The notes: a model not told the origin generated them from the sequence alone. DNA of 64,000 bases from Prescottella subtropica (GCF_005434945.1 NZ_SKCH01000009.1:1-64000); one strand, 5' to 3'; shown: positions 1 to 64,000, counted from the first letter of the stretch. Made by a program: numbers and translations.

Positions 1-118
1 CCTCCATCGAACCTGCCCCGCCCGCGGAGACGGACGTGGACGAATCTGTCCCGCTTACGGCATAATCACCGGCACCACAGAGCTACGCGCTCAACGGTTT
101 ACACCACTCCACGGGGCT

Positions 119-316
119 CTATCTGTCGATCACGGGAAGACCGCACCCACAGCATGGTTCACCGGCCACAGCTTGCTCCCGCGTGAGGTACATCCCCTTC
201 TCGCTCCACTCACGACGCCGAGCCTCGTCTCTATGAGCACGAGCTTCTTCTTCGAGGGCATGCTGCACCCGTCGCTTCTCGGCTCGGGCGACCTTCTGCT
301 CGTCAGTGAGCGGCAC
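119..316 (-). CDS. small CxxC hypothetical protein
   Basis: A 65-residue charged protein, rich in Glu, Arg and Lys in its first 45 residues and probably helical. It ends in a CCGCGLPVIDR tail whose cysteines could bind zinc. I chose the GTG at 316 because AAGGAAG lies five bases upstream. It overlaps the end of the HNH gene by 14 bases on the same strand, which suggests co-transcription. I do not recognise a family. Its balanced charged composition does not look like a shadow frame, but there is no motif to prove it is real. Confidence 0.5.
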   Translation of the reverse strand: MPLTDEQKVARAEKRRVQHALEEEARAHRDEARRREWSEKGMYLTREQAVAGEPCCGCGLPVIDR

Positions 317-2072
317 GGCATCTTCCTTGTGCTACGTAGTGAACGTAAACATTGGTGCTGACGACTGGACCGAACCAGTCGTGATTGGCGGGTGCCGGCC
401 CAGAATATGGGCTTTGGACGCCGGACGGGCGCGATCCGGTCGACGCGTCGAACGACCTGACTGCAGTCCTCGCAGTGGACCCTCGACTGAGGAATGAGGA
501 CGACATCGCCGCCCTACCCGGATTATCGGATCTGCCGGAGCAGCCGCTACGGAACTTCGCCGCCACCAACATCTCCGGCGGTTGTCTCCGATTCCCGCGA
601 CCACCGCCTCTGCCCGCACACCTCCCCCCCCCCCGCCGCGCACGGTAGTGCGCCAACGCCGCCTCGAGGAGGTCGCCGAGGTGATGCCGGTGGTTGACCC
701 GAGGCCGTTGCTCGGGGTCGATGTGCGGCGGCGGAATCCACTCCGTCCGGCCCGGATACTCCGATCCCGCCGTCGCGACCCGCGTCCGCCAGCCACCCGG
801 CCCGTCGTGCACGAGTCCGTGACAGCCGTCGCAGGCGAGATCCTCGTTGGTGATGTCGGTGGGACCGCCGTCCCGCCACTCCCGGATGTGGTGCACGGCA
901 GTGAGGGTGGCAGGCGCATCACAGCCCGGCCGGGTACAGCCACGGGACGCGGCGATCAACGCCAACCGCTGATCCGCCGACGCCAAGCGTTTCGCCCACC
1001 CCAGATGCAGCGGCCGGCCGTTGTGGTCGAACAGGGCGAGCACTGGATGCGCCTGCTCCAGCATCCGCAACGCATCCCGGATCGGGACCAGACCACCGGT
1101 CGCGGTGGTCACCACCCCCGACTCCTCCTCCAACTGCCGCAGCGACAGCGTGATGATCGCCGTCACCGGCAGCCCGCGATGGCTGCCCAGTACACCCGAC
1201 GAAAGAATCTGCCGCAACGCCACCTTCAACCCGTCATGGTTGCGTTGCTGCACTGACCGGGTATCGCGGGCCGCGGCCTGCGCCAGCGCATCCCGGTCCA
1301 GGGCCGGGGATTCAACGTCACCGCAAGGTGATCCGGGGTCGTCCGGATTGTTCATGCCCGGCCTCGCCAGCTTCGCGAGCACCGGTTCGAGCAGGGCCCG
1401 TAGCTCCGGGTCCAGCAAGCCCGAGATCGGCGACAACAGATCGGTGCCCTGTTTACCGATCCGGACGCCTCGGCGCCGCTTGCGTTCCCGCTCGTCCGGC
1501 ACCTCTCCGTCCGGATTCAGGTGCGCCAGCAGCCGCACCCCGACCTTCGTGACATCCTCCGGGGTGGTCGCCCGCGCCGCGTCGGCCAGGATCTGCTCCG
1601 CGACGGCGGTCGCGTCCGGGTCGACGGTCGCCGGAATCTTCCGCATCACGGCTGCGATCGCCGCCACATGGTCGGCGCCGATCTCCCCGTCCCGCGATGC
1701 CGCCGCGGTCGCCGGCAATCCGGGTTCCGTCTCCTCCCCGGACAGTGTGTGCCACGTCCCGACCGTGTTCGCGATCTTGACTCGCCGCGCCGCGTCACCC
1801 GCGGAGATTCGCAGCGTGGAGATCAGGAAATCGTTGATCGACCGGCAGGCGAGATTCCCGGGCAGCGACCGTTCCACCGACTCGACAACCAACCGGTTTC
1901 CGACCGCCGACGCCTTCCGTAGCACCGTCTCCAACCGCTGCAGCGCCTCGACGACGCCCGCGTCGGACAGTCCAGTCAGCGAGTCCGCCGACAAGCCTTC
2001 GACAGCAGCATCGAGGGCAACCAGGTGATCCGTCACCTGGTCACATCCCGCACCACCCGAAGTCGAAAGCAT
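303..2072 (-). CDS. DUF222 / HNH endonuclease (13E12 repeat family)
   Basis: A 589-residue protein. Residues 1-330 form the DUF222 region typical of the actinobacterial 13E12 family. An HNH nuclease module follows near residues 374-420, with CTRPGCD, HHIREWRDGG, the N of ITNEDL, and CDGCH, so the metal-binding cysteines and HNH residues are present. Family members are multicopy and their biological role is poorly defined. The recognisable protein ends near residue 479, where an 11-G run on the coding strand starts an anomalous 110-residue low-complexity tail. The ATG at 2072 has a TAGTAT hexamer six bases upstream, so the mRNA is probably leaderless. Confidence 0.85.
   Translation of the reverse strand: MLSTSGGAGCDQVTDHLVALDAAVEGLSADSLTGLSDAGVVEALQRLETVLRKASAVGNRLVVESVERSLPGNLACRSINDFLISTLRISAGDAARRVKIANTVGTWHTLSGEETEPGLPATAAASRDGEIGADHVAAIAAVMRKIPATVDPDATAVAEQILADAARATTPEDVTKVGVRLLAHLNPDGEVPDERERKRRRGVRIGKQGTDLLSPISGLLDPELRALLEPVLAKLARPGMNNPDDPGSPCGDVESPALDRDALAQAAARDTRSVQQRNHDGLKVALRQILSSGVLGSHRGLPVTAIITLSLRQLEEESGVVTTATGGLVPIRDALRMLEQAHPVLALFDHNGRPLHLGWAKRLASADQRLALIAASRGCTRPGCDAPATLTAVHHIREWRDGGPTDITNEDLACDGCHGLVHDGPGGWRTRVATAGSEYPGRTEWIPPPHIDPEQRPRVNHRHHLGDLLEAALAHYRARRGGGRCAGRGGGRGNRRQPPEMLVAAKFRSGCSGRSDNPGRAAMSSSFLSRGSTARTAVRSFDASTGSRPSGVQSPYSGPAPANHDWFGPVVSTNVYVHYVAQGRCRAAH
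624..634. repeat. C11 homopolymer inside the HNH gene
   Basis: Eleven consecutive C on the + strand (G on the coding strand) lie exactly where the conserved HNH protein ends. Losing or gaining one base switches the tail to one ending near 332 or near 547 instead of 303. It could be a slippage-prone switch or an assembly error. Confidence 0.9.
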
Positions 2073-2078
2073 GTTCGA

Positions 2079-2084
2079 ATACTA
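2079..2084 (-). promoter_or_regulatory. -10 element, leaderless HNH mRNA
   Basis: TAGTAT on the minus strand, six bases before the ATG at 2072, which is the spacing expected when transcription starts at the start codon. Confidence 0.5.
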
Positions 2085-2186
2085 CTGCGAGGGTCCGACA
2101 GAAATCAGCGATTCCGCATCTCCCCGCCCCACCCGCTCATCCGGCGTACTCTCCCGACAACGACCTTCGTCGGCGGGAGGCATGCG

Positions 2187-3623
2187 ATGTCCGGTCTCGG
2201 CACTACCGGCCGGTCTCCGGCCGCGTCGTCGGCGGTCGGTGCGGCCGTGTTGTTTTCGGCGGCGGCCGCGTTGGGCGGTTTCCTGTTCGGCTACGACACC
2301 GCGGTGATCAACGGGGCGGTGGGGGCGATCCGGGACCGCTACGACATCGGTGCGGGGGCGACGGGCCTGTCGGTGTCGTTGACGCTGCTCGGTGCCGCGC
2401 TCGGCGCGTGGGTGGCGGGCAGCATCGCCGACCGGCTCGGCCGGATCAAGGTGATGCGGATCGCGGCGGTCCTGTTCGTGATCGGCGCGCTCGGGTCGGC
2501 GTTCCCGTTCGGGATCGTCGACCTGACCCTGTGGCGGGTCGTCGGCGGTGTCGCCGTCGGTGTCGCCTCCGTCATCGCCCCCGCCTACATCGCGGAGATC
2601 GCACCGGCCGCGATCCGCGGCCGCCTCGGTTCGATGTACCAACTGGCGATCGTCCTCGGCATCGCGATCTCCCAACTGGTCAACTATGCGATCTCGGCGG
2701 CGGCCGGCGGCGGCCGCGGCATCCTGGCCGGCGTCGAGGCCTGGCAGTGGATGCTCGCGATCGAGGCGATCCCCGCCCTCGTCTACTTCGTGGCCACGTT
2801 CACCATCCCCGAATCACCTCGCCATCTGGTGCGCTGCGGCCGCGAGGACGACGCCCGCACCGTCCTCGGCCGGGTCGAGGGCGGCGACCCGGAGACGGTG
2901 TCCCGCCGCATCACCGAGATCCGCGCCTCCCTCGGCGCCGAACGCACCCGCATCGGCGTCCGCGCCCTGTTCACGAAATCCACCGGCGTGGCCGCCCTGG
3001 TGTGGGTGGGCATCGCGCTGGCCGCGTTCCAACAGTTCGTCGGCATCAACGTGATCTTCTACTATTCGTCCACCCTGTGGCAGGCCGTCGGCTTCGGCGA
3101 GGACCGGTCACTGCTCATCAGTGTCGTCAGCGCACTCGTCAACATCGTCGGCACGTTCGTGGCGATCGCCGTCATCGACCGCATCGGCCGCAAACCACTG
3201 CTGCTGATCGGCTCCGTCGGCATGGCCGTCTCCCTCGCCACCGCCGCCGTCTGTTTCCACTCGGCAACGATCACCACCAACGACATCGGTGAATCCGTCG
3301 CCACCCTGACCGGCGCCGCCGGCACCGTCGCCCTGATCGCCGCCAACGCGTTCGTGTTCTTCTTCGCCCTGTCGTGGGGTCCGGTGGTGTGGGTGCTGAT
3401 CAGCGAAATGTTCCCCAACCGGGTGCGGGCCGCGGCCGTCGGCGTCGCCACCGCATCGAACTGGGTCGCGAACTTCCTCGTCTCCGCCACGTTCCCGTCA
3501 CTGGCCGACTGGAACCTGTCCCTCACCTACGCCGCCTACGCGGTGATGGCAGTACTGTCGATCGTCATCGTGTCGAAGTTCGTCACCGAAACCCGCGGCC
3601 GCACCCTCGAACAGGCCGGGTGA
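2187..3623 (+). CDS. MFS sugar porter
   Basis: A 478-residue, 12-TM transporter of the sugar porter family, predicted to import a monosaccharide or polyol by proton symport. Family signatures are GGFLFGYDTAVINGA in TM1, ADRLGRIK in the first cytoplasmic loop, PESPRHL before the central loop, QQFVGINVIFYYS in TM7 and DRIGRKPLLL. The ATG at 2187 is chosen because GGAGG ends six bases upstream. The substrate cannot be read from sequence. It stands alone, with no sugar catabolic gene beside it. Confidence 0.9.
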   Translation: MSGLGTTGRSPAASSAVGAAVLFSAAAALGGFLFGYDTAVINGAVGAIRDRYDIGAGATGLSVSLTLLGAALGAWVAGSIADRLGRIKVMRIAAVLFVIGALGSAFPFGIVDLTLWRVVGGVAVGVASVIAPAYIAEIAPAAIRGRLGSMYQLAIVLGIAISQLVNYAISAAAGGGRGILAGVEAWQWMLAIEAIPALVYFVATFTIPESPRHLVRCGREDDARTVLGRVEGGDPETVSRRITEIRASLGAERTRIGVRALFTKSTGVAALVWVGIALAAFQQFVGINVIFYYSSTLWQAVGFGEDRSLLISVVSALVNIVGTFVAIAVIDRIGRKPLLLIGSVGMAVSLATAAVCFHSATITTNDIGESVATLTGAAGTVALIAANAFVFFFALSWGPVVWVLISEMFPNRVRAAAVGVATASNWVANFLVSATFPSLADWNLSLTYAAYAVMAVLSIVIVSKFVTETRGRTLEQAG

Positions 3624-3624
3624 A

Positions 3625-4434
3625 CTACCGCCAGTGCGCGGGCCGCGACAGTGTCGCCGGCAACACGGTCCGGGCATCGCCGCGGGCCGCGTTCACCTGG
3701 AACTGGGTGAGGAACAACGCCTCCGACAGGTCCGCACCCGACAGGTCCGCCCCACGCAGATCGGCGCCGATCACGTCGGCGCACCGCAGATCCGTCCTCC
3801 GCAGGTCCGCGCCGATCAGCCACGCCCCACGCAGGTTCGCGCCGCGCAGATCCTTGCCGGCCAGCTTCGCCCCCATCAGGTCGGCGCCCCGATGACTGCG
3901 CGGCCGGCCCGGCGCCGACGCCCGCACCCGCTCGCTCACCGCGAGCAGCAGCGTGTTCACCCGCTCCCGATGGGCGGGCACGTCCAGGGCCACCAGCGTC
4001 GCAGCATCGGCACCGGCCAGCGCCGCCGTCTCCTCCTGCAGCCGGGACAGCTCGGGCACCAGGTCACCGGCGACTGGACGGCGCAGGGATTCGTCGAGAT
4101 ACCACAACAATTCGTGCAGCTGCCGCATCACCGGGAACACGTCGAACATGGGCCGGGCCACGTCGGGTCCGGTGCGCCAGTCGCGTCCGGCGAACGTCAC
4201 CTGCGACACCTGCTGTCCGGCCCCGAAGCAGTCGTAGACGGTGCAACCGGTGAACCCGCGACCGCGCAGGTCCGTGTGGATCCCGCAGCGGAAATCGCCG
4301 CGCAGGTTCCGGCACGGCGTCCCGCCGGCCTTGTCGACCGCGAAATCACTCGACTTCGCGAACGGCAGTGCCACACAGCACAACCCGAAACAGTTCGAGC
4401 AGTCCGAGACCAGCTCGATCGACTCCCCCACCAT
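3625..4434 (-). CDS. pentapeptide-repeat protein with N-terminal Cys cluster
   Basis: A 269-residue cytosolic protein. Residues 10-22 read CSNCFGLCCVALP, the CxxCxxxCC pattern of YkgJ-type metal-binding proteins, and more cysteines follow (PCRNL, FRCGIH, GCTVYDC). The C-terminal part is a run of A(D/N)LxG pentapeptides (GADLRGADLSGADLSEA), a right-handed quadrilateral beta-helix fold. The ATG at 4434 lies two bases after the dxs stop, so translation is probably coupled to dxs. The function is unknown; pentapeptide proteins include gyrase protectors, but the Cys cluster points elsewhere. It converges on the sugar porter with a one-base gap. Confidence 0.85.
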   Translation of the reverse strand: MVGESIELVSDCSNCFGLCCVALPFAKSSDFAVDKAGGTPCRNLRGDFRCGIHTDLRGRGFTGCTVYDCFGAGQQVSQVTFAGRDWRTGPDVARPMFDVFPVMRQLHELLWYLDESLRRPVAGDLVPELSRLQEETAALAGADAATLVALDVPAHRERVNTLLLAVSERVRASAPGRPRSHRGADLMGAKLAGKDLRGANLRGAWLIGADLRRTDLRCADVIGADLRGADLSGADLSEALFLTQFQVNAARGDARTVLPATLSRPAHWR

Positions 4435-4436
4435 GC

Positions 4437-6368
4437 TCAGCCGACGCCCGCATCCTTGGAGACACCGTCCGCGGGCACCGTGCGGTCCAGTCCGACGACC
4501 CACCCGGTCACCTGCCGGGTGATGTCCTGCGCCGTGAGCCCCAGCTCGCGGAGCACCTGGTCCCGCGACGCGTGCGCCAGGAACTGTTGCGGCACACCGA
4601 GATCCCGGCACGGGGTGTCGACACCGGCTGCGCGCAGCGCCGCCGACACACTCGACCCGACACCGCCGTGCAGGCCGCTGTCCTCGACGGTGACGATCAT
4701 CCGGAAGCTCGATGCCAGGTCGACGAGCGACCCGGGCACCGGCAGCACCCACCGCGGATCCACGACGGCCGCGGTGATGCCGTGCTGGCCGAGCCGCTGG
4801 GCCGTCTCCAGCGCCACCGACGCGAACGAGCCGACCGCGACGAACAGCACGTCACCGGCATCGCCGTCGGGCATCGCCAGCATGTCGACACCATCGTCGA
4901 GCCGCCGCACCGCCGGAATATCGTCGCCGACAGCACCCTTCGGGAACCGGACGACGGTGGGGCCGTCCTCGACGGCGAGGGCCTCGCCGAGTTCCTCACG
5001 CAGGGTCGCCGCGTCCCGCGGGGCCGCCACCCGGATGCCAGGGACGATGCCCAGCAGCGACAGATCCCACATGCCGTTGTGGCTGGCACCGTCGGATCCG
5101 GTGATGCCGGACCGGTCCAGCACCATCGTCACCGGCTGCTTCAGCAGTGCGACGTCCATGAGCAGTTGGTCGAACGCCCGGTTGAGGAACGTCGAATAGA
5201 CCGCGACCACCGGGTGCATGCCGCCGAGCGCCAGACCGGCCGCCGAGGTGACCGCGTGCTGCTCGGCGATACCGACGTCGAACATCCGTTCCGGGAAACG
5301 CTCCCCGAACGCGGCCAGACCGGTGGGGCCGGCCATCGCGGCGGTGATCGCGACGATGTCGTCGCGCTGCTCGGCGCGGGCGATCAGCTCCGCCGAGAAC
5401 ACCGACGTCCAGTCCGGCGCGGACGTGGTGGTGCGGGACTTGCCGGTGAGCGGGTCGATCACGCCGGTCGCGTGCATCTGGTCGGCGACGTGGTTCTCGG
5501 CGGGCGCGTAACCCATGCCCTTGCGGGTCACCGCGTGCACGATCACCGGGCCGCCGAACGCCTTGGCGCGGCGCAGCGCCGACTCCATCGCGACCTCGTC
5601 GTGCCCGTCGACCGGGCCGAGATATTTCAGGCCCAGGTCGGTGAACAGCACCTGCGGGCTGACGGTGTCCTTGAGGCCCGCCTTCATCCCGTGCAGCAGC
5701 TGGTAGGCGGCCCGGCCCACCCACGGCATCTTCTTGACCATGCGCCGGCCGCTGTCGAGCATCCGCTCGTAGCCGGGCTGCAGCCGCAGCGACGCCAGAT
5801 GGTCGGCGAACCCGCCGATCGTCGGCGCGTAGGAGCGGCCGTTGTCGTTGACGACGACGACGACCGAACGGTCCTTCCCGGCCGCGATGTTGTTGAGGGC
5901 CTCCCAGCACATGCCGCCGGTCAGGGCCCCGTCCCCGACGACGGCCACGACGTGCCGGCCACGCTGCCCGGACAACTCGAACGCCTTCGCCAGCCCGTCC
6001 GCGTACGACAGGGCCGCCGACGCGTGCGACGACTCCACCCAGTCGTGTTCGCTCTCGGCGCGATCCGGGTAGCCGGACAGGCCGCCCTGCTTGCGCAGCG
6101 AATCGAACCGGTCCTTGCGGCCGGTGACGATCTTGTGCACGTACGCCTGGTGACCGGTGTCGAAGACGATCGGATCGGTCGGCGAATCGAACACCCGGTG
6201 CAGGGCAAGGGTCAGTTCGACGACACCCAGGTTGGGGCCGAGATGGCCGCCGGTCGCGGACACCTTCTGCACGAGGAACTCGCGGATCTCCGCGGCGAGC
6301 TCCTTCATCTCCACGGCATCGAGCCGACGCAGGTCGTCAGGCGTCTGAATGCGGGCAAGGACACCCAA
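4437..6368 (-). CDS. dxs: 1-deoxy-D-xylulose-5-phosphate synthase
   Basis: Thiamine-diphosphate enzyme that condenses pyruvate and glyceraldehyde 3-phosphate, the first step of the MEP isoprenoid pathway. Visible motifs are [20 protein letters not shown], the ThDP/Mg site [16 protein letters not shown], and [12 protein letters not shown] in the pyrimidine domain. I chose the TTG at 6368 (giving [13 protein letters not shown], matching family N-termini), because GGAGGGAG lies eight bases before it. A start at 6407 would add 13 residues without a ribosome site. About 643 residues, normal length. The pentapeptide-repeat gene follows two bases later. Confidence 0.95.
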
Positions 6369-6465
6369 CGAGATCGCTCCCTCCACCAGGTTCACAGGCT
6401 GTCGCACGACAGCCCTCCAAGTCTACGGACGCGACAGAACACGCACCCGGACTGTCCGCTCATCC

Positions 6466-6471
6466 TACTGT
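6466..6471 (+). promoter_or_regulatory. -10 element, leaderless glsA mRNA
   Basis: TACTGT six bases before the ATG at 6478, with no ribosome site visible. Confidence 0.5.
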
Positions 6472-6477
6472 TGCCCC

Positions 6478-8301
6478 ATGAGCAACGTCGTCGACGACTT
6501 CATCACGCGGGTGTTCGACGCGGTCCGCACCGACACCGGCGGCGAGCTCGCCGACTACATCCCGGAGTTGGCCGCGGTGGCCCCGGACCGGTTCGGGATC
6601 GTCGTGGCCACCGCCGACGGGCACGTGTACGAGGTCGGGGACACCGAGACCGCGTTCACCATCCAGTCGATCTCCAAGCCGTTCACGTACGCGCTGGCCC
6701 TCGCCGACCGGGGGGTGGACGCCGTCGGCGAGAAGGTCGACGTGGAACCGTCCGGGGAGCCGTTCAACGAGATCAGCCTCGACCCGGGCACCGAACGCCC
6801 CCGCAACCCGATGATCAACGCGGGCGCGATCACGTCGGCGTCGCTCGTCGCCGGTACGACGCCGACACAGCGGTTCGAACGCATCCGGTCGCTGTATTCG
6901 CGGTGCGCGGGCCGGCCGCTGTCCCTCGACCAGAACGTGTACGCGTCCGAGGCCCGCACCGGCTACCGCAACCGGGCGATCGGCTACATGCTGCGCTCGT
7001 TCGGGATCGTCACCGGCAACCCGGACGACGCCGTCGACCTGTACTTCCGGCAGTGTTCGATCGAGGTCACGTGCCGCGATCTGGGCCTGATGGCGGCCAC
7101 CCTCGCCAACAACGGCGTCCACCCGCACACCCGGGAACGGGTCCTCTCCCCCGCGATCGTCGAACGCGTCCTGAGCGTGATGACGACGTGCGGCATGTAC
7201 GACGACGCCGGCGAATGGGTCACCGACGTCGGCCTGCCTGCCAAGAGCGGGGTCGGCGGCGGTGTGCTCGCGGTACTGCCCGGCCAGTTGGGGATCGCGG
7301 TCTTCTCGCCGCGCCTGGACCCGCACGGCAACAGTGTCCGCGGGGTGCGGGCGTGCCGGGAACTGTCCCAGGACCTGGGCCTGCACTTCCTGCGGGTCAC
7401 CCGCGCGTCCCGGTCGTCGATCCGGGCCCGGCACACCGTCGCGTCGGTACGCTCCCGGATCCGCCGCACCGACACCGAGGAGGCCGCACTCGACGAGTTC
7501 GGGGACCGGGGCCGCCTGTACGAACTGCACGGCGACCTGCTGTTCACCGGCGCCGAGACGGCCGTGCGGGCGATCGACGCCGACCGCACCGACGCCGAGG
7601 CCGTCGTCGTCGACGTCAGCCGCGTCGACGACGTGAGTGCGGTGGCGCGCACCATGATCGAGGCGCTGCGCGCCGACCTCGCCGAATCCGGGTGCCCCAC
7701 CGCCCTGGTCGACCCGGCCGGGGTGTTCGGGCACACCACGTCGAGCCTGAATCCGCACGCCCCGCACGGCCGGGTGTTCGTCGACCTGGACGCCGCCACC
7801 GAATGGTGCGAGGACATCGTCCTGGACCGGCACTGCCCCACCGGCCGGCAGCCGGCGTCGATCGACCTCGAGGCCCACCCGCTGCTCACGGACCTGTCGC
7901 CCGACCAGTTCGAACGGTTCACCGGCGAACTCGAACGCCGCACCGTCGCCCGCGGCGAGACGGTCGTGCGCCGCGGCGACCGTGACACCGGGATCTTCCT
8001 GGTGCTGTCCGGCCGGGTCAGCACGATCGTGACCTCCGCGGACGGGGCCGCGCACCGGATCACGACCCTGTCGGCGGGCACCACGTTCGGGGAGATGCCG
8101 GCCCTGCTCGACTCGGCGTTCCTCAACGACGTGCGCGCCGACTCCACCGTCACCCTCGCGGTGCTGCCGCCGGACGGGTTCGCCCGGCTGACGACGACAG
8201 CACCGGAGATCAAGGCGGCCCTGCTCGAGCGGCTCGCAACCGCCGCCTACAGCCAACTCGACACGATGCTGCGCACGTTCGAGCAGCGCGGACGAATCTG
8301 A
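6478..8301 (+). CDS. glsA: glutaminase fused to STAS and cNMP-binding domains
   Basis: A 607-residue protein. Residues 1-310 form a serine-dependent glutaminase that hydrolyses glutamine to glutamate and ammonia. Nucleophile Ser64 and Lys67 lie in QSISKPF, and [10 protein letters not shown] follows. A STAS domain spans roughly 350-450 ([25 protein letters not shown]). A cyclic-nucleotide-binding domain spans roughly 465-590 ([37 protein letters not shown]). Stand-alone glutaminases are about 310 residues, so the extra domains suggest activity gated by a nucleotide or partner protein. Ligand specificity is unknown. The start at 6478 fits a leaderless TACTGT. Confidence 0.92.
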
Positions 8302-8402
8302 TCCGTCTCGGCAAAAACGTTTGCGCGACCCCGCCACGTCCGACAGGCTGGAAACCGAAGACCGAGCCTGAGATCCCACTCACACCTGACGACGGGAACC
8401 GG

Positions 8403-9383
8403 ATGACATCCGACAGAGCACTGGCCATCGACACCACCGGACTGATCAAACGTTTCGGCTCGTTCACCGCGGTCGACGGCGTCGACCTCGCCGTCCCGGC
8501 CGGCGGCGTGTACGGCGTCCTCGGCCCCAACGGGGCGGGCAAGACCACCACGATCCGGATGCTCGCGACCCTGCTGCCGATCGACGGCGGCAGCGCCCGC
8601 GTCCTCGGCCACGACGTGACGAAGGACGCCGAGATCGTGCGGTCGAAGGTGTCACTGACCGGGCAGTTCGCGTCCCTCGACGAGGACCTCACCGGCACCG
8701 AGAACCTGATCCTCCTCGGCCGCCTGTACGGCTACTCGCGGGCCGCGGCCCGCTCCCGCTGCGACCAACTGCTCGACGCGTTCGGGCTCACCGAGGCCGC
8801 CGGCCGGCAGGTCAAGACGTTCTCCGGCGGCATGCGGCGGCGCATCGACATCGCCGCGTCCATCATCGTCACCCCGGAACTGATCTTCCTGGACGAGCCG
8901 ACCACCGGCCTCGACCCGCGCAGCCGCAACCAGGTGTGGGAGATCGTCCGGGCCCTCGTCGCAGGCGGCACCACCGTGCTGCTCACCACGCAGTACCTCG
9001 ACGAGGCCGACCAGTTGGCCGACCGGATCGCCGTCATCGACCGCGGCAAGGTCATCGCCGAGGGCACCAGCGGCCAACTCAAGGCGTCCGTCGGCTCCGG
9101 CGCCCTGCACGTGCGGATCGCCGAACCGGAGCGCCGCACCGACGCCGCCGTCGTCCTCGAACGGGAACTCGGCATCGACGTGACACTCGAATCCGATCCG
9201 GCGGCGATCACCGCCCGCGTCGACGACCCGCAGCGGGTGGCCCGCGCCCTCGCCGCCCTCGACGACGCGAACGTGGCCGTGACCACCTTCGCGCTCGGAC
9301 AGCCCAGCCTCGACGAGGTGTTCCTCGCCCTCACCGGGCACGGCGCCGAGTCGGCCGACACCCTCCAGGAGAAGGCCCGATGA
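8403..9383 (+). CDS. ABC transporter ATP-binding protein (DrrA type)
   Basis: A 326-residue ATPase of the daunorubicin-resistance DrrA group. Walker [10 protein letters not shown] is at 41-49, the signature [12 protein letters not shown] near 140, Walker [17 protein letters not shown] near 160, the switch-His segment is replaced by [14 protein letters not shown], and a C-terminal DrrA-like extension follows. It energises export by the next gene, which it overlaps by four bases (ATGA). The pair is probably a drug or lipid exporter; the substrate is unknown. The upstream gap holds a GCAAA-AACG-TTTGC palindrome (8311-8324). Confidence 0.92.
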
Positions 9384-10210
9384 CCGACACCATCCCCGCG
9401 TCCGCCCAGTCGGTCGGCAGCGTCCTGCAGATGCCCGGTCCGCGGCCGGCCCGCCCGAACGGGCTGTCGACGTCGCTGTCGTTCGGGTGGCGGGCCCTAC
9501 TCAAGATCAAGCACGTCCCGGAACAACTGTTCGACGTGACCATGTTCCCCATCATGTTCACGCTGATGTTCACGTTCCTGTTCGGCGGGGCGCTGGCCGG
9601 ATCCACCGGCGCCTACGTGCAGTTCCTCATCCCCGGCATCCTCGTGCAGACCGTCGTCATGATCACGATGTACACGGGCCTGACCCTGAACAAGGACATC
9701 GAGAAGGGCGTCTTCGACCGGTTCCGGTCGCTGCCGATCTGGCGGCCGTCCCCACTGGTCGGCGCCCTGTTCGGGGACATCGCCCGCTACACGATCGCGT
9801 CGGTGATCGTGCTCGTCCTCGGCCTGATCCTCGGGTTCCGGCCCACCGGCGGCGTCGTCGGTGTGGTCGCCTCCGTGCTGGTGCTGCTGCTGTTCTCGTT
9901 CAGCATGTCGTGGGTGTGGACGATGTTCGCGCTGCTGCTGCGCACCGAGCAGGCCGTGATGGGCGTGTCGATGGTCATCCTGTTCCCGCTCACGTTCGCG
10001 TCGAACATCTTCGTCGACCCGGCCACCATGCCCGGATGGCTGCAGGCGTTCGTCGAGGTCAACCCGATCAGCCATCTGGTGACGACACTGCGGTCGCTGT
10101 GCGAGGGCTCGTTCGAGGTCGGGCAGCTGTCGATCGTCCTGCTGTGGTGCGCCGGATTCATCGTGATCTTCGGCCCGCTCACCATGCGGCTGTACAACCG
10201 CAAGACCTAG
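9380..10210 (+). CDS. ABC-2 type transporter permease (DrrB type)
   Basis: A 276-residue inner-membrane protein with about six TM helices, the partner of the preceding ATPase. A cytoplasmic N-terminus of about 50 residues precedes the first helix ([20 protein letters not shown]). The ABC-2 core includes [19 protein letters not shown], the usual coupling-helix stretch, and the [11 protein letters not shown] segment near the C-terminus. The start ATG overlaps the ATPase stop, indicating translational coupling. Transcription ends at the hairpin 10225-10261. Confidence 0.92.
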
Positions 10211-10224
10211 CGTCGCGGCACACG

Positions 10225-10261
10225 ACTGTGGCCCGCAACCGAACCGGTTGCGGGCCACAGT
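10225..10261. terminator. bidirectional terminator hairpin
   Basis: Perfect 17-bp stem (ACTGTGGCCCGCAACCG and its complement) with loop AAC, followed by TTCT. It sits between the convergent ABC permease and MFS exporter genes. Confidence 0.8.
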
Positions 10262-10281
10262 TCTACCGTCGATCGAACAGG

Positions 10282-11895
10282 TCATACGGTGGCGTTCTCC
10301 TGCGCTTTCTCCTGCGACTCCTCGGCCGGCTTCTCGATGTCGATCGTCTTGCGCAGCGGCGTGTTCGGCACGAAGATCACGCACACCAGGGTGATGAGCG
10401 CGACGATCGCCGACACCAGGAACAGCCGTCCGGTGGCGTCGCCGTACGCGGCGCGGATGATCTCGGCGACCGGCGCCGGCAGTGCCGCCAGATCCAGGTT
10501 GCCGCCGCCCCCCGACGAACCGGTGTCGATGCCGAGTTTCGCGAAACCCTCCGCCGACAGGTCCGCGACGCGGGTCGCGAGGACCGAACCGAGCACCGAC
10601 ACACCGATCGCACCACCGAACGTGCGGAAGAACGCGACCGAACTGCTGGCGACGCCGATGTTCTGCACACTGACGGTGTTCTGCACGGCGAGCACCAGGT
10701 TCTGCATGAGGCTGCCGACGCCGATACCGACGATCGCGATGTACAGGCCGATCAGCCACAGGCTGGTGGCGTGGTCGATCGTGGACAGCAGGCCGAATCC
10801 GACGACGAGCAGCACCGCGCCGCCGACGATGAACGGCTTCCACTTACCGAACCGGGTGATCAGCTGACCCGAGACGACCGACGAGATCAGCATGCCCAGC
10901 ACCATCGGGATCGTGAGGATGCCGGCGATGGTGGGGCTGTTGCCGCGCGCGGTCTGGAAGTACTGGGTGAGGAAGGTGGTGGCACCGAACATGCCGACAC
11001 CGACCGCGACCGACGCGACGATCGCCAGGCCGGTGGTCTTCTCGGTGATGATATCGAGCGGGATGATCGGCGACTTCACCTTGGATTCGACGATCACGGT
11101 GGCGATCAGCAGCAGGACACCGACCACGACGTACATCGCCGATTCCTTCGAGAACCACGCGTAGTAGTCGGCCTTGCCGGCGAACGACACCCACACCAGC
11201 AGCACGCTGACACCCGCGGTGAGCAGCGTCGCGCCCCACCAGTCGATGGAGACGTCGTCCTTGCGTTCGGTCGCGATGTGCAGGGTGCGCTGCAGCAGGA
11301 ACAGTGCGATCACGGCCAGCGGGACGCACACGAAGAACGTCCAGCGCCATCCGAGGGGGCTGTCGACGATCACACCGCCGAGGATCGGGCCACCGGACAT
11401 CGACACGGCCATCGCCGCACCCATGTAGCCGGAGTAACGGCCGCGTTCGCGCGGCGGGATGATGCTGCCGATGATCGCGACGACGAGCGCGGTCAGACCG
11501 CCCATGCCGATGCCCTGCACGACGCGCGCGACCAGCAGCACGGGCACGTTGTGGGCGAGTCCGGCGATCACCGAACCGGCCACGAAGATCACGATCGAGC
11601 TCTGGACCAGGGTCTTCTTGTTGAACAGGTCGGCGAGTTTGCCCCAGATCGGGGTGGACGCCGCGTTCGCGAGCAGTGCGGTCGTGATGACCCACGCGTA
11701 CTGCGTCTGGGTGCCCTTCAGGTCACCGATGATCGTCGGCAGCGCGGTGGCGACGATGGTCGTGCTGAGCAGCGCCGTGAACAGGGCTGCGATGAGGCCC
11801 GTGAGGACCTCGAGGATCTGGCGGTGGGTCATCGGCTCGTGTGCCGCGTGGCCGGTACCTGCCCGGCTCTCCCCCACTGATGTCGATGTCGTCAT
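10282..11895 (-). CDS. MFS drug exporter, DHA2 (14-TM) family
   Basis: A 537-residue EmrB/QacA-type proton-driven multidrug exporter. TM1 carries STTIVATALPTIIGDL, the DHA2 motif with an acidic residue after the helix; TM2 is followed by GKLADLFNKK, the motif-A loop, and GPILGGVIVD is the motif-C antiporter signature. About 14 TM helices. The ATG at 11895 overlaps the stop of the marR gene (ATGA), so the two form one operon and MarR is the likely repressor. The C-terminal tail is Glu-rich. Substrates are unknown. Confidence 0.93.
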   Translation of the reverse strand: MTTSTSVGESRAGTGHAAHEPMTHRQILEVLTGLIAALFTALLSTTIVATALPTIIGDLKGTQTQYAWVITTALLANAASTPIWGKLADLFNKKTLVQSSIVIFVAGSVIAGLAHNVPVLLVARVVQGIGMGGLTALVVAIIGSIIPPRERGRYSGYMGAAMAVSMSGGPILGGVIVDSPLGWRWTFFVCVPLAVIALFLLQRTLHIATERKDDVSIDWWGATLLTAGVSVLLVWVSFAGKADYYAWFSKESAMYVVVGVLLLIATVIVESKVKSPIIPLDIITEKTTGLAIVASVAVGVGMFGATTFLTQYFQTARGNSPTIAGILTIPMVLGMLISSVVSGQLITRFGKWKPFIVGGAVLLVVGFGLLSTIDHATSLWLIGLYIAIVGIGVGSLMQNLVLAVQNTVSVQNIGVASSSVAFFRTFGGAIGVSVLGSVLATRVADLSAEGFAKLGIDTGSSGGGGNLDLAALPAPVAEIIRAAYGDATGRLFLVSAIVALITLVCVIFVPNTPLRKTIDIEKPAEESQEKAQENATV

Positions 11896-12374
11896 CGAGT
11901 TGTACTCCCACAGTGATCGGCGGTTAGCGGTGCGGATTCGGGGCGGGGCGTGAGCGAGACGGTCAGCCGCTCGATGAGCGTCAGCGCCGCGGACGCGTCC
12001 TCCTGGCTCCAGTCGGTCAGCTGTCCGCGCAGGTGCGCGGATCGGCGTGCCTTCGTGGTGCGCAGCACCTCGGTGCCCTGTTCGGTGACGTGGACGCGGA
12101 ACGCCCGTCGGTCGTCCGGGTCGGGCCGGCGTTCGACCAGGCCGGCGTCGACCAGTTCGGTCAACTGCCGGCTCAGGGCCGACTGGCTCAGGCACAGCAT
12201 CGACGCGAGTTCGTTCTGTCGACACGATCCGCGAACGGAGAGCGCCACCAGCACCGCGACGAGTGCCGGCGCGACCGGGTCGCCGGCCGTGTTCGCGACG
12301 GCGGCCCGCAGCGATCGGCCGAACAGGAAGATCGCGTCGACGAGTGCCTGGGCGGTATCGGCGTGGACAGCCAT
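11892..12374 (-). CDS. MarR family transcriptional repressor
   Basis: A 160-residue winged-helix regulator. The recognition region is NELASMLCLSQSALSRQLTELVDAGLVERRPDPDDRRAFRVHVT, with the wing DPDDRRA typical of MarR. It probably represses itself and the MFS exporter and releases DNA on binding a small molecule. I start it at the ATG at 12374; an upstream in-frame extension would run across the promoter. The candidate operator is the 24-base palindrome at 12418-12441. Confidence 0.9.
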   Translation of the reverse strand: MAVHADTAQALVDAIFLFGRSLRAAVANTAGDPVAPALVAVLVALSVRGSCRQNELASMLCLSQSALSRQLTELVDAGLVERRPDPDDRRAFRVHVTEQGTEVLRTTKARRSAHLRGQLTDWSQEDASAALTLIERLTVSLTPRPESAPLTADHCGSTTR

Positions 12375-12417
12375 CGGATACCCCGAATCCTCATAAGGAC
12401 TGACAATTGTTTGCAGA

Positions 12418-12441
12418 ACGCAACTATAGATATAGTTGCGT
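12418..12441. promoter_or_regulatory. MarR operator overlapping the -10 element
   Basis: Perfect 11-bp inverted repeat, ACGCAACTATA and TATAGTTGCGT, with a two-base spacer (GA). On the minus strand it contains TATAGT, a good -10 hexamer about 50 bases before the marR ATG, so a bound MarR dimer would block RNA polymerase. Confidence 0.8.
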
Positions 12442-12567
12442 ACCTCAAGCAATTACCTCGCAAACGCGACAAACCCACCCATCAGGGTTCCGACCTGGGG
12501 CGATCCGACGATCACCGGCGGTCCGCTGTGGCGAGACCCACTCACGGGCCCCGATCGGTCCCCGATC

Positions 12568-13833
12568 TCAGCGCGTGAGCAGCGCCAGCGACTCCACGTG
12601 ATGCGTCGACGGGAACGCGTCGAACGCCCGCACCCGATCCAGCCGATAGCCGTTCTCCAGGTACAGCGCCACGTCCCGCGCGAACGACGCCGGATCGCAG
12701 CCGATGTGCACGATCCGCTCCGGGGCTGCGGCGGCGACGGCCGCCACGACCTCCCTACCGGCCCCGGCCCGCGGCGGATCGAGGACGACGACCTCGGGGG
12801 CGGGCAACTCGTGCAGCGCCCGCTCCACCCGCGCCGCATGCAGATGCACCTGCGGCAGATCCGTCAGCGATGCCGTCCCGTCCGCGACGGCCTGCCGGGA
12901 GAACTCCACCGAGTCGACGCGGCCGGACTCACCGACCTGCCCGGCGAGCGTCGCCGCGAACACCCCCACCCCGCCGTACAGATCCCACACCCGGGCCCCG
13001 GCCGACGCCTGCGCCCACTCCCCTACCACCGTCGAATACATGGAGGCCGCACCGCGGTGTGCCTGCCAGAAACCGGTCGCCGACAGCGTCCACTCCCGAT
13101 CCCCGACACGTTCGAGTGCCCGACCCGACCCGACGACGACCCGTTCGGCGCGGCTGCCCGACGATGCCGCCCGCCGCGCGGTCGCCCCGCGCCGGCCCGG
13201 GCTGCGACGACCGGTGCGGGACACCTTCGGCGGCGCCACCTCCACGACGTGCCGCTCCCCGGCCGCGTCGAGCACGATCTGCACCTCGACGCCCGGCTGC
13301 CACGACCGCTCCGACAGACCGGCGTAGGCGGCCGGGTCGATCTGCGGGCACGCCAGGAACGTCTCGATGTCGAGGCTGCGGTACCGGTGGAATCCGGGCC
13401 GGCCGGCGGCGTCGACGGCCAGCCGCACCCGCGACCGCCAGCCCGTCCCGTTCCCGGTGCCGGGCAGTTCCTCGACGGCGACATCCAGGTCCACGCCCGC
13501 GATCCGCCGCAACTGCTCGGCGACGACGGACGACTTCATCGCCCGCTGCGCCGCCGGCGTCGCGTGCGAGTAGTCGCAGCAGCCGGCCCCGTCCGGCCCC
13601 GAGATCGGACACAGCGGGTCGACACGGCCGTCCGACGGCACCAGGATCTCCACGGCGTCGGCGCGGCAGAACGAGCCGCCACGGTCCTCGGTGACGTGCG
13701 CGATCACCCGTTCGCCGGGCAGCCCGTGCCGCACGAACAGCACCCGCCCGTCGTGCCGGGCGACGCAGAACCCGCCGTGCCCGGGGTTACCCAGTTCCAC
13801 CTCGAGTCGGAGTCCAGCCCAGTTCTCGCTCAC
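12568..13833 (-). CDS. TrmA/RumA-family RNA m5U methyltransferase (Rv2689c-like)
   Basis: A 421-residue class I SAM-dependent RNA uridine-5 methyltransferase. The TRAM-like N-terminus (GFCVARHDGRVLFVRHGLPGE) precedes CPISGPDGAGCCDY and a later CPQID, consistent with the 4Fe-4S cysteines of RumA. SAM binding is DLYGGVGVFAATLA; VLDPPRAG and the catalytic Cys in HIGCDPASFARD follow. I chose the GTG at 13833, seven bases after the permease stop; an ATG at 13857 would overlap that gene by 17 bases. The target RNA position is unknown. It is probably co-transcribed with the K+ permease. Confidence 0.88.
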   Translation of the reverse strand: MSENWAGLRLEVELGNPGHGGFCVARHDGRVLFVRHGLPGERVIAHVTEDRGGSFCRADAVEILVPSDGRVDPLCPISGPDGAGCCDYSHATPAAQRAMKSSVVAEQLRRIAGVDLDVAVEELPGTGNGTGWRSRVRLAVDAAGRPGFHRYRSLDIETFLACPQIDPAAYAGLSERSWQPGVEVQIVLDAAGERHVVEVAPPKVSRTGRRSPGRRGATARRAASSGSRAERVVVGSGRALERVGDREWTLSATGFWQAHRGAASMYSTVVGEWAQASAGARVWDLYGGVGVFAATLAGQVGESGRVDSVEFSRQAVADGTASLTDLPQVHLHAARVERALHELPAPEVVVLDPPRAGAGREVVAAVAAAAPERIVHIGCDPASFARDVALYLENGYRLDRVRAFDAFPSTHHVESLALLTR

Positions 13834-13840
13834 CTGACGG

Positions 13841-15847
13841 TCACTTACCTTCCACATCGAAACCACGTCGGATCGCGCCGGGCGCGCTGTCGAAGTTCGC
13901 CTTCCGGGCCCGCTCCCGGGCCTTCTCCGACGAACTGAGCTGCCACGGCACACTCGTGACCATCACCCCCGGCTGGAACAGCAGCCGGCTCTTCAGGCGC
14001 AGCGCACTCTGGTTGTGCAGCAACTGTTCCCACCAGTGACCGACCACGTACTCGGGGATGAACACCGTCACCACGTCGCGCGGCGAGTCGCGGCGCACCC
14101 GGCGCACGTACTCGAGCACCGGCTTGGTGACCTCCCGGTACGGCGACTCGATCACCTTGAGCGGCACCGTGATGTCGCTCTTCTCCCACTCCCGGACCAG
14201 CGCCCGGGTGTCGGGTTCGTCGACGTTGACGGTGACCGCCTCGAGTGTGTCCGGGCGGGTGGCCCGCGCATAGGCCAGTGCCCGCATCGTCGGCATGTGC
14301 ATCTTGGACACCAGCACGATCGAATGGGTACGGCTGGGCAGCACCCCGTCCCACTCCTGCTCGTCGAGTTCGGCGGCGACCCCGTCGTAGTGCCGACGGA
14401 TCGACTTCATCAGCACGAAGATCGCGATCATCGCGACGATCGCGATCCAGGCGCCGGCCGCGAACTTCGTGAGCAGCACGATCACCAGGACGGCACCGGT
14501 CATCACCAGACCGACCGAGTTGATGACCCGGGACCGCTGCATCCGGCTGCGTGCCGCCGGATCCGTCTCGGCCTTCAGGTGCCGGGTCCAGTGCCGGATC
14601 ATGCCGGTCTGGCTGAGCACGAACGAGACGAACACCCCGACGATGTAGAGCTGGATGAGTTTGGTGACCTCGGCCCCGAACACCACGACGAACGCGATCG
14701 CCGCACCCGACAGGAACAGGATGCCGTTGCTGAACGCCAGCCGGTCGCCGCGGGTGTGCAGCTGCCGCGGCAGGTACCGGTCCTGCGCGAGTACCGACCC
14801 GAGCACCGGGAACCCGTTGAACGCGGTGTTCGCGGCGAGCACCAGGATCAGGGCGGTCACGATCGCGATGAAGAAGAAGCCGACCGAGAACCCGTCGAAC
14901 ACCGCGCCCGCGAGCTGCGCGATGAGCGTCTTCTGCTGGTAGTCGCCGGGCGCGCCGATCAGCTGCGTGGCCGGGTCGTGCGCGTACACGATGCCGATCT
15001 TCTGGGCGAGGACGATGATGCCCATCAGCAGGGTGATCGCGAACGTGCCCAGCAGCAGCAGCGTCGTCGCGGCGTTGCGGGACTTGGGCTTCCGGAACGC
15101 CGGGACACCGTTGCTGATCGCCTCGACACCGGTCAGGGCCGCACACCCCGACGAGAACGCGCGGGCGATGAGGAACGCGAACGCGATGCCGTACAGGTGC
15201 GTGTCCTCGGCCTGCAGATCGAATCCGGAGGACTCGGCGTGCACATCGTCCCCGAACACGTAGATCCGCACGAACCCCCACGTCAGCATGAGCAGCATGC
15301 CGACGATGAACGCATACGTGGGAATCGCGAACATGGTGCCGGACTCGCGGATGCCACGCAGGTTCATCGCCGTGAGCAACGCGATCGCGGCGACCGCGAA
15401 CAGCACCTTGTGCTCGGCCACGAACGGGACCGCCGACCCGATGTTCGACGCGGCCGACGAGATCGACACCGCGACCGTGAGCACATAGTCGACCATCAGC
15501 GCGCTGCCCACCGTGAGCCCGGCGTTCGGACCGAGATTGACCGTCGCCACCTCGTAGTCGCCGCCGCCGGACGGGTACGCCTGCACGTTCTGCCGGTAGC
15601 TGGCGACGACGACGGCCATCACGATCGCCACCGACAGGCCGATCCACGGCGTGTAGGCGTACGCGGAGATACCGGCGACGGACAGCACCAGGAAGATTTC
15701 TTCCGGTGCGTAGGCGACGGACGACATGGCGTCCGACGCGAAGACTGGGAGTGCGATCCGCTTGGGCAGCAGGGTGTGCCCGAGCTTGTCGCTCCGGAAC
15801 GGTCGCCCCAGAATCAGCCGCTTGGCAGCGGTGGAAACCTTCGACAC
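13841..15847 (-). CDS. KimA-like APC potassium permease (Rv2690c-like)
   Basis: A 668-residue APC-superfamily protein with about 12 TM helices and a 200-residue cytoplasmic C-terminal domain. From memory, the N-terminal half closely resembles Bacillus KimA, a K+:H+ symporter: DAMSSVAYAPEEI, SYRQNVQAYPSGGGDYEV, NLGPNAGL, and VDYVLTVAVSISSAASNIGSA. It is divergent from ceoB and ceoC, which encode RCK gating proteins; this supports a potassium role, as an inference. The GTG at 15847 is chosen over the TTG at 15853 because TACGCT lies six bases upstream. It could instead be an amino-acid permease. Confidence 0.85.
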   Translation of the reverse strand: MSKVSTAAKRLILGRPFRSDKLGHTLLPKRIALPVFASDAMSSVAYAPEEIFLVLSVAGISAYAYTPWIGLSVAIVMAVVVASYRQNVQAYPSGGGDYEVATVNLGPNAGLTVGSALMVDYVLTVAVSISSAASNIGSAVPFVAEHKVLFAVAAIALLTAMNLRGIRESGTMFAIPTYAFIVGMLLMLTWGFVRIYVFGDDVHAESSGFDLQAEDTHLYGIAFAFLIARAFSSGCAALTGVEAISNGVPAFRKPKSRNAATTLLLLGTFAITLLMGIIVLAQKIGIVYAHDPATQLIGAPGDYQQKTLIAQLAGAVFDGFSVGFFFIAIVTALILVLAANTAFNGFPVLGSVLAQDRYLPRQLHTRGDRLAFSNGILFLSGAAIAFVVVFGAEVTKLIQLYIVGVFVSFVLSQTGMIRHWTRHLKAETDPAARSRMQRSRVINSVGLVMTGAVLVIVLLTKFAAGAWIAIVAMIAIFVLMKSIRRHYDGVAAELDEQEWDGVLPSRTHSIVLVSKMHMPTMRALAYARATRPDTLEAVTVNVDEPDTRALVREWEKSDITVPLKVIESPYREVTKPVLEYVRRVRRDSPRDVVTVFIPEYVVGHWWEQLLHNQSALRLKSRLLFQPGVMVTSVPWQLSSSEKARERARKANFDSAPGAIRRGFDVEGK

Positions 15848-15853
15848 CGCCAA

Positions 15854-15859
15854 AGCGTA
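15854..15859 (-). promoter_or_regulatory. -10 element, leaderless permease mRNA
   Basis: TACGCT on the minus strand, six bases before the GTG at 15847; this spacing decides the start. Confidence 0.5.
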
Positions 15860-16061
15860 AGCCGTCCGTACGGCCGCGTGGGATCAGGGCGGTCCGGTGG
15901 GCGATTTCTCCGCTTCCCCCGGTCCCGGAATACGGTCCGGAATGTGGCGCGCGCGACGACCGCACCGACTGCTGCCGTGTACCCGCCCACGGGCGCTGTA
16001 CCGTTCGATCCGATACCGACGGCACCCCGCCGGTGACCGCAGCGAGAAACGGAGTGGACTG

Positions 16062-16727
16062 GTGTACGTAGTCGTCATGGGATGCGGCCGGGTCGGCTCG
16101 TCCCTCGCTACCGCACTGAGCCGGATCGGCCACGAGGTCGCCGTCATCGACCGCGATCAGAGTGCGTTCCTCCGCCTGGGCGCGGACTTCTCCGGCCACA
16201 CCGTGGTCGGCATGGGCTTCGACCGGGATGTCCTGGTGCGCGCCGGAATCGAACGCGCCGAGGCGTTCGCGGCCGTGTCGTCCGGCGACAACTCGAACAT
16301 CATCTCCGCGCGCGTCGCCCGCGAGACGTTCGGCGTCGACCGCGTCGTCGCCCGCATCTACGACGCCAAACGCGCCGCCGTCTACGAACGGCTCGGCATC
16401 CCCACGATCGCGACCGTGCCGTGGACCACCGACCGGTTCATGCTGGCGCTGCAGCAGGACGACCAGATGGCCAAGTGGCGGGACCCGTCGGGCACCGTCG
16501 TCGTCACCGAACTGGCGTTGCACGAGGACTGGGTGGGCCGCAAGGTCACCGACCTCGAGGAGGCCACGTCGTCACGGGTGTCGTTCCTCATCCGCTTCGG
16601 CACCGGGATCCTCCCCGACCGCAAGACCGTCATCCAGTCCGACGACCAGGTGTACGTCGCGGCCGTCGCCGGCACCGTCGCCGAGGCCGTCGCCCTGGCC
16701 GGCAACCCGCCGCCGTCCGACGACTGA
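16062..16727 (+). CDS. ceoB: TrkA-type RCK potassium uptake protein
   Basis: A 221-residue cytosolic RCK protein. The Rossmann motif GCGRVGSSLA is at residues 7-16 with the acidic ribose contact VIDRD, and a TrkA-C domain occupies about 130-221. Such proteins bind NAD(H) or ATP and gate K+ transporters. The GTG at 16062 has GGAG seven bases upstream. It is paired with ceoC 55 bases downstream, as in M. tuberculosis Rv2691-Rv2692. No TrkH or TrkG channel is present, so the divergent KimA-like permease is a candidate partner. Confidence 0.93.
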   Translation: MYVVVMGCGRVGSSLATALSRIGHEVAVIDRDQSAFLRLGADFSGHTVVGMGFDRDVLVRAGIERAEAFAAVSSGDNSNIISARVARETFGVDRVVARIYDAKRAAVYERLGIPTIATVPWTTDRFMLALQQDDQMAKWRDPSGTVVVTELALHEDWVGRKVTDLEEATSSRVSFLIRFGTGILPDRKTVIQSDDQVYVAAVAGTVAEAVALAGNPPPSDD

Positions 16728-16782
16728 CCCGGTCCCCGGTCATGACCTCCTTCTCGATCGACTACCCGATTGGAAACCTCCG

Positions 16783-17469
16783 ATGAGAGTGGCCATCGCA
16801 GGAGCCGGCGCCGTAGGCCGCTCCATCGCCCGTGAACTCGTCCGCAGCAACCACCACGTGATGCTGCTCGAACGCAAACTCGACCATCTCGAACCGGACG
16901 CGATCCCGCAGGCCGAATGGGTGCTCGGGGACGCGTGCGAGCTGAGCCTGCTCGAGACCACCCAGCTCGAGACGTACGACGTGGTGATCGCCGCGACCGG
17001 CGAAGACAAGGCCAACCTCGTGCTGAGCCTGCTCGCGAAGACCGAGTTCGGGGTGGGCCGGGTGGTTGCCCGCGTCAACGACCCCCGCAACGAATGGCTG
17101 TTCGACGAGTCGTGGGGCGTCGACGTCGCGGTCTCCACCCCGCGGATGCTCGCATCGCTGGTCGAGGAGGCCGTCACCGTCGGCGACCTGGTCCGGCTGA
17201 TGACGCTGCGGCAGGGGCAGGCCAACCTCGTCGAGATCACGCTACCCGACGACACCGCCCTCGCCGGCAAGCCGGTCCGCAAGATCCGGCTGCCGCGCGA
17301 CGCCGCCCTCGTGACGATCCTGCGCGGCGGACGCGTCATCGTCCCGCAGGCCGACGATCCGCTCGAGGGCGGCGACGAACTGCTGTTCGTGGCGTCCGTC
17401 GAGGTCGAGGACGACCTACGCGCGGCGGTCGGTCTCCGGACCCTCGGTGACCGGCCCCTCGACGACTGA
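16783..17469 (+). CDS. ceoC: TrkA-type RCK potassium uptake protein
   Basis: A 228-residue second RCK subunit. GAGAVGRSIARELV at residues 7-20 is the nucleotide-binding turn and LLERK the ribose-contacting strand. The TrkA-C domain carries LAGKPVRKIRLPRDAALVTI and the repeat ends in GDELLFVAS. It probably forms a hetero-oligomer with CeoB. Its 3' end overlaps the convergent DUF3159 gene by 54 bases, so the two transcripts must be complementary at their ends. Confidence 0.93.
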   Translation: MRVAIAGAGAVGRSIARELVRSNHHVMLLERKLDHLEPDAIPQAEWVLGDACELSLLETTQLETYDVVIAATGEDKANLVLSLLAKTEFGVGRVVARVNDPRNEWLFDESWGVDVAVSTPRMLASLVEEAVTVGDLVRLMTLRQGQANLVEITLPDDTALAGKPVRKIRLPRDAALVTILRGGRVIVPQADDPLEGGDELLFVASVEVEDDLRAAVGLRTLGDRPLDD

Positions 17470-18117
17470 GTTCTCGGCGAGTTCGGCAGGGGCCGGGGCC
17501 GGTTCGACGATCCGGTCGGCGCGCCGCACCGCCCACACCGTCACCAGCAGTGCGGCACCGGCGAGCGGCCAGCCCATCGCGATCCGGGCGACCGCCAGCC
17601 ACCCCGTCCGGTCGTCGTTGTAGAGCGCGTTCTGCACGACGAAGCGGGCACCGAAGACGAGCGCCCACGCCAGCGTCGCGAGGTCGTAGGCGCGCACCGC
17701 GACCGGGTGGGCGCGCCACGCGTTGCGGTGGCCGTTGAGGTAACCCCAGGCCACCCCGACGAGCGGCCACCGGACGAGGATCGAGAGCACGAACGCCGCG
17801 CCGTACACGAGGCTCGAGTAGATACCGAACAGGAAGTAGCCCTTGGCATCCCCGGTCCGGTAGGCGATGAACGCGCACACCCCGACACCGACGAAACCGG
17901 AGATCGCCGGCTGGACGGGGCTGCGGCGGACGATCCGCCACACCAGGATGGCGGCGGCGGCCCCGAGCGCGATCCACAGCGCCGGCATCAGGCCCCAGAT
18001 GCTGTTCGCGGGCACGAACACGAGGATCGGCAGCGTCGAATAGACGAGCCCGCTCAGGCCGCCCATCTGTTCCAGGATCGTCTGCTGCTTGGTTTCGCTC
18101 ACACGAGGTTCACTCAC
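17416..18117 (-). CDS. DUF3159 membrane protein (Rv2693c-like)
   Basis: A 233-residue protein with about five or six hydrophobic helices. It has the conserved QQTILEQMGGLSGLVYSTLP opening of the family, YRTGDAKGYFLFGIYSSL and a GYLNGHRNAWR loop. Function unknown. I start at the GTG at 18117, which has CACCCT six bases before it, a near-consensus leaderless -10; GTG codons at 18135 and 18102 are alternatives. It converges on and overlaps ceoC. Confidence 0.85.
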   Translation of the reverse strand: MSEPRVSETKQQTILEQMGGLSGLVYSTLPILVFVPANSIWGLMPALWIALGAAAAILVWRIVRRSPVQPAISGFVGVGVCAFIAYRTGDAKGYFLFGIYSSLVYGAAFVLSILVRWPLVGVAWGYLNGHRNAWRAHPVAVRAYDLATLAWALVFGARFVVQNALYNDDRTGWLAVARIAMGWPLAGAALLVTVWAVRRADRIVEPAPAPAELAENSVVEGPVTEGPETDRRA

Positions 18118-18168
18118 ACGACGAGGGTGCCACACCCGGGAGCCTCAGCCCCGGTCCGGACGAAACGG

Positions 18169-18546
18169 TCAGGATTCGCCGCGGAGTTCGTAGTACGGGT
18201 TGAAGATCACCTTCTGCCCGTCGCGGTCACCGATCCGGCCCCGCACCATGAGCGTCTTGCCGGGCTCGATCCCCGGGATACGACGCCGTCCGATCCACAC
18301 CAGGGTCACCGGATCGGTACCGTCGAAGAATTCGGCCTCGACACTCGCGTTCGCCGACTTGGGGCACGCCTCGACGCTCCGCAACCGGCCGAGCATCGTG
18401 ACCTCCTCACCGCGGGCGCAGTCACAGGCCCGGGTCGCACCCGACGCCTGTGCGGTCTCCACCATCTCCTCTGCATCCAACTGCTCGAGGTCTTCGGTGA
18501 GTTTGCGGGTCAGCCTGCGGAAATAGCCTGTCGCGGCGGGTGCCAT
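18169..18546 (-). CDS. OB-fold nucleic acid binding protein (Rv2694c-like)
   Basis: A 125-residue protein with an N-terminal helical part (YFRRLTRKLTEDLEQLDAEEM), an ACDCARGEEV turn and a C-terminal OB-fold beta-barrel (EVTMLGRLRSV, PVTLVWIGRRRIPGIEPG, LMVRGRIGDRDGQKVIFNPYYEL). OB folds of this type resemble tRNA-anticodon or RecG-wedge domains. Role unknown. The ATG at 18546 has GGAG nine bases upstream. DUF3159 lies 51 bases downstream on the same strand. Confidence 0.85.
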   Translation of the reverse strand: MAPAATGYFRRLTRKLTEDLEQLDAEEMVETAQASGATRACDCARGEEVTMLGRLRSVEACPKSANASVEAEFFDGTDPVTLVWIGRRRIPGIEPGKTLMVRGRIGDRDGQKVIFNPYYELRGES

Positions 18547-18726
18547 AACGTGCTCCTGGACGTGGCGGCGGCAGATCGTGCGCCGCGACGATGATGCTCG
18601 ACGGGGCCCGTACGGCCCGGGTTGGGGGTTATCGGGTGGTCTTCTGCTGGCCACTGTATCCCCAAAGCGAGCGGACAACCACAGCCGTTCACGGGCACCC
18701 GGAAACGGCCGTGCATGATCGTCTCC

Positions 18727-19440
18727 ATGCAGCAGCAGACGTGGTTCGAAACACAGCCCACGACCGCCGTCGTCCTCCCCGGAACCGGCTCCGACGCGGG
18801 CTTCGCCGACCGCGCGTTCCGGCCCGCGCTGACCCACGCCGGGATCGCCGGGATCGCCGTCGACCCCGACCCGCGTCGGGTCGTCGGCAGCTACCGCGAC
18901 GCGATGGACCGGGCCGCCGACACCCACGGACGGATCGTCGTCGGCGGCGTGTCCCTCGGGGCAGCCGTCGCGCTCGCGTGGGCCGCCGACAATCCCGGCC
19001 GCGTCGCCGCCGTCCTCGCCGCGCTCCCGGCGTGGACGGGATCCCCGGTGGACACACCCGCCGCCGGCAGCGCCCTGTACACGGCGGACCGGCTCCGCAC
19101 CCACGGCCTCGACGCCGTCGTCGCCGAGATGACCGCGTCGAGTCCGCCGTGGCTGGCCACGGAACTGGCCCGGTCGTGGCGGGCCCAATGGCCGGATCTG
19201 CCCGACGCACTCGAGGAGGCCGCCCGCTACCGGGCCCCCGACACGGAGACCCTCGCCCGCATCCAGGCCCCCGTCGGCATCACCGCCGCCGACGACGACG
19301 CCGTCCACCCCTTCACCGTGGCGAAGGAGTGGACGGCGGTACTACCGAATGTGGGGTTGTCGGAGGTGACGCTCGACGAGATCGGCGCCGATCCGGGCGT
19401 GCTCGGACGCGGCTGCCTCGCCGCGCTCGACCGGATCTAG
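18727..19440 (+). CDS. alpha/beta hydrolase (Rv2695-like)
   Basis: A 237-residue hydrolase-fold protein with nucleophile elbow GGVSLGAAVAL (Ser) and oxyanion strand TTAVVLPGTGSDAGF. The acid and His residues are probably in TAADDDAVHPFTVAKEW. Substrate unknown. The ATG at 18727 is chosen for its family-like N-terminus; an ATG at 18715 is the alternative. The stop overlaps the stop region of the convergent DUF3710 gene by four bases. Confidence 0.85.
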   Translation: MQQQTWFETQPTTAVVLPGTGSDAGFADRAFRPALTHAGIAGIAVDPDPRRVVGSYRDAMDRAADTHGRIVVGGVSLGAAVALAWAADNPGRVAAVLAALPAWTGSPVDTPAAGSALYTADRLRTHGLDAVVAEMTASSPPWLATELARSWRAQWPDLPDALEEAARYRAPDTETLARIQAPVGITAADDDAVHPFTVAKEWTAVLPNVGLSEVTLDEIGADPGVLGRGCLAALDRI

Positions 19441-20270
19441 AGTCCGAGCTGCTGCATCGCCGAACCCGACTCGCCGCGACGCGGCGACTCCGGGGGCACG
19501 GCACCGTTCCCCGACGGATCCGGCTGACCGGCGGCCTGCTGCTGGGCGGTGGCCTCCTGCTGGGCCTGCAACGCCGCCTGCTGCTGCGCGAGCATCTGCT
19601 GCTGCTGGGCGGCCACGAGCTGTTGGACGAGCGCCTCGGGCAGGACCAGCGGCAGCGGCGTGCGCACCGGATGCGGTTCACTGCCGCGCTGGACGACGGT
19701 GTCGGCCAGCACCGTCCGCGCGATCGCCACGAGCGGCGCACCGGCCGCGACGTTGCCGGACGGTCCCGCGACGACGCACCGGACCATCCAGCGTGGGCCG
19801 TCGACACCGATGAACCGCAGGTCCGCGTTCGCGGTCACCCCGACCACCTCACGACCCCACGGCCCGGACTCGACAGCCACCTCGGCATTGTCGGCGCGCA
19901 GCGACTCGGCGAGCTCGGACGCCACCTCCCGCCACTGCCCCGGCGATTTCGGGGCCGCGTACGCGGACACCGTCACCCGGCCGAACTGTGTCACCAGGTG
20001 CACGGCCTGCGGCGTACCCTCCGGCGTCATCTCCACCTGCAGCTGCGCGCCCTCGGGCATCGGCAGCAGCACCGCACCGAGATCGAGCCGGGTGGCGGCC
20101 GGCTCGTCGCCGTCGGGAAGTTCACTCACGTCGTACGGGCCACCGGTGCGGTCCGGGGCCTCGTCGGCGGCCGGATCCCCCGCCACGGCGCCGACCGCGT
20201 CGACACTCGCGTTGTCCGCATTATCCGTGTTGCTCGAGGTGCCGTCGTTCTTCTTGCGACGTCCGAACAT
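19437..20270 (-). CDS. DUF3710 protein (Rv2696c-like)
   Basis: A 277-residue soluble protein. A basic N-terminus (MFGRRKKND) and an acidic Asp/Asn-rich linker precede the DUF3710 core (residues about 45-210), which contains RLDLGAVLLP, GTPQAVHLVTQFGRVTVSAYAAPKSPGQW-type strands and RWMVRCVVAGPSG. The C-terminal 60 residues are Gln-rich (QQLVAAQQQQMLAQQQAALQ) and probably a coiled coil. The start lies four bases after the dut stop, so the two are an operon. Function unknown. Confidence 0.9.
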   Translation of the reverse strand: MFGRRKKNDGTSSNTDNADNASVDAVGAVAGDPAADEAPDRTGGPYDVSELPDGDEPAATRLDLGAVLLPMPEGAQLQVEMTPEGTPQAVHLVTQFGRVTVSAYAAPKSPGQWREVASELAESLRADNAEVAVESGPWGREVVGVTANADLRFIGVDGPRWMVRCVVAGPSGNVAAGAPLVAIARTVLADTVVQRGSEPHPVRTPLPLVLPEALVQQLVAAQQQQMLAQQQAALQAQQEATAQQQAAGQPDPSGNGAVPPESPRRGESGSAMQQLGL

Positions 20271-20274
20271 GTGC

Positions 20275-20763
20275 TCAGGCCCCTTCCGAAGGCGGCGCGC
20301 TCTGCGCCACCAGGCTCGCGTGTCCCCCACTGGATCCGTACCCGCCCGCACCGCGGACGGTGTCGTCGAGTTCGTCGACCTCGACGAAGTCCACGAGCTC
20401 GACCTTCTGCACCACGAGCTGCGCGATCCGGTCGCCGCGGCGCAGGTCGATCGGCGTCTCGAGATCGTGATTGATGAGGCACACCTTGATCTCGCCGCGG
20501 TAGCCGGCATCGATCGTGCCGGGCGTGTTCACGACCGACAACCCCGCCTTGGCCGCCAGACCGGACCGCGGATGGATCAACCCGACCGTGCCGATCGGCA
20601 ACGCGATCGCGACACCGGTCCCGACGAGCACCCGCCGTCCGGGCGCGATCGTGACATCGGTCGTGGTGCACAGGTCGACACCGGCATCACCGTCGTGGGC
20701 ACGCCGGGGCAGCGGGATGTCGGGGTCCAGTCGCTTCAGCGCGACGGCAGGAAGAGCGCTCAC
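20275..20763 (-). CDS. dut: dUTP diphosphatase
   Basis: Trimeric dUTPase that hydrolyses dUTP to dUMP and pyrophosphate, keeping uracil out of DNA and feeding thymidylate synthesis. All five family motifs are seen: [31 protein letters not shown] with its catalytic Asp, [11 protein letters not shown], and the P-loop-like [10 protein letters not shown]. About 162 residues. I chose the GTG at 20763, eight bases after TAGTCT, implying a leaderless mRNA; the GTG at 20769 is too close to that hexamer. DUF3710 follows in the same operon. Confidence 0.95.
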
Positions 20764-20771
20764 GTGCACCG

Positions 20772-20781
20772 AGACTACTCT
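20772..20781. promoter_or_regulatory. interlocked divergent -10 elements (dut / DUF3093)
   Basis: TAGTCT on the minus strand (20772-20777) and TACTCT on the plus strand (20776-20781) share two bases. The start codons at 20763 and 20788 are 8 and 6 bases from their hexamers. Both mRNAs would be leaderless, and the two polymerases could not bind at once. Confidence 0.55.
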
Positions 20782-20787
20782 GGGATC

Positions 20788-21300
20788 GTGCCCGAATCGC
20801 CTCAGCCCGCGCCGACCACGCCGGACAATGCCCGCACCCCGATCTACTCGGAACGCCTGTGGGTTCCGCTGTGGTGGTGGCCGGCCGGATTACTCATCGC
20901 CGGCCTGCTGGCCGCAGAGGTCCACATGGGATCTCCCGGCATCCGCGCCTGGCTTCCGTACATCCTGTTGTTCCCGTTCCCCGTCTGGGCGCTGCTGTGG
21001 GTGTCCCGGCAGCGTGTGGAGGTGTTCGACGGGCCGAATGCCGAACTCCGGGTCGGACGCGCGCACCTGCCGCTGTCCGTGGTGTCGCGTACCGCGGCGA
21101 TCCCGCCGTCGGCGAAGAGTGCCGCGCTGGGCCGTCAGCTCGATCCGGCCGCGTTCGTGCAGAACCGTTCGTGGATCAAGGAGACCGCTCTGATCGTCCT
21201 CGACGATCCCGAGGATCCCACTCCGTACTGGTTGGTGAGCACGAGGCGGCCAGCCGAGCTGCTGGCCGCCATCGGCCGCGGGACCGCCGCGCACGACTGA
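20788..21300 (+). CDS. DUF3093 membrane protein (Rv2698-like)
   Basis: A 170-residue protein with two adjacent TM helices near residues 26-70 ([20 protein letters not shown] and [17 protein letters not shown]) followed by a cytoplasmic beta-rich domain ([47 protein letters not shown]). Function unknown; conserved beside dut in this order. The GTG at 20788 follows a leaderless-type TACTCT. The gene ends at the hairpin 21305-21333. Confidence 0.9.
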
Positions 21301-21304
21301 TCCC

Positions 21305-21333
21305 TCGACGGCGTCCCGTGCGGACGCCGTCGA
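21305..21333. terminator. bidirectional terminator hairpin
   Basis: 12-bp perfect stem TCGACGGCGTCC with loop CGTGC, between the convergent DUF3093 and DUF4193 genes. No T run. Confidence 0.65.
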
Positions 21334-21346
21334 TCCTGCGCGAATG

Positions 21347-21649
21347 TCAGGCTGCGCAGTCCATACAGATCATCACGCCGTTCTCCTCGCTCGCGAGGCG
21401 GCTGCGGTGATGCACCAGGAAGCAGCTCGAGCAGGTGAACTCGTCGGCCTGCTTCGGTACCACTCGTACCGACAGTTCCTCGCCCGACAGGTCCGCGCCG
21501 GGGAGTTCGAACGACTCCGCGGTGTCGGACTCGTCGACGTCGACGACCGCCGACTGCGCCTCGTTGCGTCGTGCCTTCAGTTCTTCGAGCGAATCCTCGG
21601 AGACCTCGTCGGTCTCCGATCGCCTGGGTGCGTCGTAGTCGGTTGCCAT
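21347..21649 (-). CDS. DUF4193 zinc-ribbon protein (Rv2699c-like)
   Basis: A 100-residue acidic protein with an N-terminal helical part (SEDSLEELKARRNEAQS) and a C-terminal zinc ribbon: CSSC, HHRSRL and CMDC give two CxxC pairs. It belongs to a small actinobacterial family related in its ribbon to RNA-polymerase-associated zinc proteins, but its role is not established. The ATG at 21649 has GAGGGGAAGAGG just upstream. It stands alone, divergent from cei across 492 bases. Confidence 0.9.
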   Translation of the reverse strand: MATDYDAPRRSETDEVSEDSLEELKARRNEAQSAVVDVDESDTAESFELPGADLSGEELSVRVVPKQADEFTCSSCFLVHHRSRLASEENGVMICMDCAA

Positions 21650-22141
21650 TTCCTCTTCCCCTCGTCCTCGTGCATGTATCCCCGGTGCCCGGGACCGACG
21701 ACACCTGATGCGGTGACGACGATCCTCGGAAACCGTTGTGACGGCAGATCTGTTCCCGTGGCTGTCACAACGATTCAGGTCACCGGGAAGTGCCCGGAAT
21801 CGTCGCCGGAAAACATGATCTGCGCCTCACTTTCGTCTCCTCCGGACCCACTCGACATCGTGTGATCTCACGACTGGGGCCGCCAGACAATAGCCGACCG
21901 GCCGGGAAAAGTGGCAACCGAACCGGACACCGCCGAAAACTGTCCGTCAATCGTCACCAACCACACAGCAAGTCGAGACATTCCTGGGTGTGGCATGTCC
22001 CGGGCGGTACCGGGCCGGGATCTACAGTGGGCACCGGGACGGTACCGGCCGCGGCGATGGTGGCAGGAACCACACCGAAATCTGTTCCCCTGCTTTCCCG
22101 CGGACCGTCGTCCGCGCGCCCGACGGAGAGGTCGACACACC
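21650..22141. other. 492-base intergenic region, DUF4193 / cei
   Basis: No convincing gene. It holds the inverted repeat at 21734-21772 and a GC-rich stretch rich in dispensable short frames. It probably contains both divergent promoters with long leaders. I cannot assign -10 elements with confidence. Confidence 0.6.
21734..21772. repeat. inverted repeat CGTTGTGAC / GTCACAACG
   Basis: Perfect 9-bp arms at 21734-21742 and 21764-21772, centred 30 bases apart (about three helical turns), so two protein subunits could bind the same DNA face. It lies about 85 bases upstream of the DUF4193 ATG. Confidence 0.7.
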
Positions 22142-22825
22142 GTGGTTTCACTGATCACCGACGGGAGTTCCACCGACGACCAGGGTCGCCCGTTCCGGCG
22201 CCGGCGCACACTCCCGGTGCTCGCCCTGCTCACGGTGCTCGCCCTGCTCGGGATCACGCTGTGGGTGCGGATCCTCACCCACACCGAGGCGGCCGCGACG
22301 ACGGTCGACTGCAACGCGCCGACGATGCCGACAGCCCCGGGCGTCCCCGCGCCGCAGCCGCTCGGCGAGGTCGTCGGACGGAGAACCCTGCTCGACGTCC
22401 AGCCGGCCCCCCTGTCGGCCACCGCGGTGCGCGTGTTCAACGCCAACGGGGAACGCGGGCAGGCCGCCGACGTCGCCACCCAGCTCCGCGACTACGGCTT
22501 CGCGAGCGCACCCGACGTCCAGGCCGGCAACGACCCGGTCTACGTCGACCAGAACCTGCAGTGCCACGGCCAGATCCGGTTCGGGGTGGACGGCCGGGCC
22601 GCCGCGAGCGCCCTGTGGCTGGTCGCGCCGTGCGCCGAACTCGTCGAGGACGGCCGCACCGACGACACCGTCGACCTGGCCCTCGGCACCTACTTCGCCA
22701 AGAGCATCTCGCCCAGCACCGACACCGAGGAGGTGCTCAGCACGCTGCGGGATCCGATGCCCGGCAGCACCCCGGCACCGCTCGATCCGGACCTGCTGCA
22801 GGCCGCCCGCACCACCCGCTGCTGA
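22142..22825 (+). CDS. cei: envelope integrity protein Cei, LytR_C domain (Rv2700-like)
   Basis: A 227-residue envelope protein. A basic cytoplasmic start (RPFRRRRTLP) precedes one TM helix (VLALLTVLALLGITLWVRIL, residues about 24-43), so most of the protein is outside. The LytR C-terminal domain follows (ATAVRVFNANGERGQAADVATQL). Four extracellular Cys (DCNAP, QCHGQ, PCAEL, TTRC end) could form disulfides. The M. tuberculosis homologue is needed for envelope integrity. The GTG at 22142 follows GGAGAGG by ten bases. Confidence 0.88.
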   Translation: MVSLITDGSSTDDQGRPFRRRRTLPVLALLTVLALLGITLWVRILTHTEAAATTVDCNAPTMPTAPGVPAPQPLGEVVGRRTLLDVQPAPLSATAVRVFNANGERGQAADVATQLRDYGFASAPDVQAGNDPVYVDQNLQCHGQIRFGVDGRAAASALWLVAPCAELVEDGRTDDTVDLALGTYFAKSISPSTDTEEVLSTLRDPMPGSTPAPLDPDLLQAARTTRC

Positions 22826-22851
22826 CCGCGCCGCCGGCCGCAGCCGGTCAG
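22822..22851. terminator. possible short terminator hairpin
   Basis: CTGACCG and CGGTCAG arms (7 bp) with a GC-rich loop span both stop codons of the convergent cei and inositol phosphatase genes. Short, so uncertain. Confidence 0.35.
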
Positions 22852-23723
22852 GGGATCGGGTCGAACGCGCCCACCTCGCGCAGCACCGTCTCGAGTTCGT
22901 CGGCGATCCCGGGCGCCGTCGCCACCACGACCTCGCCCGCGTCGCCGGGTGTCTCCGCGGACGGCACGTGGACGCGGGCACCCGCCTCCTGCGCGATCAG
23001 TGCGCCGGCCGCCCAGTCCCACGGACTCAGCCCGTGCTCGAAGTGCGCGTCGACCCGCCCCGACGCCACCATGCACAGGTCCAGGGCCGCCGAGCCGATC
23101 CGGCGGATGTCCCGGACCCGGGGCAGCAGCGCGCCGACGATCCGGCCCTGCGCGGCCCGCCGGTCGGCGCCGTAGCCGAACCCGGTGGCGACCAGCGCGT
23201 GCGACGCGTCGGTCACCGGAGTGCAGGAGAGCACCCCGGAGTGTCCGGCGGCGTCGGTCACCGACGCGCCCTGCCCCCGCGCCGCCGAGTACGTGACGGC
23301 GGCAGCGACGTCGACGACGGCTCCCGCGACGGACACCCCGTCGATCTGCGCCGCCACCGACACCGCGTACGCGGGGATGCCGTAGAGGAAGTTGACGGTG
23401 CCGTCGATGGGGTCGACGACCCAGCGGATACCGGCCGCGGTGGCCGCGCCGCCCCCCTCCTCCCCCAGGATGCCGTCGTGCGGGCGCAGGTCCGCCAGCA
23501 GCGCCCGGATCGACTGTTCGGCCTCGGTGTCGACGATCGTGACCGGATCGGTCGGGGTGCTCTTGGACTGCACCGCGCCGCCGGTGGCGGCGACCGCCGC
23601 GCCGAGCACCCCGAAGACCTCGGGTCGACGCGTCCGGACGAGTTCCGCGGCCGCCTCCGCGACGGCGACCGCGACCTCCCGCAGGACGGCGGGGTCGGTG
23701 GTGGTGTTCTCCGATGCATGCAT
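22848..23723 (-). CDS. inositol monophosphatase family protein (Rv2701c, SuhB-like)
   Basis: A 291-residue Mg2+-dependent phosphatase. Metal ligands lie in LGEEGGG, the signature DPIDGTVNFLYGIP, and the C-terminal WDWAAGALIAQEAGARV. It probably dephosphorylates inositol-1-phosphate for phosphatidylinositol and mycothiol synthesis, or a related sugar phosphate. Start at the ATG 23723 (MHASENTTTD). It is divergent from ppgK; 109 bases lie between the starts. Confidence 0.92.
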   Translation of the reverse strand: MHASENTTTDPAVLREVAVAVAEAAAELVRTRRPEVFGVLGAAVAATGGAVQSKSTPTDPVTIVDTEAEQSIRALLADLRPHDGILGEEGGGAATAAGIRWVVDPIDGTVNFLYGIPAYAVSVAAQIDGVSVAGAVVDVAAAVTYSAARGQGASVTDAAGHSGVLSCTPVTDASHALVATGFGYGADRRAAQGRIVGALLPRVRDIRRIGSAALDLCMVASGRVDAHFEHGLSPWDWAAGALIAQEAGARVHVPSAETPGDAGEVVVATAPGIADELETVLREVGAFDPIP

Positions 23724-23832
23724 GCGGGTATCGCACCACACCCGGCGGACACCCCACCACCGCAGACGCGACGCCGAACGACCCCGGACGCACTACTGTT
23801 CCGCGCAGACGGTGATCTCTCGGAAGGGGACG

Positions 23833-24600
23833 ATGGTGGGTGCGCTCGGCTTCGGCGTGGACATCGGTGGCAGCGGCATCAAGGGGTCGGTGGTCGACCT
23901 GGACACGGGCGATCTCGTCGTCGACCGGATCAAGATCGAGACCCCGCATCCGGCGACCCCCGACGCGGTCGCCGCGACGGTCGCCGAGATCGTCGCCCGG
24001 GCCGGGTGGGACGGGCCGGTCGGTGTCACGTTGCCGAGTGTCGTCACGGCCGGTGTCGCCCGCACGGCCGCGAACATCGATCCGTCGTGGATCGGCACCG
24101 ACGCCCGCGCCCTGTTCTCGGCGGCACTCGGCGGCCGCGCGGTCGCCGTCCTCAACGACGCCGACGCCGCGGGCCTGGCCGAGGACCGGTACGGCGCCGG
24201 CCGCGACGTGACCGGTGTCGTCGCCCTGTTGACGTTCGGCACCGGGATCGGGTCGGCGATCATCCACGACGGTGTCCTGCTCCCCAACACCGAACTCGGC
24301 CACCTCGAGGTCGACGGCAAGGAAGCCGAACACCGTGCCGCGTCGTCGGTGAAGGACGCGGAGGGCCTGTCCTACAAGGAGTGGGCGGTCGAGGTGACGC
24401 GGGTGCTGCGGCGGTTCGAGGATCTGCTGTGGCCGGACCTGTTCGTGGTGGGGGGCGGCATCAGCCGCAAACACGACAAGTGGATTCCGCGGCTCGAGAA
24501 CCGCACCCCGGTGGTTCCGGCGGCCCTGCTCAATACCGCGGGCATCGTCGGTGCGGCGATGGCTGCGGCGAATCCGCAGGAAAAGGGCATAGCTCCGTAA
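23833..24600 (+). CDS. ppgK: polyphosphate glucokinase
   Basis: A 255-residue ROK-family kinase that phosphorylates glucose using polyphosphate or ATP. The phosphate-1 loop is [13 protein letters not shown], the catalytic Asp lies in [12 protein letters not shown], the second phosphate loop is [11 protein letters not shown], and [11 protein letters not shown] replaces the zinc motif of other ROK proteins, as in mycobacterial PPGK. AAGGGG precedes the ATG at 23833, and TACTGT at 23794-23799 is a likely -10. It lies directly upstream of sigA, as in M. tuberculosis. Confidence 0.95.
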
Positions 24601-24618
24601 CGATTTCGGGCTTGTCGT

Positions 24619-24624
24619 TACAAT
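24619..24624 (+). promoter_or_regulatory. sigA -10 element
   Basis: TACAAT, close to consensus, predicts a transcript starting near 24631 with a leader of about 90 bases before the GTG at 24724. Confidence 0.5.
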
Positions 24625-24723
24625 GGTTCGTGGCCGACTGCGAGTCGGCGAAACCCGACAGACCTCTCCGCCGGATATCCACTCTGGCGTGACGCCGCAC
24701 GACACCGTCACGAAAGGGCGTAC

Positions 24724-26100
24724 GTGGCAGCCACCGATACGCGTCAGACCGCCGACTCCACTACCGAGGCGTCGACCACGGCATCCACTGCCGAGGCGAC
24801 CACCGGTAGCGCGCCCGCCACCAAGGCTCCCGCGAAGAAGGCCGCCGCCAAGAAGGCACCCGCGAAGAAGGCCGCCGCCAAGAAGGCACCGGCGAAGAAG
24901 GCCGTCGCGAAGAAGACGGCCGCGAAGAAGACCACCAAGAAGGCCACCACCAAGAAGGCCAAGGTCGGCGACGACGCGGACGACGAGGACGTCGACATGG
25001 CCGACCTCGACGTCGCCGCCGGCGATCTCGTCGAGGAGGAGGTCGAGGACGTCGTCGTCGAGGACGACGAGGAGACCCCGGCCGAGCCGTCCGAGAAGGA
25101 CAAGGCGTCGGGCGACTTCGTGTGGGACGAGGAGGAGTCCGAGGCGCTGCGGCAGGCCCGCAAGGACGCCGAGCTCACCGCGTCCGCCGACTCGGTGCGC
25201 GCGTACCTCAAGCAGATCGGCAAGGTTGCGCTCCTCAACGCCGAGGAGGAGGTCGAACTCGCCAAGCGGATCGAGGCCGGCCTGTTCGCGACGTTCAAGA
25301 TGTCGGAGATGGCGGAGAAGGGCGAGAAGCCCACCCCCACCGACCGTCGCAACCTGAACTGGATCACCCGCGACGGCAACCGCGCCAAGAACCATCTGCT
25401 CGAGGCGAACCTGCGTCTGGTCGTCTCGCTCGCCAAGCGCTACACCGGCCGCGGCATGGCGTTCCTGGACCTGATCCAGGAAGGCAACCTGGGTCTGATC
25501 CGTGCCGTCGAGAAGTTCGACTACACCAAGGGCTACAAGTTCTCCACGTACGCCACGTGGTGGATCCGGCAGGCCATCACCCGCGCGATGGCCGACCAGG
25601 CCCGCACCATCCGTATCCCCGTCCACATGGTCGAGGTCATCAACAAGCTGGGTCGTATCCAGCGTGAGCTGCTGCAGGATCTGGGCCGCGAGCCCACCCC
25701 GGAGGAGCTCGCGAAGGAAATGGACATCACGCCGGAGAAGGTGCTGGAGATCCAGCAGTACGCGCGTGAACCCATCTCGCTGGACCAGACCATCGGCGAC
25801 GAGGGCGACAGCCAGCTCGGCGACTTCATCGAGGACTCCGAGGCCGTCGTCGCGGTCGACGCGGTGTCGTTCACGCTGCTGCAGGATCAGCTGCAGTCGG
25901 TGCTCGAGACGCTGTCCGAGCGTGAGGCCGGCGTCGTGCGTCTGCGGTTCGGTCTCACCGACGGCCAGCCGCGCACTTTAGACGAAATCGGCCAGGTCTA
26001 CGGCGTCACCCGTGAGCGGATCCGCCAGATCGAATCGAAGACGATGTCGAAGCTGCGGCATCCGTCGCGGTCGCAGGTGCTGCGCGACTACCTGGACTAG
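24724..26100 (+). CDS. sigA: principal RNA polymerase sigma factor SigA
   Basis: A 458-residue primary sigma factor. The first 75 residues are a Lys/Ala/Pro-rich repeat ([15 protein letters not shown]) and an acidic region follows. Regions 1.2 to 2.4 include [37 protein letters not shown] and [16 protein letters not shown]; region 3 covers [11 protein letters not shown]; region 4.2 is [21 protein letters not shown]. It directs housekeeping transcription. GTG start with GAAAGGG upstream. Transcription ends at the hairpin 26117-26144. Confidence 0.97.
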
Positions 26101-26106
26101 TTCCGG

Positions 26107-27330
26107 TCAGCTCGTCAGGAAGGGGTCCTTCGGGGCCCCTTCCTCGTTTCTGTCGTCGTCGTCCCGGGGACGCTGCAGGAGCCGCACGAGCGGTTCGGCG
26201 AGTTTGGCGCCGACCGGCCCGACGACGGCCATGATCAGCACGTAGGCGGTTGCGAGGGCCGCGAGTTCGCCGTCGACGGCGCCCGCGGACACCGCGAGTC
26301 CGGCGATGACGATGGAGAATTCGCCGCGCGCGACGAGGGCGGCGCCGGCGCGGGCCCGGCCCATCGCACCGATGCCCTGCCGGCCCGCCGCCCACCATCC
26401 GGTCAACACCTTCGTCGCGGTGGTCACGACGGCCAGCCCGATCGCCGGGACCAGGACCGGCGGGATCGTCGACGGGTCGGTGCCCAGCCCGAACACGACG
26501 AAGAACATGGCCGCGAACAGGTCGCGCAGCGGCTCGAGCAGTCGGGTGGCGTCGCGGGCGGTGGATCCGGAGATCGCGATGCCCAGCAGGAATGCGCCCA
26601 CCGCTGCGGACACCTGCAGGGACGACGCGAACCCGGCGACGAGCAGCGCGGCCCCGAGCAGTTTGAGCAGGAACACCTCGCGGTCGGTGCTGTCGAGGTA
26701 CCGGGACACCACCGAGCCGTAGCGCAGCGCCACCACCAGGACGACGGTGATGACGAGGAACGAGATCCCGACGGCCTTCAGCCCGCCCAGGAAGCTCACC
26801 CCGGCCAGGACCGCGGTGAGGACCGGCAGGTAGAACGCCATCGCGAGGTCCTCGAACACGAGGATCGACAGCACGACGGGGGTTTCCCGGTTGCCGAGGC
26901 GGCCCAGGTCGCCGAGGACCTTCGCGACGATGCCCGACGACGAGATGTAGGTGACGCCGCCGAGGACGAGGGCACCGACCGGACCCCATCCGAGCATCAG
27001 CGCGAGGATCACGCCGGGCGCGGCGTTGAGCAGCAGGTCGACGACACCGGCGGTCCACGACCGTCTCAGCCCGGTGACGAGTTCCGCGGCGGTGTACTCG
27101 AGGCCGAGCAGCAGCAGGAGCAGGACGACGCCGATCTCGCTCGCGAGGCGGCTGAATTCGCCGATGTCGCCGAGCGAGAAGATCCCGCCCTGCCCGAAGC
27201 ACAGGCCGCCGATCAGGTACAGCGGGATCGGCGACATGCCGATGCGCCCGGCGAGCCGCCCGAGCACCCCGAGCGCGAAGAAGACGGCGCCGAGTTCGAC
27301 GAGCGCCAGTGCTGTTCCGGTCAACGCCAC
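26107..27330 (-). CDS. khtU: CPA2 cation:proton antiporter (KhtU-like)
   Basis: A 407-residue membrane protein with about 12 TM helices of the CPA2 monovalent cation/H+ antiporter family. It has PLYLIGGLCFGQGG, LLLLLLGLEYTAAEL, SSSGIVAKVLGDLGRL and ILVFEDLAMAFYLPVL, the acidic membrane motif of the family. It probably expels K+ in exchange for protons, regulated by the TrkA-C protein encoded 21 bases upstream. The last codons (GAPKDPFLTS) are encoded within the sigA terminator stem. GTG start. Symbol given by analogy with Bacillus KhtTU. Confidence 0.85.
   Translation of the reverse strand: MALTGTALALVELGAVFFALGVLGRLAGRIGMSPIPLYLIGGLCFGQGGIFSLGDIGEFSRLASEIGVVLLLLLLGLEYTAAELVTGLRRSWTAGVVDLLLNAAPGVILALMLGWGPVGALVLGGVTYISSSGIVAKVLGDLGRLGNRETPVVLSILVFEDLAMAFYLPVLTAVLAGVSFLGGLKAVGISFLVITVVLVVALRYGSVVSRYLDSTDREVFLLKLLGAALLVAGFASSLQVSAAVGAFLLGIAISGSTARDATRLLEPLRDLFAAMFFVVFGLGTDPSTIPPVLVPAIGLAVVTTATKVLTGWWAAGRQGIGAMGRARAGAALVARGEFSIVIAGLAVSAGAVDGELAALATAYVLIMAVVGPVGAKLAEPLVRLLQRPRDDDDRNEEGAPKDPFLTS
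26117..26144. terminator. sigA terminator with UUCG tetraloop
   Basis: 12-bp stem AGGAAGGGGTCC / GGGCCCCTTCCT (one G-T pair) closed by TTCG between C and G, a very stable tetraloop. GTTTC follows at 26146. It lies inside the 3' coding end of the convergent antiporter. Confidence 0.85.
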
Positions 27331-27351
27331 GAGTCCGCCCCCCTGCCGAAC

Positions 27352-27834
27352 TCAGCCGAGCGCGAGGATCTTGGCGGCCTGGTCGAGTCCCTCGGGCGTG
27401 CCGACCGCGACCAGGAGGTCCCCCTCGGTGAGCAGGAAGTCGGGAGTCGGGGACGGTGCGACCTGTCCGGCCCGCATCACCGCGACGACCGACACCCCGG
27501 TCCGGGTGCGCATCGCGGTGTCGCCGAGACTGCGTCCGTCCCACGGCGAGTTCTCGGTGATCGGCAGCTGCCGGGTGCTGATACCGGGCAGGTCCCGGTG
27601 CTCCTCCCGCAGTTGCGCGACGAGTTGCGGCGCCCCGAGCAGATTCGCCAGCACCGACGCCTCCTCGGTTTCGAGGGGAATCGACGCCATGCACGCGTCG
27701 GGGTCGTCGAGCCGGGACACGATCAGTTCGGTGCGGCCGTCACGGTGGGCGACCACCCCGATCCGGCGGCCCGTCGCGAGTGCGAAGTCCTTACGGACCC
27801 CGATGCCCGGCAGCGGCGTCACTTCCACGTTCAT
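27352..27834 (-). CDS. khtT: TrkA-C domain regulator of K+/H+ antiporter (KhtT-like)
   Basis: A 160-residue cytosolic protein. The N-terminal domain (MNVEVTPLPGIGVRKDFAL, the typical KhtT opening) is followed by an RCK_C domain (SPWDGRSLGDTAMRTRTGVSVVAVMR, FLLTEGDLLVAVGTPEGL). In Bacillus, KhtT gates KhtU and binds c-di-AMP; the same role is inferred here from the tandem arrangement. The ATG at 27834 has TACGGT seven bases upstream (leaderless). Confidence 0.88.
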   Translation of the reverse strand: MNVEVTPLPGIGVRKDFALATGRRIGVVAHRDGRTELIVSRLDDPDACMASIPLETEEASVLANLLGAPQLVAQLREEHRDLPGISTRQLPITENSPWDGRSLGDTAMRTRTGVSVVAVMRAGQVAPSPTPDFLLTEGDLLVAVGTPEGLDQAAKILALG

Positions 27835-27841
27835 GCGATCA

Positions 27842-27847
27842 ACCGTA
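27842..27847 (-). promoter_or_regulatory. -10 element of khtTU
   Basis: TACGGT on the minus strand, seven bases before the ATG at 27834. Confidence 0.5.
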
Positions 27848-28109
27848 GACCCACCCCGATATCGGCACATACGGGGCGAGTACACGGCGTTCCCGCTCTG
27901 CTGTCAGCGAACACCGCCGGCGGCCGTAGCCGCATCGTGCGAGATCAGCGGGGTGAATCGGGAAGATTGTCAGACAGGACACACCGGGGGTGGATCGGGA
28001 ACAACCTGATCGGCCCGAACGTCTGACAGAGTGGACCCACCGCGTCACCCCCGACGCGGCGGAAGACCCCAGGTGGCGGGTGCGAGCCCGCAGCCAGTTC
28101 GGAGGAGTC

Positions 28110-28304
28110 ATGCCCGGAACCCTGACCAGCCCCCCGTTGACCGCTGCCGACCGGTGCGACCGGTGCAGTGCAGCCGCGCGTGTACGCGCCGTGCTCACGA
28201 GTGGCGGAGAGCTTCTCTTCTGCCAGCATCACGCGAACGAGCATGCCGATCGTCTTCGTGAGATGAACGCGACGATCGTCAGCGATTCGGAAGCGACCGT
28301 CTAG
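28110..28304 (+). CDS. DUF7455 small zinc-binding protein
   Basis: A 64-residue protein with CDRCSAAARVRAVL, then CQHHANEH: a CxxC pair plus Cys and His residues that could bind zinc. The ATG at 28110 has a strong GGAGGAG six bases upstream. It matches, from memory, a small conserved actinobacterial family found near sigA. Role unknown. It ends at the 18-bp hairpin 28345-28383. Confidence 0.8.
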   Translation: MPGTLTSPPLTAADRCDRCSAAARVRAVLTSGGELLFCQHHANEHADRLREMNATIVSDSEATV

Positions 28305-28344
28305 CAGGTCAGTGCACCGGGCGGGCCGCTACCGTCCCTTCGTC

Positions 28345-28383
28345 CCGAAGCGGGTGACCACCACAGGTGGTCACCCGCTTCGG
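28345..28383. terminator. bidirectional terminator hairpin
   Basis: Perfect 18-bp stem starting CCGAAGCGGGTGACCACC, loop ACA, followed by CGTTT. It separates the convergent DUF7455 and helicase genes. Confidence 0.88.
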
Positions 28384-28402
28384 CGTTTCCCGCACCGCCG
28401 TT

Positions 28403-30139
28403 CTACCACTGTCGCAGGAGCGCGATCCGGTCGGTGAGTTGTTCGACGGTGGCGATCGCGGTCGGCGGACCACCGCACGTGCGACGCAGTTCGCCGTGGA
28501 TCACACCGTGTGGTTTACCGGTCCGGTGGTGGTGCATCGCGACGAGCGAGTTCAGTTCCCGGCGCAGGTTCGCCAACTGTCCGGCCGACGCGACCCGTTC
28601 GCTCACCGCGGCCGGGGCCGGCGGCGGGGCCGTCGCGACCGCGGCGGCGGGGGCGTCGATCTGCTTCTGCTGACGCTGCCGCAGCAGGGCCCGCATCTGG
28701 TCGGCGTCGAGCAGACCGGGCAGGCCGAGGTAGTCGGCTTCCTCGTCGGACCCGGAGAACGTGGCGGTACCGAACGAGGACCCGTCGTAGATCACCTGGT
28801 CGAGTTCGGCGTCGGCGCCGAGGGAGGTGAACGCCTTCTCCTCCTCCCCCAACTCGTCCTTCTGCCGGTTGGCGTCGGCGAGCAGGTCGTCGTCGAAACC
28901 GTCCTTCTCGCGGTGCGGTTTGCCGAGGATGTGGTCGCGTTGCGCCTCGAGTTGCGCTGCGAGATCCAACAGCACCGGGACCGACGGCAGGAACACGCTC
29001 GCCGTCTCCCCCTTGGTCCGCAGCCGCACGAAACGCCCGATGGCCTGTGCGAAGTACAGCGGTGTCGACGCGCTGGTGGCGTACACGCCGACCGCGAGCC
29101 GCGGCACGTCGACCCCCTCGGACACCATCCGGACCGCGACCATCCACGGCTGGGTGCCGGCCGCGAACTCGGCGATCCGCTTCGACGCGGTCGGGTCGTC
29201 GGACAGGATCACCGCCGGCATCTCGCCGGTGATCGTCTCGAGCTGCTCGGCGTAGGCGCGGGCGACGGTCTGGTCGGTGGCGATGACGAGGCCGCCCGCG
29301 TCGGGCATGCCGTGGGCGCGCAACTGTCCGAGCCGGGTGTTCGCGGCGGTGAGCACCGACGGGATCCAGTCACCGGCCGGGTCGAGCGCGGTCCGCCACG
29401 CGCGTGCCGTCTGTTCCGCGCTGAGCGGCTCCCCGAGCCGGGCGGAGAACTCCTCGCCCGCACTGTTGCGCCAGCGCGCCTCCCCCGAGTACGCCAGGAA
29501 CACGACGGGTCGGACGACGCCGTCGGCGAGCGCATCGGAGTAGCCGTAGGTGTGGTCGGCCTTCGACCGCTGGTGGCCCTCGTTGTCGGGCTCGTACGTC
29601 ACGAACGGGATGGGGCTGTCGTCGCTGCGGAACGGGGTTCCGGTGAGCGACAGCCGGCGGGTGGCGCCGTCGTACGCCTCGCGGATCGCGTCACCCCAGC
29701 TCTTGGCGTCGCCGCCGTGGTGGATCTCGTCGAGGACCACCAGGGTGCGTCGCGCCTCGGTACGGGCCCGATGTTTGAACGGATGCGACGCGACCTGCGC
29801 GTACGTGACGACGACACCGTGGTAGTCGGACGACGTCTGCCCGGTCGAGTTGGAGAAGTTCGGGTCCAGGGCGATACCGATGCGGGCGGCCGCGCCGGCC
29901 CACTGGTGCTTGAGGTGCTCGGTGGGGGCGACGACGGTGATCTGGTCGACGGTGCGGTCCCGCAGCAGTTCCGCCGCGACCCGCAGCGCGAACGTCGTCT
30001 TGCCGGCGCCCGGGGTCGCGACCGCGAGGAAGTCCCGCGGCTTCGTCGCCAGGTACCGGGTCAGGGCGCGCCGCTGCCAGGCACGGAGCGAGCCGGTCGG
30101 GGCGGGTGCACGTTCCACACTTCCGGGTTCAGCGCTCAC
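28403..30139 (-). CDS. superfamily 2 DEAD/DEAH-type helicase
   Basis: A 578-residue helicase. Walker A ATPGAGKTT is at residues 41-49, motif II is LDEIHH, motif III SLTGTPFR, and motif VI YFAQAIGRFVRLR. The second RecA lobe carries VAVRMVSEGVDVPRLAVGVY. A C-terminal region after residue 410 is Gln/Ala/Pro-rich and has no family I recognise. Resembles SSL2/XPB-like helicases of actinobacteria; substrate unknown. I chose the GTG at 30139 with GAGGTG upstream. Confidence 0.88.
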   Translation of the reverse strand: MSAEPGSVERAPAPTGSLRAWQRRALTRYLATKPRDFLAVATPGAGKTTFALRVAAELLRDRTVDQITVVAPTEHLKHQWAGAAARIGIALDPNFSNSTGQTSSDYHGVVVTYAQVASHPFKHRARTEARRTLVVLDEIHHGGDAKSWGDAIREAYDGATRRLSLTGTPFRSDDSPIPFVTYEPDNEGHQRSKADHTYGYSDALADGVVRPVVFLAYSGEARWRNSAGEEFSARLGEPLSAEQTARAWRTALDPAGDWIPSVLTAANTRLGQLRAHGMPDAGGLVIATDQTVARAYAEQLETITGEMPAVILSDDPTASKRIAEFAAGTQPWMVAVRMVSEGVDVPRLAVGVYATSASTPLYFAQAIGRFVRLRTKGETASVFLPSVPVLLDLAAQLEAQRDHILGKPHREKDGFDDDLLADANRQKDELGEEEKAFTSLGADAELDQVIYDGSSFGTATFSGSDEEADYLGLPGLLDADQMRALLRQRQQKQIDAPAAAVATAPPPAPAAVSERVASAGQLANLRRELNSLVAMHHHRTGKPHGVIHGELRRTCGGPPTAIATVEQLTDRIALLRQW

Positions 30140-30363
30140 TTCGCACCTCGCCACAGGCTTCGCACAGTTGCCCCACTCCTTGCTTCGCTGACGTAGCGGA
30201 CCGGCCGGCGGGATCCGCCGAACCGTCCGACGGCCACCGAGGAGCCTAACGCCCGCGGTCGCCCGGCACCGCACCAGCCGCACGCCGAGGTGGCAGAATT
30301 CATGGCGACACGACAGCCCCACTGCGAGCGTCCCGACATGTCGTCAGGAATCCTGGAAGGACC

Positions 30364-31467
30364 ATGAGCGAGACGCCGACTTCGACACACTGCCACCCGC
30401 TGCGTCGGTGTGTGCAGGTCGTCGGCCGTACCGCGTCGAAAGCGTGGGACGACTCGATCTTCGGGAAGGCCGCCACCGCCGCGTTCTGGCAGACCCTGTC
30501 GCTGCCGCCGCTGCTGCTGGGCCTGCTGGGCAGTATCGGCTACGTGGGCGGCTGGTTCGGGCCGAACACCGTCGAGATCATCCAGTCGAAGATCGTCACG
30601 TTCAGTCACACCGTGTTCAGCGAGAACGTCGTCGACCAGATCATCGCGCCGACCGTCTCCGACGTGCTGGTGCGGGGGCGTCCCGAGTTGATCTCGTTGA
30701 GTTTCCTGCTGTCGCTGTGGGCGGGGTCGTCGGCGATCTCGACGTTCGTCGACTCGATCGTCGAGGCGCACGGGCAGCAGGAGGCCCGGCATCCGGTGTG
30801 GCAACGGTTCTTCGCACTGCTGCTGTACGTGGGATTCCTCGTGCTGTCGGTGTTCACGCTGCCGCTGGTGGCGCTGGGGCCGACGATGATCGGCCGGGTC
30901 CTGCCGGAGGCGTGGCGGGACGCGGGCACCGAACTGGTCGACGCGTTCTACTACCCGGCGGTCGGACTGCTGCTGCTGATCGGGCTCACCACCCTGTACA
31001 AGGTGGCGCTGCCGAGGTCGCTGCCGTGGCATCGGCTGCTCGGCGGCGCCCTGCTCGCCGGGGTGTTCTTCATCGCGGCCAGCACGGTCCTGCGCTGGTA
31101 CCTGACGTGGGTGGCCGCGACCGGCTACACGTACGGGGCGCTGGCCACCCCGATCGCGTTCCTGCTGTTCACGTTCTTCCTGGGTTTCGCGGTGGTGTTG
31201 GGGGCCGAGTTCAACGCCACCGTCCAGGAGTTCTGGCCGGCCCGCGCGACCCGCATGGAGCAGGTCCGGGACTGGATCGCCGCGCAGACCGCACTCGACG
31301 CCTCCGAGGACGCCGGACGGGTGACGAATCTGACCCGGCGACTGACCACCGGGCCGATCCGGTTCACGTCCGAGGCGTCACCGTCGACGGACGGCACCGA
31401 CGACGCCACAGCCGGGGACGCCGCCGGAACCGCGGAGGATCAGTCGCCCTTGCGCAATCCGTCGTAG
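30364..31467 (+). CDS. YihY/BrkB family membrane protein (Rv2707-like)
   Basis: A 367-residue protein with six TM helices in the YihY family, once called ribonuclease BN. Family features are the ATAAFWQTLSLPPLLLGLLG first helix, SFLLSLWAGSSAISTFVDSI, FYYPAVGLLLLIGLTTLYK, and LPWHRLLGGALLAGVFF. Precise function is not established. The C-terminal 75 residues are cytoplasmic and Thr/Asp-rich. The ATG at 30364 follows GGAAGGA. The 3' end overlaps the convergent DUF3039 gene by 28 bases. Confidence 0.88.
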   Translation: MSETPTSTHCHPLRRCVQVVGRTASKAWDDSIFGKAATAAFWQTLSLPPLLLGLLGSIGYVGGWFGPNTVEIIQSKIVTFSHTVFSENVVDQIIAPTVSDVLVRGRPELISLSFLLSLWAGSSAISTFVDSIVEAHGQQEARHPVWQRFFALLLYVGFLVLSVFTLPLVALGPTMIGRVLPEAWRDAGTELVDAFYYPAVGLLLLIGLTTLYKVALPRSLPWHRLLGGALLAGVFFIAASTVLRWYLTWVAATGYTYGALATPIAFLLFTFFLGFAVVLGAEFNATVQEFWPARATRMEQVRDWIAAQTALDASEDAGRVTNLTRRLTTGPIRFTSEASPSTDGTDDATAGDAAGTAEDQSPLRNPS

Positions 31468-31676
31468 ACCTTCTTGCATTCCGGGCACACCGGCGATCCG
31501 GGCTTCGCAGACTTGGTGACCGGGAAGACCTCGCCGCACAGGGCGACGACGTGGGTACCCATCACTGCGCTCTCGGCGATCTTGTTCTTCTTCACGTAGT
31601 GGAAGAACTTGGGCGTGTCGTCGTCGGTCGACTCGTCGGTGGTGGTGTCGGGACGTTCCTTCGTCAAAGTGCTCAC
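31440..31676 (-). CDS. DUF3039 zinc-ribbon protein (Rv2708c-like)
   Basis: A 78-residue protein with an acidic Thr/Asp N-terminus followed by FFHYVKKNKIAESAVMGTHVVALCGEVF-type core and CPECKKVYDGL; ALC and CPEC provide three zinc ligands with a His. Common actinobacterial family without assigned function. GTG start at 31676. It overlaps the end of the YihY gene. Confidence 0.88.
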   Translation of the reverse strand: MSTLTKERPDTTTDESTDDDTPKFFHYVKKNKIAESAVMGTHVVALCGEVFPVTKSAKPGSPVCPECKKVYDGLRKGD

Positions 31677-31752
31677 CCCACCAATGATGCCGCACCGTAC
31701 AACTGCCGCACCGCATGTGCATTCGACGGCCGAGAGTGCAACAGTGGAGACC

Positions 31753-32109
31753 ATGGGAAGAACATCGGGGTTAGGCGACGACGCCGAGAGCGGTACGCCC
31801 CGCCACCCGGCACTGATCACCGAGGCCGCCCAGTCGATCGACGAACAGCACCGGGCGCGCGTCCGGAAGTATCTGACGATCATGTCGTTCCGTGTCCCGG
31901 CGCTGATTCTCGCGGCGCTCGCGTACGGCGCGTTCGGCAACGCCTGGATCTCGGTCGGCATCATCGCCGCCTCGGTTCCGCTGCCGTGGATCGCCGTCCT
32001 CATCGCGAACGATCGACCGCCGCGGTCGAAGGACGAGCCGAGCCGGTACGACAAGCGTGACGCGGAACGGGAACTCGAGGCGCGTAGCCACCGCACGATC
32101 GAGGGCTGA
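31753..32109 (+). CDS. DUF3099 membrane protein (Rv2709-like)
   Basis: A 118-residue protein. HPALITEAAQSIDEQHRARVRKYL is the conserved opening; two TM helices follow at about residues 45-90 (SFRVPALILAALAYGAFGNAW and ISVGIIAASVPLPWIAVLIAN); the tail is charged (RYDKRDAEREL). Function unknown. ATG at 31753 with GGAGA close upstream. Confidence 0.85.
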   Translation: MGRTSGLGDDAESGTPRHPALITEAAQSIDEQHRARVRKYLTIMSFRVPALILAALAYGAFGNAWISVGIIAASVPLPWIAVLIANDRPPRSKDEPSRYDKRDAERELEARSHRTIEG

Positions 32110-32135
32110 CGGTTCCCGGCTGCAACAATGCAGGC

Positions 32136-33614
32136 GTGAACCGTGATCTTCTGCTGTCCGTCTGCGGCCCGCTGCGGGAGGCGTTGACCCGCGCCCGCTA
32201 CGACATCGACTCGATCGTCGACCTCATCGGCGCCGACGCGCATGCCGCGCTCGGCCGCCACGAACCGGTACCCGCCCGCCGGGCGAGTGCCGGCGGCGGG
32301 GATCTCGGACAGCTGATCCGGCTGTTCCTGCTCGACGACGACTGCCCGGCGGACGGGGTCGCCACGGCACTGCACCCTCTCGACCTCGATGCCGCGGTCG
32401 AGGCCGGGTTGATCTCCCGCGACGGGGACACGGTGCGGGCCGAACTGGATCTGCGGCCGCTGGACCTGGGCACCGGCAACCGGTGGGCGCTGTCCGACCT
32501 GGACGGGTCGCTGCGGGCCCGCGTCACCGCCGACGATCACGTCATCGGGGTCGGGGAGGCGTCGATGACGCTGCTGCGCGGCACCCCGACCGCGCCGGTG
32601 GGGGCGGTCCTGGACGTCGGCACCGGCTGCGGCATCCAGGCGCTGCGCGCCGCCGACTACGCGGGCACGGTGACCGTCACCGACATCAACCCGCGGGCCC
32701 TGGCCCTGACCGCGGCGACCGCGGCCCTCAACGGCCGGGACTTCGAGATCCTCGGCGGCTCCTGGTTCGAACCGGTCGCCGGCCGTCGGTTCCAGCAGAT
32801 CGTCGCGAACCCGCCGTTCGTCGTGGGCGAGGCGCGGGTCACGCACTCGTACCGCGACTCCGGGCTGGACCTCGACGGGGCGAGCGAGTTGATGATCTCG
32901 CAGGCCGTCGACCATCTCGAGTCGGGCGGCACCGCGTCGATGCTCGCGTCGTGGCTGCACGTCGACGGCGAGGACTGGCGCCACCGGGTCGCGTCGTGGC
33001 TGCCGGCGCACGGGGTGGACGCGTGGATCGTGCAGCGGGACGTCGCCGATCCGGCCCTGTACGTGGGGACGTGGCTGCGCGACGGTGGCGCCGACCCCCG
33101 CGATCCGGCGACGGAGGCGCGGGCGAACGCGTGGCTCGACCATCTCGAGGAGGCCGACGTCGACGGCATCGGATTCGGGTTCGTGTACCTGCGCCGCACC
33201 GACGCACCGTCGGACATCCTGTGCGAGGACCTGCGGCACGGGTTCGAGGATCCTCTCGGCGGCGAGGCCCTCGCCTACTTCGAGCGACTCGCGTGGCTGC
33301 GCGAGCACGACGTACTGTCCGCCCGGTTCTCGGTGCGCCCCGACACGGCGCTCGAGCGGGTGTATCTGCCCGGCGCGGACGGCTGGGACCAGGTGGTGGC
33401 CCGGGTGCATCGCGGCGGCGGGCCGCAGTGGCAGCACGAGGTCGACGACCTGGCCGCGGCGCTGCTCGCCGGTATGCGCGCCGACGGGCTGCCGTTGGAG
33501 GAGTTGCTCACGCTGCTCGCGTTCGCGAACGGGGAGGACGAGGACGAACTCGCGGCGGCCGCGGTGCCGCTCGTGCACGCACTCGTGCGGCACGGGCTGA
33601 TCGAACCGGCCTGA
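32136..33614 (+). CDS. SAM-dependent methyltransferase (MTS/PrmC-like)
   Basis: A 492-residue protein. An N-terminal helical domain (residues 1-150) precedes the SAM motif LDVGTGCGIQALRAAD, the acidic loop VTDINPRALALTAATAALNG, and the catalytic NPPFVVG typical of N6-adenine and glutamine N5 methyltransferases. The C-terminal 200 residues are a winged-helix-like region. Likely target is an RNA base or a protein glutamine; not decidable here. GTG start at 32136 with AACAAT six bases upstream, a weak leaderless match. Confidence 0.85.
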   Translation: MNRDLLLSVCGPLREALTRARYDIDSIVDLIGADAHAALGRHEPVPARRASAGGGDLGQLIRLFLLDDDCPADGVATALHPLDLDAAVEAGLISRDGDTVRAELDLRPLDLGTGNRWALSDLDGSLRARVTADDHVIGVGEASMTLLRGTPTAPVGAVLDVGTGCGIQALRAADYAGTVTVTDINPRALALTAATAALNGRDFEILGGSWFEPVAGRRFQQIVANPPFVVGEARVTHSYRDSGLDLDGASELMISQAVDHLESGGTASMLASWLHVDGEDWRHRVASWLPAHGVDAWIVQRDVADPALYVGTWLRDGGADPRDPATEARANAWLDHLEEADVDGIGFGFVYLRRTDAPSDILCEDLRHGFEDPLGGEALAYFERLAWLREHDVLSARFSVRPDTALERVYLPGADGWDQVVARVHRGGGPQWQHEVDDLAAALLAGMRADGLPLEELLTLLAFANGEDEDELAAAAVPLVHALVRHGLIEPA

Positions 33615-33647
33615 TCCCCGGTTCCCGTCCGGTTCCCCGCTGCGAGC

Positions 33648-33666
33648 TTCTCAGGAACTTCTCAGG
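33648..33666 (+). promoter_or_regulatory. candidate MprA box upstream of sigB
   Basis: Two identical octamers TTCTCAGG separated by AAC, 19 bases in all. This matches the described architecture of MprA sites in mycobacteria (two 8-bp direct repeats, 2-3 bases apart), and MprA is known there to control sigB. It lies about 50 bases above the -35 element. Confidence 0.6.
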
Positions 33667-33715
33667 GGATCCGGACGAAACCGCAGGTCACGGACGGTCG
33701 GAATGAATACCGTCG

Positions 33716-33744
33716 GGAACTTTCCGGGGTCGTCGGAGCGTTGA
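33716..33744 (+). promoter_or_regulatory. ECF-type sigB promoter
   Basis: GGAAC at 33716-33720 and CGTTGA at 33739-33744 match the GGAAC / GTT elements used by SigE/SigH-type factors in mycobacteria. Distance to the ATG is 33 bases. Confidence 0.65.
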
Positions 33745-33777
33745 GCTTTATGAGACACGCCGACGAGGAGGCCCGTC

Positions 33778-34746
33778 ATGACAAGCCCCACCACCACTCG
33801 CACCCGTACCGCCACATCCGAACTGGACAGCCAGAGTCCGGCCGCGGACCTCGTTCGCGTCTATCTGAACGGGATCGGCCGCACCGCCCTGCTGACTGCA
33901 GCGGACGAGGTGGATCTGGCGCGGCGGATCGAGGCCGGCCTGTACGCCGCTCACGTGCTCGCCACGAAGAAGCGGCTCACCGCGGTGAAGAAGCGGGATC
34001 TGGCCACGATCGTGCGTGACGGTGAGGCGGCCCGGCGCCACCTGCTCGAGGCGAACCTGCGTCTGGTGGTGTCGCTGGCCAAGCGTTACACCGGCCGCGG
34101 CATGCCGCTGCTGGACCTGATCCAGGAAGGCAACCTGGGCCTGATCCGGGCGATGGAGAAGTTCGACTACGCGAAGGGCTTCAAGTTCTCGACGTATGCG
34201 ACGTGGTGGATCCGTCAGGCCATCACCCGCGGCATGGCCGATCAGTCCCGCACCATCCGGCTGCCCGTCCACCTCGTCGAGCAGGTCAACAAGCTGGCCC
34301 GGATCAAGCGGGAACTGCATCAGCAGCTCGGCCGGGAGGCCACCGACGAGGAGTTGTCGGCCGAGTCCGGTATCCCCGAGCACAAGATCGCGGATCTGCT
34401 CGATCACAGCCGTGACCCGGTGAGCCTGGACATGCCGGTCGGCTCCGACGAGGAGGCGCCGCTCGGCGACTTCATCGAGGACTCCGAGGCGACGTCCGCG
34501 GAGAACGCCGTCATCGCCGGCCTGCTGCACAGCGACGTCCGCAGCGTCCTCGCGACCCTCGACGAGCGGGAGCAGCAGGTCATCCGGCTGCGGTACGGGC
34601 TCGACGACGGCCAGCCCCGCACTCTCGACCAGATCGGCAAGATCTTCGGGCTCTCCCGTGAGCGGGTCCGGCAGATCGAGCGCGAGGTGATGGGCAAGCT
34701 GCGTCAGGGCGAGCGGGCCGACCGCCTGCGCGCCTACGCCAGCTGA
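33778..34746 (+). CDS. sigB: principal-like sigma factor SigB
   Basis: A 322-residue group 2 sigma factor lacking the long N-terminus of SigA. Regions: [16 protein letters not shown] (1.2), [24 protein letters not shown] and [16 protein letters not shown] (2), [19 protein letters not shown] (3), and [21 protein letters not shown] (4.2). In mycobacteria SigB serves general stress and stationary phase. Strong GAGGAGG before the ATG at 33778. Upstream sites suggest MprA and an ECF sigma factor control it. Confidence 0.96.
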
Positions 34747-34836
34747 CCGCCTGCGCCACCGGCTTCCGGCCGGGTCCGGCCCCTCCCCCTCGGGTGCCGT
34801 GCCCGGCCAGTTTCGTGTCTCACCGGTTCCCGGGCG

Positions 34837-37542
34837 TCACCATTCGCGCAGCCGGCGCGGTCCGAGATCGACGGTGCTCGGTTCCGGCCCGATCCGCACC
34901 CGGGCGTCGGTGACCCGGGCACCCTCCGCGGACGCCAGGACCGGTTCACATGCGAGTGACCGCACCTCGGGGAGGTCGTCGGCGAGCGCCGACACCCGCT
35001 GCACCAGGTCGACGAGCGCCTTCTTGTTCACCGGGGCCGCACTGCGGTACCCGGACAGCAGCGGCGCCGCCTTGGGGGCGTCGATCAGTTCGGCGGCCTC
35101 GTTCTCGGTGAGCGGTAGCACCCGGTAGGCGCGGTCGCCGAGCAGATCGGAGATGACACCGGCCAACCCGAACGAGATCAGCGAACCGAACGACGGGTCG
35201 TCCTGCACGCCGACGACGCAGCCGATTCCCTTGGGTGCCATCTTCTGCACGTGTAGCAGCGGCTCCCCGGACGCGGCCGCCAGATCCCGGTAGGCGGCCC
35301 GCACCGCATCCGGGCCCACCAGGTCGAGTCGCACCCCGCTGAGGTCGGGGCGGTGCCGCCACAGTTCGCCGGTCGCCTTGACCGCGACCGGGTAGCCGAG
35401 TGCATCGGCCGCCTCGACTGCTTCGTCTTCGGTGGTGGCCGCCGAGAATTCGACGACGTGGACGCCGTAGCACGCGAGCAGCTGTGCGGCCTCGACGTCG
35501 GACAGCCAGCGGCCGTCGGATTCGGCGAGCCAGCCGCGTACCAGGGTGCGGGCCCGGTCGGCGTCGATACCGCCGGGCCGGATCACCTTCGACACCGGGC
35601 GGCTGCGCCACACCGCGTACCGCCAGGCCCGGGCCAGAGCCAGTGCGGCCCGCTCGGGGCCGGGGAACGACGGCACCGACCCGCGCGCCGGGTAGCCGTC
35701 GGGTCCGCGTACCGCGAGCACGTCGGGGATGCCCTCGGTCGCCAGGAACGTGGTGAGTACCGGCTTGTCGGTGCCGGTGACGGCCTCCCGCAGTGCCTGC
35801 GCGTACGGTTCGACGGTCACCGCGACGGGGGGCGCGAACACCGCGATGACGGCGTCGACGTCGGCGGACCCGAGCGCGGTGGACACGGCGTCGGCGAACA
35901 CCTCGGGGGTGGCCTGCGCGCCCAGGTCGACCGGGTCGCCGACGTGCAGCCCCTCCCGCCGGGCCGCGTCGGCGGCGAGCACACCGAGCGCCGACGAGTT
36001 CCCGACGACCGCGACCCGCGGCCCCGTCGGCAGCGGCTGGTAGCCGAACAGCATCGCGCAGTCGAACAGCTGCGAGATCGATCCGACCTGCACGACACCG
36101 GCCTGCTCGAACAGGGCCCGCACGATCGAGTCGTCCATCTCCGGCCCGACACCGGTCGCGGCGAGCGCCGGCGGGACGGCGTGCCGGCCGCTCTTGACCG
36201 CGACGATCGGCTTGTTGCGGGCCACCCGGCGGGCGATGCGGGAGAACTTGCGGGGGTTACCGAAACTCTCCAGGTACAGCAGGACGACCTCGGTCTCCGG
36301 ATCGGTGTCCCAGTACTGCAGCAGGTCGTTGCCGGAGACGTCGGCGCGGTTGCCGGCGGAGACGAACGTCGACAGGCCGAGCTGCCGTTTCGCGGCCTGG
36401 TCGAGGATCGCGATGCCGAGGGCGCCGGACTGGCAGAAGAAGCCGACCTTGCCGGGCTCGGGCAGCACCGGCGCCAGGGTCGCGTTGAGGGAGACGGTGA
36501 CGTCGTTGTTGGCGACACCGAGCGCGTTCGGCCCGATCAGCCGCATGCCGTGTGCACGGGCCGCGTGGACGAGCCTGCGCTCGGAATCCCGTCCGGGCGC
36601 ACCGGTTTCGGAGAATCCGGCGGACACCACCACGAGCGCCTTGACGCCCTTGGCGAGGCAGTCGTCGAGGACGGCGTCGATGGATTCGGCGGGGACCGCG
36701 ACGACCGCGAGGTCGACGTCGTCGGGGATGTCGCGGACGGTCGGGTAGGCGCGGACACCGCGGACCGACCGGTGTTCGGCGTTGACCGGGTACACCGGTC
36801 CGGTGAAGCTGCCGCGCAGCAGGTTCACCAGGACGGCGTTGCCGACCTTCGAGTCGTCGGTGGAGGCGCCGATCACCGCGACGGACCGCGGGCTGAGCAC
36901 GTTGCGGACACTGCGTGCCTCGGCGGCACGTTCCCGCGAATTCCGCACCGACAGCAGCGCTTCGGTGGGGTCGATCGCGAACTCGAGCCGCAGGACACCG
37001 CCGTCGAAGCTGCGGCTGACCTGGTAGCCGGCCTCCCGGAACACCGACACCATGTTGCGGTTCTCGGCGAGGACCTCGGCGACGAACATGGTCAGGTCGT
37101 TCTCGGCGGCGGCGCCCGCGAGATGCTCGAGCAGGATCGGGCCGAGCCCGCGGCCCTGATGCGAGTCGGCGACGACGAACGCCACCTCCGCGGACAGTCC
37201 GTCACCGACGTCACGGAGTCGCTCGTAGCGGCCGACGGCGATGATCTCGTCGCCGAGGCTCGCCACGAACGCGACCCGGTCGTGGTGGTCGACGGTGGTG
37301 AAGTTGACGATGTCGCGACGCGACATCGTCGGGTAGGGCCCGAAGTAGCGCAGGTAGCGGGTGCGTTCGGACAGTTTGCCGTGGAACGCGACGAGTTTCT
37401 CGGCGTCGCCGGGCACGATCGGCCGCAGATGCACCACACCGCCGTCGGAGGCGAGGACGTCCGCGAGCCAATGGCGCGGGAAGTCGCGGGCGCGAGCAGC
37501 AGCCGGGTCGGGGGCCGTGTCGGGGGCCGGGTCGTCAGTCAC
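34837..37542 (-). CDS. GNAT acetyltransferase fused to acyl-CoA synthetase (Pat-like)
   Basis: A 901-residue fusion. A GNAT domain occupies about residues 20-185 with the acetyl-CoA loop HQGRGLGPILL. A CoA-binding domain (SVAVIGASTDDSKVGNAV), ligase domains and a C-terminal ATP-grasp (about 680-895) follow. In NDP-forming acyl-CoA synthetases the phosphorylated His lies in SHTG; here residues 461-464 read AATG, so the ligase half is probably inactive and may sense acetyl-CoA, as in Salmonella Pat and Streptomyces PatA. GTG at 37542 with GGAGGA upstream; it overlaps acuC by 8 bases. Confidence 0.9.
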   Translation of the reverse strand: MTDDPAPDTAPDPAAARARDFPRHWLADVLASDGGVVHLRPIVPGDAEKLVAFHGKLSERTRYLRYFGPYPTMSRRDIVNFTTVDHHDRVAFVASLGDEIIAVGRYERLRDVGDGLSAEVAFVVADSHQGRGLGPILLEHLAGAAAENDLTMFVAEVLAENRNMVSVFREAGYQVSRSFDGGVLRLEFAIDPTEALLSVRNSRERAAEARSVRNVLSPRSVAVIGASTDDSKVGNAVLVNLLRGSFTGPVYPVNAEHRSVRGVRAYPTVRDIPDDVDLAVVAVPAESIDAVLDDCLAKGVKALVVVSAGFSETGAPGRDSERRLVHAARAHGMRLIGPNALGVANNDVTVSLNATLAPVLPEPGKVGFFCQSGALGIAILDQAAKRQLGLSTFVSAGNRADVSGNDLLQYWDTDPETEVVLLYLESFGNPRKFSRIARRVARNKPIVAVKSGRHAVPPALAATGVGPEMDDSIVRALFEQAGVVQVGSISQLFDCAMLFGYQPLPTGPRVAVVGNSSALGVLAADAARREGLHVGDPVDLGAQATPEVFADAVSTALGSADVDAVIAVFAPPVAVTVEPYAQALREAVTGTDKPVLTTFLATEGIPDVLAVRGPDGYPARGSVPSFPGPERAALALARAWRYAVWRSRPVSKVIRPGGIDADRARTLVRGWLAESDGRWLSDVEAAQLLACYGVHVVEFSAATTEDEAVEAADALGYPVAVKATGELWRHRPDLSGVRLDLVGPDAVRAAYRDLAAASGEPLLHVQKMAPKGIGCVVGVQDDPSFGSLISFGLAGVISDLLGDRAYRVLPLTENEAAELIDAPKAAPLLSGYRSAAPVNKKALVDLVQRVSALADDLPEVRSLACEPVLASAEGARVTDARVRIGPEPSTVDLGPRRLREW

Positions 37543-38809
37543 GCGGGTCCTCCGGATCCAGTCCGAGCAGCGGGAAGGTGGCGCGGCGGGTCGCGATGAT
37601 CGCCGCATCGATGCGGGTGAGGGCCCGATCCAGGGACGCGACCCCGGTCTCCGGGGTGCCACCGGGGCCGTCCCAGCGCATGTATCCGACGTCGCCGCCC
37701 TCCCCCATGACGGTCGGCAGCGCGACGCTGGGGGCGATCGTGCGGGCCTTGACCCGCCACTGTTCCGGGGTGGGGGTCGCGGGATCGATCTCCCGGTCCA
37801 GGGCGGCCGCGATCAGATGCGTCCACGAGCGCGGCACCACCCGGACGAGCCCGTAGCCGCCGCCGCCGACCGCGAGCCAGCGTCCCTCCGCGTACCGGTC
37901 GGCGAGGTCGCGCATCGCGAGATAGGCGGCGCGCTGGCCGTCGACGGTGAGTGCCAGGTCCGCGAGGGGGTCCTCACGGTGGTTGTCGGCGCCGCACTGA
38001 CTGATCACGATCTGCGGCCGGAATGCCGCGATCGCGGCCGGTACCACCGCGTGGAACCCGCGGAGCCACAGCGCGTCCCCGGTTCCGGGCAGTACCGGCA
38101 GGTTGACGGCGGTGCCCTCCCCGGCGCCCTTCCCGATCTCGCTCGACCAGCCGGTGTTGGGCCACAGCGTCGCCGGATGCTGGTGGACGGACACGGTGAG
38201 CACCCGCGGGTCGCCGAGGAACGCGTGCTGGACGCCGTCACCGTGGTGGGCGTCGATGTCGATGTAGGCGATCCGGTCGAATCCGTTGTCGAGGAGCCAG
38301 GAGATCGCGATCGCGGCGTCGTTGTACACGCAGAATCCGGACGCCCAGTCGGCCATCGCGTGATGCATGCCGCCGCCGATGCTCACGGCGCGGCGGGCCC
38401 GTCCGGATGCGATCTCGCGGGCCGCGGCCAGTGTGCCGCCCGCGAGCACCGCGCTGGCCTCGTGCATGTGCTCGAAGATCGGGTTGTCGTCGTTGCCGAG
38501 TCCGTGCCGGGCCGCGATCTCCGGCGGCAACTCCCCCGGCTCCGTGGAGCCGGCGCGTTTGACGGCGGCGACGTAGGCGGGGGTGTGGATGCGGAGCAGG
38601 TCGGTGTCGGATGCCGCGTCGGGTCGCACGATCTCGGCGCCCTCGACGAGTCCGAGTCCGGTCGCGAGGTCCATCGTCAGCTCGAGCCGGGTCGGGTTCA
38701 TCGGATGCTGGGGACCCCAGCGGTAGCCGAGGTACTCCGGACTCCACACCACGACACGGTCGGTTCCGGACTCCCGGCGTCCGGGGACGGGATCTGTCGG
38801 CGCGGTCAT
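37535..38809 (-). CDS. acuC: AcuC-type lysine deacetylase
   Basis: A 424-residue class I histone-deacetylase-fold enzyme. Zinc ligands and active-site residues are seen in GGGMHHAM (the His pair), YIDIDAHHGDGVQHAF (Asp and His ligands), SQCGADNHREDPLADL (Asp ligand) and GGGGYGL (Tyr). It probably removes acetyl groups from lysines such as those of acetyl-CoA synthetase, opposing the acetyltransferase encoded downstream, with which it overlaps. The ATG at 38809 follows TAGCTT by six bases, so the mRNA is probably leaderless. Confidence 0.93.
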   Translation of the reverse strand: MTAPTDPVPGRRESGTDRVVVWSPEYLGYRWGPQHPMNPTRLELTMDLATGLGLVEGAEIVRPDAASDTDLLRIHTPAYVAAVKRAGSTEPGELPPEIAARHGLGNDDNPIFEHMHEASAVLAGGTLAAAREIASGRARRAVSIGGGMHHAMADWASGFCVYNDAAIAISWLLDNGFDRIAYIDIDAHHGDGVQHAFLGDPRVLTVSVHQHPATLWPNTGWSSEIGKGAGEGTAVNLPVLPGTGDALWLRGFHAVVPAAIAAFRPQIVISQCGADNHREDPLADLALTVDGQRAAYLAMRDLADRYAEGRWLAVGGGGYGLVRVVPRSWTHLIAAALDREIDPATPTPEQWRVKARTIAPSVALPTVMGEGGDVGYMRWDGPGGTPETGVASLDRALTRIDAAIIATRRATFPLLGLDPEDPRD

Positions 38810-38815
38810 GGCCCC

Positions 38816-38821
38816 AAGCTA
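38816..38821 (-). promoter_or_regulatory. -10 element, leaderless acuC mRNA
   Basis: TAGCTT on the minus strand, six bases before the ATG at 38809. Confidence 0.5.
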
Positions 38822-38902
38822 CTGGGCGCTGTGGGGAAGGCGCGATACGCCATGCCGACGCGCATCCTTGCCGAGCGGGACATCCGAGCCCGTTCTGCCC
38901 GG

Positions 38903-38908
38903 TAGAAT
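38903..38908 (+). promoter_or_regulatory. ideR -10 element
   Basis: TAGAAT, 18 bases before the ATG at 38927, giving a short leader that still holds GAAGGGG. Confidence 0.55.
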
Positions 38909-38926
38909 CACTCGCGACGAAGGGGT

Positions 38927-39619
38927 ATGAGAGTGAAGGATCTGGTCGACACCACGGAGATGTATCTCCGGACGATCTACGACTTGGAAGAAGAGGGAAT
39001 CGTTCCTCTTCGGGCACGGATCGCCGAACGGCTCGAGCAGAGTGGCCCGACGGTGAGCCAGACCGTTGCCCGGATGGAGCGGGACGGTCTGCTGCAGGTG
39101 GCCGGTGACCGGCATCTGCAGTTGACCGAGAAGGGCCGTGGCCTCGCGGTCTCCGTGATGCGCAAGCATCGGCTCGCCGAGCGTCTGCTCGTCGACATCA
39201 TCGGTCTCGACTGGGACCAGGTCCATGCGGAGGCGTGCCGCTGGGAACACGTGATGAGCGAGGATGTCGAGCGGCGTCTGGTGGAGGTGCTCAAGAACCC
39301 GACCACGTCCCCCTACGGGAACCCGATTCCCGGGCTCGCCGAGCTGGGCCTCGACCGGCCCGCCGGTGACGCGGAGACGCTGATCCGGCTCACCGAGGTG
39401 CCCGCCGGCAAGCCGACCGCCGTCGTGGTCCGACGGCTGGCCGAGCACGTGCAGTCCGATCCCGAACTGATCGGGCAGTTGCGTGCGGCGGGCGTGGTGC
39501 CCGACGCTCGGGTTACAGTCGAAACCCGGCCCGGCTCGGTGACCATCACCGCGTCCGGCCACGACGAATTCGACCTTCCCGAGGAAATGGCCCACGCCGT
39601 CCAGGTGAAGCAGGTCTGA
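38927..39619 (+). CDS. ideR: iron-dependent repressor IdeR (DtxR family)
   Basis: A 230-residue Fe2+-activated repressor of iron uptake and activator of iron storage. The winged helix includes LRARIAERLEQSGPTVSQTVARMERDGLL. Metal ligands known from M. tuberculosis IdeR are all present, offset by two: Met12, His81, Glu85, His100, Cys104, Glu107 and His108. A C-terminal SH3-like FeoA domain follows. ATG at 38927; a GTG two codons later is possible. It is 117 bases from the divergent acuC start. Confidence 0.97.
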   Translation: MRVKDLVDTTEMYLRTIYDLEEEGIVPLRARIAERLEQSGPTVSQTVARMERDGLLQVAGDRHLQLTEKGRGLAVSVMRKHRLAERLLVDIIGLDWDQVHAEACRWEHVMSEDVERRLVEVLKNPTTSPYGNPIPGLAELGLDRPAGDAETLIRLTEVPAGKPTAVVVRRLAEHVQSDPELIGQLRAAGVVPDARVTVETRPGSVTITASGHDEFDLPEEMAHAVQVKQV

Positions 39620-39621
39620 CG

Positions 39622-39649
39622 CCTCGCTCGCCCGGTTCGGCGAGCGAGG
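39622..39649 (+). terminator. hairpin that includes the galE ribosome site
   Basis: 11-bp perfect stem CCTCGCTCGCC / GGCGAGCGAGG with loop CGGTTC, just after the ideR stop. The 3' arm carries the first half of GAGGAG, the galE ribosome site, so it may act as an ideR terminator or limit galE translation. No T run. Confidence 0.6.
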
Positions 39650-39658
39650 AGACAAGCG

Positions 39659-40654
39659 GTGAGACTTCTGGTGACCGGCGGTGCCGGCTACGTGGGCAGT
39701 GTGTGCAGCACGGTGCTGCTCGAACGCGGCCACGAGGTCGTCGTCGTCGACGACCTGTCGACCGGCAACATCGACGCGGTGCCCGCGGGCGCCGAGTTCG
39801 TCGAAGGTGACATCGGTGCCGTCGCCGGATCCGTACTCGGATCCGGTGCCGGCGCACCGCGTTTCGACGGTGTGCTGCACTTCGCGGCCCAGTCGCTCGT
39901 CGGCGAGTCCGTCGAGAAGCCGCAGCAGTACTGGCAGGGCAACGTCGTCACGACGCTCGCACTGCTCGACGCGATGCGACTCTCCGGGACCCCGCGTCTG
40001 GTGTTCTCGTCGACGGCCGCCACGTACGGCGAGCCGGAGCGGACCCCGATCACCGAGGACGACCCCACCCGTCCCACCAATCCGTACGGCGCCACCAAAC
40101 TCGCGATCGATCACGCGATCACGTCGTACGCGCACGCCTACGGGCTCGGCGCGACGAGCCTGCGGTACTTCAACGTCGCCGGCGCGTACCGGGGTGCCGG
40201 GGAGAACCGGATCGTGGAGACGCATCTGATTCCTCTCGTGCTGCAGGTCGCGCTCGGTCAGCGCGAGAAGATCTCGGTGTTCGGCACCGACTGGCCCACC
40301 GCGGACGGCACCGCGGTCCGTGACTACATCCACGTCCTGGACCTCGCCGAGGCGCATCTGCTGGCGCTGGAGTCGTCGCAGCCGGGCCGACACCGCATCT
40401 ACAACCTCGGCAGCGGTGCCGGATTCACCGTCCGCGAGGTCATCTCGGCGTGCGCACGGGTGACGGGCCTGCCGATCGCGGCGGAGGACGCCCCCCGCCG
40501 TGCCGGTGACCCGGCGGTGCTCATCGCGTCGAGCGAGAAGGCGATCGCCGAACTCGGCTGGCGACCCGCACACACCGATCTCGACGAGATCGTCGCGGAC
40601 GCGTGGACGTACCTGCAGGCGCTCGGCGACCGGTCACACGCCGCACGGCGGTAG
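39659..40654 (+). CDS. galE: UDP-glucose 4-epimerase
   Basis: A 331-residue short-chain dehydrogenase-type epimerase interconverting UDP-glucose and UDP-galactose, needed for galactan of the cell wall. NAD motif GGAGYVG at 7-13, [10 protein letters not shown], catalytic [11 protein letters not shown], and the YxxxK pair in [15 protein letters not shown] start at 39659 with GAGGAG upstream inside a hairpin. The 3' end overlaps DUF4192 by 21 bases on the other strand. It follows ideR, possibly in one transcript. Confidence 0.93.
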
Positions 40655-41785
40655 CGGCGCCGGCGGCGGCAGGTCGATGCCGAGATCACCCGCGATGTCG
40701 TGTCCGAGTTCGGCGAGTTCCCGCAGCGACGTGGGCCGGACACCGTTCTGCAGCGCCCGGTCCAGCAGGCCCGCGAGCCCGTGGCACGGGTCGGCGGCCA
40801 GGGCCGCGGCGAGGGCGATCCCGGCCATCGGCCCGTCGCCGCGCGCGTAGGCGCTGTACCCGAGCAGGGCGAGCGGTTCGGCGCGTTCCGGATCGGGCAG
40901 CATCCGGGCCAGGTGGATCCACAACTGTTCGGCGGCGTCGGCCTGCTCCCCCAGCGCCAACGCGAGGACGGCGTCCCGGACGGCGGTGATCTCGAGGGCG
41001 AGCGCCAGATCTGCGATCGCCGCCGGGTCCGGTTCGTCACCCGAGTCGAGTTGCGTGATCCGGGCCAGCACCGTGTCGAGTCCGGCGCGTTCGACGGTCG
41101 TCCGATCGGCCGCGACGGGGGCGAGGGCCGCGGCCTGCACGCGGCGCTCGCGGGCGTCGTCGATGAGGTCGGCGACCCGTTCCCGCACCGGCGGTGCGGC
41201 GGGGGCGATGACGTCGTCGAGTTCGCTGCGGGAGGCGCGGATCACCCGGCCCCCGACCACCTGTGCGACGGCGACCTCGGAGGATCCGGGGTCGGGCAGT
41301 GTGCCGCAGTGCCCGCCGTCGAGGTCCTGCCACGGCGCGCCCACCGCGATGCGCGGGCACACGAGCGCCTGGGCGAGTTCGATGTCGTTGTGCCACAGCA
41401 GGTCCGAGAACTCGTCGACGATCAGATGGTGTCGCATCAGGTCCGCGGGCCGGGGCCGGGCGGGCAGCCGGTCGTCGACCAGGAGCACGAGGACCCGGTC
41501 GGCGCCCTCCCGCGCGGCGACCCCCGCGAACTGGGCGAGCACGAGATCCATCACGGGGGCGAGCCGGTCGTCGGCGCCGAGTTCGAGGTCGTGTCGCATG
41601 ACTGCGCCGACACCGGCACCGGTGAGGCACACCGCCACGAGCGAGCGGCGGGGGTGGAACCCGAGCAGTGCGGGGACAGCGCTGATGAGTGTGCCGGGAT
41701 CCGATATCCGCACCACGATGCGTCCGGGGGTGTCCGGCTCGAACGATCCGGGTGGGGGCGGCGGCGAGAACGGTGAAGTCGTCAT
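40634..41785 (-). CDS. DUF4192 protein
   Basis: A 383-residue soluble protein. The family opening is seen after a Pro-rich start (FSPPPPPG): [28 protein letters not shown]. It continues with [10 protein letters not shown] and, in the C-terminal part, a helical repeat region ([38 protein letters not shown]-type) resembling TPR packing. No known activity. ATG at 41785, with CACGCT six bases upstream as a possible leaderless -10. Confidence 0.88.
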
Positions 41786-41922
41786 GGGCCGAGCGTGCCC
41801 GGCGGCGGCCGCGGCACCGGGCCGGCGACCTGGGCTTTCGGAAAACCTGTGGATGACGCGTCCGGCTGTGGACAACACCCCCGTCGCGGGTCCGGCGGCA
41901 CCGATCCTGTCGGGGACGGCTG

Positions 41923-42636
41923 CTAACGTGCCGCGCCCACCTTCAGGATCGTCGCCGTGAAGAGTTCGTCGAGGGTCCCGGTGTCGGGGTCCGCGCTGCC
42001 CGGGCCACCGCCGAACGACATCGCGGTGACCTGCACCCGCACGTCCCCGATCTGTCCGAGCAGGGTGAGCATCGACTGGGTGACGGCCTGTCCGCCGTTG
42101 CCGGACGTCACCGTCCGGCGCAGTGCGAGCACGGCGTCGGCGTCCGCCGGGGGCGGCGGGGCCAGGACGGTGGTGACGGTGGCGTCCACCCCGCCCCGGG
42201 TCGCGGTCACCTCCGGGCATTCGGTGAGTTGCGCGGCGAGTTCGGCGAGCGGCGTCGCGACGCGCACGAGTTCGACGGTGATCGTGGCACGGTTGCCGGC
42301 ATCGGTGCCCACCGTCATGACGGTGCCATCGGGCCCGTAGTCCTGGGCGGGCGGTTTGCAGCCGGCCGGGTCGACACGCGCGCCGGGCGGGATCCCGGTC
42401 AGGTCGGGGGCGGCCTGCGCCACCGCCGGCGGCGGCAGGACCACCACTTGGTACGGGGGTGGGAACGTCTCCGGGCCCGGCAGCAGGTCGGCGAGCGGAC
42501 CGGCCGGGGTGCCGGTGGGACGGGTGTCCGCGGGACCGGGGGTGCCGGTGACCCCGGACGAGCACGCCGCCGATCCCCCGGCGAGCAGGACCGATACGGC
42601 GGCGAGAACGGGTGCCACCCGGATCCGCTGCGGCAT
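41923..42636 (-). CDS. putative lipoprotein
   Basis: A 237-residue exported protein. The signal peptide (MPQRIRVAPVLAAVSVLLAGG) ends in GSAAC, a lipobox-like site placing Cys near residue 25 for lipid anchoring. The mature part starts with a Thr/Pro/Gly linker, then a domain with two further Cys (AGCKPP and TECPEV) probably disulfide-linked, resembling actinobacterial sensor or DUF5642-type domains, but I cannot name it firmly. GGGAGG six bases before the ATG at 42636 fixes the start. Confidence 0.8.
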   Translation of the reverse strand: MPQRIRVAPVLAAVSVLLAGGSAACSSGVTGTPGPADTRPTGTPAGPLADLLPGPETFPPPYQVVVLPPPAVAQAAPDLTGIPPGARVDPAGCKPPAQDYGPDGTVMTVGTDAGNRATITVELVRVATPLAELAAQLTECPEVTATRGGVDATVTTVLAPPPPADADAVLALRRTVTSGNGGQAVTQSMLTLLGQIGDVRVQVTAMSFGGGPGSADPDTGTLDELFTATILKVGAAR

Positions 42637-42782
42637 CACCGGCCTCCCTTCTCCGCCCGGTCGTGGACCGGCCTCCGACAGCGTGACACACGGTGGTCGG
42701 TGCCCGCCGGTTCCGCCGGTTTCTGTCCGCGGGTGTCGGTGGTGGACACTGGAAGCAGACGTCGGAACGAAGAGGAGCGGTC

Positions 42783-43760
42783 ATGGACGAGCAGTCGAAG
42801 ATGTACGAGCTGGAGTTCCCGGCGCCGCATCTGACTTCCGCCGACGGCCTCGGCCCGGTCCTGGTGCACGGTCTCGAGGGTTTCTCCGACGCCGGGCACG
42901 CGGTGAAGCTGGCCACCACCCATCTGCGGGAGAGCCTCGAAACCGAACTGGTGGCGTCGTTCGCGGTGGACGAGCTGATCGACTACCGGTCGCGGCGGCC
43001 GACGATGACGTTCAAGGCCGACCACTTCTCCGATTTCGATGCGCCGAAGCTCGAGCTGTACGCGGTGCGCGACACCGCGGGCACCCCGTTCCTGCTGCTG
43101 GCCGGTATGGAGCCGGATCTGCGCTGGGAGCGGTTCACGACGGCGGTGCGGCTGCTCGCCGAGCAGCTGGGGGTGCGCCGGACCGTCGGCATCAACGCGA
43201 TCCCGATGGCGATCCCGCACACCCGTCCGTTGAGTGTGACCGCGCACTCGACGAACCAGGAACTGATCAAGGATCATCACCGCTGGTCGGGCGAGTTGCA
43301 GGTGCCGGGCAGCGCGTCGTCGCTGCTGGAGCTGCGGATGAGCGAGCACGGGCACGAGGCCGTCGGCTTCTCGGTGCACGTCCCCCACTACCTGGCGCAG
43401 ACCGACTACCCGGCGGCCGCCGAGACGCTGCTCGAGAACGTCATGGAGATCGCGGACCTCGAACTGCCGCTCGTCGCGCTCGGTGAGGCGTCGGCGCGGG
43501 TGCGCGAGCAGATCGACGAGCACATCGCCTCGAACGAGGAGGTGCAGCAGGTGGTCCGGGCACTCGAGAACCAGTACGACTCGTACGTCGCGGCGCAGGA
43601 GCAGCAGTCGACGCTGCTGGCCACCGACGTCGACCTGCCCAGCGGCGACGAGCTGGGGGCGGAGTTCGAACGGTTCCTGGCCGAGCAGGCCCGTCTCGAC
43701 GACACCGGATCGGACGATGCGGGGTCGGGCGATGCGGGGTCGGGCGAGCCCGGGAACTGA
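42783..43760 (+). CDS. PAC2 family protein (Rv2714-like)
   Basis: A 325-residue protein of the proteasome-assembly-chaperone-2 superfamily. GPVLVHGLEGFSDAGHAVKLA near the N-terminus and NAIPMAIPHTRP are typical. A C-terminal helical tail (ARVREQIDEHIASNEEVQQVV) is charged. Actinobacteria have proteasomes, but a chaperone role is not shown for this group. GAGGAG precedes the ATG at 42783. The last 20 residues are Gly/Asp/Ser repeats. Confidence 0.9.
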   Translation: MDEQSKMYELEFPAPHLTSADGLGPVLVHGLEGFSDAGHAVKLATTHLRESLETELVASFAVDELIDYRSRRPTMTFKADHFSDFDAPKLELYAVRDTAGTPFLLLAGMEPDLRWERFTTAVRLLAEQLGVRRTVGINAIPMAIPHTRPLSVTAHSTNQELIKDHHRWSGELQVPGSASSLLELRMSEHGHEAVGFSVHVPHYLAQTDYPAAAETLLENVMEIADLELPLVALGEASARVREQIDEHIASNEEVQQVVRALENQYDSYVAAQEQQSTLLATDVDLPSGDELGAEFERFLAEQARLDDTGSDDAGSGDAGSGEPGN

Positions 43761-43860
43761 CCCGCCGATCGCCCCTCGTCCGGTCGACCGTCCGGGTATC
43801 GTCGAAAAGCGAGACCTGTCCGTTATCGGAAGTAACACTCCGGCAGCACCTGGAGGCGAC

Positions 43861-44898
43861 ATGAGCGATCCCCGGACGCGTGCGCTCCGCCCGGTTCCCG
43901 ACGCCGAACCGCAACTCCGGTTCCGGACCGTCCACGGCTACCGGCGGGCGTTCCGCATCGCCGGCGAGGGTCCCGCGATCCTGCTGCTGCACGGCATCGG
44001 CGACAACTCGTCGACGTGGAGCGAGATCATCCCCCACCTCGCGAAGAGTCACACGGTCATCGCCCCCGACCTGCTCGGGCACGGGCGCTCCGACAAGCCA
44101 CGTGCGGACTACTCGGTGGCCGCGTACGCGAACGGGGTGCGGGATCTGCTGTCGGTGCTGGGCGTCGACACGGTCACCGTCGTCGGGCATTCGCTCGGCG
44201 GCGGGGTCGCGATGCAGTTCGCGTACCAGTTCCCGCACATGGTGGACCGGTTGGTGCTGGTGTCGTCGGGTGGGGTGACCAAGGACGTGCACCCGTTGCT
44301 GCGACTGGTGTCGGTGCCGGTGGTCAACGAGGTACTCAAGTTGCTGCGGATCCCGGGGGCGATGACCGCGGTCCGGGCGGTCGGTGCCGCCGTCGCCCGG
44401 GTGCACGGGTCACCGCTGCGTCCCGGCGCGATGCTGCACGACACCCCGGATCTGGTGCGGGTGCTCGGGGGCCTGCCCGACCCCACTGCGTACGAGGCGT
44501 ACCTGCGGACGCTGCGGTCGGTGGTGGACTGGCGCGGCCAGGTCGTCACGATGCTCGACCGCTGCTACCTGACCGAGAATCTGCCGGTGCAGTTGATCTG
44601 GGGGGCACAGGATTCGGTGATCCCCGCCGCGCACGCGCACCTGGCGCATTCGGCGATGCCGGGGTCGCGGATCGAGATCTTCGAGGATGCCGGGCACTTC
44701 CCGTTCCGGGACGATCCGATCCGGTTCCTGCGGGTGCTCGAGGACTTCCTGACGTCGACGGCGCCGCTCGAATTCGACGCGGACCGCTGGCGCACCCTGC
44801 TGATCGACGGCGTCGGCGAGGGCGACATCGTCGGCGCCCCCGAGACCCGGATGGCGGTGCTGGACGCGATGGGATCCGACGAGCGCAGCGCCACCTGA
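43861..44898 (+). CDS. alpha/beta hydrolase (Rv2715-like)
   Basis: A 345-residue hydrolase. Oxyanion HG motif LLLHGIGDNSSTW, nucleophile VVGHSLGGGVAMQ (Ser), acid in LIWGAQDSVIPAAHA, and His in DAGHFPFRDDP complete the triad. Related in layout to epoxide hydrolases and lipases; substrate unknown. GGAGG lies four bases before the ATG at 43861. It follows the PAC2 gene by 100 bases, as in M. tuberculosis. Confidence 0.9.
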   Translation: MSDPRTRALRPVPDAEPQLRFRTVHGYRRAFRIAGEGPAILLLHGIGDNSSTWSEIIPHLAKSHTVIAPDLLGHGRSDKPRADYSVAAYANGVRDLLSVLGVDTVTVVGHSLGGGVAMQFAYQFPHMVDRLVLVSSGGVTKDVHPLLRLVSVPVVNEVLKLLRIPGAMTAVRAVGAAVARVHGSPLRPGAMLHDTPDLVRVLGGLPDPTAYEAYLRTLRSVVDWRGQVVTMLDRCYLTENLPVQLIWGAQDSVIPAAHAHLAHSAMPGSRIEIFEDAGHFPFRDDPIRFLRVLEDFLTSTAPLEFDADRWRTLLIDGVGEGDIVGAPETRMAVLDAMGSDERSAT

Positions 44899-44920
44899 CG
44901 GCGATGTCGGCGCGAGCCTC

Positions 44921-44926
44921 TAGCCT
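44921..44926 (+). promoter_or_regulatory. -10 element, leaderless helicase mRNA
   Basis: TAGCCT six bases before the GTG at 44933; no ribosome site. Confidence 0.5.
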
Positions 44927-44932
44927 GTAACG

Positions 44933-47452
44933 GTGCTGCTACCCGAACTCCTCCCCCCGTCCACCGGCCCCGACGACGTCGATCCCGACGCCCTGTTCGA
45001 CGCCTTCACGTCGTGGACGAGCGACCGTGGCCTGCAGCTGTATCCGGCGCAGGAGGAAGCGCTCATGGAGTTGGTGTCGGGGGCCAACGTCGTCCTGGCC
45101 ACCCCCACCGGGTCCGGCAAGTCGATGGTCGCGCTCGGTGCGCACTTCTTCGCCCTCGCCGAAGGCAAACGGACGTTCTACACCGCCCCGATCAAAGCAC
45201 TGGTGAGCGAGAAGTTCTTCGCGCTGTGCGACGTGTTCGGCGCCGAGCACGTCGGCATGATGACCGGGGACGCGTCGGTGAACTCGTCGGCGCCGATCAT
45301 CTGTGCGACCGCGGAGATCGTCGCGAATCTGGCGTTGCGGGAGGGTGCCGGCTCGGACATCGGGCAGGTGGTGATGGACGAGTTCCACTTCTACTCCGAA
45401 CCCGACCGCGGGTGGGCGTGGCAGGTGCCGCTGATCGAGTTGCCGAACGCGCAGTTCCTGCTGATGTCGGCGACGCTCGGCGACATCACCGCCCTGTGCG
45501 ACGACCTCACCCGCCGCACCGGACGCCCGACGACGGAGGTGTCGGGGTCGGAACGTCCGGTGCCGCTGCACTTCTCGTACTCGCAGACCCCGATCGGCGA
45601 GGAGATCGAGGAACTGGTCACGACGCATCAGGCGCCGGTGTACGTGGTGCACTTCACGCAGGCGGCGGCGCTGGAGCGGGCGCAGGCCCTGACGAGTGTG
45701 AACCTGTGTTCCAAGGAGGAGAAGGCCGCGATCGCCGAGGCGATCGGCGCGTTCCGGTTCACCACCGGGTTCGGCAAGACGCTGTCGCGGCTGGTGCGGC
45801 ACGGGATCGGCGTCCACCATGCCGGCATGCTGCCGAAGTACCGCCGGCTCATCGAACGGCTCGCGCAGGACGGCCTGCTCAAGGTCATCTGCGGCACCGA
45901 CACGCTCGGTGTCGGCATCAACGTGCCGATCCGCACGGTGCTGCTCACCGGGTTGACGAAATTCGACGGCACCCGGACCCGGCAGCTCAAGGCCCGCGAG
46001 TTCCATCAGATCGCCGGGCGGGCGGGCCGCGCCGGCTACGACACGATGGGCACCGTCGTCGTGCAGGCCCCCGAACACGAGATCGAGAACGTGCGGGCCG
46101 TCGCGAAGGCGGGCGACGACCCGAAGAAGCGCCGGAAGGTGCAGCGCAAGAAGGCACCCGAGGGATTCGTGTCGTGGGGTGAGGGCACGTTCGAGAAGAT
46201 CGTCGCCGCCGATCCGGAGCCGCTGGTGTCCCGGTTCTCGGTGAGCAACTCGATGCTGCTCAACGTGATCGCCCGCCCCGGCAACGGTTTCGAGGCGATG
46301 CGGCATCTGCTCGAGGACAACCACGAGCCGCGGCCGGCGCAGCGCAAGCACATCCTCAAGGCGATCCGCCTGTACCGGGGGCTGCTGCAGGCGGGGATCG
46401 TCGAACAGCTCGACGAGCCCGACGAGGACGGGCGGTTCGCGCGGCTGACGGTGGATCTGCAGCGCGACTTCGCACTCAACCAGCCGCTGTCGCCGTTCGC
46501 CCTGGCGTCGCTCGAGCTGCTCGACCCCGAATCACCGTCGTACGCACTCGATGTGGTGTCGGTGATCGAGTCGACGCTCGACGATCCGCGGCAGATCCTC
46601 ATGGCGCAGCAGCACGCCGCGCGCGGTGAGGCGGTGCAGCAGATGAAGGCCGACGGCATCGAGTACGAGGAGCGGATGGAACTCCTCGAGGAGGTCACGT
46701 GGCCGAAACCCCTGTCCGAGTTGCTGTTCCCCGCGTTCGAGATGTACCGCGAGGGGCATCCCTGGATGAGCGAGTTCGCGTTGTCCCCGAAGTCGGTGGT
46801 GCGCGACATGGTGGAGCGGTCGATGACGTTCACCGAACTCGTCAGCCACTACGGGCTCGCCCGCTCCGAGGGGCTGGTGCTGCGTTATCTCGCGGACGCG
46901 TACCGTGCGCTGCGGCAGACGGTGCCGGCGGAGGCCCGCACCGAGGACATCGAGGATCTCATCGAGTGGCTCGGTGAGCTGATCCGTCAGGTCGATTCGA
47001 GCCTGCTCGACGAGTGGGAGCAGCTCACCGATCCGGGCGCCGAATCCGACGACCAGCAGGTGGCGTTCGGCGCGGACGTGCCGCGGCCGATCACCGCGAA
47101 CCCGCGTGCGTTCAAGGTGATGGTGCGCAACGCGATGTTCCGGCGCGTCGAGTTGGCGTCCCGGCAGCGGTGGGACGAGCTCGCCGGACTGGGCGACGGC
47201 CTCGACGCCGACGACTGGGCCGATCTGCTCGAGCTGTACTTCGACGAGTACGACGAGATCGGCACCGGCCCGTCGGCGCGCGGCCCGCTGCTGTTCCAGG
47301 TGACGGCCGAGCCGACGCTGTGGCGGGTCCGTCAGGTGCTCGAGGATCCGAACGGCGACCACGGCTGGGCGCTGCTCGGTGAGGTCAATCTCGCCGAATC
47401 CGACGCGGCCGGTGAGGTGATCTTCGACGAGTTCGAGGTCGCCGAGGGCTGA
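44933..47452 (+). CDS. DEAD/DEAH helicase with DUF3516 domain
   Basis: An 839-residue superfamily 2 helicase. Walker A ATPTGSGKS is at residues 56-64, motif II DEFHFY, motif III LMSATLGDI, and the second lobe has GVHHAGMLPKYRRL and HQIAGRAGRAG, like Ski2/Mtr4 RNA helicases. The C-terminal half (from about 400) is DUF3516, rich in helices. Probably an RNA helicase in RNA turnover, by similarity only. GTG start fixed by TAGCCT-N6. Confidence 0.9.
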   Translation: MLLPELLPPSTGPDDVDPDALFDAFTSWTSDRGLQLYPAQEEALMELVSGANVVLATPTGSGKSMVALGAHFFALAEGKRTFYTAPIKALVSEKFFALCDVFGAEHVGMMTGDASVNSSAPIICATAEIVANLALREGAGSDIGQVVMDEFHFYSEPDRGWAWQVPLIELPNAQFLLMSATLGDITALCDDLTRRTGRPTTEVSGSERPVPLHFSYSQTPIGEEIEELVTTHQAPVYVVHFTQAAALERAQALTSVNLCSKEEKAAIAEAIGAFRFTTGFGKTLSRLVRHGIGVHHAGMLPKYRRLIERLAQDGLLKVICGTDTLGVGINVPIRTVLLTGLTKFDGTRTRQLKAREFHQIAGRAGRAGYDTMGTVVVQAPEHEIENVRAVAKAGDDPKKRRKVQRKKAPEGFVSWGEGTFEKIVAADPEPLVSRFSVSNSMLLNVIARPGNGFEAMRHLLEDNHEPRPAQRKHILKAIRLYRGLLQAGIVEQLDEPDEDGRFARLTVDLQRDFALNQPLSPFALASLELLDPESPSYALDVVSVIESTLDDPRQILMAQQHAARGEAVQQMKADGIEYEERMELLEEVTWPKPLSELLFPAFEMYREGHPWMSEFALSPKSVVRDMVERSMTFTELVSHYGLARSEGLVLRYLADAYRALRQTVPAEARTEDIEDLIEWLGELIRQVDSSLLDEWEQLTDPGAESDDQQVAFGADVPRPITANPRAFKVMVRNAMFRRVELASRQRWDELAGLGDGLDADDWADLLELYFDEYDEIGTGPSARGPLLFQVTAEPTLWRVRQVLEDPNGDHGWALLGEVNLAESDAAGEVIFDEFEVAEG

Positions 47453-47458
47453 CGGCGG

Positions 47459-47464
47459 TACCGT
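47459..47464 (+). promoter_or_regulatory. -10 element, leaderless DUF4203 mRNA
   Basis: TACCGT six bases before the ATG at 47471; C-rich spacer with no ribosome site. Confidence 0.5.
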
Positions 47465-47470
47465 TCCCCC

Positions 47471-48106
47471 ATGTCGGACATCGTGATCGGACTCCTGGCC
47501 GTCGTGATCGGCGCCGTGTTCTGCTTCCGCGGCGTGGTCGCGATGCGGTTCGTCATCGCCCTGTGGGGCGCGTTCGTGGGCCTGAACCTGGGCGCCGGGC
47601 TCGTGTCGGCGATCACCGGGGACGGGTTCTTCGCGACCGCGCTCGGCTGGATCGTCGGTGTCGTGGTCGCGGTGGTGTTCTCGCTGCTGGCGTACCTGTA
47701 CTACGCGGTCGCGGTGACGCTGGCGATGGCGTCGGTCGGGTTCGTCCTCGGCACGGCGACGATGGCGGCGATCGGCGTCACCTGGAACTGGGTGGTGATC
47801 CTCGTCGGGGTGCTCGCCGGGATCGCGCTCGCCGTGTTCACACTGGCCGCGAATCTGCCGGCGGTCCTGCTGGTGGTGCTCAGCGCGCTCGGCGGCGCCA
47901 CAGCGGTCACCGCCGGCGTCATGCTGCTGGCCGGGACCATCGACACCACCGACTTCGACCGCGGCACCCTCACCGACACCATCGCCCACGACTGGTGGTG
48001 GTACACCCTGTACGTCGCGCTCGCCGTGGCCGGCGCGATCGTCCAGGTCGGGCTGCTCGGGCGGGAACGCGCCCTGCGGGATCAGTGGCAGCCGACACCC
48101 GCCTGA
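47471..48106 (+). CDS. DUF4203 multi-TM protein
   Basis: A 211-residue integral membrane protein with seven hydrophobic helices (for example IVIGLLAVVIGAVFCFRGVV, GWIVGVVVAVVFSLLAYLYY, VVILVGVLAGIALAVFTLAA). The Gly-rich helices resemble the TM7S3/TMEM198-like fold of DUF4203. Function unknown. It ends before the very long hairpin at 48122-48180. Confidence 0.85.
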   Translation: MSDIVIGLLAVVIGAVFCFRGVVAMRFVIALWGAFVGLNLGAGLVSAITGDGFFATALGWIVGVVVAVVFSLLAYLYYAVAVTLAMASVGFVLGTATMAAIGVTWNWVVILVGVLAGIALAVFTLAANLPAVLLVVLSALGGATAVTAGVMLLAGTIDTTDFDRGTLTDTIAHDWWWYTLYVALAVAGAIVQVGLLGRERALRDQWQPTPA

Positions 48107-48121
48107 CCCCCACGCACAGAC

Positions 48122-48180
48122 CACTGCGGGCTGTTGCTGCATCGTTCCCCGAGAGGAACCCGCAGCAACAGCCCGCAGTG
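48122..48180. terminator. long bidirectional terminator hairpin
   Basis: Perfect 19-bp stem (CACTGCGGGCTGTTGCTGC and its complement) topped by a second 5-bp stem GTTCC / GGAAC with loop CCGAGA. It lies between the convergent DUF4203 and DUF5997 genes. Confidence 0.85.
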
Positions 48181-48201
48181 CGTTGGAGCAGTGCGTCGTA
48201 C

Positions 48202-48627
48202 CTACCCCTTGAACGGTCCCGTGCTGCGCTCGCGACGGTTGGACGCCTCCCGCTTCGCGGCCTGCTGCTCACGAATCCGCTTGTCCTCCTTGCGGACCTC
48301 GGCGAGGTTGGCGCGTTCGGCGACGAGCCAGTCCGGCTGATCGGCGAGCAGCGCGTCGATCTGCTCGGTGGTGAGGGCCTCGGTGACACCGCCGCGGGCC
48401 AGTCCGGCGATCGAGACACCGAGCTTGGCGGCGACCGTGTCCTTGGGGTGCGGACCGTCCTTGCGCAGCGCGACGAGCCACTCGGGCGGGGTGGTCTGCC
48501 ACTCGGCGAGCTCGTCGCGGGAGACCACGCCGGCCTGGAACTCTGCGGGGGTGGCCTGGAGGTACACACCCAGCTTCTTTGCCGCGGTGGCGGGCTTCAT
48601 CGTCTGGGGAGTCTTCTGCGACGTCAT
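48202..48627 (-). CDS. DUF5997 protein
   Basis: A 141-residue soluble protein: TMKPATAAKKLGVYLQATPAEFQ opening, TPPEWLVALRKDGPHPKDTVAAKLGVS-type middle with a possible helix-turn-helix (DTVAAKLGVSIAGLARGGV), and a basic helical tail (RKEDKRIREQQAAKREASNRRER). A DNA- or RNA-binding role is plausible but unproven. ATG at 48627 is six bases from TACCCT. Divergent from the LysR-like gene. Confidence 0.85.
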   Translation of the reverse strand: MTSQKTPQTMKPATAAKKLGVYLQATPAEFQAGVVSRDELAEWQTTPPEWLVALRKDGPHPKDTVAAKLGVSIAGLARGGVTEALTTEQIDALLADQPDWLVAERANLAEVRKEDKRIREQQAAKREASNRRERSTGPFKG

Positions 48628-48633
48628 GCGTCA

Positions 48634-48639
48634 AGGGTA
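48634..48639 (-). promoter_or_regulatory. -10 element, leaderless DUF5997 mRNA
   Basis: TACCCT on the minus strand, six bases before the ATG at 48627. Confidence 0.5.
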
Positions 48640-48677
48640 ACGAGCGCACGCGACGCGGCCGCACTCGCCGCTGCGGG

Positions 48678-48683
48678 TAGCCT
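48678..48683 (+). promoter_or_regulatory. -10 element, leaderless LysR-like mRNA
   Basis: TAGCCT six bases before the GTG at 48690. Confidence 0.5.
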
Positions 48684-48689
48684 GACCGG

Positions 48690-49460
48690 GTGACCGAGGC
48701 AACCGATCCCCGACCGTTCCGGCTCGCGTACGTCCCCGGTGTCACCCCCACGAAGTGGGTCCGCATCTGGAACGAACGCGTGACCGGCACCCCGCTCGAC
48801 CTGGTGGCGGTCGACGCCGCCGACGCCGCCGACGCCCTGCGCGACGGGCGCGCCGACGTGGCCCTGCTGCGGCTGCCCGTCGACCGGGACGGTCTGAGCG
48901 CGATCTCGCTGTACGACGAGGTCCCGGTCGTGGTGGTGCCGAAGGACCACGTGTTCACCGCCGCCGACGAGGTTGCGCTCGCCGATCTCGCGGACGAACT
49001 GCTCCTCGACCCCCTCGACGTCCAGCTGGTGTGGGACGTGCTGCCCGGCCGGGCCGCGAACGACCGTCCCGCCACCACCGCCGACGCGATCGAACTGGTC
49101 GCCGCCGGGGTCGGGGTGCTCGTCGTCCCGATGTCGCTGGCCCGGCTGCACCACCGCAAGGATCTGACCTACCGGCCCGTCGCCGGAGCACCCGAGTCGC
49201 GGATCGCCCTGTCGTGGCCCGAGGACCGCACCACCGGCCTGGTCGAGGAGTTCATCGGGATCGTCCGCGGACGCACCGCGAACAGTTCCCGCGGCCGCAC
49301 CCCGCACGAGACCCCGAAGACGAAGGTCCGCAAGCAGGCCGCAGTCACCAAGGCGGCCAAGTCGCCGGACCCGCGGCGCGGCGGCAAGCCGTCGGGAAAA
49401 CCGGGCGGCAAGCCCGGAGCCAAGGGGAAGCCGAAGCCGGGCGGACGCAAGCGACGCTGA
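48690..49460 (+). CDS. HTH-less LysR substrate-binding-domain protein
   Basis: A 256-residue protein. Residues about 10-195 match a LysR-type effector-binding domain (FRLAYVPG, RDGRADVALLRLP, LYDEVPVVVVPKDHVF, ELVAAGVGVLVVPMSLARL), but the N-terminal DNA-binding helix-turn-helix is absent. Instead, the C-terminal 60 residues are a Lys/Gly/Pro-rich basic tail (PGGKPGAKGKPKPGGRKRR), likely to contact nucleic acid non-specifically. Start fixed by TAGCCT-N6-GTG. Known as a stand-alone type in actinobacteria, role unknown. Confidence 0.88.
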   Translation: MTEATDPRPFRLAYVPGVTPTKWVRIWNERVTGTPLDLVAVDAADAADALRDGRADVALLRLPVDRDGLSAISLYDEVPVVVVPKDHVFTAADEVALADLADELLLDPLDVQLVWDVLPGRAANDRPATTADAIELVAAGVGVLVVPMSLARLHHRKDLTYRPVAGAPESRIALSWPEDRTTGLVEEFIGIVRGRTANSSRGRTPHETPKTKVRKQAAVTKAAKSPDPRRGGKPSGKPGGKPGAKGKPKPGGRKRR

Positions 49461-49470
49461 CCGTCGCACC

Positions 49471-50253
49471 TCATCCGCGCCGGCAATTCGCCGCGATCGG
49501 CACCGTCTCCGGTGCCAGGCACGTCAGGTATGTGTTCAGGGCGTGCGCGCAGCCGAGGCTCCAGCGGGCGACCGGCAGCGAGTCGACCGGATAGCCGGTG
49601 GCGACGTCCCGGTACGCGTCGGCCGGGTCGACCGGGAAGTACGGCACCACGTCGACGATGTTGTGGATCCGCCACGACACCGGGCACAACTGCCCGAACC
49701 GGGCGGCGAACGCCGCGTCCCCGACCTTCGGGGACGCGAACGTCCACACCTGCGGGGTCAGCGGGGTGTTCGCGGCGAGATCGGCGGCCAGCAGCGTCGC
49801 CAGCGCGCCACCGAGACTGTGCCCGGTCACGACGAGCGGCAGCGCCGGATCCACCGCCGCGGCGAGCCCCGCCGTTCCGGCCGGGGTGCCGGGTTTCCCG
49901 GGTTCGGCGCTGGTCAGCGTGTCGTACAGGCCGAGGAACCCGTCGGCGACGTGTCCGCCGGTACCTGCCTGCGGGAACGCGACCGGCGTCCAGTGCAGGT
50001 CGTCCACCCATTCGGCGGGGGTCGCGGTACCGCGCAGCGCGATCACCTGGGTGCGTGGGCTACCGCCGACCGCGAGGAACCCGAACAGGACCGGGCCGAG
50101 TCCGGCGAGATCGCGCATCTGGATCGTCCGGACCAGCGTGTAACCCTCCGGCAGCGCCACCGTATCCGGATCCGGCACGGTCTGGTCCGTGGCGTACCCG
50201 GCGTAGGCGGCCTGCACCAGGTTCCCGCACTCGACCGCGACGGCAGCGTCCAT
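49471..50253 (-). CDS. class 3 lipase family protein
   Basis: A 260-residue lipase-fold protein. The nucleophile motif VVTGHSLGGALATLLAADLA is at about residues 143-162; WTFASPKVGDAAFAARF and HNIVDVVPYFPV (Asp and His region) follow, as in Rhizomucor-type lipases. No signal peptide is evident, so it may be cytosolic or associated with storage lipid. GAGGAG precedes the ATG at 50253. Co-oriented with oxyR, 55 bases away. Confidence 0.88.
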   Translation of the reverse strand: MDAAVAVECGNLVQAAYAGYATDQTVPDPDTVALPEGYTLVRTIQMRDLAGLGPVLFGFLAVGGSPRTQVIALRGTATPAEWVDDLHWTPVAFPQAGTGGHVADGFLGLYDTLTSAEPGKPGTPAGTAGLAAAVDPALPLVVTGHSLGGALATLLAADLAANTPLTPQVWTFASPKVGDAAFAARFGQLCPVSWRIHNIVDVVPYFPVDPADAYRDVATGYPVDSLPVARWSLGCAHALNTYLTCLAPETVPIAANCRRG

Positions 50254-50308
50254 CGGTCCATCTCCTCACGCCCACTCCCCCGATTGTGCGCCGCGACGCC
50301 CGGACACG

Positions 50309-51244
50309 TCAGGAATCGACGACCACCACCGCCTCTGCCGGCGCGACGTCCCGCAGGACCTGCGCGAGTTGCCGGTAGCCGTCGGCGCGTCCGCTCGAGC
50401 CGCGGAAGACGAGGCCGATGGTGCGGCCGGGGGCCGGGGCCGCGAAGTGGGCGGTGGTGAGGTCGCCGCGCCGGGTTTCGACGGTGACGGCGGAGGCGGG
50501 GACGAGGGTGGTTCCCAATCCGCCTGCGACGCACTGCACGACGGTGGCCAGTGAAGTGGCGCGGGTGTCCCGGGACTGCGGGTAGGCGTCGACGGACCGG
50601 CACAGGTCGAGCGTCTGGTCGCGTAGACAGTGGCCCTCGTCGAGCAGCAGCAGGGGCAGTTCGTCGAGTACCCGCAGCGGCAGGTCGACGCGGCCGGACA
50701 GTGGATGCCCGCCGGGCAGGACGATCACGAATTCCTCGGTGTACAGCGGGATTTCGACGAGTCCGGGCATCTCCGACGGCAGCGCCAGCACGGCGACGTC
50801 GAGTGATCCGGTGCGCAGCGACTCGAGCAGCCGGGCCGTCTGGTCCTCGATCACCTGTGGGACGAGTCCGGGCATGTCGCGGCGCAGCGCGGGTAGCAGT
50901 CCGGGCAGTACGTACGGCGCGACGGTGGGGATCAGTCCGATCCGCAGCGGCCCGGCGAGCCCGTCCCCCACCCCGGCCGCGGCGGCGACGAAACCGTCGG
51001 CAGCGTCGAGGATGAGTTTGGCGCGGGTGAGGAGCTGGTCACCGGCCGCGGTGACGAGGACCCGTCGGGTGCTGCGTTCGATCAGTTGCACGCCGAGCCC
51101 GTTCTCGAGCGACGCCAGCGCCTGCGACAGTGTGGGTTGGCTCACATTCAGACGTGCTGCGGCGGTGCCGAAGTGGCGGTATTCGGCGACCGCGACGAAG
51201 GCACGCAGCTGTGACAGTGTCGGCTGATAAGTCCCATCAGGCAT
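50309..51244 (-). CDS. oxyR: peroxide-sensing regulator OxyR
   Basis: A 311-residue LysR-type regulator divergent from ahpC. The helix-turn-helix is RHFGTAAARLNVSQPTLSQALASLE. The redox pair is Cys206 and Cys215 in EGHCLRDQTLDLC, with the same eight-residue spacing as E. coli Cys199/Cys208, so it should form the peroxide-induced disulfide. It is intact, unlike the broken oxyR of M. tuberculosis. ATG at 51244. Confidence 0.95.
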   Translation of the reverse strand: MPDGTYQPTLSQLRAFVAVAEYRHFGTAAARLNVSQPTLSQALASLENGLGVQLIERSTRRVLVTAAGDQLLTRAKLILDAADGFVAAAAGVGDGLAGPLRIGLIPTVAPYVLPGLLPALRRDMPGLVPQVIEDQTARLLESLRTGSLDVAVLALPSEMPGLVEIPLYTEEFVIVLPGGHPLSGRVDLPLRVLDELPLLLLDEGHCLRDQTLDLCRSVDAYPQSRDTRATSLATVVQCVAGGLGTTLVPASAVTVETRRGDLTTAHFAAPAPGRTIGLVFRGSSGRADGYRQLAQVLRDVAPAEAVVVVDS

Positions 51245-51270
51245 ACCTATCAGTGTAGTGCCACCTATCA
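51224..51270. promoter_or_regulatory. candidate OxyR sites, oxyR-ahpC
   Basis: Inverted CTGATA (51224-51229) and TATCAG (51248-51253), plus a direct repeat ACCTATCA at 51245-51252 and 51263-51270, 18 bases apart. They span the oxyR start, as expected for autorepression and ahpC activation. Confidence 0.5.
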
Positions 51271-51389
51271 CCTTTACCTTTTGAATGGATTCGGGCAGTA
51301 TGGAGTCACACCGCAAGAACGCAGGTCGGCCACCATGCCGGACCCGCTCGCGGTATCGAGATGTTCACTTTCAAGTAGGAGGACGACAC

Positions 51390-51977
51390 ATGGCTCTGCT
51401 GACCATCGGCGACCAGTTCCCGGCGTACAACCTCACTGCCGTGATCGGTGGTGACCTGTCCAAGGTCGACGCCAAGCAGCCCGACGACTACTTCACCCAG
51501 ATCACCAGCGACGACTACGCCGGCAAGTGGCGCGTCGTCTTCTTCTGGCCCAAGGACTTCACGTTCGTGTGCCCGACGGAGATCGCCGCGTTCGGCAAGC
51601 TGAACGACGAGTTCGCCGATCGTGACGCCCAGGTGCTCGGCGCCTCGGTCGACAACGAGTTCGTCCACTTCCAGTGGCGTGCACAGCACGAGGACCTCAA
51701 GACCCTCCCCTTCCCGATGCTGTCGGACCTCAAGCGTGAGCTGGCCGCGGCCACCGGTGTCCTGAACGCCGACGGTGTCGCGGACCGCGCCACCTTCATC
51801 ATCGACCCGAACAACGAGATCCAGTTCGTGTCCGTGACCGCCGGCTCCGTGGGCCGCAACGTCGACGAGGTCCTGCGTGTCCTCGACGCCCTGCAGTCCG
51901 ACGAGCTGTGTGCCTGCAACTGGAAGAAGGGTGACCCGACCATCGACGCCGGCGCGCTGATGACCGAGGGCGTCTGA
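51390..51977 (+). CDS. ahpC: alkyl hydroperoxide reductase AhpC
   Basis: A 195-residue 2-Cys peroxiredoxin. Peroxidatic Cys61 is in [10 protein letters not shown]; resolving Cys174 and Cys176 are in [12 protein letters not shown], numbered as in M. tuberculosis AhpC. It reduces peroxides and is recycled by AhpD. AGGAGG lies nine bases upstream of the ATG at 51390. The ahpD start is two bases after its stop. Control by the divergent OxyR is expected. Confidence 0.97.
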
Positions 51978-51979
51978 CC

Positions 51980-52510
51980 ATGAGCATCGAGAACCTGAAG
52001 AACTCGCTGCCCGAGTACGCCAAGGATCTCAAGCTCAACCTCAGCTCGCTGGCCCGCTCGACCGAGCTGACCGAGCAGCAGCTGTGGGGCACGTTCCTCG
52101 CGTCGGCCGCCGCCACCAAGTCGGCGACCGTCCTGAAGGAGATCGCGGAGGAGGCCGCCGACGTCCTGTCGGCCGAGGCCTACAACGCCGCGCTCGGTGC
52201 CGCGTCGATCATGGGCATGAACAATGTCGCCTACCGCGCCAAGAGCTTCCTCGGTGACGAGTTCGCTCAGGTGCGGATGGGTCTGCGGATGAACATCATC
52301 GGCAACCCGGGCGTCGACAAGGTCGACTTCGAGCTGTGGAGCCTCGCGGTCTCGACGATCAACGGCTGCCACGACTGCACCGCCGCGCACGACGCCGTCG
52401 TCCGCAAGGAGGGGCTGACCAAGGAGCAGGTCTTCGAGGCCGTCAAGGTCGCCGCGACCCTCTCCGGTGTCGCCCAGGCGATCGTCGCGACGGAGATCCT
52501 CGCGAACTGA
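51980..52510 (+). CDS. ahpD: alkyl hydroperoxide reductase AhpD
   Basis: A 176-residue all-helical thiol reductase. The CxxC active site is Cys130 and Cys133 in [11 protein letters not shown], with the relay His137, exactly as in the mycobacterial enzyme. It passes electrons from dihydrolipoamide and lipoamide dehydrogenase complexes to AhpC. Translationally coupled to ahpC. The operon ends at the 20-bp hairpin at 52521. Confidence 0.97.
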
Positions 52511-52520
52511 TCCCCGATCC

Positions 52521-52562
52521 ACGACAGCGGCCCCCGACACTCGTGTCGGGGGCCGCTGTCGT
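52521..52562 (+). terminator. ahpCD terminator hairpin
   Basis: Perfect 20-bp complementarity starting ACGACAGCGGCCCCCGACAC with TC in the centre. It ends 15 bases before the next -10 element. Confidence 0.85.
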
Positions 52563-52576
52563 CGTCGGTGCGACGG

Positions 52577-52582
52577 TAGCCT
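52577..52582 (+). promoter_or_regulatory. -10 element, leaderless phzF mRNA
   Basis: TAGCCT seven bases before the ATG at 52590. Confidence 0.5.
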
Positions 52583-52589
52583 GGTCGGC

Positions 52590-53267
52590 ATGCCGATCGA
52601 GGTCACTGTGGTTCGTGTGTTCACCGACGAGAAAGGCGCGCACGGCAATCCGCTCGGCGTCGTCGACGCGGACGCGGTCACCGACGACACCGACCGGCAG
52701 GCCCTCGCGAAACAGTTGGGGTTCAGCGAGACGGTGTTCGTGACCGCCCCCACCGACGGTGCGGCACCGGTCCGGATCTTCACGCCGGCCGTGGAGTTGC
52801 CGTTCGCCGGGCATCCCACCGTCGGCGCGGCCTGGTGGCTGCGCAACCGCGGGTTCGACGTCGACACGCTCGTGACACCGGCGGGCCGGGTCGACACCCG
52901 CGTCCGCCGCGGCGCCACCTGGGTGCGCAGCCGGCCCGAGTGGGCGCCGGAGTTCGCACTGCATCCGATGCCGCATGTCGGTGACGTCGTCCACGCCCAT
53001 TCCCGCGACTACGCGATCGGACACAACTATCTGTGGGCGTGGGAGGACGAACTCGAGGGCCGGATCCGCTCCCGCATGTTCGCCCCCGACCTCGGCATCC
53101 CGGAGGACGAGGCGACCGGGTCGGCGGCCGTCCGGATCACCGCCCACCTGCGCCGGTCCCTGCTGATCCACCAGGGCCGCGGCTCGCACATCCGCACCAT
53201 CTTCGGTGACGACGGCTACGTCGAGGTGGGCGGGCTGGTCCGGCTCGAGCGCACCGTCGACGTGTGA
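52590..53267 (+). CDS. PhzF family isomerase-like protein (Rv2716-like)
   Basis: A 225-residue protein with the PhzF diaminopimelate-epimerase-like fold. VFTDEKGAHGNPLGVV at the start, GFSETVFV with the catalytic Glu, PFAGHPTVGAAWWL, and DEATGSAAVRITAHL are family motifs. It is shorter than typical members (260-300 residues), mainly between residues 110 and 160. Substrate unknown; phenazine genes are absent, so a phenazine role is unlikely. Confidence 0.9.
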   Translation: MPIEVTVVRVFTDEKGAHGNPLGVVDADAVTDDTDRQALAKQLGFSETVFVTAPTDGAAPVRIFTPAVELPFAGHPTVGAAWWLRNRGFDVDTLVTPAGRVDTRVRRGATWVRSRPEWAPEFALHPMPHVGDVVHAHSRDYAIGHNYLWAWEDELEGRIRSRMFAPDLGIPEDEATGSAAVRITAHLRRSLLIHQGRGSHIRTIFGDDGYVEVGGLVRLERTVDV

Positions 53268-53269
53268 CG

Positions 53270-53312
53270 GCCGACGGCCCCGCCGGGAGTGCGTCCCGGC
53301 GGGGCTGTCGGC
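53270..53312. terminator. bidirectional terminator hairpin
   Basis: 19-bp stem GCCGACGGCCCCGCCGGGA with one G-T pair and loop GTGCG, between the convergent phzF and rpf-like genes. Confidence 0.82.
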
Positions 53313-53322
53313 TACCGATCGA

Positions 53323-54251
<929 letters not shown>

Positions 54252-54950
54252 TCACGGGCGTGGGGCGGCTCCCGCGGCCAGATCCTCCGGGCTCAGGACG
54301 ACGGCGACCTCGTCGCCGAGTGCGATGCCGGGCGCGAGCGGCAACCGGTCGCCGCTCCAGAACCGACCCGGGTCGTACCAGTTGGTCCGCCGCTCGGACG
54401 TGAGCAGGCCCATCGCCTCGTACGTCGACGCCACCACCTCGGCGCAGTACGCACTCTCGACTCCCGCCGACCGCGTCTCCGACCGCCGGCGCGGCAGCGC
54501 CGGCGCCCGAGGCACCCGGCCTCCGAACCAGCGGGACGCCAGCGCGGCCGTCGACGGGAACGGGGTGCCGTCGAGTCGGGCGATCGTGCGCAGCAGCGCG
54601 TCCTCCTGCTCCCGGGTGACCGACTGCGCGAGTTGCCGCAGCCACGGCCGCTGCCCGTAACGGCCACCCCACACCCGGACGGCGGCCCGCAGATCGTGCA
54701 ACTGGACGCCGCGCTGGTATCGGCCCGTCCACATGTCGGGCAGCGACCGGCCGAGTTCGGCATGCCACATCAGCGGCGGCAGGTCGTCGAGGACGACGGC
54801 CATCCCGACATGGTTGACAGGACTGTTGGTGAGGGTCTGGATGGCCCGGTCCGCGCCCGACCGGCCGCGGAAGATCCAGACGTCCCCGGTGCGGGTGAAC
54901 TCCGCGGCCTCGTCGAGACCGATCTCGGATCCGTGCACACGCCGACTCAT
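54252..54950 (-). CDS. permuted NlpC/P60-like cysteine hydrolase
   Basis: A 232-residue protein. The His motif NHVGMAVVLDD and the Cys motif GVESAYCAEVVASTYEAMGLL occur in the permuted order seen in YiiX-type NlpC/P60 proteins. GDVWIFRGRSGADRAIQTLTNS starts the domain. No signal peptide. Possible amide or thioester hydrolase; substrate unknown. ATG at 54950 lies seven bases from TAACCT. Confidence 0.75.
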   Translation of the reverse strand: MSRRVHGSEIGLDEAAEFTRTGDVWIFRGRSGADRAIQTLTNSPVNHVGMAVVLDDLPPLMWHAELGRSLPDMWTGRYQRGVQLHDLRAAVRVWGGRYGQRPWLRQLAQSVTREQEDALLRTIARLDGTPFPSTAALASRWFGGRVPRAPALPRRRSETRSAGVESAYCAEVVASTYEAMGLLTSERRTNWYDPGRFWSGDRLPLAPGIALGDEVAVVLSPEDLAAGAAPRP

Positions 54951-54956
54951 AGCCTC

Positions 54957-54963
54957 TAGGTTA
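54957..54963. promoter_or_regulatory. interlocked divergent -10 elements
   Basis: TAGGTT on the plus strand (54957-54962) and TAACCT on the minus strand (54958-54963) share five base pairs. The start codons at 54969 and 54950 are six and seven bases away, so both mRNAs would be leaderless. Confidence 0.55.
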
Positions 54964-54968
54964 GGGCG

Positions 54969-55229
54969 ATGGCATTCGATTCCAGGACGGTGTGGAAACT
55001 CGTCGGGCTCGCCGGCGCGGTCGGCGTCGCCGCGACCGGGGCGCTGACGGTCCGCGCCGAACGCAAACGTCGCGCCTACACCCCCGACGAGGTCCGGGAC
55101 CGCCTGCACACCCGGTATGCGCAGGCGTCGGCCGCCGCCGACCGCGCGACGGTCGACCTCGTCCCGGTGCCTACCCGAGCGCGGCGCGCACTCCGGCTGC
55201 CATGTCGGCGACCTGCTCGTCGGTCATGA
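54969..55229 (+). CDS. small single-TM hypothetical protein
   Basis: An 86-residue protein. One TM helix (VWKLVGLAGAVGVAATGALTV, residues about 8-28) is followed by a basic stretch (RAERKRRAYTPDEVRDRLHTRYAQA). The last 20 residues are antisense to the aminotransferase 3' end and Arg-rich, so the natural stop may have been lost or shifted. Leaderless-type start. Family not recognised. Confidence 0.65.
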   Translation: MAFDSRTVWKLVGLAGAVGVAATGALTVRAERKRRAYTPDEVRDRLHTRYAQASAAADRATVDLVPVPTRARRALRLPCRRPARRS

Positions 55230-56409
55230 CGAACGCCGGCGAGAACTGCAGGGCTCCCTGACCGGCGGCGCGGCCGGAGATGCCGTGCGCGCGCAGCGTC
55301 CGCACGAACGGCGCCGCCTCCGTCGGATCGGCCAGTTGGACGGCGGCGACCGCGCCGAGTCCGCTGCGCACCTCGGCGACCCGCGGATGGTCGGCGAGCG
55401 GCGACAGGTGCTCGTGCAGCGAGGCCTCGAGCCGCTTCGACTCGGCGAGCAGGTTCTCCCGCTCGAGGATGTCGAGGTTGGCCATCGCGGCGGCGGCGGC
55501 GCCGGCGTGCCCGCCGTACGTGTAGCCGTGCCGCCACCACACGCCGCCGGCGAAGAACGGTTCGGCCACGCGCGGTGCCACGAACAACGCGCCCATCGGC
55601 ACGTACCCGGAGGTGAGTCCCTTCGCGGTGGTGACCATGTCCGGGTCGAGGGCGAAGCGGGTTGACGCGAACCACTCCCCGCCGATCCGGCCGAACCCGG
55701 TGACGACCTCGTCGACGACGAACAGGATGTCGTGCTCGCGGCAGATGTCGCGCACCTCGGCCAGGTAACCGTCCGGCGGCAGGTAGATGCCGCCGGCCCC
55801 GATGATCGGTTCGCAGAAGAAGGCGGCGATGTGCTCGGCGCCCTCGCGTTCGATCAGCGCGAGCAGGCTCTTCGCCTCGTCCCAGTCGACGGTGCGGGCG
55901 TCCGACACGAAGTCGGCGTCGCCGTAGCCCTCCCGGTTGCCGGGGATCCCGGCGAGCGCGGTCCCGGCCACGTGCATGCCGTGGTAGGCCTTCTCCCGGC
56001 CCACGATCAGTCGCTTCGACGGGCGGCCCACCTCGACCCAGTAGCGGCGGGCCAGTTTCGCGGCCGACTCCACCGAGTCGGATCCGCCCGACGTGAAGAA
56101 CACCTTCGACCCGGGCACCGGCGCGAGCGCGGCGAGCCGGTCCGCGAGCGCCACGGTCACGTCCGCGGTGAAATCCCCGAACGTGGAGAAGTGCGCCAGC
56201 GTGGACAGTTGCGCGGCGACCGCGTCGGCGATCTCGGTGCGCCCGTGCCCGACGTTGGTGAACCACAGGCCCGCCGTCGCATCCAGGTAGCGGATACCGT
56301 CGGCGTCCCAGATGTAGGCGCCCTCGCCGCGGGTGACGACGAACTCGCCGTCCCGGCGCACCGCCCCCATGTCCGCGAACCCGTGCCAGAGTGCTCCGCT
56401 CGACGTCAT
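55171..56409 (-). CDS. class III (omega) aminotransferase
   Basis: A 412-residue PLP enzyme. FFTSGGSDSVESAAKLAR binds the phosphate, YHGMHVAGTAL stacks on PLP, LFVVDEVVTGFGRIG supplies the Asp, and MVTTAKGLTSGYVPMGA contains the Schiff-base Lys. It transfers amino groups from omega-amino acids or diamines to keto acids. The exact substrate is unknown. Overlaps the upstream Pr6Pr gene by four bases (ATGA). Confidence 0.93.
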   Translation of the reverse strand: MTSSGALWHGFADMGAVRRDGEFVVTRGEGAYIWDADGIRYLDATAGLWFTNVGHGRTEIADAVAAQLSTLAHFSTFGDFTADVTVALADRLAALAPVPGSKVFFTSGGSDSVESAAKLARRYWVEVGRPSKRLIVGREKAYHGMHVAGTALAGIPGNREGYGDADFVSDARTVDWDEAKSLLALIEREGAEHIAAFFCEPIIGAGGIYLPPDGYLAEVRDICREHDILFVVDEVVTGFGRIGGEWFASTRFALDPDMVTTAKGLTSGYVPMGALFVAPRVAEPFFAGGVWWRHGYTYGGHAGAAAAAMANLDILERENLLAESKRLEASLHEHLSPLADHPRVAEVRSGLGAVAAVQLADPTEAAPFVRTLRAHGISGRAAGQGALQFSPAFVMTDEQVADMAAGVRAALG

Positions 56410-57101
56410 CGCTCCGCCTTCCGTTCCACATCCGACACCACTGCAAGGCCCCGGTCCGGCTCACCGTAACGCCACCGCCGCCCCCACCGCCCGGCAACGT
56501 CGACGGCCAGGCAGATCGACACGAACGCGACGACGAGCACCACCAATCCGATCGCCATCTGCAGGTAGCCCTGCGCGCGCGGGTCGATGAACGGGTACGG
56601 GTACCAGTCGACGATCGGGCCGCGGATCAGCGTGTAGACGCCGTAGACGGCCGGGAACCACAGCCACGTCACGGCCTGCGCGTCACCGATCCGTCGGAAC
56701 GACGGGAACACCACCCAGTCGAGGAACAGCACCAACGGCAGGATCCGGTGCACGACCTCGTTCGTCCACGTCCCCTGCCCGCCGACGTCGACGTTCGACA
56801 ACAGCACCGCGTACACGATGCCGGTGATCACCATGTACACGGTGACCGCGCCGCGGAACAGTTGCCAGCGCCGGCCCTGCGGGTCACCGAGAGCGCCCAC
56901 CGCGAGGACGATCACGGCCATCACGTTGCTCAGGACGGTGAAGTAGCTGAAATAGCTGACGAGGTCGAAATCCGGCTGCCCGGCCTCCCGGACCGGTAAC
57001 CACAGGATCGCCACCACCCCGAGAACCGCGAACCCGAGTCGCAGGGCCCGGACCGGTACGGGTGTTCGAGGGCCAGGCGCGTTCCCTGCTGCGTCGCTCA
57101 C
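56406..57101 (-). CDS. Pr6Pr / FAR-17a-like membrane protein
   Basis: A 231-residue protein with six TM helices of the Pr6Pr family, which resembles androgen-induced AIG1/FAR-17a hydrolases. LVSYFSYFTVLSNVMAVIVLA, HRILPLVLFLDWVVFPS and YGVYTLIRGPIVDWYPYPF are typical, with a His in the third helix pair. A lipid hydrolase role is known only for eukaryotic relatives. GTG at 57101. Operon with the aminotransferase. Confidence 0.85.
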   Translation of the reverse strand: MSDAAGNAPGPRTPVPVRALRLGFAVLGVVAILWLPVREAGQPDFDLVSYFSYFTVLSNVMAVIVLAVGALGDPQGRRWQLFRGAVTVYMVITGIVYAVLLSNVDVGGQGTWTNEVVHRILPLVLFLDWVVFPSFRRIGDAQAVTWLWFPAVYGVYTLIRGPIVDWYPYPFIDPRAQGYLQMAIGLVVLVVAFVSICLAVDVAGRWGRRWRYGEPDRGLAVVSDVERKAER

Positions 57102-57174
57102 CCGCCGATCGTCGCACGCGACAGCCGGTTCCGTCCGATATTGCCGTTGCACGCTTCGATAGGCTGTGCGCAGC

Positions 57175-61083
<3,909 letters not shown>

Positions 61084-61092
61084 GGATCCCGG

Positions 61093-61581
61093 TCACGTCG
61101 CCGGGGACACCACGCCATCGGTGTCCTCGGCGCGGTTCTCGCGGTGGGCGCGCAGATCCTCGATCTCCCGCTCGAAGTCCTCGGCGGAACTGAAGGACCG
61201 GTACACCGACGCGAACCGCAGGTAGGCCACCTCGTCGAGATCCCGCAGCGGACCGAGAATCGCCAATCCGACCTCGTGGCTGGGGATCTCGGGCCCCGAC
61301 GCCCGGACCGCGTCCTCGACCTTCTGCGCCAGCAGGTTCAGCGCATCGTTGTCGACGTGCCGGCCCTGGCAGGCGCGCTGCACGCCGCGGACCACCTTCT
61401 CCCGACTGAACGGCTCGGTCACACCACTGCGTTTGACCACTGCGAGGACCGCGGTCTCGACGGTGGTGAAGCGACGCCCGCACTCCGGGCACGAACGGCG
61501 CCGCCGGATCGCGGCCCCCTCGTCGGCTTCACGAGAATCGACCACGCGCGAATCGGGGTGCCGGCAGAACGGGCAGTGCAT
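61093..61581 (-). CDS. nrdR: transcriptional repressor NrdR
   Basis: A 162-residue regulator of ribonucleotide reductase genes. A zinc ribbon uses Cys3, Cys6, Cys31 and Cys34 ([19 protein letters not shown]). The ATP-cone follows ([20 protein letters not shown]) and senses dATP/ATP. GAGGA seven bases before the ATG at 61581. TATCCT at 61620-61625 is a likely -10. It lies between lexA and hrpA as in mycobacteria (Rv2718c). Confidence 0.96.
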
Positions 61582-61643
61582 GGTGAATCCTCGCGGTGGG
61601 GTGTGACTGACAGGATCCGAGGATACCCGTCCCACCCACACCG

Positions 61644-61982
61644 TCAGCGACTCCCGGGTACCGAGACCTGCACGGTCTCCGTACCGGCAGGAACCGTCGG
61701 CGGGCCGGCCGCGAGGTCCGCGAGCGCATTCAGTCCGACGACGACGCCGACGGTGATCACGACGGTCGCCAGCACGGACGCCCAACCACCCGCCGCCTCA
61801 GCCCGCGAGGGTCCCGCCGATCGTGCGACCCGCGATCCCGGCGCGCCGCGGCGCGGTCGGGCGTCGTACCGCACGACGCCACCGCGCGGATGCGTCGTGG
61901 CCCGTCGCCGGCGGGACGGCGTCGGGCCGACTCTCCCTGAGCAACGCGCAGTCGATCCATTTCCCGAAAGTACGATCCCCAT
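61644..61982 (-). CDS. SOS-linked single-TM protein (Rv2719c/ChiZ position, no LysM)
   Basis: A 112-residue protein divergent from lexA. A basic cytoplasmic half ([13 protein letters not shown]) precedes one TM helix ([21 protein letters not shown], about residues 67-87) and a 20-residue outer tail ending VQVSVPGSR. In M. tuberculosis the gene here, Rv2719c, ends with a LysM domain; this protein stops where that would begin. SOS boxes upstream suggest a DNA-damage-induced division inhibitor like ChiZ or DivS, by position. GGGAGG precedes the ATG. Confidence 0.75.
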
Positions 61983-62060
61983 CCGAACCTCCCAGTGAGT
62001 CGTCACAGCTCGTCGGACACTGTGCGAGTCGTCCGAACATCTCCCGTTCACACCACCTGT

Positions 62061-62092
62061 TCGATCACGTGTTCGATAGAACACATATTCGA
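62061..62092. promoter_or_regulatory. two abutting LexA boxes
   Basis: Compared with the actinobacterial consensus TCGAAC-N4-GTTCGA, 62061-62076 (TCGATCACGTGTTCGA) has one mismatch and 62077-62092 (TAGAACACATATTCGA) has two. They touch with no gap, upstream of the short TM protein. Confidence 0.8.
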
Positions 62093-62140
62093 TTTCTACC
62101 ACGCGACGGCGGCGAAGTCACCGGTTTCCGCCGCCGCGTG

Positions 62141-62156
62141 TCGAACAGATGTTTGA
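62141..62156. promoter_or_regulatory. LexA box at the lexA promoter
   Basis: TCGAACAGATGTTTGA, one mismatch to consensus. It overlaps the -35 element at 62153. Confidence 0.85.
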
Positions 62157-62181
62157 AGTGGTGGCGTGATCGGGATAGATT
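62153..62181 (+). promoter_or_regulatory. lexA promoter
   Basis: TTGAAG (62153-62158), a 17-base spacer, and TAGATT (62176-62181). The LexA box covers the -35, giving simple autorepression. Confidence 0.75.
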
Positions 62182-62220
62182 CGGGGCAACGCATGCGGGC
62201 ACACCAGGGAGGCGAACCGA

Positions 62221-62946
62221 ATGAAGGACGAGACCACGAGTTCCGCCGGACGTGCCGTCGGCAGTGCCGACGACGACACGGGCCGTGAACCGGTTCTCGA
62301 CGCCGCGCAGCTCACCGACCGGCAGCGCCGTGTCCTCGAGGTCATCCGCGCCTCGGTCGCCGACCGCGGTTACCCCCCGAGCATCCGCGAGATCGGTGAT
62401 GCGGTGGGTCTGACGTCGACGTCGTCGGTCGCCCACCAGTTACGCACCCTCGAACGCAAGGGTTTCCTGCGTCGCGACCCCAACCGGCCGCGGGCGGTGG
62501 ACGTGCGCGGGCTCGACAACGTGGTCCAGGCCGCCGTTCCGTCCGGAGCCACCGCGGCCGGCGACCTTCCCGATCCCACGTTCGTCCCGGTCCTCGGCCG
62601 CATCGCCGCCGGTGGTCCGATCCTGGCCGAGGAGGCCGTCGAGGACGTGTTCCCGCTGCCCCGCGAACTCGTGGGCCAGGGGTCGCTGTTCCTGCTCAAG
62701 GTCGTCGGGGAGTCGATGATCGACGCCGCGATCTGCGACGGCGACTGGGTGGTGGTCCGGCAGCAGAACGTCGCCGACAACGGCGACGTCGTGGCCGCGA
62801 TGATCGACGGTGAGGCCACCGTGAAGACGTTCAAGCGCACCGGCAAGGACGTGTGGCTCATGCCGCACAATCGGCTGTTCGAGCCGATCCCCGGCAACGA
62901 CGCGGCAATCCTCGGCAAGGTCGTCACCGTGATGCGCAAACTCTGA
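62221..62946 (+). CDS. lexA: SOS repressor LexA
   Basis: A 241-residue self-cleaving repressor. The winged helix is [23 protein letters not shown]. The cleavage site is Ala130-Gly131 in GRIAAGGP, with catalytic Ser165 (GESMIDAA) and Lys202 (ATVKTF). RecA filaments trigger cleavage and derepress damage genes. GGGAGG lies eight bases before the ATG at 62221. The mRNA ends at the hairpin 62959-62995. Confidence 0.97.
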
Positions 62947-62958
62947 TCCGACGACCGT

Positions 62959-62995
62959 AGGGCGGGTCCGCAGCACGATGCTGCGGACCCGCCCT
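62959..62995. terminator. bidirectional terminator hairpin
   Basis: Perfect 17-bp stem AGGGCGGGTCCGCAGCA with loop CGA, between the convergent lexA and acyl-CoA dehydrogenase genes. Confidence 0.88.
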
Positions 62996-63010
62996 GCGGT
63001 GTTTCGTGTG

Positions 63011-64000
63011 TCAGCTCAGATTCAGGCTGCGCCCGATGATCTCCTTCATGATCTCGGTGGTGCCGCCGTAGATCCGCTGGACCCGGGAATCGAGGTACGC
63101 CTTGGCGATCGGGTACTCGCGCATGTAGCCGTAGCCACCGTGCAGCTGCAGGCACCGGTCGACGAGTTCGACCTGCTTCTCCGTCGTCCACCACTTGGCC
63201 ATCGCGGCCTCCTGGACGGTCAGCTTGCCCTCGTTGAGCAGTTCGATCGACCGGTCGACGAACACGCGCGCGATCTGGGTCTCGGTGGCGAGTTCGGCAA
63301 GCACGAAGCGGCTGTTCTGGAAGCTGCCGATCGACTTGCCGAACGCCTTACGGTCCCGGCAGTACCGGATCGTCTGCTCGAGCACCGACTCCATCGCCGC
63401 GACCGCGACCACCGCGATCGACAACCGCTCCTGCGGCAGGTTCTGCATCAGGTAGATGAAGCCCAGACCCTCCTCGCCGAGCAGGTTCTCGGCGGGCACC
63501 CGGACGTCGGTGAACGACAGTTCGGCGGTGTCCTGCGCCGCGAGGCCGATCTTGTCGAGGTTGCGGCCCCGCTCGAAGCCCTCCATGCCGCGCTCGACGA
63601 CGAGCAGTGAGAACCCCTGCGCGCCCTTGTCCGGATCGGTGCAGGCCACGACGATCACCAGGTCGGCGTTGATGCCGTTGGTGATGAACGTCTTGGAGCC
63701 GTTGAGGATCCAGTGGTCCCCGTCGCGGACTGCGCGGGTCTTGATGCCCTGCAGGTCCGATCCGGTGCCGGGCTCGGTCATCGCGATCGCGGTGATGATC
63801 TCACCGGAGCAGAAGCCGGGCAGCCAGCGCTGCTTCTGTTCCTCGGTGGCGAGGTCGATCAGGTACGGGGCCACGACGTCGTTGTGCAGCATGAAGCCGG
63901 GACCGCCGAAACCGCCGCGGGTGGTCTCCTCGGTGACGATCGTGTTGTACCGGAAGTCCCGGACTCCCCCGCCGCCGTACTCCTCGGGCACCGCCATACC
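63011..64000 (-). CDS. acyl-CoA dehydrogenase, partial (FadE20-like)
   Basis: At least 328 residues; the N-terminus lies beyond the window edge. FAD and substrate motifs: IAMTEPGTGSDLQGIKTRA, ITNGINADLVIVV, RKAFGKSIGSFQNSRF, and QLHGGYGYMREYPIAKAYLDSR. The catalytic Glu is probably in QRIYGGTTEIMKEII near the C-terminus. It oxidises an acyl-CoA to the enoyl-CoA in beta-oxidation or branched-chain breakdown. By position it corresponds to Rv2724c (fadE20). Confidence 0.93.
   Translation of the reverse strand, partial: GMAVPEEYGGGGVRDFRYNTIVTEETTRGGFGGPGFMLHNDVVAPYLIDLATEEQKQRWLPGFCSGEIITAIAMTEPGTGSDLQGIKTRAVRDGDHWILNGSKTFITNGINADLVIVVACTDPDKGAQGFSLLVVERGMEGFERGRNLDKIGLAAQDTAELSFTDVRVPAENLLGEEGLGFIYLMQNLPQERLSIAVVAVAAMESVLEQTIRYCRDRKAFGKSIGSFQNSRFVLAELATETQIARVFVDRSIELLNEGKLTVQEAAMAKWWTTEKQVELVDRCLQLHGGYGYMREYPIAKAYLDSRVQRIYGGTTEIMKEIIGRSLNLS

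What the first reader, a model, noticed from the sequence alone, without database searches (positions are those of the whole stretch)
13841..17469. KimA-like permease paired with CeoB/CeoC instead of a TrkH channel
Two TrkA/RCK proteins are divergent from an APC permease whose N-terminal half resembles Bacillus KimA. No TrkH/TrkG/KtrB membrane subunit is present. The conserved pairing across Mycobacteriales suggests the RCK proteins gate the APC permease, an arrangement not usual for Trk systems. A KhtTU-like exporter lies 9 kb further on (26107-27834), and KimA and KhtT are both c-di-AMP-controlled in Bacillus.
Basis: partly seen in the sequence, partly recalled or inferred. Interest (0 to 1): 0.6.

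Follow-up and report, generated by a model that had tools for sequence, protein, structure and literature searches.

The report
Potassium importer KimA with TrkA-type regulators
In mycobacteria and their relatives the potassium 'Trk' system has two control proteins but no known membrane pore; the neighbouring permease is a full-length KimA-type K+/H+ importer and is most likely the missing transport subunit.

Summary
At 13841-15853(-) lies a 670-aa KimA homologue: 39% identity over the whole of Bacillus KimA, with every published K+- and H+-site residue and every side-chain c-di-AMP contact conserved. It diverges across 208 bp from CeoB and CeoC, which match the first and second halves of TrkA. 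The genome has no TrkH/KtrB and no Kup.

Among 148 Actinomycetota genomes, 51 carry KimA. In 38 of these (17 families) the CeoB-like gene lies within 4 kb, and 32 of the 38 have no TrkH/KtrB. Where TrkH/KtrB coexists it has its own RCK protein in the loci examined. KimA-linked RCK pairs form one supported clade; the KimAs beside them do not (AU p 3.5e-61), so the pair stays with a KimA although the KimA lineage changes. KimAs of other phyla mostly stand alone.

M. tuberculosis papers treat CeoBC as the transporter, name no membrane subunit, and report Rb+ uptake after deleting ceoBC and kdp. I infer an RCK-regulated K+/H+ symporter: transport identity about 0.95, functional partnership about 0.8, direct gating about 0.6. 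No binding was tested; Mycobacterium uberis keeps KimA with broken ceoB/ceoC. The nearby KhtTU-like pair looks incidental.

The parts
13841..15853 (-). KimA-type K+/H+ symporter (670 aa, TTG start): 12-TM LeuT-fold domain plus C-terminal cytosolic domain; orthologue of Rv2690c by synteny
15854..16061 (.). 208-bp divergent intergenic region shared by kimA and ceoB; no kimA/ydaO riboswitch and no sigma-70-like promoter match found
16062..16727 (+). CeoB: RCK_N + RCK_C protein (221 aa, GTG start), GCGRVG nucleotide-binding motif, resembles the first half of TrkA; Y108 of the reported cholesterol motif conserved
16783..17469 (+). CeoC: RCK_N + RCK_C protein (228 aa), GAGAVG motif, resembles the second half of TrkA
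12568..13953 (-). TRAM/RumA-type RNA methyltransferase (Rv2689c-like), context only; conserved neighbour in closer relatives
17416..18135 (-). DUF3159 membrane protein (Rv2693c-like), context only
26107..27330 (-). CPA2 cation/proton exchanger (KhtU-like), judged a separate system
27352..27885 (-). RCK_C protein (KhtT-like) of that exchanger; published c-di-AMP signature not matched

Best explanation
The permease is a KimA-type proton-coupled K+ importer. CeoB and CeoC together form the equivalent of one TrkA: a cytosolic nucleotide-binding RCK assembly of the kind that gates TrkH channels, here working on KimA. The membrane subunit carries K+ in with H+. The RCK pair reads nucleotide (NAD(H) or ATP/ADP) state, and perhaps lipid ligands, and sets how fast the symporter runs. 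c-di-AMP, if it acts, does so as in Bacillus by binding the symporter's own cytosolic domain. The mycobacterial 'Trk' system would then be a KimA-CeoB-CeoC system. Shown here: homology, residue conservation, co-occurrence, partner-specific RCK phylogeny. Inferred: K+ transport by this protein, physical contact, direction of regulation, ligands.
For: Full-length KimA match, 384.5 bits, E 1.1e-113. Identical residues at the K+/H+ sites D36, Y43, D117, T121, S125, T230, E233, Y377, and at the c-di-AMP sites Y118, N237, L325, R337, V457, L461, V506, H579, N580, Q581, S582; only P479 and A481 differ (sites from PMC6994465 and PMC10284832). No TrkH and no Kup in the genome, but KdpA and a diadenylate cyclase are present. 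Adjacency in 38 of 51 KimA genomes, 17 families, 32 without TrkH. In KimA+TrkH/KtrB genomes the TrkH/KtrB loci examined carry their own RCK (RCK tree). KimA-linked RCK pairs form one clade with SH-aLRT 99, 45 of 46 rows, while RCK-linked KimAs are not one clade, AU p 3.5e-61. Adjacency persists where flanking genes and orientation change, and an operon KimA-RCK-RCK with a different RCK lineage exists in a Chloroflexota MAG, L126. M. tuberculosis: ceoB and Rv2690c transposon mutants share enhanced rifampicin survival (PMC12216072); both are enriched for within-host mutations (PMC13308281); a ceoBC kdpFABC kdpDE mutant still takes up Rb+, more than wild type, by an unidentified transporter (PMC13163235), as expected if CeoBC are regulators.
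Against: No physical interaction was tested. KimA of B. subtilis works without RCK proteins, and KimAs of Bacillota (0 of 14), Acidobacteriota (0 of 10) and Bdellovibrionota (0 of 8) lack an RCK neighbour. In Mycobacterium uberis KimA is intact while ceoB carries stops and a frameshift and ceoC is degraded (draft genome), so the transporter does not strictly need them. KimA already has its own c-di-AMP-binding cytosolic domain beneath the membrane part, and it is not obvious where an RCK ring would dock. Divergent rather than operonic genes allow mere co-regulation.
Confidence: 0.7

Rival explanations
1. KimA is an autonomous, c-di-AMP-inhibited K+/H+ symporter. CeoB/CeoC only share its regulation of expression through the divergent promoter and act on some other K+ protein.
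For: B. subtilis KimA transports alone when expressed in E. coli (PMC6994465). All side-chain c-di-AMP contacts are kept. M. uberis keeps KimA without intact CeoBC.
Against: In the window's genome there is no TrkH/KtrB for them to gate; the other clear RCK_N domain there is a lone protein on C56. RCK phylogeny tracks partner type. Adjacency survives changes of KimA lineage, gene orientation and flanks. Co-directional cases and the Chloroflexota operon do not depend on a divergent promoter.
Confidence: 0.22
2. The permease transports amino acids or polyamines (its APC annotation), and the RCK genes are neighbours by chance.
For: Pfam places it in AA_permease_2.
Against: The only PDB sequence match at E 0.1 or better is KimA. 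K+-coordinating D36, Y43, T230, Y377 and proton-coupling E233 are identical and near-invariant across 132 homologues. Repeated pairing with K+ regulators.
Confidence: 0.03
3. A divergent, undetected TrkH-like or other channel elsewhere is the true partner of CeoBC.
For: The genome is a 67-contig draft; profile searches can miss very divergent channels.
Against: 100% estimated completeness; the same profile rings in 90 of 148 relatives at whole-phylum distance, yet in none of the window's family sampled here. Where TrkH/KtrB is present in KimA-RCK genomes it has its own RCK.
Confidence: 0.05

Closest known systems
Bacillus subtilis KimA (YdaO), KUP-family K+/H+ symporter, PDB 6S3K, 8B70, 8B71
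   Same: Whole-length homology, 39% identity; K+ site, proton-coupling Glu, c-di-AMP contacts
   Different: Bacillota KimAs sampled have no RCK neighbours and B. subtilis kimA is under a c-di-AMP riboswitch (literature); here the RCK pair is divergent and no riboswitch was found
TrkH-TrkA (PDB 4J9U, 6V4J)
   Same: CeoB matches TrkA residues 3-218, CeoC matches 234-438: a TrkA split into two genes
   Different: The membrane part is a LeuT-fold symporter, not a TrkH channel; TrkH is absent
TM1088A/TM1088B two-subunit TrkA ring of Thermotoga (PDB 3L4B, PMC4380455)
   Same: TrkA function split over two proteins; CeoB best match is TM1088A, CeoC also matches TM1088B
   Different: TM1088 was described as part of a putative Trk channel
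M. tuberculosis CeoBC 'Trk' system (Rv2691, Rv2692) with Rv2690c
   Same: Same gene order rumA-permease-ceoB-ceoC-DUF3159-OB in named Mycobacterium loci; Y108 of CeoB conserved
   Different: Literature describes CeoBC as the transporter and names no membrane subunit (PMC4553272)
KimA-like transporters of Streptomyces venezuelae (Vnz_27465, 39%; Vnz_15480, 42%; PMC10117811)
   Same: KimA homologues in a TrkH-less actinobacterium; an RCK_C protein with the next locus tag, Vnz_27460, is listed there and reported not to bind c-di-AMP
   Different: The paper draws no link between the permease and the RCK protein
KhtTU and Kef K+/H+ antiporters
   Same: Secondary transporters controlled by RCK/KTN domains (own knowledge; KhtTU in PMC10117811)
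   Different: CPA2 antiporters that export K+, unrelated in fold to a KUP-type importer

Membership tests
KimA / KUP-family K+/H+ symporter | Homology over transmembrane and cytosolic domains | tested here: met
   phmmer residues 10-638 vs KimA 5-604, E 1.1e-113; AlphaFold2 model, mean pLDDT 85.7, long helices then an alternating strand-helix C-terminal domain
KimA / KUP-family K+/H+ symporter | K+-site and proton-coupling residues | tested here: met
   D36, Y43, T121, S125, T230, E233, Y377 and D117 identical
KimA / KUP-family K+/H+ symporter | c-di-AMP-binding residues | tested here: met
   R337, V457, L461, V506, H579, N580, Q581, S582, Y118, N237, L325 identical; P479 to L and A481 to S
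KimA / KUP-family K+/H+ symporter | c-di-AMP (ydaO/kimA) riboswitch upstream | tested here: not met
   No Rfam hit in 13500-18500 beyond a chance microRNA match; a feature of Bacillus gene regulation, not of the protein family
KimA / KUP-family K+/H+ symporter | K+ uptake coupled to H+ | not testable with these tools
   Needs a transport assay
Trk system (TrkH/TrkG + TrkA) | TrkH/TrkG channel subunit | tested here: not met
   No PF02386 match in the genome
Trk system (TrkH/TrkG + TrkA) | Two RCK units as in TrkA | tested here: met
   CeoB and CeoC match the two halves of TrkA
RCK-regulated transporter | Physical gating of the membrane protein by the RCK assembly | not testable with these tools
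   Only genomic and phylogenetic association was tested
c-di-AMP-binding RCK_C proteins (KtrA, KhtT) | (I/L)(I/L)xxDxRxxxxxN(I/L)(I/L) signature | tested here: not met
   Absent from CeoB, CeoC and the KhtT-like protein

The most novel reading that the evidence does not exclude
A LeuT-fold proton symporter (KimA) is directly gated by a split-TrkA ring, which would be the first importer of this fold run by an RCK ring. TrkA-type pairs in Actinomycetota would then be interchangeable control modules that combine with KimA, TrkH, P2-type ATPases or tandem APC-Usp permeases.
Probability: 0.5. Interest if true: 0.82.

Novelty: new variant of a known kind. Interest (0 to 1): 0.62.

Why it matters
CeoBC is required for full host colonisation by M. 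tuberculosis in published work, yet two cytosolic proteins cannot move K+ across a membrane and no membrane subunit has been named. This names a candidate, predicts c-di-AMP control of mycobacterial K+ import through conserved pocket residues, offers a reading of why ceoBC kdp mutants still take up Rb+, and gives a single assay that decides the matter. It also extends RCK control to a LeuT-fold symporter.

Tried and rejected
Looked for a kimA riboswitch and sigma-70-like promoters in the divergent region: none. Considered KhtTU proximity as a functional cluster: rejected as incidental. Considered the weakly similar APC permeases next to RCK pairs in other families as KimA: rejected, they are a separate APC+Usp group. 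First ORF-based gene starts for CeoB/CeoC were wrong frames and were replaced. The concatenated RCK-pair tree mis-paired L178 because its gene order is unusual; the single-domain tree places it inside the KimA-linked clade. The AU result could reflect differential loss of tandem KimA copies rather than replacement, and the group was named after seeing a first tree; either way the RCK pair stays with a KimA. Label counts and the Fisher test are not corrected for shared ancestry.

Full report
What is there. The permease gene runs 15853 to 13841 on the minus strand (670 aa). Divergent from it, 208 bp away, are ceoB (16062-16727) and ceoC (16783-17469). On either side are a TRAM/RumA-type methyltransferase and DUF3159. 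The order methyltransferase, permease, ceoB, ceoC, DUF3159, OB-fold gene is the same in named Mycobacterium and Mycolicibacter loci and, from general knowledge, is that of Rv2689c to Rv2694c.

The permease is KimA. Mapped on the published structures (PMC6994465, PMC10284832), all K+- and H+-site residues are identical, as are all side-chain c-di-AMP contacts and the Tyr118/Asn237 transduction pair; P479 and A481 differ, and the P479 contact in KimA is through the backbone. Across 132 labelled homologues these positions are mostly invariant, the K+/H+ site nearly so. A second KimA in this genome (C34, 35% identical to the first) keeps the K+ site but has HDRT in place of the HNQS c-di-AMP stretch, and no RCK neighbour was detected.

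CeoB and CeoC are a split TrkA. CeoB aligns best with TM1088A and with the first half of TrkA, CeoC with the second half of TrkA and with TM1088B. Both keep a GxGxxG nucleotide motif. Neither has the RCK_C c-di-AMP signature. Tyr108, reported as essential for cholesterol binding by M. tuberculosis CeoB (PMC12136442), is present at the same position in the window's CeoB.

No classical partner. The genome has no TrkH/KtrB and no Kup; it has KdpA and one diadenylate cyclase. Its other clear TrkA_N domain is a single protein on another contig.

Co-occurrence. In 148 Actinomycetota genomes searched for the permease, TrkH and CeoB, 51 have KimA at 250 bits or more, 38 of them with a CeoB-like gene within 4 kb, in 17 families; 32 of the 38 have no TrkH/KtrB (Fisher p 5e-11, not corrected for ancestry). 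Six of the 38 have both (G008, G055, G109, G115, G126, G139). Their TrkH/KtrB loci were fetched, with that of G013, whose RCK-adjacent KimA copy is cut short: each holds its own RCK, a separate KtrA-like protein in all but G126, which has a TrkH-type pair. A motif scan of genomes of 84,980 species gave 117 KimA loci (80 printed, all saved). Among those with at least 800 bp upstream of KimA, an RCK neighbour is absent in Bacillota (0 of 14), Acidobacteriota (0 of 10) and Bdellovibrionota (0 of 8), present in two of 18 in Chloroflexota, and in 28 of 34 in Actinomycetota.

Phylogeny. Concatenated RCK pairs group by membrane partner: KimA-linked pairs form a clade (SH-aLRT 99, 45 of 46 rows), beside pairs linked to P2-type ATPases and apart from TrkH-linked pairs (single-domain tree). 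The KimAs next to them are not one clade (AU p 3.5e-61). So one RCK lineage has stayed beside KimA while the KimA lineage changed, by replacement or by differential loss of tandem copies, and while orientation (80 divergent and 6 co-directional rows, some of them overlapping views of one locus) and flanking genes changed. A Chloroflexota operon, KimA-RCK-RCK with a 23-bp gap (L126), uses an RCK pair from a different branch and so looks like an independent pairing. This is stronger than synteny alone, but it remains association.

Published physiology. M. tuberculosis papers describe Trk as two TrkA proteins and name no membrane subunit (PMC4553272; PMC6375644). Deleting ceoBC leaves growth intact in low K+ (PMC6375644), and a ceoBC kdpFABC kdpDE mutant takes up more Rb+ than wild type through an unidentified transporter (PMC13163235), as expected if CeoBC regulate rather than transport. 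ceoB and Rv2690c transposon mutants share enhanced rifampicin survival (PMC12216072), and both genes show excess within-host mutation (PMC13308281). Rv2690c insertions were also selected by pyrazinoic acid (PMC8805019). No paper in the searched library mentions KimA together with Rv2690c, and the one paper with both 'KimA' and 'CeoB' is unrelated. A 2023 review calls two Streptomyces permeases KimA-like, notes the absence of TrkH, and lists the RCK_C protein with the next locus tag as not binding c-di-AMP, without linking them (PMC10117811).

Mechanism and limits. Most likely this is a proton-coupled K+ importer whose rate is set by a CeoB/CeoC assembly reading nucleotide state, with c-di-AMP acting on the importer itself. 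The sign of RCK control is uncertain: Rb+ uptake rises without CeoBC and Kdp, while cholesterol binding to CeoB is reported to raise cell K+. Against an obligatory role, Mycobacterium uberis keeps an intact KimA while ceoB and ceoC are broken (draft assembly). RCK control of secondary transporters is known for Kef and KhtTU antiporters, so the principle is not new; its use on a KUP-type symporter would be.

Verdict. Observation confirmed; interpretation supported as association and partner identity, not yet as physical gating. New variant of a known kind.

Noticed in passing
L162 2297-8798, L165 8618-12783, L166 1818-5966, L167, L168, L169, L180: In several Actinomycetota families a CeoB/CeoC-like RCK pair lies directly downstream of a P2-type cation ATPase (Pfam-confirmed for L166). 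I know of no described RCK partnership with a P-type ATPase.
   Followed up: partly
L171, L172, L173, L181: RCK pairs next to two tandem APC permeases, in L171 both with a C-terminal Usp domain and only weakly related to KimA.
   Followed up: partly
L175, L176, L177, L179, L229-L231, L234, L235, L237, L239, L240: Many actinobacterial KimAs carry a second copy of the cytosolic (c-di-AMP-type) domain at the C-terminus, about 745-770 aa in all.
   Followed up: no
window ~18169-18620 (-); many KimA-RCK loci: An OB-fold gene (Rv2694c-like) is conserved beside ceoC in most KimA-RCK loci with enough flank, and was not found in the TrkH- or P-ATPase-linked RCK loci.
   Followed up: partly
L146 (Mycobacterium uberis) 4766-8000: KimA is a single intact reading frame while ceoB has stops and a frameshift and ceoC is degraded: a natural case of the transporter without its RCK pair.
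   Followed up: yes
G000:C34:32355-34208 (L002): Second KimA paralogue in the window's genome with the K+ site kept but the c-di-AMP stretch changed (HDRT for HNQS) and no RCK neighbour detected.
   Followed up: partly
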